Origin: Occallatibacter sp.
GTDB taxonomy: Bacteria > Acidobacteriota > Terriglobia > Terriglobales > Acidobacteriaceae
Direction: 5' to 3'
Length of the DNA: 34,818 nt
Assembly: GCA_017883405.1 (NCBI GenBank)
Contig: JADGNO010000171.1
Coordinates: forward strand, 1 to 34,818
Shown here: positions 1 to 34,818 of the stretch, in pieces
Position numbering within the stretch: position 1 is the first letter of the stretch
Layout: the number at the start of each line of letters is the position of its first letter
Made by a program: the position numbers and the translations under genes
Notes under the pieces: generated by a model
The model's input: only the letters and a program-made list of their open reading frames with translations
Database searches by the model: none
Told to the model about the DNA's origin: nothing

Positions 1-983
1 CTAAGCACAAGCGATCGCGGCGTAAACGGCGGGAACTTGAGATCGGTCCGCCGCACATCTTCGTAGAAGAACATGAGGCGCGAAAGATTGACGGGCCCAT
101 CGCAGCGGAAGACCTGGTCTTCATCCAGCTCAAAATTCACGCGCAGCCGCTCGACGATTTCCGGATCGCCGCCAGTTTCGATTTCGAGGCGAACGGCATC
201 GCCTTTGCGACGGTTGTGCAATTCCACGCGAATGGTTTCAAGCAGCGAGCGCGCTTCTTCCTCTTCGAAGTAGAGGTTTGAGTTGCGCGTGACGCGGAAC
301 GATGCGTGGGCCAGCACTTCATAGCCGCGATACATACCGGACAAGTGCTGCGCGATCAGATCCTGCAGCAGCAGGTAGTGGTATTTGCCTTCTGGTGCGG
401 GCAGGCGGACAAAGCGTGGCAGCGCTCGCGGCACAGTAACCACGCCCAGCACCTGCGGGCCGGAACTGCGGCGTTTAACGCGCAGCAGCAGGGCCAGACA
501 TAGCGCCTTGTTAAGCACACGAGGAAACGGGTGCGCAGGATCGATGGAGATGGGCGTTAGAAGCGGATCGACTTCGCGCTGAAAGTAGTCTTTAGCGAAC
601 ACGCGTGCTTCGTCATCGAGTTCTTCCCAGTCGAGCAGCAGGACACCCTGCTTGCGCAGCTCAGGCAGCAACATCTTGTTCCAGCAGGTATATTGCGCAG
701 CGACGAAAGAGTGAATCTCGGAGGTGAGTGTGGCGAGCGATTCGGCGGGGCGCAAGCCGTCGTAACCTTGCTCACGGTAGCCGTCTTCAATGCGCTGCAT
801 CAGTCCGGCCTGGCGGATTTCAACGTATTCGTCCAGGTTGGAGCCGGTAATGGCAAGAAACTTGACGCGCTCGAGCAGGGGATTGGTCGGATCTTCGGCT
901 TCTTCAAGCACACGGCGATTGAACTGCATCCACGAGTAGTCGCGACCGTTGAAGAGCTTTGGTTTCTGGGAGATTCTTGCCAT
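1..983 (-). CDS. ppk1: Polyphosphate kinase 1, N-terminal part (truncated by window start)
   Basis: Reverse-strand frame open to the window edge, starting MARISQKPKLFNGRDYSWMQFNRRVLEEAEDPTNPLLERVKFLAITGSNLDEYVEIRQAGL, typical of PPK1. Not in the ORF track because no stop lies inside the window. Confidence 0.93.
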   Translation of the reverse strand, partial: MARISQKPKLFNGRDYSWMQFNRRVLEEAEDPTNPLLERVKFLAITGSNLDEYVEIRQAGLMQRIEDGYREQGYDGLRPAESLATLTSEIHSFVAAQYTCWNKMLLPELRKQGVLLLDWEELDDEARVFAKDYFQREVDPLLTPISIDPAHPFPRVLNKALCLALLLRVKRRSSGPQVLGVVTVPRALPRFVRLPAPEGKYHYLLLQDLIAQHLSGMYRGYEVLAHASFRVTRNSNLYFEEEEARSLLETIRVELHNRRKGDAVRLEIETGGDPEIVERLRVNFELDEDQVFRCDGPVNLSRLMFFYEDVRRTDLKFPPFTPRSLVL

Positions 984-1209
984 GGCTGTCTCAGCGCCGT
1001 AGATGGCAGTCTACAGCGTTTGGGTTTGGATTGGCAGTTCGAAGCCATTCTTTCAGTGTGCGGAGTTCGATTGGAATGGCTTGGTAACCATAGGAAAGCT
1101 TGTGCGTTACAGCTTGATGAACAATTGAGTGGGGTCCGGGACGGGTGAAGAGCCGGCGACCAACAAACGCTTGCCTGTTCGGGGTGTGGCGGGTGTATCG
1201 TGTTTGCTC

Positions 1210-2004
1210 ATGACGCACTTCAAGAAAATTCAGCTTGTCTCTTTCGTGTCGATCTTTGCCTTTGCCGGGTTCGCCAGCGGTCAACAGAACGCTGGGATGA
1301 AGCCTGAAGAAACCGAAATCTGGACTCCGGTGCCGGCGGTGGTGACGCCGGGAGCGACCGACGCAGCGCCTCCCTCCGATGCGATCGTGCTGTTCGACGG
1401 CAAGAGTCTCGACCAGTGGGTGAATGCGCAGACTGGCGCGCCCGCGGAATGGATAGTGGGCGATGGGATTTTAACCGTGAAAAAAGGACCAGGGATAGGG
1501 AACATCCAGACCAAGCGAACTTTTAAAAATTACCAACTGCACGTTGAGTGGAGAATCCCCGAGAACATTACAGGCAGCGGACAGGCGCGCGGAAACAGCG
1601 GCGTTTTTCTGGCGTCGACCGGGCCTAACGACGACGGTTACGAATTACAGGTGCTTGACTCGTATAACAACCTAACTTATGTCAATGGGCAGGCGGGCGC
1701 CATTTACAAGGAGAACCCTCCGCTTGTGAACCCTAACCGCAAGCCGGGCGAGTGGCAGACGTACAACATTGTCTGGACCGCTCCGACATTCAATGAGGAT
1801 GGCTCATTGAAGAGTCCGGCATACGTAACGGCGTTTATGAATGGCGTGCTGGTGCAGAATCATTTTCAGCTGATTGGGCAAACATTGTTCATCGGCAAAC
1901 CGTACTACAAGAAATACGATCGCGCGCCGATTAAATTGCAGGCGCATGGAGACAAAAGCGAACCGATCAGCTTCAGGAACATCTGGGTGAGAGAACTTCC
2001 ATAG
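1210..2004 (+). CDS. Secreted DUF1080 / 3-keto-disaccharide hydrolase-like protein
   Basis: Signal peptide-like N-terminus (MTHFKKIQLVSFVSIFAFAGFASGQQ) then IVLFDGKSLDQWV...GNSGVFLAS...YELQVLDSYNN, typical of the DUF1080 jelly-roll family. Internal ATG 1210 preferred over the ORF-track start 1129. Confidence 0.88.
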   Translation: MTHFKKIQLVSFVSIFAFAGFASGQQNAGMKPEETEIWTPVPAVVTPGATDAAPPSDAIVLFDGKSLDQWVNAQTGAPAEWIVGDGILTVKKGPGIGNIQTKRTFKNYQLHVEWRIPENITGSGQARGNSGVFLASTGPNDDGYELQVLDSYNNLTYVNGQAGAIYKENPPLVNPNRKPGEWQTYNIVWTAPTFNEDGSLKSPAYVTAFMNGVLVQNHFQLIGQTLFIGKPYYKKYDRAPIKLQAHGDKSEPISFRNIWVRELP

Positions 2005-2052
2005 TTGCAAATGCTTCCCAGCTGATCCACAACAACTTCAAGTCAACCTCGT

Positions 2053-2089
2053 TTCGCCGCCCTTTGCCCAGGGGCGGCGAATGTTTTTT
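2053..2089 (+). terminator. Rho-independent terminator after the DUF1080 gene
   Basis: TTCGCCGCCC (2053-2062) pairs with GGGCGGCGAA (2072-2081), 10 bp perfect, followed by TGTTTTTT. Confidence 0.88.
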
Positions 2090-2187
2090 GATTTCAGTGC
2101 AATATAAGGGCGCAAGCTGCGTCTTATTAATCAGATTGACCGACGAGCCGGAAAATGCGGCCTCCGTGGAACCGGTTTCTGGATTGA

Positions 2188-2199
2188 CTCGTATACGAG
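2188..2199. promoter_or_regulatory. 12-bp perfect palindrome CTCGTATACGAG upstream of the sigma-like gene
   Basis: Seen directly; lies about 140 bp upstream of the ATG at 2339. Confidence 0.4.
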
Positions 2200-2338
2200 A
2201 CTGGTTGAGGATAATAAGAGAGCTTGTTTGACGAACGTAAAGCGGCCCGCCTGGTCGGAATGAGAATCGATTTTGTGCGCAGGCCGAGTCCAGTTATTTT
2301 CCCGTCCTTCCTGAATCCCCTGCAAAGGAGCCCCGAAT

Positions 2339-3034
2339 ATGCCGAATGAGCCGATTCCTATTTCGCACATAAGCATTCCGCCCCCGCCGATACCGGACGG
2401 CGCCAAGGATTTTGCAGACCGCGTGCGCGGTCTCCTTGACGGAAAGGTAAAGGATGAAGCGACGGTTGCCCGGGCGCTGGAAGGAATGGACGCGATGATG
2501 AACGCAATCGCAGCCGGACTCTACAGCCTGGCCTCCATGCTGGTGGGCGAAGGCGAAGATAGCGTGCGACTGGTGGAGACAGCGGTGGCGACTACTGAAG
2601 TGGCCGCGTGTCACGATCCGGTAGAAGGACGCAAGAGCAGCCGTCGCGCGCTTGCCAGGGCCGCTTTGCAGATGATTGCGCAGCGTAATCCCTGCGGTCT
2701 GGCGGCTCCCGAGGGCATTGAGCCGTCAGGTGGATGCATTGAAGATGACGATCTCGAAGCGGCTGGTGTTTCCAGAGTTGAGCTGGAGCAGATGATGGCT
2801 GGGCCGGAGCGCAATCGCGTGCGCAACTGGCTTGAGAACCTGCCCGCAGATATGCGGACCATCTTTGCCCTGCGCGCAGTGGCCGGATTTACTGCTCCGG
2901 AAACGGCTGCGTTGCTGGTAGAGAACGGCGGCCCCCAGGCTGCCGGGTGGACAGACGATGGAGTGCGCGCGGTATTTCGCCAGGGGCTGTGTTCAATCGC
3001 CTCGCAACTAATCCAGGCTTCAGCGAAAAGCTAG
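2339..3034 (+). CDS. Divergent ECF sigma-factor-like protein (putative)
   Basis: C-terminal LPADMRTIFALRAVAGFTAPETAALL...GVRAVFRQGLCSIASQL resembles sigma region 4; AIAAGLYSLASMLVGEGEDSVRLVETAV resembles region 2. RBS-like AAAGGAG upstream. Confidence 0.6.
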   Translation: MPNEPIPISHISIPPPPIPDGAKDFADRVRGLLDGKVKDEATVARALEGMDAMMNAIAAGLYSLASMLVGEGEDSVRLVETAVATTEVAACHDPVEGRKSSRRALARAALQMIAQRNPCGLAAPEGIEPSGGCIEDDDLEAAGVSRVELEQMMAGPERNRVRNWLENLPADMRTIFALRAVAGFTAPETAALLVENGGPQAAGWTDDGVRAVFRQGLCSIASQLIQASAKS

Positions 3035-3051
3035 AATCTGGAAGAAGATCG

Positions 3052-3094
3052 GCCGCCTCGACAGACGTTCTTACGTTTGCCGCGGCGGCTTTTT
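3052..3094 (+). terminator. Probable Rho-independent terminator
   Basis: GCCGCC (3052-3057) with GGCGGC (3084-3089), then a T run (3090-3094). Confidence 0.65.
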
Positions 3095-3409
3095 GACGAT
3101 TAAAGTTACTCACCACTGCGTTTCAGAGCCACCGGCGAGCGCCGTCGGTAGACTTGTTCAGCCTCCTTACGGCGGCTTCGACTTTGATTGTTTCAACAAA
3201 TTCCAGCGAGGATATCTTGCGGGGTTTCCACAGCCGGAATTCTTGACCAACAAGCGTAATTTGTTCAAAAAGAGGGGTTGTCGGCCATCACGTCGCGACC
3301 CGCATCGGGGTCTGTACAATCGAGTTTGAGAACCCTGGGCCTCAATCCGCGCATCTATATGGGCGGCATCTTTTTCTGACAAAAGCATTTCGCAGCGAGT
3401 TGAACTACC

Positions 3410-4846
3410 TTGATCCTGTCAAAATTTCTGCTGAGGAGTACGACCATTCCCTGTGCCAGCGCGGGGCTGCTTAGTCTTGCCATTTTTTCGGCGGCAGTGG
3501 CCCACGCACAGACGATTTCAGTGCCGAACCAGACCACGCCGACAGCGGCCAGTTTTCAGGGCAGCGTTGCCACGGGTCAGGCCACGGCGCAGCCCATTGA
3601 ATTGTCTCTGGACGATGCCATTCAACGGGGGCTGAAGACTAACCTGGGAATCATTCTGAGCGGTACCCAGACGACAGCGGCACGCGGCCAGAGGCTCACT
3701 GAACTTCAGTCGCTATTGCCTTCGGTGGATTTCAAAGCGTCTGAAGCCCTGACGCAAGTGGATCTCCCCGCGCAGGGCTTGCGTATACCGGGCTTTCCCA
3801 AGATTATTGGGCCGTTCGGATTTACCGATCTGCGCGCTTCACTGAACTGGTCAGTAGTGGACCTGAACGCGCTGCACAACTACCTGGCGGCGAAGCATAA
3901 CTTTGCGGCGGCAACGCTCACGGCGCAGGACGCGCAGGACCTGGTGGTGTTGACAGTGGGGAATGCGTACCTGCTGGCCCTGGCAGACGAGTCGGAGGTA
4001 ACGAGCGTTGAAGCTCAAGTCTCTACCGCGAAGATCTCGTTGGACCAGGCAACAGCCAGCCACAATGCCGGTACAGCGCCCAGACTCGATGAACTACGCG
4101 CTCGCGTGGATTACCAGAGCCTGCAGCAACAACTGATTGTGGCGCGCAACTCGCTTGAAAAAGACAAGCTGGCGTTGGCGCGGACCATCGGACTGCCTCT
4201 GGCGCAGAGCTTTACGCTGACGGACAAAACGCCCTTTGCAGTGTTCGACCAATTCGATGTGAATACGGCTATCGAGCAAGCGCATGCCAATCGCAAAGAC
4301 CTTGCGGCAATGATGGAGCAGGCCAGGGCGGCAGAAGAGCAGCGCAAAGCGGCCACTGCCGAACGGTTGCCGACGGTGACAGTGTCAGGCGACTACGGCG
4401 ATATCGGTGTCAACCTTAAAAGCTCGCACGGCACGGGCGACGCCACCGGCGCAATCAAGGTTCCGCTGTTCAAGGAATTCCAGTTTCGCGGCGATGCGGA
4501 AATTGCGCAGTCGCAGTTGGATTTGTCCAAGGCGCAGTTGAGCGATAAAGGCGCGCAGGTGGATGCGGATGTGCGCGATGCGCTGCTGGATATTCAGTCG
4601 GCGCAGCAGCAGGTTGAAGTGGCGCGCTCCAGTGTTGACCTGGCGAACGAGGAATTGAAAGAAGCGCAGGAACGCTATGTCAACGGCGTGAGCGACAACC
4701 TGGGAGTGAGCCAGGCACAGCAGTCGGTGGCGCAGGCAAATGATCAATACGTAACCAGCCTCTACCGGCATAACGTGGCCAAGCTGAGTTTGGCGCGTGC
4801 GCTGGGTGCAGGCTCCAGTTATAAGAACTATTTGGGAGGAAAGTAA
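3410..4846 (+). CDS. TolC-family outer membrane efflux protein
   Basis: Signal peptide then IELSLDDAIQRGLKTNLGIILS, long helical repeats and QERYVNGVSDNLGVSQAQQSVAQANDQYVTSLYRHNVAKLSLARALG, typical OEP. TTG start. Confidence 0.9.
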   Translation: MILSKFLLRSTTIPCASAGLLSLAIFSAAVAHAQTISVPNQTTPTAASFQGSVATGQATAQPIELSLDDAIQRGLKTNLGIILSGTQTTAARGQRLTELQSLLPSVDFKASEALTQVDLPAQGLRIPGFPKIIGPFGFTDLRASLNWSVVDLNALHNYLAAKHNFAAATLTAQDAQDLVVLTVGNAYLLALADESEVTSVEAQVSTAKISLDQATASHNAGTAPRLDELRARVDYQSLQQQLIVARNSLEKDKLALARTIGLPLAQSFTLTDKTPFAVFDQFDVNTAIEQAHANRKDLAAMMEQARAAEEQRKAATAERLPTVTVSGDYGDIGVNLKSSHGTGDATGAIKVPLFKEFQFRGDAEIAQSQLDLSKAQLSDKGAQVDADVRDALLDIQSAQQQVEVARSSVDLANEELKEAQERYVNGVSDNLGVSQAQQSVAQANDQYVTSLYRHNVAKLSLARALGAGSSYKNYLGGK

Positions 4847-4848
4847 AC

Positions 4849-6078
4849 GTGGCGGATACAAATCCCACACCCGAACCGAACGAGCCGATCACAGAGACAG
4901 AGATCGAAAAGCCACAGACGCGCCGCAGGGGCATTCTGGTGGCCGTAGTCTTAGTCATTGTGCTGGTCGCCGTCGGCATCTGGTGGCGCTCAACGTTCAG
5001 TGAAGACACAGACGACGCACAAGTGAACGGCCACCTTATCCAGGTAAGCTCGCGCATTGCCGGCCAGGTGATCAAGGTCTACGTCGCCGAGAACCAGTAC
5101 GTCAAGGCGGGAGATCCCATTGCCGATCTTGATCCGAAAGATTTTCAAGTGGCAGAGGAAAATGCTGAGGCGGCGCTGGCCAGCGCCAGGGCCAATGCTG
5201 CGGCGCTGGGAGTGGCTGTGCCGATCCTGAGCGTAAACACAGGCAGCAATCTGAGTTCAGCGAATTCCGATGTGAGTAGTGCGCAGGCTGGAGTGCTCCA
5301 GGCTGAAAGACAGCTTGAAGCAGTGAAGGCGCGCGTAGTGCAGGCGCAGGCCAACAACACCAAGGCGCAGGCCGATCTGGAGCGTTACCGGCCCCTGGTT
5401 GAGAAAGACGTTATCAGCAAGCAACAGTGGGACGCTGCAGTTGCCGCTGCCGATGCCGCCAAAGCAGGACTTGCCGACGCCAACGCTACGCAGATGGCCG
5501 CGGAGCAGGGCGTGCGGCTCGCTCATGACAAGCAGGCGCAGGCGCAGGCCATGTTGAAGTATGCGCAGACAGGACCGCAGCAAGTTGTTGCGCAGAACTC
5601 AAGATTCAAGCAGGCTGAGGCGCAGGTGCAGCAGGCACAGGCTCAAGTAGACATGGCAAAGCTGAACCTGGGCTACACCAAAATTGTGGCGCCGGTTGCC
5701 GGAATCATTACGCGCAAGAGCGTTGAACTAAATCAGAACGTGTCATCGGGTCAGAACCTGCTCACGCTCGTTCAACTCGACGATATCTGGATCACGGCCA
5801 ACTTCAAGGAAACGCAGCTGCGGCATATGCTGGCGGGCCAGGCCGTTACGATCCACGTGGACTCGACCGGCCGAGACTACGACGGAAAAGTCACCCAGAT
5901 TGGCGGAGCGACAGGTTCGGTGCTGAGCTTGTTCCCGCCTGAGAATGCAACTGGTAACTACGTCAAGGTTGTGCAAAGAGTCCCGGTGCGCATCGACTTT
6001 ACCGATCTGGCCAAGCAAGATCCGAACCATGAGCTGCGACCGGGATTATCGGTGGAGCCTAAGGTGCAGGTAAAGTAA
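4849..6078 (+). CDS. HlyD/EmrA-family membrane fusion protein
   Basis: Single N-terminal TM, DTDDAQVNGHLIQVSSRIAGQVIKVYVAENQYVKAGDPIADLDPKDF, coiled coil, LNLGYTKIVAPVAGIITRKSVELNQNVSSGQNLLTLV. GTG start 2 bp after the tolC stop. Confidence 0.93.
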   Translation: MADTNPTPEPNEPITETEIEKPQTRRRGILVAVVLVIVLVAVGIWWRSTFSEDTDDAQVNGHLIQVSSRIAGQVIKVYVAENQYVKAGDPIADLDPKDFQVAEENAEAALASARANAAALGVAVPILSVNTGSNLSSANSDVSSAQAGVLQAERQLEAVKARVVQAQANNTKAQADLERYRPLVEKDVISKQQWDAAVAAADAAKAGLADANATQMAAEQGVRLAHDKQAQAQAMLKYAQTGPQQVVAQNSRFKQAEAQVQQAQAQVDMAKLNLGYTKIVAPVAGIITRKSVELNQNVSSGQNLLTLVQLDDIWITANFKETQLRHMLAGQAVTIHVDSTGRDYDGKVTQIGGATGSVLSLFPPENATGNYVKVVQRVPVRIDFTDLAKQDPNHELRPGLSVEPKVQVK

Positions 6079-6087
6079 CTCGAGACT

Positions 6088-6105
6088 GGCTGTTAGCTAT
6101 TAGCC
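6088..6105. repeat. Near-palindromic GGCTGTTAGCTATTAGCC (member of a GCTATtAGC-like motif set)
   Basis: 18-bp imperfect palindrome; related words occur in other intergenic gaps (see findings). Confidence 0.45.
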
Positions 6106-6110
6106 TGTAT

Positions 6111-6140
6111 CCCCCGGCTGCGGCTGGGGGATTTTATTTT
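6111..6140 (+). terminator. Rho-independent terminator of the tolC-hlyD operon
   Basis: CCCCCGGC TGCG GCTGGGGG stem-loop followed by ATTTTATTTT. Confidence 0.85.
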
Positions 6141-6225
6141 GTAGCAAGAGCTTCAGGTTGCGATTGGCGTATACCTTCGACCGATGGAAATGAGCGAAAG
6201 CGTTTAGAGTAGATGAAGCAAAGCC

Positions 6226-6897
6226 ATGAGAGATTCGATCCATGTTTCCAAAGAGAATTACCTGAAGGCGATTCTCGAAGCCGAGGCTGAAGGGCACCAG
6301 GTGATCCCGGCGATGCTGGCGCATTGGCTTGAAGTTTCAGCGCCAGCGGTGACCATGGCGCTCAAGCGCCTGAAGCGCGATGGCCTGGTGGAGACGGGTG
6401 AGGACGGCATTGTGCGGCTGACGCCGGCGGGACGTGAAACGGCGTATCGAACCGCGCTGCGGCACCACCTGATCGAACGCATGCTAAGCGAGATCTTCGG
6501 CATGGAGTGGCATGAAATCCACGAGGAAGCCGAACGGCTCGAGCACGCTGTTTCTCCCGCATTCGAAGAAAAACTGAGAGAGCGGCTGGGTGAAGGCGGC
6601 GCGTGCCCACACGGAAACGCCGTGTTGCCGGAGAATCCTGCCGAGCGTAAGAGGCGCGGCGAGGTACCGCTTTCTGAGGCGGCTGAGGGGCAACGCTACA
6701 CCGTGACCAGCCTGCAGGAACGAGATCCGAAGCTGCTTTTATTTCTTCATCAGGCCGGCATCGGCCCCGGAAAGGCTCTCAAGGTAAAGAGTCAGAACTA
6801 TGATCAAACCGTTTTGATTGAGCTATCTACGGGGAATTGCATTCTTGGGCGTCCAGCCGCGGAGGCGGTTTGGCTAGGTCCGCCTTCAGCGTCGTAA
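6226..6897 (+). CDS. mntR: DtxR/MntR-family metal-dependent transcriptional regulator
   Basis: VSKENYLKAILEAEAEG...LEVSAPAVTMALKRLKRDGLVETGEDGIVRLTPAGRETAYRTALRHHLIERMLSEIFGMEWHEIHEEAERLEHAVSP, plus C-terminal FeoA/SH3-like domain. Confidence 0.9.
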   Translation: MRDSIHVSKENYLKAILEAEAEGHQVIPAMLAHWLEVSAPAVTMALKRLKRDGLVETGEDGIVRLTPAGRETAYRTALRHHLIERMLSEIFGMEWHEIHEEAERLEHAVSPAFEEKLRERLGEGGACPHGNAVLPENPAERKRRGEVPLSEAAEGQRYTVTSLQERDPKLLLFLHQAGIGPGKALKVKSQNYDQTVLIELSTGNCILGRPAAEAVWLGPPSAS

Positions 6898-6906
6898 TTA
6901 AATATA

Positions 6907-6922
6907 AGTTAATTAGTTAACT
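6907..6922. promoter_or_regulatory. Candidate MntR operator between mntR and mntH
   Basis: AGTTAA-TTAG-TTAACT inverted repeat in an AT-rich island, with a further TTAAC at 6927-6931. Confidence 0.5.
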
Positions 6923-7000
6923 ATGATTAACAAGTCTGTGGCATACTGTAGCTAGTTGGCGGACCGCAGCGGCTCGCACTACGCCACAAACCCTTTCCTC

Positions 7001-8329
7001 ATGGCCACAGAAACACGAGCATTTAAACCGAATGAACCCTCGTTGCCAGAGGTCAATTCGAGCGTGCGCATCTCCGCCTCGAAGATTGGCTGGCGCAGGC
7101 TGTTGGGATTTCTTGGTCCGGGATTTTTAATTTCCGTCGGCTACATGGACCCAGGGAACTGGGCTACCGATATTGCCGGCGGATCGCGGTTCGGTTACAC
7201 GCTGCTGTTCGTGATCATGCTGTCGAACCTGATGGCGATACTGCTGCAAAGTCTGAGCCTGAAACTCGGCGTTGCCACGGAGCGCGATCTGGCGCAGCTA
7301 TGCCACGAGGCTTATGGACGCAAGGTGAGCTTTGCCCTCTGGGTGGGAGCGGAGATCGCGATTGCAGCCTGCGATCTGGCCGAAGTGATCGGCTCGGCCA
7401 TCGCGCTGAACCTGCTCTTCCACATTCCGCTGCTTTATGGCGTGCTGATCACCGGGCTGGACGTTCTGCTGATTCTGCTCCTGCAGCGTTGGGGATTCCG
7501 CTACATTGAGGCGCTGGTGATTGCGCTCATTGGCACCATCATCGGCATGTTTGGCGTGCAGATGTTTTTGTCGCGTCCGGAATACGGTGCGGCGCTGCAC
7601 GGCCTGCTGATACCTTCACCGCAAATCATTATCAATCCAGGCATGCTGTACATTGCTATCGGCATCCTGGGTGCGACCGTGATGCCGCACAATCTTTACC
7701 TGCACTCGTCCATTGTTCAGAGCCGCCGTTACCTCCGCACCCCCGACGGCAAACGCGAAGCCATCTTTATGGCGAATGTGGACTCTGGGTTGGCGCTATC
7801 AGTTGCTCTGTTTGTGAACGCCGCAATTCTGATCATGGCGGCGGCCGTCTTCCACTCGCGTGGACTCTTCCAGGTGGCCGCTATTGAGGACGCGTACAAG
7901 TTGCTCAGCCCGCTGTTGGGTGCTTCATTTGCGAGCACCCTGTTCGCTGTTGCGCTGCTGGCCAGCGGTCAGAACTCGTCAATCACCGGCACGCTGGCAG
8001 GCCAGGTGGTGATGGAAGGTTTCATTCACATCAGGCTTGCGCCGTGGAAACGGCGCATGATCACTCGTTCCATTGCGATTATTCCCACCGTGATTGTTGT
8101 AGCGGCCATGGGATCGCAGGGCACTGAAAAGCTGTTGATCCTGAGCCAGGTGATTCTTTCGCTGCAGTTGAGCTTTGCTGTAGTTCCGCTTGTGATGTTC
8201 ACCGGCAATCGCAAGTACATGGGCGAGTTTGTGAACGGTCCATGGCTGCAACGATTGGGCTGGTTGACGGCGGTTGTGATTGCCGGCCTGAATGCATGGC
8301 TCCTGATACAAACCGTGATGGGATACTGA
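7001..8329 (+). CDS. mntH: Nramp-family divalent metal (Mn2+/Fe2+) transporter
   Basis: FLGPGFLISVGYMDPGNWATDIAGGSRFGYTLLFVIMLSNLMA with the Nramp DPGN motif and MPHNLYLHSS; many TM segments. ATG 7001 preferred over TTG 6956. Confidence 0.95.
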   Translation: MATETRAFKPNEPSLPEVNSSVRISASKIGWRRLLGFLGPGFLISVGYMDPGNWATDIAGGSRFGYTLLFVIMLSNLMAILLQSLSLKLGVATERDLAQLCHEAYGRKVSFALWVGAEIAIAACDLAEVIGSAIALNLLFHIPLLYGVLITGLDVLLILLLQRWGFRYIEALVIALIGTIIGMFGVQMFLSRPEYGAALHGLLIPSPQIIINPGMLYIAIGILGATVMPHNLYLHSSIVQSRRYLRTPDGKREAIFMANVDSGLALSVALFVNAAILIMAAAVFHSRGLFQVAAIEDAYKLLSPLLGASFASTLFAVALLASGQNSSITGTLAGQVVMEGFIHIRLAPWKRRMITRSIAIIPTVIVVAAMGSQGTEKLLILSQVILSLQLSFAVVPLVMFTGNRKYMGEFVNGPWLQRLGWLTAVVIAGLNAWLLIQTVMGY

Positions 8330-8339
8330 GGAGTTGGCG

Positions 8340-8960
8340 ATGCAGAACACCGAGCGCCTGATCTTGACTGAGCGATTTTCCAGTGCGGTCGAATACGCAC
8401 GTCAACTCCACACCGAATACCGCAAAGGAACAGACGTGCCATACTTGGCGCATCTGCTTGGGGTTGCTTCGCTGGTGATGGGAGAAGCGGGCGGACTTGT
8501 TCCAGTAACCGAGGACATGGTGATTGCCGCACTGCTGCACGATGTTGTCGAGGACCATGGTGGAATGCCTCGACTGCGCGAAGTTGAACAGCGCTTTGGC
8601 GCGAACGTTGGACGCATGGTAGCGGGACTCTCCGACACCTTTGCCGACGACCACAACAAGAAGGAAGGCTGGGAGCAGCGCAAGCTCGGCTATCTGGATC
8701 GGCTGCGCGGCGAATCGGACGATGTGCTCCTGATCTCCGTTGCCGATAAGCTTTACAATGCGAAATCGATTCTCGATGAATATCGTGTGATTGGAGATGC
8801 CGTTTGGGCGCGCTTCAATCGCGGCGCAGACAAGCAGCTTTGGTACTTCAACGCATTGCTTGCTGTGTTTCGCAAGCGCCCGTCGAACAAGATCGTTGAT
8901 GATTTTGAACGTGTCGTGCGTGAATTGTCGAAACTCGTCCGCGCGGGTTCACTGGGGTAG
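8340..8960 (+). CDS. HD-domain phosphohydrolase, SpoT/SAH-like
   Basis: YRKGTDVPYLAHLLGVASLVMGEAGG...DMVIAALLHDVVEDHGG...LISVADKLYNAKSILDEY; resembles the RelA/SpoT HD hydrolase domain. ATG 8340 follows GAGGAG. Confidence 0.8.
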   Translation: MQNTERLILTERFSSAVEYARQLHTEYRKGTDVPYLAHLLGVASLVMGEAGGLVPVTEDMVIAALLHDVVEDHGGMPRLREVEQRFGANVGRMVAGLSDTFADDHNKKEGWEQRKLGYLDRLRGESDDVLLISVADKLYNAKSILDEYRVIGDAVWARFNRGADKQLWYFNALLAVFRKRPSNKIVDDFERVVRELSKLVRAGSLG

Positions 8961-8964
8961 ATAA

Positions 8965-9459
8965 TTGTTCTGGCAGATAAGGGTGTTCGAGCGGAGAAGA
9001 TCAGTGAGACGACGATTAGTCCACAGCATGTCTTGGCTGATTGGCCTTGTGTTTGTGGGCACAATCTCAGGTTTTTCGATAAGCAGGGCGCAAACATCAT
9101 CTCCTCCCACTCAGCCAACCATTGTGCCCATGATTCAGCTTTTATCCCATCCCGAGAAATATGAGGGGCAAAAGGTTCTCACACACGGTTTCCTGAGCAT
9201 GCAGTCTGAACGTGAAAACCATCTCTACTTGCATAAAGAGGATTACAGATTCGCGCTAATGAACGGGGTGGTACTCCGTCTCACTCAAGCCCAGCGCGAG
9301 CGATTCGAAAAGCTCAATCTGAACTATGTGCTGATCGAAGGGACTATTCATGCGGGCGTTGGCGGTCATGACGAGGGTTATTGCGGCGAAATCGTCGATG
9401 TCACCCGGATAGAATCCTGGGCTTGGGGAACTTTGAATAAAGTCCCAGTTAAGCATTAA
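8965..9459 (+). CDS. Hypothetical exported protein
   Basis: Hydrophobic N-terminus ending SRAQ, then PMIQLLSHPEKYEGQKVLTHGFLSMQSERENHLYLHKEDYRFALMNGVVLRL, OB-fold-like in character. Precise start uncertain. Confidence 0.6.
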   Translation: MFWQIRVFERRRSVRRRLVHSMSWLIGLVFVGTISGFSISRAQTSSPPTQPTIVPMIQLLSHPEKYEGQKVLTHGFLSMQSERENHLYLHKEDYRFALMNGVVLRLTQAQRERFEKLNLNYVLIEGTIHAGVGGHDEGYCGEIVDVTRIESWAWGTLNKVPVKH

Positions 9460-9502
9460 CAAATACAACTTCAGACGGGCGAGGCTTGCGCCATCCGCTA
9501 CT

Positions 9503-11206
9503 ATGGATGCGATGCTCGTTCTATCCGCAGCCGAGATGCAGGCATGCGACCGCGCCACGACGGAGCGGTTCGGTGTTGCGTCGATTGATTTAATGCGCGC
9601 GGCGTCTTCGGCCGTTGCGGCCTTTGCGCGGGAGCGTTTTCCGCGCGCTCGTCGCGTCACAGTGCTTTGCGGCCGCGGCAACAATGGCGGCGACGGCATG
9701 ATGACAGCACGGCTGCTGGCGGACCTCGGGCTGCAGGTGACGACGATTCTGCTTGGCGAGCCTGACGGCCTGAAGGGCGATGCTGCTGTCGCATGGCACG
9801 AACTAGCCAGTCCGGAACACGGAACCGTCCATGTTGTGACAACGGCGGAGGAACTCGCTTGTTTCAGTGAGGCGCTGAACACTGATCTGATCATCGACGC
9901 GGTGCTGGGCACTGGATTCAAACCGCCGATGAAGGGGCTGGCGCTGGATGCGCTGACCTGGGTGCTTGGCAGCAGGGCCCCAATGTTGTCGGTGGATCTG
10001 CCTTCGGGATGGGCCGCGGACTCGACGGAGTTTATGGCAGCCACGCCGGTGTTTCCTTCCGATGCGGTTGTTACGTTTACCGCGCCCAAGCCGGCGCATG
10101 TGTTCGGAAACTTGACCAGAAGCTGGCAGCAGCCAGTTGTGGTTGCGCCCATCGGATCACCGGAAGGAGCGATCGTTTCCACGCTGAAAATGGAGTGGGC
10201 CGGGTCTGCAATTTCGCTTGTACAGACGCCACGGTCGGTCGATTCGAACAAAGGCAAGTACGGCCACGTGCTTGTGGTCGGGGGCACGTTTGGGTCCGCG
10301 GGCGGCAAGGCAGGCGCACCGGCCATGGCTGCGCTGGGTGCGCTTCGCATTGGCGCAGGCCTGGTGACGGCCGCAGTTCCTGCTCCGGCTATGGGTGTGG
10401 TAAGCGCGATCGCTCCCGAGTTGATGACGTGGGGCTTGGAGACGAGCGCTGCTGGCGCAATTTCCGAGGACAATCTTGCGCCGGCGAAGATCGAAGCGCT
10501 GTTGGCAGGCAAGACGGTCCTGGCCATTGGGCCGGGGATGGGACAGCTGCCGGAGACGATCCGCTTCACAATGGAATTGCTTGCGGCCGCGGATATCCCA
10601 GTGGTGATCGATGCGGATGCCCTGAACGTTCTTGCTAGAACCCCGCAAGCGATCGCGAAGCTGGCCAGCGCACGAGCGATTGTGTTGACGCCGCATCCCG
10701 GTGAAATGGCGCGGCTGACGGGAATAAAAATTGCGGAGATTCAGGCCAACCGCGTGGAAACCGCACGCACATTTGCCCAGCGTACCGGCGTAACGCTGGT
10801 GCTGAAAGGCGCGCGCACACTCATCGCGCATCCTGACGGCCGCATCGTGGTCAACACCACCGGCAACCCAGGAATGGCGAAGGGCGGCAGCGGCGACCTG
10901 CTTACCGGCTTCATAGCGGGCATGTTGGCGCAGTTTCCAGGAGATTTAGCGCGCGCTGTTGATGCCGCGGTTTATCTGCACGGATTAGCAGCCGATCTGA
11001 CGGTACGCGCGGGAGACGAGCACACATTTCTGGCGACTGATTGCCTGGCATATCTGCCGCAGGCCTTTCGGGTGGGCATTTCGTACTTTTGCAACAGCGG
11101 TAAAAGCAGATATGGTTGGATACAGGGAATACCGCGCGACGAAGCTGTTCGTTCCGACGAAGCTGTTCGCTGCGACGAAGCTGTTCCTGGTGAGGTTCGA
11201 GCATGA
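9503..11206 (+). CDS. nnr: Bifunctional NAD(P)HX epimerase / ADP-dependent NAD(P)HX dehydratase
   Basis: N-terminal YjeF_N (VTVLCGRGNNGGDGMMTARLL) and C-terminal carbohydrate-kinase-like domain (GKYGHVLVVGGTFGSAGGKAGAPAMAALGALRIGAGLVT...NTTGNPGMAKGGSGDLLTGFIAG). Confidence 0.95.
   Translation: MDAMLVLSAAEMQACDRATTERFGVASIDLMRAASSAVAAFARERFPRARRVTVLCGRGNNGGDGMMTARLLADLGLQVTTILLGEPDGLKGDAAVAWHELASPEHGTVHVVTTAEELACFSEALNTDLIIDAVLGTGFKPPMKGLALDALTWVLGSRAPMLSVDLPSGWAADSTEFMAATPVFPSDAVVTFTAPKPAHVFGNLTRSWQQPVVVAPIGSPEGAIVSTLKMEWAGSAISLVQTPRSVDSNKGKYGHVLVVGGTFGSAGGKAGAPAMAALGALRIGAGLVTAAVPAPAMGVVSAIAPELMTWGLETSAAGAISEDNLAPAKIEALLAGKTVLAIGPGMGQLPETIRFTMELLAAADIPVVIDADALNVLARTPQAIAKLASARAIVLTPHPGEMARLTGIKIAEIQANRVETARTFAQRTGVTLVLKGARTLIAHPDGRIVVNTTGNPGMAKGGSGDLLTGFIAGMLAQFPGDLARAVDAAVYLHGLAADLTVRAGDEHTFLATDCLAYLPQAFRVGISYFCNSGKSRYGWIQGIPRDEAVRSDEAVRCDEAVPGEVRA
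11137..11190 (+). repeat. Three tandem 18-bp in-frame repeats at the 3' end of nnr
   Basis: CGACGAAGCTGTTCGTTC / CGACGAAGCTGTTCGCTG / CGACGAAGCTGTTCCTGG, encoding (R)DEAV repeats. Confidence 0.95.
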
Positions 11207-11721
11207 GCAGTGGCAGCCAAACTGTTGAGGGCAAGATGTACGAGTTTACGACCCAGAGTGGCGCGGACACGATTGAAGTGGGTCGCAAGCTGGTACGCCT
11301 GCTTGAGCCTCCGCAATTGCTGTTGCTGCGCGGTGAACTGGGCACCGGCAAGACGACGCTGGTGAAAGGCATTGCGGAAGCTCTGGACGCCGCCGAGGCC
11401 GACGAAGTGACAAGCCCCACGTTTACGCTCCTGCACGAGTACAACGGCACACGTGATGGAAAGCCGGTCAAGCTTTATCACCTGGATGTGTATCGCATCG
11501 AAGGTGAGCGGCAGTTGGAGACACTGGGCCTGGATGAATTGCTGACGCCTGATGCGCTGGTGCTGGTGGAATGGGGCGATAAGTTCAAGAGCATTCGCAA
11601 ACGAGCCACGGGCGAAATCGCAATCACCGCTTCCGGCGGAGACTCGCGCAAGATTGCAGTCACGCTTAAGGACGAACTCGCTTCAACGCAGACGCGGAGC
11701 TCGCAGCCAGAAGCGAAGTGA
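11203..11721 (+). CDS. tsaE: tRNA t6A biosynthesis ATPase TsaE
   Basis: LLLRGELGTGKTTLVKGIAEAL Walker A, VTSPTFTLLHEYNG, HLDVYRIE, LVEWGDKF. ATGA overlap with nnr. Confidence 0.95.
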   Translation: MSSGSQTVEGKMYEFTTQSGADTIEVGRKLVRLLEPPQLLLLRGELGTGKTTLVKGIAEALDAAEADEVTSPTFTLLHEYNGTRDGKPVKLYHLDVYRIEGERQLETLGLDELLTPDALVLVEWGDKFKSIRKRATGEIAITASGGDSRKIAVTLKDELASTQTRSSQPEAK

Positions 11722-11742
11722 GTGAAAGAACACTCCTGACAA

Positions 11743-12747
11743 ATGAACCGACTTCCTTTTGATGAAGTGCAAAGTACGCTTGCCGGCGTGCTGGTCCGGC
11801 TTGGCCTGGCGGATGAGAGAGCCAAAACCTGCGCGCGCCTGTTTGCCGAGACAACGCGCGATGGCGTGTACACGCACGGCGTAAACCGCTTTCCCCGCTT
11901 CGTGGGCACGATTCGCAACGGCAGTGTGAATGTGAAGGCCGCTGCGCAGCGAGTAGCAGGCTTTGGCGCGCTCGAGCGCTGGGACGGAAATCGTGGACCG
12001 GGAAACTTGAATGCGCTGGCGGCGATGGAATGCGCCATAAGGTTGGGTCGAGAACATGGCGTTGGGTGTGTCACGCTCGGAAACACCAATCACTGGATGC
12101 GCGCCGGCAGTTACGGATGGCAAGCTGCGGAAGCGGGCATGATCGGCATCTGCTGGACGAACACGATGCCAAATCTTCCGCCATGGGGTGGACTCGACCC
12201 GGTGCTAGGCAACAACCCGCTGGTGTTTGCTGTGCCGCGCGCGAAAGGGCATGTGGTGCTCGACATGGCCATGTCGCAGTTTTCATACGGCACGCTTGAG
12301 AGCTACCGCAAGCGCGGCGAGCAGTTACCCGTTGACGGTGGATTCGATGCAGCGGGAAATCTTACGCGTGATCCCGGCGCGATAGAAGAGTCGTGGCGGC
12401 CGCTTCCCGTCGGCTATTGGAAAGGCTCCGGGCTTGCGACCATGCTCGACATGATTGCTGCGGTAATGTCGCTGGGTCAGGCGACGCATCAGCTCGCAGC
12501 GGATCCACTGCTTGAAGCAGGTATCTCGCAAATCTTCCTGACCATGAATCCGCAGGCGTTGGGCAGCACGCTTCGCACCGAGCAAATCGCAGATGACATT
12601 GTGGCCTCGCTGCACAATTCGAGGCCCGCGACGGAAGGCCGGCGCGTTCGCTATCCCGGCGAGCAGACACTGCGCGTGCGTACGGAAAACGACAATCTCG
12701 GACTGCCTGTTGAGCCGGCGGTGTGGGAACAGATATTGGCAATGTGA
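11743..12747 (+). CDS. dlgD: LDH2/malate dehydrogenase-family oxidoreductase, 2,3-diketo-L-gulonate reductase-like
   Basis: TTRDGVYTHGVNRFPRFVGTIRNGSVN...GVGCVTLGNTNHWMRAGSYGWQAAEAGMIGICWTNTMPNLPPWGG...YWKGSGLATMLDMIAAVMSLG. Confidence 0.88.
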   Translation: MNRLPFDEVQSTLAGVLVRLGLADERAKTCARLFAETTRDGVYTHGVNRFPRFVGTIRNGSVNVKAAAQRVAGFGALERWDGNRGPGNLNALAAMECAIRLGREHGVGCVTLGNTNHWMRAGSYGWQAAEAGMIGICWTNTMPNLPPWGGLDPVLGNNPLVFAVPRAKGHVVLDMAMSQFSYGTLESYRKRGEQLPVDGGFDAAGNLTRDPGAIEESWRPLPVGYWKGSGLATMLDMIAAVMSLGQATHQLAADPLLEAGISQIFLTMNPQALGSTLRTEQIADDIVASLHNSRPATEGRRVRYPGEQTLRVRTENDNLGLPVEPAVWEQILAM

Positions 12748-12973
12748 ACTGCGCCGACCAACCGCCATAACCAACAAGCCAATAGATACTATTAGCCTTT
12801 AGCTTGCTTATCGTGAAGGTCAACGGCGCTTTATGCCTCCACATGAGTAATTAAGCAGAGGACAACATGAGTCGCCGGCGCACCGTCAGCGGTTTTATCT
12901 GGACTTGGAATGGCATTCGGGTGCAAACTTAATCCACCCCGAAATGTGTCAGGATGTAGTTGAGCCTCCAGAT

Positions 12974-12985
12974 GTAGAGCTCTAC
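12974..12985. promoter_or_regulatory. 12-bp perfect palindrome GTAGAGCTCTAC upstream of the PilZ gene
   Basis: Seen directly in the dlgD-PilZ intergenic region. Confidence 0.35.
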
Positions 12986-13067
12986 GTGGGCGGATTTAAA
13001 AGTTTATGATTAAAGTTATCCATTCTAAGACGATGTCGGACCTCTGCAGCACTTTCGGTTCCTTGGT

Positions 13068-14144
13068 TTGCGTTCGGCGACTCCCCTTGAGCGAGACTGC
13101 GAATTGATTACACCTAAGGAATGGACATACTGGCTACGTACCATCGGTTATCCGCAAAAGGAGCGTGCTCCGCGGAGAAAGCCGCGTGGACTGGCTGCGA
13201 TGCATGGCAGCACGTCTTCTCCAAAACTTGGTCGCGTCAAAATCATCAGCAGAACCGGACTGTACCTACAAACCACAGAGCGGTGGCCTATCGGTGAAGT
13301 AGTTACGCTCACGTTGCAAAAAGACGGTACAGCCGCGACTGACTCGGCAATGCAGATCGATGTGCAGGCGCGAGTCGCGTCCTACGGTGATGATGGTGTA
13401 GGCTTGGGTTTCATTTTGCCTGCAGGCCTGGACGCAGGGCTGTGGGAACACGTTGTCGACATCGCTGACACGCCAGACGAAACAGCAGATACGCAGATCA
13501 TTTTCAAAATGGTTCGCGCAATGCTGTTCGTGTATCGGCTGTGTCCATCTACCGCAACAGAGCCGATGCACATTATTACGGGAGAGCTTGACGAGTCTCG
13601 AACTAGGAACATGCTGGCAATTGCGCTGACCGCGGAGAAGATGCTGGCGGATGAACCCGACGCGGACAAGCTGCAAGCCCATCCGCACATGGTGGCGAGC
13701 ATTCTCAAGAACGGCTCGTGGGAGCAGGACGAGTTGACACAACAACTTTGGGCTGGCCTGCTGGTGTCGTCCTGCAACGAGGATGGTTCGGACGATTCGA
13801 ATCTGGAATTTGCCGAGCTGATGGTGCAGGTGACGACGAATCAGGCGCACATCCTGGCGGAAGGATGCAGAAAGGCCATTGGACAGCTTGCCGGCAAGCA
13901 GGCGCGACCGACGCCCATAATCGTTTCACCCGAAGAAATGATCGGCATTAACGGCATATACGATTTCTACCGAAACGCTGCCGATGTTGCTTATCTCTAC
14001 GGCTATGGTCTGGTTGCAAATAATTTTGATTTCTCAACGCATGGTATCAAGACGAGTTTCGATATCACGCCCACAGAACTCGGCATGCAGCTGTTCAAAG
14101 TTTGCAGAGGGCACTTGCTGGCGGCCGCACCGGTTTTATCCTGA
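13068..14144 (+). CDS. PilZ-domain-containing protein (putative c-di-GMP receptor)
   Basis: RRKPRGLAAMHGSTSSPKLGRVKIISRTGLYLQTTERWPIGEVVTLTLQ...VQARVASYGDDGVGLGFIL, PilZ-like, with a long C-terminal helical region. TTG start uncertain. Confidence 0.75.
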   Translation: MRSATPLERDCELITPKEWTYWLRTIGYPQKERAPRRKPRGLAAMHGSTSSPKLGRVKIISRTGLYLQTTERWPIGEVVTLTLQKDGTAATDSAMQIDVQARVASYGDDGVGLGFILPAGLDAGLWEHVVDIADTPDETADTQIIFKMVRAMLFVYRLCPSTATEPMHIITGELDESRTRNMLAIALTAEKMLADEPDADKLQAHPHMVASILKNGSWEQDELTQQLWAGLLVSSCNEDGSDDSNLEFAELMVQVTTNQAHILAEGCRKAIGQLAGKQARPTPIIVSPEEMIGINGIYDFYRNAADVAYLYGYGLVANNFDFSTHGIKTSFDITPTELGMQLFKVCRGHLLAAAPVLS

Positions 14145-14155
14145 AAGATTCGAAA

Positions 14156-14923
14156 CTAGAAGCCCATCACGTTGTAGCCGCAGTCAACATACATAACCTC
14201 GCCCGTGATGGCGCTGCTAAGGCTGCTGGCCAGGAAGAGGGCAGCTCCGCCCACTTCAAGCTGGTCGACATTGCGGTGAAGTGGCGCACGCTCGGCGTGA
14301 GCACGCATCATGTCGCCAAGGTCGCCTACGCCGCGTGCCGCTAGCGTCTTGATGGGGCCGGCGGAGATGGCATTGACGCGAATGTTTTTATCGCCCAGGC
14401 TGAAAGCAAGGTAGCGGACTGCGGACTCAAGCGCCGACTTGGCCAGCGCCATGACGTTGTAGTGGGGGACAACTTTTTCCGCGGCGTAAAAGCTGAGCGT
14501 CATAATGCTTCCGCCATCGGTCATCATCGGAGCGGCGGCGCGCGAAACTGCGACAAGCGAGTAGACGCTAACATCCATCGCGATGCGAAAGCCTTCGCGG
14601 CTGGTGTTGATAAAGTCACCGCGCAGTTCGGTAGCGGGAGCAAAAGCAACCGCGTGCACGAGGATATCGATCTTGCCGTACTTCTGTTTGAGTGCTGCGA
14701 ACAGGGTTTCGATTTCGTCGTCGTTCGAAACGTCGCACTGGAAACCGGTGGCGCCGGGCAGTTCTTGGATCAGGCTCTCTGCTTCAAGCTTCATGCGCTC
14801 GTTTTGATAGCAAATGGCCAGGTTTGCGCAGGCTTCGTGAAGCTTTTGGGCGATGCCCCAGGCGATGGAGCGCTTGTTGGCCAGCCCAAAGACCACGGCT
14901 GTCTTGCCTGACAAATCAATCAT
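14156..14923 (-). CDS. fabI: Enoyl-[acyl-carrier-protein] reductase (NADH)
   Basis: [33 protein letters not shown]-like start, [54 protein letters not shown], typical FabI. Confidence 0.96.
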   Translation of the reverse strand: [255 protein letters not shown]

Positions 14924-15013
14924 GCTTTCGGTAATCCTCCGTGGAGCGCGTCAGGTGAGGAAGAACGTGTCCACCGTACTTTAGAATACCAGCCGCAATT
15001 GCGTTTCCCAGCG

Positions 15014-15880
15014 TTATCCGCCCAGGTCCACAAGCGTAACTTTGCCCACCGGCCGGCCCAGAAAGCGGGAGCCTAGCCGCTCGAACTTTTCTACCGAGTC
15101 GGTGGCGAAACAGCGCACCTCTGTCTGTTTCGGCTTGGTTGCCGAGGGCCTGGCGAGCGCGCTTCCAACGCGGCCGTTAAAGAGCTTGACCGCGGCCTGC
15201 GCAGTGGACTCCGCTGAATCGATGACGGTGACGCCGGGCCTGACGGCGTGTTCAAACGCACTGCGCAACAGCGGATAATGCGTGCATCCGAGCACCAAAG
15301 TATCGGCTCTGAAGCCATGCTCGCCGGCTTCGGAGCGAAGCTCGTTGAGATAGATCTCGATGACCTCGCGGGTGACGGGATGATCGATCCATCCTTCTTC
15401 AACCAGCGGTACAAGCAGGGGGCCCGCTTTCTCAATCGTGCGCAGCCCGCGCTGCTTGCAGGCAGCCAGGTAGGCATGGCTTTGCACGGTGGCATCGGTG
15501 GCGATCACCAGCACGTCGCCGGTGTGCGAAGCAGCGCGCGCGGCTTCCGCGCCCGGTTCGATCACGCCCAGTACCGGGATCGTGGGAACGGCTTCCTTGA
15601 TGGCATCGAGGGCGAGTGCGCTGGCGGTATTGCAGGCGATCACCAGAAACTCAGCACCCTGCTCCTGCACAAGAAACTGCGCGCTTTGCGCCGCGTAGCG
15701 CGCAATGGTGCGGCGCGACTTGGAGCCGTAAGGAAGACGGGCCGTGTCGCCGATGAAAGCGTAACGTGCCTGCGGCATGTGATGAATGAGCGAACGCAAT
15801 ACCGTCAGGCCGCCGAAGCCAGAATCAAAAACACCGATGGTTGGGGTTGCCTGGCTGCGGGCCTTAGTGTCGTGCATCAT
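15014..15880 (-). CDS. murI: Glutamate racemase
   Basis: IGVFDSGFGGLTVLRSL, YIGDTARLPYGSKS-like, LVIACNTASALALDAI, LVLGCTHYPLL. Confidence 0.97.
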   Translation of the reverse strand: MMHDTKARSQATPTIGVFDSGFGGLTVLRSLIHHMPQARYAFIGDTARLPYGSKSRRTIARYAAQSAQFLVQEQGAEFLVIACNTASALALDAIKEAVPTIPVLGVIEPGAEAARAASHTGDVLVIATDATVQSHAYLAACKQRGLRTIEKAGPLLVPLVEEGWIDHPVTREVIEIYLNELRSEAGEHGFRADTLVLGCTHYPLLRSAFEHAVRPGVTVIDSAESTAQAAVKLFNGRVGSALARPSATKPKQTEVRCFATDSVEKFERLGSRFLGRPVGKVTLVDLGG

Positions 15881-16533
15881 TGACGAGTTCCTTCCGGGGT
15901 AGCGGCTTCATCTGCAAGATAGGTGCGCATCAGGTCGGCATGCCCGGCGAGGTCGGCGCGCGGCTGGCCATCGACGAGGAACCGTACTTGCGTTACGTCC
16001 GGCAGGTTGGCGTGCAGTGTCGCGCAGATTGAAAGCACTGTCAGCGTCTCGGATTCAAGTCCTGAAGGATGGGCGGATGCAAAGGCGCCGGTGAGATTGA
16101 CGATGGCCAGTTGTTTGCCCGATTGCGCACTTTTCGGAGCTGCATTGGCGGCAGGAGTCGCGGACTGGTCGCTCGGAACGGGCATCAGGAAAACCTGCGT
16201 GATGCCTTTTGCGCCCCCCGAAACCGCGTGGGCCGCGTTGGGCAGCGTGTACAGATCAAGCAGCTTGCCGAGGATGACCTGCGCGCGCGCATTGGGGCTC
16301 GGCGGCAAGGGCAGCGAAAGCACCTGCGTCATCAGCGAATTTTCCTGGTCGTTAGCCACCATCAACGTTGCCTGCTCCGTTGGAGCCACCTGCGGAGCCT
16401 GCGTGGGCGCGGAGTCCTGGCCGGCCAGCATGCGCTCATGCGCGCGATTGCGCAACTGCCACAGAACCGCACCCATGATGATGGACACGACCAACAGGAT
16501 TACGAACAGAACTGTCTGGTAGCGGGGGATCAC
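15877..16533 (-). CDS. GerMN-domain membrane-anchored protein
   Basis: N-terminal TM (TVLFVILLVVSIIMGAVLW) and GITQVFLMP...LAIVNLTGAFASAHPSGLESETLTVLSICATLHANLPDVTQVRFLVDGQ, GerMN-like. GTGA overlap with the amidase stop favours the start at 16533 over 16587. Confidence 0.85.
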   Translation of the reverse strand: MIPRYQTVLFVILLVVSIIMGAVLWQLRNRAHERMLAGQDSAPTQAPQVAPTEQATLMVANDQENSLMTQVLSLPLPPSPNARAQVILGKLLDLYTLPNAAHAVSGGAKGITQVFLMPVPSDQSATPAANAAPKSAQSGKQLAIVNLTGAFASAHPSGLESETLTVLSICATLHANLPDVTQVRFLVDGQPRADLAGHADLMRTYLADEAATPEGTRQ

Positions 16534-17330
16534 GGTCTGGCTGCCTCCGCTGATGCGGCACTGTTGCGCCAGCCGTTCGCTTTCCATTCGAGAATGGCGG
16601 CGGCGATAGCCTGCGCGATGCGGGCCTGGTAATCGGCATCGTCAAAGCCGCCACTCTGCGCCGCGTCTGGCGAACTTTCCCTGCCGATTTCAACGGCGAG
16701 GGCAGGGCAGGCCATGCAATCGATAGTGGGCAGATCGGTGCGGCCAAGCACAACGTTCAGTCCGGCGTGCGCGAGCGACGAGTTGAGAACGCCCGCCAGC
16801 GCCAGACTGCGCGTTACCCAGGCAGCTTGCGCGGTCTTCCAGGGCAACATCGTGGTGGGCTCGGCCGGCGCCAGAGATGAAGCATAGAGATGGACGCCAG
16901 TGCCGGTTTGCGATGCGTGCAGCGTGAGGCATGTCTGCGCGTTGGCGCGGTTCGCAATTTCAGCGCGATGGTCAGAGTCGACCACTACGTCCGACTCGCG
17001 CGTGGTGACCACCGAAATGCCGCGTGCGGCCAACAGAGAACGCAAACGCACGCTCAAAGCAAGTGTGTAGGCTTTTTCAAGCTGCGTCTGGCTGGCGGCA
17101 TCGCCCAGTTGCCCGCCGGATTCGGTTCCGCCATGCGCGGCATCAAGCACAACAGTAAAGCGCTGTGCGGGAACAGCCGGTGATTGTGCAGAGGCTGTGC
17201 CCAGCCCCAGCAGCGCAAAGCCCGCCAGAGCCGCGGTGCACAGTCGCGAAATTACCGATGCGGAGACGGCATGCCCTCCCGCCGCGCGACGGAAGCTGCT
17301 GTTGCCGGGATAGTGGACCGCATCCGGCAT
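16530..17330 (-). CDS. N-acetylmuramoyl-L-alanine amidase (Amidase_3)
   Basis: Signal-like N-terminus, FTVVLDAAHGGTESGG, YTLALSVRLRSLLAARGISVVTTRESD, HRAEIANRANAQTCLTLHASQT. Confidence 0.9.
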   Translation of the reverse strand: MPDAVHYPGNSSFRRAAGGHAVSASVISRLCTAALAGFALLGLGTASAQSPAVPAQRFTVVLDAAHGGTESGGQLGDAASQTQLEKAYTLALSVRLRSLLAARGISVVTTRESDVVVDSDHRAEIANRANAQTCLTLHASQTGTGVHLYASSLAPAEPTTMLPWKTAQAAWVTRSLALAGVLNSSLAHAGLNVVLGRTDLPTIDCMACPALAVEIGRESSPDAAQSGGFDDADYQARIAQAIAAAILEWKANGWRNSAASAEAARP

Positions 17331-17334
17331 TCCC

Positions 17335-18660
17335 TTACTCCAGTGAGTAGATGGTGAGGCCGCTGAGCAACTTCGGGAAGAAGTCGGTAGACTTCTGCGG
17401 CATCACATCGCCCGCGAACGCGACTTCTCTGAGCTGTTCCATGCTCACCGGATTGGTGAGAAACGTAACATCGGCTTCGCCGCGGCGCACCTGGTCTACG
17501 GCCTCAGAAGCATCGCGCAGATAGCGGATGTTTGTTTGCTCACGAACCTTTTCCGCATCCAGTCCCAGCAGGCGATCAAGGATGATGGAATGAAGATGCG
17601 TCAGATCGAGGTTACGCTGGCGATCGGGAATGTCGGCCAGCGCTGCGTTGATCGCATCGGCCTTCGATTTCAGCAGGAAATCTCCGCCGCGCGTAACGGC
17701 GACGAATGCCGGTCCTTTTTGCTCGCCCAGCGTCTTCATGTAGCTGTTGGCATCGGCGGCAGGCAGTTTTTCCACGGTGAAAAACTGTTCGGCAGCGCGG
17801 ATGAACGCGGCCGGCTCAAACCTCTCCAGGCTGTGTACGACGCGATGGGTGGGCAAAATCACCAGGCCATCGGAGTCCATGTTCACGAAGGTCATCATCA
17901 CGGCAGCCTCAGGAAATGCCGGCTGCGGCAGGTGCGATGAATTGGTCTCGGTATGCGCCGAGGTCGCGGGGGTATGCTCTTTGGCGTAGTTGAGTGCGGT
18001 CTCGTAGCGATGATGGCCGTCGGCGATGATGAGCTTCTTGTCATCCATGGCCGTTGCCAGCAGGCGGATGGTGGCGGGATCGCTGATGCGCCAGACGCGG
18101 TGCAGAACGCCGTACTCGTCGGTTACTTCACCTTCGGCGGGACCAAGATCGTCGTACAGAATCGATTCCACACTGCCAGCGGGGTCAGAGTAGAGCATAA
18201 AGATCTGTCCAAAGTGCGCCCGCGTGGCCTTCAGCAGGCTCAGGCGGTCGCTCTTCGGTTTTGAGAGAGTTTGCTCATGACGAAAGACGACCTGCTCAGC
18301 GTATTCATGCAGCTTGCCTAGCGCGATAAAACCGCGGCGCTCCTTCATTGTATTGGTGCCTGGAACGGTGAAGCGCTGCGAGTAGGCAAAGACGCAGGGA
18401 TCTTTCTCCTGCGTTAAAACACCCTGTTCTTTCCATGCCTTGAGGTCGCGGGCAGCGCGAGTATAGACGCTTTCTCCGCGCTCAGCATCGAACAACTCTG
18501 GTAGCCCCAGGATGATTCGAACAAGGTTGTAAGGGCTGCGCTGGTAATAAGCCTGCTGCATTGCCGGTGAAATCTTGTCGTAGGGCTGTGTTACGGCGTC
18601 TTCAAGTCGGACAGCGGAGGGGTTGTAACGCCAGGCGCGAAACGGATAAATGCGAGCCAT
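17335..18660 (-). CDS. DUF1015-family protein
   Basis: MARIYPFRAWRYNPSAVRLEDAVTQPYDKISPAMQQAYYQRSPYNLVRI...LIIADGHHRYETALNYA, typical DUF1015. Confidence 0.93.
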   Translation of the reverse strand: MARIYPFRAWRYNPSAVRLEDAVTQPYDKISPAMQQAYYQRSPYNLVRIILGLPELFDAERGESVYTRAARDLKAWKEQGVLTQEKDPCVFAYSQRFTVPGTNTMKERRGFIALGKLHEYAEQVVFRHEQTLSKPKSDRLSLLKATRAHFGQIFMLYSDPAGSVESILYDDLGPAEGEVTDEYGVLHRVWRISDPATIRLLATAMDDKKLIIADGHHRYETALNYAKEHTPATSAHTETNSSHLPQPAFPEAAVMMTFVNMDSDGLVILPTHRVVHSLERFEPAAFIRAAEQFFTVEKLPAADANSYMKTLGEQKGPAFVAVTRGGDFLLKSKADAINAALADIPDRQRNLDLTHLHSIILDRLLGLDAEKVREQTNIRYLRDASEAVDQVRRGEADVTFLTNPVSMEQLREVAFAGDVMPQKSTDFFPKLLSGLTIYSLE

Positions 18661-18894
18661 GTGAGGGGTCTTGCTCCAGGTTCAAGCGGTTGGATTTGCA
18701 CGCTGAAGTACCGCTTTCTGAAACTGCGGCGCAGCCGTACACTAGGGTCGATTGTATCCCAACTGCTGCCGCGTCAGGGTTTTTGCAGCCCGTTGGCGAG
18801 GTAATCGACTGTCCGCCTCCATGAAGACAAAATGATGACCAGTCTGTGACGCCAGCCACCGAGTGATCGTGTTAATATCGCCTCCAATCTTTGG

Positions 18895-20007
18895 GTGAAT
18901 GGAAAGATGACCAAGGTCCCAATCGAAGGCATCTGCAGAGGCAGCCAAAACGGCTTGTATCTGGCAGGTAACGGGCTCAGGATCAAAGGAATATTGGTGG
19001 TTAGCCTGGCGGCAGCACTGGCGTTCCCCTGCCACGCCCCGGCCCAGGAGGATCCGCTCAACAAAATACAAGTTGTGCCTCCGTCAAACACCACGGCCCC
19101 CCAGACGGGAGCTCCCAAGGGTGCCGAGGCCCCGGCCCAGACAGGCCCCGGAGCACTGAAGGTGCGACCCGGATCGTTCATTCGCATGAACGTTGACCTG
19201 GTGCTGGTTCCGATAACGGTGACCGACCCCATGAACCGGCTCGTGACCGGCCTCGAAAAGAGCGATTTTCAGGTCTACGAAAACAGCAGGGAGCAGTCCA
19301 TCCGGTCTTTCGCTGCTGAGGACGCACCGGTTTCCATCGGCATCATCTTTGACCTTTCCGGTTCAATGACGTCAAAACTCCTCAGGGCCAAGGAGGCGAT
19401 TCTGCAGTTTGCCAAAACTGCCAATCCTCAGGATGAGTTTTTTGTCATAGGCTTCAACGACCGGCCGGAGCTGATTGAGGATTTCACCAGCTCTGTCGAA
19501 GATATTCAAGCTCGATTGGCCACCGTGCGCGCCGGCCACCGCACCGCGCTGCTTGACGCAATTTATTACGGCGTGCAGAAAATGCGGGACGCGCGCCACG
19601 AACGCAAGGCGCTGCTGGTGGTTTCAGACGGCGGCGACAACCGGTCGCGATTTACTGAAGGCGAAGTGAGAGCCGAAGTTCGCGAGGCGGATGTGGAAAT
19701 CTATTCGATCGGTATTTTCGATCCCTACGCGGCCACCCCCGAGGAACGCACCGGCCCGCAACTGCTGGCAGACATCAGCGAAGTGACCGGCGGAAGGCTG
19801 TTCCGGGTAGACGATATCGATGAACTGGGCGACATTGCTGAAAAGATTTCAACTGAGTTGCGGAACCAGTATGTGATTGGATACCGGCCACAGGACCTAA
19901 CCCGGGATGGTAAGTGGCGTAAAGTGAAGGTGAAGGTGAATCCTCCTCCGGGGCTGCCACCGCTGACTGTATATGCACGTACCGGCTACTATGCGCCTCT
20001 GCAATAA
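18895..20007 (+). CDS. VWA domain protein, VWFA-related acidobacterial type (copy 1)
   Basis: Signal-like segment, VDLVLVPITVTDPMNRLVTGLEKSDFQVYENSREQSIRSFAAEDAPVSIGIIFDLSGSMTSK (DxSxS MIDAS). Start could be GTG 18895 or ATG 18907. Confidence 0.92.
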   Translation: MNGKMTKVPIEGICRGSQNGLYLAGNGLRIKGILVVSLAAALAFPCHAPAQEDPLNKIQVVPPSNTTAPQTGAPKGAEAPAQTGPGALKVRPGSFIRMNVDLVLVPITVTDPMNRLVTGLEKSDFQVYENSREQSIRSFAAEDAPVSIGIIFDLSGSMTSKLLRAKEAILQFAKTANPQDEFFVIGFNDRPELIEDFTSSVEDIQARLATVRAGHRTALLDAIYYGVQKMRDARHERKALLVVSDGGDNRSRFTEGEVRAEVREADVEIYSIGIFDPYAATPEERTGPQLLADISEVTGGRLFRVDDIDELGDIAEKISTELRNQYVIGYRPQDLTRDGKWRKVKVKVNPPPGLPPLTVYARTGYYAPLQ

Positions 20008-21094
20008 CGCGGTTCTCGCGACCTTTCTGGCCGGCGCAGTGGTATTGCTGCCGGCGCAACAAAGGCCCACAACTCCCCCTCCCAACGCGCAAACGCCTGC
20101 CGCCCAGCCCGTCCCGGCCCAGGCTCCTTCGCTCACAGAGGACAGCGACCCGGTGCGTTCGCCGGACATCACCGCCCCATCGCTCGACAACGGCTCACTC
20201 GAAAAGAAGGGCAGCGGCTACGTGCTGCGCGCCGACGTTGAAGAAGTGGTGCTCAACTGCACCGTGCTCGATGGCTCAAGGATCGTCCAGGACCTCAAGA
20301 AGGAGAACTTCAAGGTCACCGAAGACGGCGTCCCGCAAAACATCATCAGCTTCCAGCACACTGACCTGCCCGTTTCCATTGCGCTGGTCATCGACAATTC
20401 TGGATCGATGTACAAGAAGCGCCCGTCGGTGAACAAGGCTGCGCTCGATCTGGTCCAGGCGTCGAATCCGCAAGATGAAGCATTCGTGGTGAACTTTTCC
20501 GACGAAGCGTTCATCGATCAGGAATTTACCTCCGACATTAATCAGCTCCGCGATGGGCTTTCGCATATCGACTCTCGCGGCGGAACTGCGCTGTACGACG
20601 CTGTCGTTGCCTCGGCAGACAAGCTGGAAGCCGATGGCAAGCGCCCCAAGCAAGTGCTGGTCATCATTACCGACGGTGAAGATAACGCCTCGACGCTTAA
20701 CCTGGAGCAGGCCATCCGCCGCGTGCAGGAACTGTCCGGCCCGGTGATCTATTCCATCGGCCTGCTGTTCGGCGACGAGTCAAGCCGCGCCGACATTCGC
20801 CACGCGCGACGGGCGCTCGAACTGCTCTCCACCGAAACCGGAGGGCTTGCCTACTTTCCAAAGTCGATGGAGCAGGTGGACGAGATCGCCGCCGAAGTGG
20901 CTCGCGATATCCGCAGCCAGTACACCCTTGGCTACCGCTCAACCAAGCCGACCACGGAGCCGGGCTTCCGCCATGTGCAGGTAACAGCCGAAGGCAAGGG
21001 GACCAACAAACTCACCGTGCGAACCAAGACCGGTTATTTCCCCTCGACTCCGCGCGGCAGAAAGAAAGCTGCGAAGACTGCCGAGAACAACTAA
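19991..21094 (+). CDS. VWA domain protein, VWFA-related acidobacterial type (copy 2)
   Basis: EEVVLNCTVLDGSRIVQDLKKENFKVTEDGVPQNIISFQHTDLPVSIALVIDNSGSMYKK (DxSxS MIDAS); overlaps the copy 1 end by 17 bp. Confidence 0.92.
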   Translation: MRLCNNAVLATFLAGAVVLLPAQQRPTTPPPNAQTPAAQPVPAQAPSLTEDSDPVRSPDITAPSLDNGSLEKKGSGYVLRADVEEVVLNCTVLDGSRIVQDLKKENFKVTEDGVPQNIISFQHTDLPVSIALVIDNSGSMYKKRPSVNKAALDLVQASNPQDEAFVVNFSDEAFIDQEFTSDINQLRDGLSHIDSRGGTALYDAVVASADKLEADGKRPKQVLVIITDGEDNASTLNLEQAIRRVQELSGPVIYSIGLLFGDESSRADIRHARRALELLSTETGGLAYFPKSMEQVDEIAAEVARDIRSQYTLGYRSTKPTTEPGFRHVQVTAEGKGTNKLTVRTKTGYFPSTPRGRKKAAKTAENN

Positions 21095-21123
21095 AGGCAG
21101 GATGACGGCGGGATTCTACACGT

Positions 21124-22110
21124 TCACTTGTACTCGAGCAGCGCCGCCTGCGCGCATTCATCAGTGGTCGTGAAGTAGCGCGCCACCGACTGCTGCCCCA
21201 CCTCGAATGGATTGGGCTCTCCAGGCCCGCGGGAGGCAAGAAGCCTTGCCTTCGTATAAGCGTCGTCGAATTCGGAATGGTTCGACAGCAGGACTGTTGC
21301 GCCTGAATCGGCGGCCAACCTGGCAAGTTTCCGCTGCGAAGTGATGTACATCTGGAAACGTTCGGCGTCGAACTGATTGTTGAACGCTGTGCCGCCGGAA
21401 TACACCACGTTCAATGGTTTTTCCTGATCCTTGACCTGGAACAACAGCGAGAGAGTTCCCAGCGTATGGCCGGGCGTGAGCACGATCGTTACGGTCGTGT
21501 CGCCCAGCGTGAGTTTCTCTCCGTCGGTCGCGACCATGTCTCGCTTCGGTGTGCCTCCCGGCATCGGACGGCCTTTTTCGATGGCATCCCAATCTGGCGC
21601 GCCCATGATGATGTGGGCATGAAAACGCTGCTGCATCAGATTGGCGCTTTCGTCGTGGTCTCCATGTCCATGCGAAACGATGACAAATTTCACCGTCGCA
21701 GGATCGAGCCCGAGCTTCGTTAACCCGTCGACGATCTCGGGCTCCGACGCATAGTTGTAAAGCGTATCGATCAGGATGATGCCGTCGCTTGTTTTTAATG
21801 CCCACGAGGAGTGAATCTTGGTGCCGACCCAGTAGAGATTGTCGAAGACTTTGAACGGCGGAGCGTACCAGCTTGAGCGGTCCGGCACTGGGCGCGGTGT
21901 AGCGGAGGGTGGCGGGGGCGGCGGTGAATTCTCTTTATTCGGAGGGACAACGCACAGGCGGTCGAGCAGCCCGGGGTATTCCAATCCGGCCGCTCTCTGG
22001 GCCGCCAGCCTGTGAACGTCCGCTCCGTTGGGTGCAGGCTGTTGGGCATGTGTGTACGCGCAGCCGAGCGCCGCTATTACGAGAAGAGAGTTCCAAAACC
22101 GCGTTTTCAT
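21124..22110 (-). CDS. Exported subclass B3-like metallo-beta-lactamase-fold hydrolase
   Basis: Signal peptide MKTRFWNSLLVIAALGCAYTHAQQ; SHGHGDHDESAN (HxHxDH), TPGHTLGTLS, LLSNHSEFDDAY. ATG 22110 preferred over 22158. Confidence 0.85.
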   Translation of the reverse strand: MKTRFWNSLLVIAALGCAYTHAQQPAPNGADVHRLAAQRAAGLEYPGLLDRLCVVPPNKENSPPPPPPSATPRPVPDRSSWYAPPFKVFDNLYWVGTKIHSSWALKTSDGIILIDTLYNYASEPEIVDGLTKLGLDPATVKFVIVSHGHGDHDESANLMQQRFHAHIIMGAPDWDAIEKGRPMPGGTPKRDMVATDGEKLTLGDTTVTIVLTPGHTLGTLSLLFQVKDQEKPLNVVYSGGTAFNNQFDAERFQMYITSQRKLARLAADSGATVLLSNHSEFDDAYTKARLLASRGPGEPNPFEVGQQSVARYFTTTDECAQAALLEYK

Positions 22111-22202
22111 TTGACCATCCTGTTGGAATTGCCCGGTTTCGATTTCGTCGTCAATCATTCGAAGCGCAATAAACCGCTAAAGCATTCAAAAGGGGCAAAG
22201 AC

Positions 22203-23513
22203 CTAGCCCCACCATGTCTCGCCGTCCATCAAGTGCTTCATAGCCACGTCTTTGTTGATTTCGACTCCCAAACCGGGCTTATCAGAAAGCTGAATATAGC
22301 CATCTTGAATCAGTTCGCGATCATAAGTGATCACATCTGTTTCGCCGGCTCTGGGCCCGTTCTTGAAGTCGAATGTTTCATGCCCAAGGAAGTCTGCCAT
22401 CGCCGCTCCGCAATTGGCCGAGGCGATAGTGGCCACCGGCCCCATCACATTATGCGTGGCGACGGGGATGTTATAGATGTACGCCATGTCGGCGATCCGC
22501 TTGGCTTCAAGTAGCCCGCCGGCCATTGAGATATCGATCTCTATGATGTTCACTGCCCCGTTGGTGATAAACGGCTGAAAATCGCGTCGGGTGTAAAGAT
22601 TCTCTCCGGTCAGAATCGGAGAAGGCGAAGCGGCAGTGAGTTTGACCCACTGGTCCGTATAGTTCGGCGGCATGGGATCTTCGATCCACCAGGGGCGAAT
22701 CTTTTCGAGCGCGCGCGCCACCCGCAGGGCGTTGATGTAATCGAGCTCCCAATGGAAGTGCACTGCGATCTCGAAGTAGGGCCCCGCGGCTTCACGGATG
22801 TTCGTATATTCCTGGACCAGCTTGTCGAGTTCTTCGTTCGACAACTGCCGATTCAAGGCTTCGCCGCCTGGCCGCCTCAAAATTCTGTGGCACTTCGCAG
22901 CGGTCCACTTCTGGACTGAGCCTTTGATGTAGTCCACCCACTCCTTGCACGAAGCGGGGTCCAGTGGATTGCGCGGTTGGTTGGTCCAATAGGCGCGCAC
23001 CTTGTCGGTGAATGCGCCGCCGGCAAGAATCTTGCGCACGGGCATTCCCAGTAGCTTGCCCGTCAGATCCCAAAGTGCAATCTCGCAGCCGGTCACGGCG
23101 TGCATTCCGGCGCCGTGATAACCACCGAGGTACGAAGTCCTCCATGCCATCTGCGTTGTCAGCTTGTCGATGTCGAAGGGATCCTGACCTATCAGCATTT
23201 CGCGGAATGCATTCAGGACGGTGTCTTTCGCTCCGAGACCAGTGATGTCGTGATGACACTCGCCGATTCCATGCACGCCTGCATCGGTTTCAATCTTGAC
23301 CAGAGGCATCTCATGGGCGCCTGGGCTCATTTTGAGCCGCATCACTTTAACGTCAGTGATTTTTACCTTCTTGCGCTCCGAGGCAGCCAGCTCAAAGAAG
23401 TAAGGCACGACAGCGCGAGCGGGAGACGCCAGCGCGAGAGTGTTGAAGTTGGGGGCTAGTGCGCCAGCGGGAGCAGCCAGCGCGAGCGTTTTCAGGAACT
23501 GGCGACGATACAT
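22203..23513 (-). CDS. Enolase-superfamily (mandelate racemase/muconate lactonizing-like) protein with Tat-like signal
   Basis: MYRRQFLKTLALAAPAG (twin-arginine-like); VKIETDAGVHGIGECHHD, GCEIALWDLTGKLLGMPVRKILAGG, WWIEDPMPP, LTGENLYTRRDFQPFI, VATHNVMGPVATIASANCGAA. Confidence 0.87.
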   Translation of the reverse strand: MYRRQFLKTLALAAPAGALAPNFNTLALASPARAVVPYFFELAASERKKVKITDVKVMRLKMSPGAHEMPLVKIETDAGVHGIGECHHDITGLGAKDTVLNAFREMLIGQDPFDIDKLTTQMAWRTSYLGGYHGAGMHAVTGCEIALWDLTGKLLGMPVRKILAGGAFTDKVRAYWTNQPRNPLDPASCKEWVDYIKGSVQKWTAAKCHRILRRPGGEALNRQLSNEELDKLVQEYTNIREAAGPYFEIAVHFHWELDYINALRVARALEKIRPWWIEDPMPPNYTDQWVKLTAASPSPILTGENLYTRRDFQPFITNGAVNIIEIDISMAGGLLEAKRIADMAYIYNIPVATHNVMGPVATIASANCGAAMADFLGHETFDFKNGPRAGETDVITYDRELIQDGYIQLSDKPGLGVEINKDVAMKHLMDGETWWG

Positions 23514-23754
23514 CTATCCTCCGGATTTCCGAACCGACAAGCCTGGAACTTGCTGGCGTACTTCCCGGCTCAGAACGCAGAACATAACAGATCGATTCAG
23601 TGCCTCGCAAGCGGCAGAACAGAGCCGAAACTGGCACCACGCGATATCTTCGATTGAGTCGTGCGGGGTTTGATCCGATGCAAATCAAGGTCAAACTGAG
23701 ATGCTCGGCGAAAACTCGCTTGAACCTGGCAAACCACATTACGAACTGACCCAA

Positions 23755-23771
23755 GGGGGAAATTTGCCCCC
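23755..23771. other. GC-rich hairpin upstream of the transsulfuration gene
   Basis: GGGGG AAATTT GCCCCC (5-bp G/C stem) about 47 bp upstream of the ATG at 23818. Confidence 0.35.
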
Positions 23772-23817
23772 AGGCACGATAAGCTAGTAGTCAGGAGCTA
23801 ACTGCTAGAAGCTAATC

Positions 23818-24966
23818 ATGTCCCCATACAAGTACTCGACTCTTGCTGTGCATGCCGGGCAATCCCCGGACCCGCAAACCGGCGCGGTGAACGTGCCCGT
23901 GTATCTGTCTTCCACCTTTGAACTTACCGGCATCGGCACCGACCGCGGCTGGGACTACTCGCGCGCTGGAAACCCCACCCGCGACGCACTTGAAACCGCG
24001 CTTGCTGCGCTTGAGGGCGGCACCAGCGGACACGCCTTTACCACCGGTATGGCGGCCATTGCCGCTCTGGTGGCGATGCTGAAGGCCGGCGACCATGTGG
24101 TCTGCTCGCGCGACGTGTACGCGGGCACCGTGCGGCTCTTCGACCAGATCGTGAGCGGCTACGGCATCCAGATTGAGTATGTCGACACCAGCGATTTGAA
24201 GGCCGTCGAAAAGGCCATGCGTCCGAATACGAAATTGGTGCACATTGAGTCGCCCAGCAATCCGCTGATGGTGCTTACCGACATCGCCGGAGTGGCGAAG
24301 ATTGCCCACGCCGGTGGCGCTGAAGTCAGCGTCGATAACACGTTTCTTTCGCCGGCGCTGCAGAGCCCGCTGGCGCTGGGCGCGGACATCGTGATGCACT
24401 CGACCACCAAGTACCTCAACGGCCACTCGGATGGTTTGGGCGGAGCCCTGATCGGCTCAAAGCCTGAGCACAAGGATCGCTTCCTGCTGGTGCAGAAGGC
24501 AGCCGGCGGCGTGATGTCGCCGTTCGAGTGCTTCCTGGTGCTGCGCGGCATCAAGACGCTGCCCTTGCGCATCAAGCAGCACGAAGAGAACGGCCGCGCC
24601 GTAGCCGAGTACCTGTCAACGCACCCCAAGGTGAGCAAGCTCGCTTATCCGGGGTTGAAGAGCCATCCGCAATACGAGCTTGCGTGCAGACAGCAAAAAG
24701 GTTTCGGCTCCATGATGAGCTTCGAGCTGAAATCGCGCGATGAAGCTGCGCGCTTCCTTTCAACAATCAAGATATTCATCAACGCGGAATCGCTGGGCGG
24801 TGTCGAATCGCTGGCTTCGCACTCGGCGACCACCACGCACGGTTCGGTGAGCGAAGAAGTGCGCCAGTCGATGGGCATCAACGAGGGACGCATCCGGCTC
24901 TCAATCGGAATTGAGGACAAGGAAGACCTGATCGCGGATCTGGAGCAGGCGCTCGCAGCGGTTTAG
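23818..24966 (+). CDS. Trans-sulfuration PLP enzyme (cystathionine gamma-synthase / gamma-lyase family)
   Basis: YSTLAVHAGQSPDPQTGAVNVPVYLSSTFE...YSRAGNPTRDALETALAALEGG...VHIESPSNPLM...ADIVMHSTTKYLNGHSD (PLP-Lys motif). Confidence 0.95.
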   Translation: MSPYKYSTLAVHAGQSPDPQTGAVNVPVYLSSTFELTGIGTDRGWDYSRAGNPTRDALETALAALEGGTSGHAFTTGMAAIAALVAMLKAGDHVVCSRDVYAGTVRLFDQIVSGYGIQIEYVDTSDLKAVEKAMRPNTKLVHIESPSNPLMVLTDIAGVAKIAHAGGAEVSVDNTFLSPALQSPLALGADIVMHSTTKYLNGHSDGLGGALIGSKPEHKDRFLLVQKAAGGVMSPFECFLVLRGIKTLPLRIKQHEENGRAVAEYLSTHPKVSKLAYPGLKSHPQYELACRQQKGFGSMMSFELKSRDEAARFLSTIKIFINAESLGGVESLASHSATTTHGSVSEEVRQSMGINEGRIRLSIGIEDKEDLIADLEQALAAV

Positions 24967-24973
24967 AGAGCGG

Positions 24974-25054
24974 CTTTCAGCTATCAGCCGTCAGCTTTCA
25001 GTTCTATCGTGCGTAAGCGGCCATCAGTGGCAAGACCAAACTGATAGCTGACAG
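24974..25054. repeat. Imperfect inverted repeat in convergent intergenic gap
   Basis: CTTTCAGCTATCAG (24974-24987) vs CTGATAGCTGACAG (25041-25054), 13 of 14 complementary by eye; likely bidirectional terminator or repeat element. Confidence 0.6.
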
Positions 25055-25062
25055 CTGACAAC

Positions 25063-26655
25063 TCAGTGTCCGCTCGGCGCGGGCTGCAGCTTTTTGGGCC
25101 GCCGCATAATGAATGGCAGCGGAATAAGCATGCCGGTCAGCGCCACCATGATCCAGATCACGTCAACGTAAGCCAGCAGGCGAGCCTGGATCTGCGCCAT
25201 TCCATAGATCTGGGCGCCGGCATGCTGCAGGGCATCCGGAGCCGCGCTACCGCGCAACTTCCATGCGCCTTCCAGAGCCCTGCGCATCATTTCAAACGGC
25301 GGATTGCCGGGAGCCGTGTGCGCCGAGAGCATAGCCTGGTGCTTCTGGCTCAGGCGCGCCAGCAGCGTGGTCACAAAGCTGATGCCGACACTGCCGCCGA
25401 GATTACGCATCAGGGCGGTCAGGCCGCTTACCTCGTTGTACTTTTCCTGCGGAATGCCCGCGTAGCAAAGCGTGTTGATGGGAATGAACAGGAACGGCAA
25501 CCCCAGCGCAATAACCACGCGCCAACTTACCGCCATACCGAAGCTGATGTTCAGGTCGATTTGCGTCATGCGAAATAGACCGAAAGTGGTGATGGCAAAT
25601 CCAGTCGCGACCAGGACACGCGGATCGAACTTGGGCGCCAGCGCACCGGCAACGGGGAACAGGAACATCAGCACCAGTCCGCCACTGGAGACGGCCATGC
25701 CGGCCTGCCGCGCGGAGTAGCCCATGATCTCCTGCAGAAATTGCGGGATTAGCACAGTGCTCGAATAGAGCGACATGCCGACCAGGAACATTACAAGCTG
25801 CGTCATGCCCACGTTGCGCTGCGCAAAAAGCCGCAGGTCGAGGACGGGATGCTCGACAGACAGTTCCCGCGCGATGAAAATGATGAGGCCGATGACGGCG
25901 ACGACAAACAAGGTGATGATAAAGCTGGAACCGAACCAGTCGTCTTCCTGACCCTTGTCGAGCATGATCTGGAGCGCCCCGATGGAAACGATCAACAGGC
26001 CAAGGCCCCAGTAGTCGATCCCGATGCGGCGCTTGCGAATCTCGGTCACATACGGCGGATCTTCAACCACGCGGTTGGTGAGATACAGCGAGAGAATGCC
26101 CACCGGAATGTTCAGGAAGAAGATCCAGCGCCAGGCGTAGTTGTCCACGATCCATCCGCCCACGGTTGGACCGAGGACCGGCGCCATCACCACCGCGACG
26201 CCGTAAACAGCAAAGGCCATGCTGCGCTTCTCAGGTGGAAACGTGTCGGCAAGGATGGACTGTTCGCTGGGCTGCAATCCTCCGCCGGCCGCGCCCTGAA
26301 TAACGCGAAAAAATACCAGCAGCCCAAGGGTGGGCGCCAAGCCGCACATCAAAGAAGCGATGGTAAATAAAAGCACGCACGTCATGTAGAACCGCTTGCG
26401 GCCCATGCGATTGGCAATCCAGCCGCTGATGGGCAGAACCATGGCATTGGCTACCAGGTAACTGGTCAGCACCCAGGTCGCTTCATCGCGGCTGGCAGAG
26501 AGCGAGCCGCCGATGTGAGGCATTGCGACATTGGCGATAGAGGTATCCAGCGCCTCCATGAAGGTGGCTAACGTGACAGTGATGGCGATGACCCACGGGT
26601 TGGCGCGGGGACGCCATGTGTCATGAAAAGAGAGTGCTTTGGCCGCAGCTGCCAG
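25063..26655 (-). CDS. DHA2-family (EmrB/QacA) MFS drug transporter; N-terminal boundary uncertain
   Basis: ...LATFMEALDTSIANVAMPHIGGSLSASRDEATWVLTSYLVANAMVLPISGWIANRMGRKRFY, typical EmrB. Homologous frame extends upstream of ATG 26559 (RPRANPWVIAITVTLATF); 26655 is an in-frame CTG and is provisional. Confidence 0.85.
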   Translation of the reverse strand: MAAAAKALSFHDTWRPRANPWVIAITVTLATFMEALDTSIANVAMPHIGGSLSASRDEATWVLTSYLVANAMVLPISGWIANRMGRKRFYMTCVLLFTIASLMCGLAPTLGLLVFFRVIQGAAGGGLQPSEQSILADTFPPEKRSMAFAVYGVAVVMAPVLGPTVGGWIVDNYAWRWIFFLNIPVGILSLYLTNRVVEDPPYVTEIRKRRIGIDYWGLGLLIVSIGALQIMLDKGQEDDWFGSSFIITLFVVAVIGLIIFIARELSVEHPVLDLRLFAQRNVGMTQLVMFLVGMSLYSSTVLIPQFLQEIMGYSARQAGMAVSSGGLVLMFLFPVAGALAPKFDPRVLVATGFAITTFGLFRMTQIDLNISFGMAVSWRVVIALGLPFLFIPINTLCYAGIPQEKYNEVSGLTALMRNLGGSVGISFVTTLLARLSQKHQAMLSAHTAPGNPPFEMMRRALEGAWKLRGSAAPDALQHAGAQIYGMAQIQARLLAYVDVIWIMVALTGMLIPLPFIMRRPKKLQPAPSGH

Positions 26656-26855
26656 GACTGGTCCTCACTTCTGTTTCAGTTTCTCTAAGCCAGGGACATA
26701 CGGGTTGCGATTGGGGAGTGGCCGGCATGGCGCCGGGGGTCTGCACATCCCCAAATCATTTTGTACTAACGCTGCTAACAGATTACCGGAAAGCGGCCTG
26801 CAGTTGCGCGTACGGCCTGGAGCTTGCTTCAGCCGGTGTGTCATGCTGAGGAGAT

Positions 26856-27569
26856 ATGGGCAATGGAAATTTATTTCCGCGGGGTCCAATGCCGCCCGGC
26901 GGATTGATGCTGAGCATCGACACCTGCGGCCCGTCGGGTTCGGTAGCTCTGGGCCGGCTCGCTGGGCGGGACCTGGAGATTCTCGGCGAAACGGAGCTTG
27001 CCGGGAGGTCCTACTCCGCCGTGCTCGTGTCCGCCGTGAGTGAATTGTTGGCGGGCAACGAAGTCGGACTTAAGGACCTGGGCGGGATCGTCGCCGTGAA
27101 TGGCCCCGGAAGCTTTACGGGTGTGCGCGTTGGGCTCAGCGCAGTCAAAGGTCTTGCCGAGGGCTTGCAGATTCCGGTTGTTGCTCTTTCGCGACTGCTT
27201 GTGCTTTCGAGAAAGGCGGGCGTTCCTTCGTGCGCACTGGATGCGCATCGGGACGAGGTATTTTTGCGGGTTGAAGAGATGGGTCAGCAGGCGAAAGAGT
27301 TGCTGGCTGGGGCGCGCGAGCTTGCTGCTCAGCCGGCTCCGTTACGAGTTGCTGTTTGCGACGACTCCGCTGCTGTTCTGCTGCAGGCCGCGTGGCCTTC
27401 GACTCAAATGGTTCGATGTGCGGCGCCGTTGGCAAGCGATGCGCTGCGGTTGGGTGAATCGCGGCTGATCGCGGGCATCTACGACGATCTCGCGCTGCTT
27501 GACGGACATTACCTGCGGCGATCGGATGCGGAAATTTTTGGCGAGGCGGCCGCCGCAAAACGCTTATGA
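26856..27569 (+). CDS. tsaB: tRNA t6A biosynthesis protein TsaB
   Basis: MLSIDTCGPSGSVALG...GIVAVNGPGSFTGVRVGLSAVKGLAEGLQIPVVALSRL. Confidence 0.93.
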   Translation: MGNGNLFPRGPMPPGGLMLSIDTCGPSGSVALGRLAGRDLEILGETELAGRSYSAVLVSAVSELLAGNEVGLKDLGGIVAVNGPGSFTGVRVGLSAVKGLAEGLQIPVVALSRLLVLSRKAGVPSCALDAHRDEVFLRVEEMGQQAKELLAGARELAAQPAPLRVAVCDDSAAVLLQAAWPSTQMVRCAAPLASDALRLGESRLIAGIYDDLALLDGHYLRRSDAEIFGEAAAAKRL

Positions 27570-28042
27570 GTGCCAATTCTGCTGCATTCTTCACGGTTCG
27601 CAAGATGGTTGCCGCGGACATCGGCCCGACGATGGCGCTTGCGTCAACTCTGAAAGACGCGCCACATTGGCCGCAATCGGTCTATGATGCCGCGCTCGAT
27701 CCGAGTTCAACGCCGCGCCGCATTGCAATTGTGGCTGTGAACGAAGTGAGCGAGATTGCCGGGTTTGCGATTGCCAGTTTGCTTCCGCCTCAGGCCGAAC
27801 TCGAGTCGATTGGGGTCCGGGCAAATTTTCAGCGGCAGGGAATCGGCACAAAGCTGCTGTCCCATCTGATCGACGAACTCAAGGCTGCAGCGGTGAGCGA
27901 AATCCTGCTGGAAGTGCGCACTTCGAACCACACCGGAAATGCCTTTTACCTGGTACATGGTTTCAGGCAGATCGGACTTCGCCCGCGCTACTACACTGAA
28001 CCCGAAGACGATGCGATTCTGATGAGCGTGACTCTGGGCTGA
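27566..28042 (+). CDS. rimI: GNAT acetyltransferase, RimI-like
   Basis: LESIGVRANFQRQGIGTKLLSHLIDELKAAAVSEILLEVRTSNHTGNAFYLVHGFRQIGLRPRYYTEPEDDAILM; ATGA overlap with tsaB. Confidence 0.93.
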   Translation: MSANSAAFFTVRKMVAADIGPTMALASTLKDAPHWPQSVYDAALDPSSTPRRIAIVAVNEVSEIAGFAIASLLPPQAELESIGVRANFQRQGIGTKLLSHLIDELKAAAVSEILLEVRTSNHTGNAFYLVHGFRQIGLRPRYYTEPEDDAILMSVTLG

Positions 28043-28075
28043 ACCGTTCGCTCTTTTTCAGCAAGTTTTCCATGT

Positions 28076-28112
28076 TGTGATTCACACCTTGCGCGTTGTG
28101 ATTACGGTCACA
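28076..28112. promoter_or_regulatory. Pair of TGTGA/TCACA palindromes (CRP/FNR-superfamily-like sites)
   Basis: TGTGA-T-TCACA at 28076-28086 and TGTGA-TTACGG-TCACA at 28097-28112; left half-sites 21 bp apart. Confidence 0.6.
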
Positions 28113-28232
28113 CATGATGCGTTCAAATTACGAAATTCACAGGATTCGACATATTTTGGCGATTTACCCCCTTGCGATTTGCCATTTGACGGCGATATAT
28201 GTAAGTGTTCCTTAAATACTCGGAGGTGCTTG

Positions 28233-28442
28233 ATGGATGAAGTACAGGATGCCACGCTGAGCGCAGAGATTGATCGTCTGCATGCCGAACATCGTCGTTA
28301 CGCTCAGCGGTTGGAAGAATTGCTTCAAAAGCCATATTTAAGTGAAGATGAACAGCTCGAGGAAGTTCGCCTGAAGAAGCTGAAGCTTCATGCGAAGGAC
28401 CTGATATTTGCGCTCGAACGCAGGGCGCCTGCAGTAGCATAA
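28233..28442 (+). CDS. YdcH/DUF465-like small coiled-coil protein
   Basis: MDEVQDATLSAEIDRLHAEHRRYAQRLEELLQKPYLSEDEQLEEVRLKKLKLHAKDLI; strong RBS GGAGGT at 28222-28227. The ORF-track start at 28077 runs through the regulatory region and is unlikely. Confidence 0.85.
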   Translation: MDEVQDATLSAEIDRLHAEHRRYAQRLEELLQKPYLSEDEQLEEVRLKKLKLHAKDLIFALERRAPAVA

Positions 28443-28450
28443 CGCTCCAG

Positions 28451-28466
28451 GGGGAAAACGTTCCCC
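28451..28466 (+). terminator. Hairpin after the ydcH-like gene, possible terminator without a clear T tract
   Basis: GGGGAA-AACG-TTCCCC perfect 6-bp stem. Confidence 0.4.
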
Positions 28467-28595
28467 GAGCACTGAGCCTTGGTCTAACGACCGCGCGAGT
28501 GGTGTGTTTATCCCTTTGCGCGTCATTAAGTTCGGGTACTATGCGGCGCAGGGTCTCAGGCGGCGGCGGATCACCGTATAATCATCGTTGAGACA

Positions 28596-29306
28596 ATGGT
28601 TCGAGATGGTTATATTTACGGTTTGAGCCTTGTGGCCGTGGCTGCGGTGCTTGTATGGGCCACGGGAGCCAGAGCATGGGCAACGGTCCCCCTGCTGCTT
28701 GCATTTTTCTTTTTGTGGTTTTTCCGCGATCCCGAACGGCTGATTCCCGCCGGTAACGGTTTGATTGTGTCGCCGGGCGATGGCCTGGTTACCGAAACAG
28801 CAAGAATCGATACGCCTGCCGGCCCTCGGCAGCGGATCAGCATATTTCTCAGCGTTTTCGACGTCCATGTAAACCGCTCCCCGATTGGCGGTGTGCTCAG
28901 CCGTGTGGAATATCAAAAGGGTTTATATCTGAACGCGATGAACCCGGCGTCGGCAGAACGCAACGAACAGAATATGGTGACGGTGCGCGGAGACGGTTAC
29001 GAAGTGACATTCAAGCAGATTGCCGGCCTGCTTGCCCGCCGCATTGTTTTCAATTTCAAAGAAGGCGACGTGGTGCAGCGCGGCCAGCGCGTGGGGCTCA
29101 TCAAGTTCGGCTCGCGGGTGGATGTCCTTATCCCAGCCCACGCGGCAGTGCGGGTTAAGGTGGGCGAGCGCGTCAAGGGCGGGTTCAGCGTGCTGGCGGC
29201 AATGCCTGAAGCGGTGACGATGGTCGTGGAGCCAGCGGCCACAGTGTCTCTGGGCGCGGCGGTCGGCGCGCCGGTACCGGAACTGCCCGGGGGAGTTCGC
29301 GCTTGA
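28596..29306 (+). CDS. psd: Phosphatidylserine decarboxylase proenzyme
   Basis: [43 protein letters not shown], and FGSRVD at the expected GS self-cleavage site. Confidence 0.95.
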
Positions 29307-30232
29307 ATTTCAATCACTCCTTCAACGATCCAGCGCGAGCCGAGGTTCGGCGCGCACGCTTGCATCGTGGAATGTTCCTGCTGCCTTCGTTCTTTACTTC
29401 AATCAACATCGGCGCCGGCTACTGGTCGATCACGCAGACGATTGAGGCAATCAGCGGCAACGCGCAGTTGCATCTTGATCTGGCGGCGATCGGCATCTTG
29501 TTTGCGATTCCTTTTGACGCCCTCGACGGGCGCATTGCCCGCATGACCAACACGTGCAGCGATTTTGGTAAGGAGCTGGATTCGCTGGCCGACGTGATTA
29601 CGTTTGGCGTGGCGCCGAGCCTGCTGGCGTTTGTGTGGGGATTCCACTTTCTGCCCGATTCAATCAATACGGAATTGCGGCAGCACGTTATGCAGGCCGG
29701 TGCGTTTGTCTGCTTCCTGTTCCTGTTGAGCGGAGCATCGCGCCTGGCGCGGTTCAACATTTCGCATGACGCGCAGCCGCGCAATCCGGGCCGTCCGGGG
29801 CGCAAATATTTTGTCGGTATGCCGATTCCTGCAGCCGCAGGACTACTGGCATCGAGCGTGCATCTTTGCTACGGCATTCCAAACCAGTACTGGTGGATCG
29901 CCGTCTCGTGGATGATTCTGGTTGGCCTTACCGGCTTCCTGATGGTGAGCACGTGGCGCTTCTGGTCTGGTAAAGAGATCAACTTTTCCAAGAGCCATCC
30001 CTTCCAAATCCTGGTGCTGATTGCCATCTTTATGTATGTGACGATCCGTTATTCCAACTTTGTGCTTTTTGCCATGGCTCTGACGTACATGTTTTCGGGC
30101 ATATGGGCGGGGGCGGCGTATTCGTGGTCGCGCCGGCGGCGCATAAGGCCGGTTGGAGCCACGCCAGATGCGTCCGACACCGACGCAGGGGATGTGGATC
30201 TGGACAAGCGGGACTCAATCAGATTCCTCTAA
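29303..30232 (+). CDS. pssA: CDP-diacylglycerol--serine O-phosphatidyltransferase
   Basis: [39 protein letters not shown] matches the CDP-alcohol phosphotransferase motif; TM segments. TTG start overlaps the psd stop. Confidence 0.95.
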
Positions 30233-30257
30233 TATTTTCTAGAATTCCGAACAAAGG

Positions 30258-31289
30258 ATGTTTGTGTACAAGATAGCAATTGCCGGAGCCTCTACGCTCC
30301 TTGGGCGTGAGTTGAAAGACGTGATATCGGAGTCGCCGCTGGCAGCGGCCAGATTCGCGCTGCTTGATGAGGAAGATGCGCGCGGCCAGCTTGACCAGGT
30401 CGGAGACGAGGTCACGATCATCCAGGGGTTCGGCCCCGATGCATTTGAGCGCGTGGATTTTACTTTTCTTTGCGGCTCTGAGGCGCTTACGCGCATGTAT
30501 TGGAGCCAGGCACTGCGCTCTGGTTCAACGGTTCTGGATTTGAGTGGAGCGCTGGACCAGGAAGCGGGAGTGCTGGTGCGCGCGCCGTGGCTGGGTTCTG
30601 AAGCAGCGGCTGCGGATTTGTTTACGCCTGCCGTGGTGCCTGCGCATCCCGCAGCCGTTACTCTGGGTTTGCTGCTGGAGCGCGTGCAGCAGGCGGCGCC
30701 GGTTCGCGTTGCGGGAGCTACGGTGATGTTGCCCGCCAGCGAGTTTGGACGCGGCGCAATGGACGAACTGCACCAGCAAACGGTGAGCCTGTTGAGTTTT
30801 CAAAGTTTGCCGCGCGCCATTTTCGACGCACAGGCGGCCTACAACTTGCTGGGCGGCCTGGGCGAGAGCACAACCATAGGGCTGGCGGGTGCGGAGGCGC
30901 GCATTCGCCGCCATTATGATTCACTCTCCGCCGGACGCTGGCCAAAGCTGGCAATGCAGGTTGTACTGGCTCCGGTGTTCCACGGGCTCACGTTTTCAAT
31001 TCTTGTGGAGCTGGAACGGCCGGTTGAAATCTCCGCGCTTGAAGAGGCGCTGAGCGGAGAGCACGTTGACCTGGTGCTTGAAGACACGGATTCGCCGTCG
31101 AATCTGGCTGCAACAGGGCAGAACGATGTGCTCGTGCGTCTGCGCCCGGAGCAGACGGGCCGCAATCCCAATCAGACTTCGCGCGTGTGGTTGTGGGCAG
31201 CTGCGGACAATCTGCGCTTGCACGCGCAGAATGCGATTGATTGTGCGATGGATTTACGCAAGCTAAGGCCGAAGGGGACTGTGCAGTAG
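30258..31289 (+). CDS. Aspartate-semialdehyde dehydrogenase-like protein lacking the expected catalytic Cys
   Basis: IAGASTLLGRELKDVI Rossmann motif, FGRGAMDELHQQTVSLL, LAPVFHGLTFSILVELERPVEI; expected NPNC-T catalytic motif reads VVPAHPAAVTLGLLL. Confidence 0.82.
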   Translation: MFVYKIAIAGASTLLGRELKDVISESPLAAARFALLDEEDARGQLDQVGDEVTIIQGFGPDAFERVDFTFLCGSEALTRMYWSQALRSGSTVLDLSGALDQEAGVLVRAPWLGSEAAAADLFTPAVVPAHPAAVTLGLLLERVQQAAPVRVAGATVMLPASEFGRGAMDELHQQTVSLLSFQSLPRAIFDAQAAYNLLGGLGESTTIGLAGAEARIRRHYDSLSAGRWPKLAMQVVLAPVFHGLTFSILVELERPVEISALEEALSGEHVDLVLEDTDSPSNLAATGQNDVLVRLRPEQTGRNPNQTSRVWLWAAADNLRLHAQNAIDCAMDLRKLRPKGTVQ

Positions 31290-31326
31290 GTGAGTGGCGC
31301 TTAGGGCCCGTTGAGGTCTTCGGTAT

Positions 31327-31355
31327 CCCAGGTCCCCAATTGCGAGGGACCTGGG
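31327..31355. repeat. REP-like perfect hairpin
   Basis: CCCAGGTCCC (31327-31336) / GGGACCTGGG (31346-31355), 10-bp perfect arms, 9-nt loop. Confidence 0.8.
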
Positions 31356-31408
31356 GCACCCACTTTCAGTGCTGGATGAGGATATAGGAAACCGGGCCAC
31401 CGGCCACA

Positions 31409-31427
31409 CCTGGACTGGTCCTCCAGG
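31409..31427. other. Short hairpin CCTGGA-ctggtcc-TCCAGG
   Basis: 6-bp perfect arms, downstream of the REP-like hairpin. Confidence 0.4.
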
Positions 31428-31543
31428 GGAATGTATTGCTACTCGTAATTGCGATGCATTACATTGGCTACGTCCGAAAAAAGCCAAGTTCATCTCACCC
31501 CAAAACGACTTCAAAATTTCGACTTGCCAGGGAGAACTTCATC

Positions 31544-32623
31544 ATGCGCCACCTCGTTGCCGTCGTGTTTCTCGGCTCATTAGTAACCGCTTCCATTGCC
31601 CAGCAGGCCACTCCTCCGCAGACACCTCGGCCCGCGCCCGCCCCCCTGCAGGTCCCAAATCCCCACTACGTCACTATTGAACTCAGTCAGGATGTAGACG
31701 CTCCCGCTGACACTACCTGGGCGCGTGTCGGCAAGTTCTGCGACATCGGTGAATGGGCATTCCCTGATTGCAAGCTCATCCAGGGCGACGGCGGCTTCGC
31801 CTCTGAGCGCACAATCGTTAACGAAATCCTTGTCGGCAAAACGGAGCATAGCTACACCTATGCGCAGCCTGTCCGAAAGGAAGGGAAGTACAACCTGTAC
31901 CACGGGACGCTTGAAGTGCAGCCAGTCACGTCGAAGACCTCGCGCCTTGTCTACACCTTTTTTTACGACAACAGCATGCTGGCTGACGACGCCGCTCGTG
32001 ATGCGGAGATTGCAGTTCGTAAAAAGCGCTTTACCAACTATCTCGCCAACATGAAAAAAATTGTCGAGGGTGGCAAGGTTGCAGACTCCGACAAGTCGGC
32101 TATGCCGAATGCTCCCAAACCGGACGACCTGCAAACTCCAGATTCCCACTACGTGTCGGTACCCATGAAAGTCGTGGTGAATGCGCCTATTGACGCTGTC
32201 TGGGCCCGCATCGGCAAGTACTGCGATATCGGCGAGTGGGGTATTCCCAACTGCACAATCCTCTCAGGTGATGGCAGCAGTCTGGGCACAGTCCGCAGCA
32301 TTGGAAACGAGGTGCTCGTAGCCAAAACCAGGTACAGCTACCTTTACACTCAGCCAGTCCGCGAAGGCGTCCGCTACAGCATGTACCATGGCACCCTTGA
32401 AGCCGTGCCCCTCACCGACAAAACCACCCAACTCAACTACACGCTCGTCTACGACAACAGCAATCTCGCGGATGACGCAGCCCGCCAGAAAGATATGGAC
32501 AGCCGCCGGGCTCGCTTCACGAAGATGCTGGAGAACATGAAAGTCCTCTCGGAGGGAGGGGCGCTGCCAGTCGGCGCTCTTGGCGGTGGCGGCGCACCCC
32601 GGCCTGCTAGTACTCCACAGTAG
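31544..32623 (+). CDS. Exported protein with two tandem SRPBCC-like domains
   Basis: Signal peptide MRHLVAVVFLGSLVTASIAQQ; two homologous halves with (F/Y)CDIGEW..P(D/N)C and (N)YLYHGTLE-type motifs. RBS GGGAGA; ATG 31544. Confidence 0.8.
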   Translation: MRHLVAVVFLGSLVTASIAQQATPPQTPRPAPAPLQVPNPHYVTIELSQDVDAPADTTWARVGKFCDIGEWAFPDCKLIQGDGGFASERTIVNEILVGKTEHSYTYAQPVRKEGKYNLYHGTLEVQPVTSKTSRLVYTFFYDNSMLADDAARDAEIAVRKKRFTNYLANMKKIVEGGKVADSDKSAMPNAPKPDDLQTPDSHYVSVPMKVVVNAPIDAVWARIGKYCDIGEWGIPNCTILSGDGSSLGTVRSIGNEVLVAKTRYSYLYTQPVREGVRYSMYHGTLEAVPLTDKTTQLNYTLVYDNSNLADDAARQKDMDSRRARFTKMLENMKVLSEGGALPVGALGGGGAPRPASTPQ

Positions 32624-32703
32624 AGGGGGGCGGGTGGTCAGCCCACTCACCTTTCGAGAGTGTCCCTTCCTTGCGCAGGGTATATCAGGCTGTTTCACGC
32701 GGG

Positions 32704-33870
32704 CTACATGCCGCCGCAGCGCTCCCATAGTTGTTCGATAAAGGCATCGGTCATGCCGGCAATGTAATCGGCGACGGTGCGCGCCAGCCCTTGACTGGGA
32801 GTTTGCGCACGATGATCTTCAGGCAGCAGGCCGAGATCGTTCATCAGAAATCCGAACACACTCTTGACTACATGCGCTGCGCGTTCGTGCAGTTCTTCCA
32901 TTCCGGGCGAGTTGTAGAGGTTGGCGTAGAGAAATTTCTTGGTGGTTGCGCGTGCGTTTTCCATGTCTGCGCTCAACGAAGCGAGCCTGGCCGGAGCGCG
33001 ACGAATATCTTCGAGCGTGGTCGCGCCCGCCGCCGTCACTCGCGCTCTGGTCTCATTCATCAGATCGGTTACGAAGGCGTTGAGCAGACGCCGCAGAGCA
33101 TCGTACACGGCGAGCCTGGGAGCGGCCGCAGGGTAGCTGTGCAGCGCAGCGTCGTGGAACTCACGAAACTGCGGAACGGCTTGGCGCACCGCATCGAGTG
33201 AAAGAATTCCGGAATCGAGGCCATCGTCGATATCGGCGGTCAAGTAAGCGATCTCGTCGGCGAGGTCGATGAGTTGCGCTTCGAGAGGCGGAAATTGATC
33301 AAGAAAATATTCGGCTAGTTCGGGATGAGTTTGCTTTGAATAATCGCGCGAGTGCTTGACGATGCCTTCGCGAACGCCGAGCGTGAGGTTGAGCCCGCGA
33401 AATGCCGGGTAACGCTCCTCAAACCAGGTGACGATGCGCAGTGCGTGGAGATTGTGATCGAAGCCGAGGCCGTGGGCACGCAGGGCTTCGTCAAGAGCTT
33501 TCTCGCCGGCATGGCCGAAGGGCGGGTGGCCGATATCGTGTGCCAGCGCCAATGCTTCGGCCAGTTCCGCATTCAAGCCGAGAGTGCGGGCCAGTGTGCG
33601 CGAAATCTGCGTAACTTCAAGCGTGTGCGTGAGGCGGCTGCGGAAATGATCGCCGGGCGGCTCGCCTGGCACGCGGGTAAACACCTGCGTTTTGCCAGCG
33701 AGTCGACGGAACGCACGCGTGTGCAGCACGCGGGCCGCATCGCGTGCAAAGGGAGTGCGGTAGGGGTGCGGCGCTTCAGGGTGCGTGCGCTGCGCGATTT
33801 CGTTTTCCGGATCGCCACATGCGGCGACGGCAGCGGGCAGCGGAGCAGGGGATTGGTTTTTATTTTCCAT
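32704..33870 (-). CDS. dgt: Deoxyguanosinetriphosphate triphosphohydrolase-like HD protein
   Basis: RDAARVLHTRAFRRLAGKTQVFTRVPGEPPGDHFRSRLTHTLEVTQISRTLAR...ALAHDIGHPPFGHAGEKALDE...LIDLADEIAYLTADIDDG. Confidence 0.95.
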   Translation of the reverse strand: MENKNQSPAPLPAAVAACGDPENEIAQRTHPEAPHPYRTPFARDAARVLHTRAFRRLAGKTQVFTRVPGEPPGDHFRSRLTHTLEVTQISRTLARTLGLNAELAEALALAHDIGHPPFGHAGEKALDEALRAHGLGFDHNLHALRIVTWFEERYPAFRGLNLTLGVREGIVKHSRDYSKQTHPELAEYFLDQFPPLEAQLIDLADEIAYLTADIDDGLDSGILSLDAVRQAVPQFREFHDAALHSYPAAAPRLAVYDALRRLLNAFVTDLMNETRARVTAAGATTLEDIRRAPARLASLSADMENARATTKKFLYANLYNSPGMEELHERAAHVVKSVFGFLMNDLGLLPEDHRAQTPSQGLARTVADYIAGMTDAFIEQLWERCGGM

Positions 33871-33927
33871 CCGTATTGATTATCAAACAATGGAATGAAT
33901 GCTTTCACGTCTGGTTATACCGCACAG

Positions 33928-33955
33928 GGGGACGCTGCCGCTCGAATGTGTCCCC
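33928..33955. other. Hairpin GGGGAC...GTCCCC in the dgt / ABC-transporter divergent region
   Basis: 6-bp perfect arms (33928-33933, 33950-33955), 16-nt loop. Confidence 0.4.
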
Positions 33956-34029
33956 AGTCACGATGAATCGCAAACCGCGATGCTATAACACTCCTTCGTC
34001 CAAATGGAACAGTGGACAACGCCGGGAGA

Positions 34030-34047
34030 GCGGGAGTACCATCCCGC
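34030..34047. other. Hairpin GCGGGA-gtacca-TCCCGC in the leader upstream of the substrate-binding protein gene
   Basis: 6-bp perfect arms about 110 bp upstream of the ATG at 34158. Confidence 0.4.
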
Positions 34048-34157
34048 CGGAATTCTTGAAGTGGCCGGCGTGGGGACGAAATGCGCAATCTAAAAGGCGA
34101 AAGTTGAAGATGTTCCTGGCCGTTGACGTGCTTTGAGACTTCTGCAGGGAGGTAGAG

Positions 34158-34818
34158 ATGAAAGCGATTAAAACAGCAGCTATGGCGCTGGCGGGGTTGG
34201 GGTTGATGTTCGCGTCGGGATGCGACCGTCACAACACGAAAGAGGTGTATTACCTGATTTCGGTTAACTCCACAATGTCCTATTGGCAGACATTGGCCAA
34301 CGGGTTTAACAAAGCGGCCGCCGAGTATAAGGTGACGGCGAAAGTTGCGGGGCCGGATAACTACGATCCGCAGGCCGAACTTGTCGAGCTGCAAAAGGCA
34401 GTGGCGGCAAAGCCGGCGGGTATTCTCATTCAGGTTGCCGATGCCGCTGTGCTCAAGCCGGGAATCGATGCTGCGATTGCCGCGGGAATTCCGGTCATCA
34501 CGGTCGACTCCGATGCCGGCAACAGCAGGCGCATGTATTTTATCGGCACCAATAATCTTGAAGCCGGACGAACGGGCGGGCAGCATCTTGCTCAAAAGCT
34601 CGGCGGAAAAGGCAACGTCGTCTTCTACTCCTTTACAGGGCAGCCGAACATTGATGACCGGCTGCAGGGATTCAAAGATTCGCTGTCGGCGCATCCGGGC
34701 ATCAAGATTGTTGAAGTGGTAGACGTGAAGGCGGACAGGAACGCGGCGTTCGATCGCACGCAGCAGTTTATGGCTCTTACCGGCGATAAAAAAATTGACG
34801 CGTTCGTCAGCCTTGAAG
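34158..34818 (+). CDS. Sugar ABC transporter substrate-binding lipoprotein (RbsB-like), truncated by window end
   Basis: Lipobox LMFASGC; VYYLISVNSTMSYWQTLANGFNKAAAEYKV...QKAVAAKPAGILIQVADAAVLKPGIDAAIAAGIPVITVDSDA...IGTNNLEAGRTGGQHLAQKL. RBS AGGGAGG. Absent from the ORF track because open at the window end. Confidence 0.93.
   Translation, partial: MKAIKTAAMALAGLGLMFASGCDRHNTKEVYYLISVNSTMSYWQTLANGFNKAAAEYKVTAKVAGPDNYDPQAELVELQKAVAAKPAGILIQVADAAVLKPGIDAAIAAGIPVITVDSDAGNSRRMYFIGTNNLEAGRTGGQHLAQKLGGKGNVVFYSFTGQPNIDDRLQGFKDSLSAHPGIKIVEVVDVKADRNAAFDRTQQFMALTGDKKIDAFVSLE

Follow-up and report, generated by a model that had tools for sequence, protein, structure and literature searches.

The closest known counterparts of the protein described here are two Cys-less proteins, P. 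aeruginosa PA3116 and E. coli Usg. PA3116, the type of a group of USG-1 homologs covered by the model PRK05671, has the fold of aspartate-semialdehyde dehydrogenase (ASADH) but no Cys in the nucleophile column. The structure 2hjs, whose PDB record names only a P. aeruginosa Usg-1 homolog, is taken by us to be PA3116. Usg of E. coli and Salmonella is likewise a Cys-less ASADH paralog and shares an operon with housekeeping genes unrelated to it (pdxB-usg-truA-dedA). The Salmonella usg operon has been tied to intracellular survival and to oxidative-stress resistance (PMC6358828), which argues that Cys-less paralogs can matter physiologically. Our literature searches (PA3116, pseudoenzyme ASADH, and psd-pssA together with Asd) did not find a description of the family reported below.

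The family member studied here, which we call ASDL (Cys-less ASADH-like protein), is encoded in a contig of Occallatibacter sp. that was analysed over its whole stretch of 34,818 nucleotides ("the window"). Comparison with named loci sets the window within the Acidobacteriaceae, close to Terracidiphilus and Occallatibacter. The ASDL open reading frame (30258-31289, forward strand) encodes 343 residues when read from ATG 30258. The GTG codon at 30264 seems the more likely start (30264..31289), because the frame of the relatives opens with GTG-TAC about 5 nt past an AAGGA-like site and because the conservation of the protein begins there. The genes upstream are on the same strand: tsaB and rimI (26856..28042), a gene for a small DUF465 protein (28200..28442), psd for phosphatidylserine decarboxylase (28596..29306) and pssA for CDP-diacylglycerol-serine O-phosphatidyltransferase (29303..30232). 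psd and pssA overlap by 4 bases, and ASDL follows pssA after 31 bp, or after 25 bp if counted from the ATG, which is the spacing given in the first-pass annotation of this DNA. We note that many Acidobacteriota keep the gene of the small DUF465 protein at this place, after rimI and before psd. Further downstream, between ASDL and dgt, the window has an open reading frame with two tandem SRPBCC (Polyketide_cyc2) domains (31436-32623, forward strand) that was not detected in the compared loci of the genus.

Fold, family and relation to Usg and PA3116

ASDL matches the Pfam domains Semialdhyde_dh (PF01118) and Semialdhyde_dhC (PF02774) with 32.0 and 47.2 bits, respectively, i.e. above the gathering score of 26 bits that applies to each; the second match bears out the ASADH-like C-terminal domain that had been seen in the first reading. 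The AlphaFold model (pTM 0.81, mean pLDDT 79, with low confidence in the dimerisation segment 162-206) has its top PDB fold matches in 2hjs (TM 0.77) and in V. cholerae ASADH II (2qz9; TM 0.75-0.77 for the two), and the sequence search returned the same two entries as the closest solved relatives. The assignment to the ASADH fold is thus firm. None of the more specific models reaches its cut-off: ASDL scores 61.0 bits against TIGR01296 (Asd; cut-off 324), 63.2 against PRK08040 (cut-off 273) and 21.1 against TIGR01850 (ArgC; cut-off 233.6). ArgC has the same Pfam domain pair, the 21-bit match to it covers the N-terminal part only, and a separate ArgC is encoded in the genome. Asd shares with ASDL the two-domain fold and structural residues such as D94, E170, N196 and D317, whereas its catalytic and substrate residues (Cys, Gln, Arg, Lys and His) and its NADP-binding residues are lost in ASDL.

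The best NCBIfam model is PRK05671 with 131.8 bits (73.7 for Asd), and all 16 members of a broad alignment (A1) match it. Together with the fold and sequence match to 2hjs, this suggests that ASDL may belong to the Usg/PA3116 family, descend from one ancient Cys-less ancestor and have the same role as Usg. Such a descent would be compatible with a non-catalytic ASDL, and we give it a little less than even odds. The likeness extends to single positions: many ASDLs share with Usg and PA3116 a Gln in place of the substrate Arg at column 237 (QAPVF), and DLSG stands for DNTS as in PA3116. A clade of ASDL, PA3116 and E. coli Usg, when forced on the tree, was not rejected with the small reference set used (p-AU 0.51). 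On the other hand, the PRK05671 score is far under the cut-off of 284, and the free tree, built with the same few reference sequences, sets the ASDLs on a long, fully supported branch apart from Asd and Usg, with E. coli Usg placed beside V. cholerae Asd. PA3116 is only about 25% identical to ASDL and does not share its His-Pro pair in place of Asn-Cys or its FH motif; ASDL, moreover, lies with psd-pssA. E. coli Usg, also at 25% identity, differs further in that it retains the catalytic His, the GATGAVG motif and other Asd columns, and its neighbours are truA and pdxB; no truA linkage was found in the Acidobacteriota loci that were searched. In other words, the comparison with Usg drawn in the first-pass annotation is apt as to the kind of protein, i.e. 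a Cys-less ASADH paralog, while the trees neither support nor contradict a simple orthology to E. coli Usg.

Lost residues and a conserved cleft

The roles of the ASADH columns as nucleophile, acid/base, substrate contacts and NADP contacts are well established. The segment VVPAHPAAVTL of ASDL aligns on ASADH NPNCST, and its core P-A-H130-P131-A (30639..30653) stands where ASADH has NPNCS: the Asn has become H130 (CAT, 30645-30647) and the catalytic Cys has become P131 (CCC, 30648-30650). LPASEFGR (30729..30752) replaces QxxSGAGK, with the catalytic Gln changed to Leu158, and LAPVFHGL (30966..30989) replaces RVPVFYGH, with the substrate Arg changed to Leu237 and the catalytic His to Leu244. 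A further Arg, invariant like these residues in ten Cys-bearing Asd sequences, is D100. Across 50 diverse ASDLs, all seven columns that are invariant in the ten Asd sequences (R100, N130, C131, Q158, K215, R237 and H244) are replaced or variable. The absence of the active-site Cys, noted before in the single sequence, is general: none of 150 ASDL copies has Cys at column 131 (Pro in 129, Ser in 9, Ala in 8, Gly in 3). The 150 include near-duplicates from one family; the 142 of them that follow pssA represent about 29 family-level groups. By comparison, NPNCS is present in all five Cys-bearing Asd met by the same searches. No shifted Cys was found in the cleft motifs of the ASDLs either. The suggestion that the protein binds a different acyl substrate is without support, since Pro in place of Cys rules out thioacyl chemistry at this position.

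The cofactor site has changed as well. The Rossmann glycine motif is degenerate (GASTLLGREL, 30285..30314, for ASADH GATGAVG): its middle Gly is Thr in the window copy and Ser or Thr in 44 of the 50 diverse relatives. Among the same 50 sequences the loop Arg (column 40) has mostly given way to Glu or Asp, and the SAGG (72-75) and PEVN columns are not conserved. To judge from these alignments, the NADP-binding residues are eroded in addition to the catalytic and substrate ones. The Rossmann motif had been described as intact, which is right for the domain and not fully so for the glycine motif. Similarly, the site where GH was expected had been read as HGLTFS; the former His column is indeed Leu in the window copy, yet it is His in 96 of the 150 relatives, and the His of FHG is a separate residue, H242.

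Despite these losses the gene is maintained. ASDL was found in 35 of the 36 genomes of the genus at 66-78% identity to the window copy. Measured against relatives, its dN/dS comes to about 0.1 (some 0.06-0.2; the ratios are approximate as synonymous sites are near saturation), and psd and pssA are in the same range. ASDL is thus under purifying selection. A pseudogene or a chance reading frame is ruled out by the presence in the genus, the open frames and this ratio. Moreover, the ASDLs have conserved positions of their own, namely H130 (117 of 150), P131 (129), P159 (144), F241 (148), H242 (137) and W311; ASADH has other residues in place of H130, P159 and H242. These positions argue that the cleft has changed its use and was not simply relaxed.

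The conserved cleft brings us to the main rival of a non-catalytic reading, i.e. that ASDL is a neofunctionalised enzyme. H130 and H242, together with S161 or Q174, would form the basis of its new active site, and the enzyme would act, for example as a hydrolase, lyase or isomerase, on a small metabolite of the aspartate or serine family that feeds PssA. The conservation of H130, P159, F241 and H242 speaks for this, as it indicates a separate selection on the cleft. Homoserine derives from aspartate semialdehyde. E. coli PssA also accepts homoserine, an aspartate-derived product (PMC12221286), so that a metabolic link between ASDL and PssA is conceivable. However, the two residues that replace Asn and Cys vary more than is usual for a catalytic pair: about 30 of the 150 copies carry N, D, Q, G or A at column 130, and about 20 carry S, A or G at column 131. 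An invariant acid/base triad is missing from the ASDLs, and the neighbouring genes suggest no chemistry. On balance we regard a new enzyme as unlikely.

The pssA-ASDL neighbourhood across the Acidobacteriota

Of 197 Acidobacteriota genomes searched with a profile, 118 had matches, roughly 80 of them strong; the weak ones are cross-hits to Asd or ArgC. The psd-pssA-ASDL order, a check of which had been proposed, is conserved phylum-wide: pssA lies immediately upstream in 142 of 150 ASDL loci, two others are at a contig edge, and six are arranged otherwise. The 142 pssA-adjacent copies span about 29 family-level groups, and the adjacency is kept at as little as 22-30% ASDL identity. Upstream, tsaB-rimI-DUF465 is often kept in the Acidobacteriota loci. 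The downstream side varies, with lptE-holA in other families of the Terriglobia, lolCE-lolD elsewhere and msbA-yicC-gmk in another clade.

Six loci (L106, L107, L108, L112, L113 and L118) have ASDL directly before the gene of an msbA-type lipid A exporter, followed by yicC-gmk-coaBC, without psd-pssA. Several loci of this msbA-linked clade have a glycosyltransferase gene upstream, and msbA itself was undetected in L106. Relatives of the clade (L114, L133 and L139) show the order psd-pssA-ASDL-msbA, from which about five members of the clade have lost psd-pssA as neighbours while retaining msbA. We also note that several lineages encode, between ASDL and lolCE, a protein of about 275 residues without a Pfam match (e.g. 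L120, 6309-7133, and L111, 5071-5907).

At least 40% of the sampled Acidobacteriota genomes are without an ASDL match, and several of them keep psd-pssA, so the synthesis of phosphatidylethanolamine (PE) does not need ASDL. One locus of the same class (L254; G050:C63) reads psd-pssA-lptE, with lptE directly after pssA and ASDL precisely absent, an arrangement that suggests a clean loss of the gene. ASDL is an optional but persistent companion of genes for PE synthesis and outer-membrane assembly.

A linkage of this kind could be a mere relic of an older operon order, with ASDL having a housekeeping role unrelated to phospholipids. The order psd-pssA-leu-asd-truA, which occurs in other phyla, would be a candidate source, but neither leu nor truA was found beside psd-pssA in the Acidobacteriota loci searched, with or without ASDL. 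More generally, tsaB-rimI-DUF465, which are not lipid genes, are conserved upstream too, and in one clade ASDL has a place apart from psd-pssA, both of which fit a relic. Against it, the pssA-ASDL adjacency has outlasted neighbour change on both sides in about 29 family-level groups, the neighbours that come in are repeatedly outer-membrane genes (lptE, lolCE-lolD, msbA), and genomes without ASDL keep psd-pssA. We therefore find a mere relic rather improbable.

A probably non-catalytic companion of envelope synthesis

Three PF02774 proteins are encoded in the genome: ASDL, a canonical Asd with NPNCST directly before lysC, and an ArgC beside arginine genes. Nine other genomes of the genus that were checked also have three each, and the lysC-adjacent Asd has an ortholog in all nine. 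The search for a bona fide asd elsewhere in the genome was thus positive, ASDL is not the only Asd, and with a canonical Asd and an ArgC in place it is not the Asd of the cell. This working Asd of the genome (L001, 437-1522; G000:C79) is itself divergent: although it has NPNCST and precedes lysC, it differs in type from the lysC-adjacent Asd of G053 and G079, which is bacterial-type. That ASDL is nevertheless the organism's Asd with its nucleophile moved elsewhere, or else a pseudogene in decay, is very improbable indeed, since only the name of the matching annotation models favours it, against the Asd beside lysC with its orthologs, the lack of a conserved cleft Cys, the open frames and the low dN/dS.

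The best explanation is that ASDL is an ancient Cys-less ASADH paralog which stands third in a psd-pssA(-ASDL) operon and has been kept across the Acidobacteriota. Because the fold is kept, the catalytic and substrate residues are gone and the NADP-binding residues eroded, while selection and the linkage to pssA are retained, we favour the reading that it is a non-catalytic pseudoenzyme of the ASADH fold with an accessory or regulatory part in PE and envelope synthesis (probability about 0.5). Put simply, the protein is probably no longer an enzyme and has been retained for some non-catalytic task in building the envelope. The loss of the catalytic and substrate residues, the real Asd elsewhere and the phylum-wide linkage all lend strong support to the earlier view of a non-catalytic or repurposed paralog next to psd-pssA; the regulatory role that this view allowed for is plausible. 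As a pseudoenzyme ASDL would form a dimer like ASADH, and a putative ligand or partner may now be bound in the old active-site cleft and at the dimer surface by the newly conserved residues H130-P131, P159, F241-H242 and W311. It could then modulate or scaffold PE synthesis by PssA and Psd without redox catalysis, and may help to match PE synthesis to outer-membrane assembly. More speculatively, and doubtful in this specific form, ASDL might sense a metabolite of the aspartate or serine family or a lipid intermediate and control PssA or Psd, so coupling amino-acid status to the building of the outer membrane as a third component of the PE operon throughout the Acidobacteriota.

ASDL represents a Cys-less variant, found phylum-wide, of a known fold family; its function is probably envelope-related. 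Automatic annotation likely names such proteins aspartate-semialdehyde dehydrogenase, because the matching models carry that name, and the Asd label would misstate the function in every Acidobacteriota genome that bears ASDL. Should the psd-pssA linkage prove functional, it would indicate that phosphatidylethanolamine and envelope synthesis have a control point, so far unstudied, in a major soil phylum, and it would offer a way into the role of the Usg-type Cys-less ASADH paralogs.
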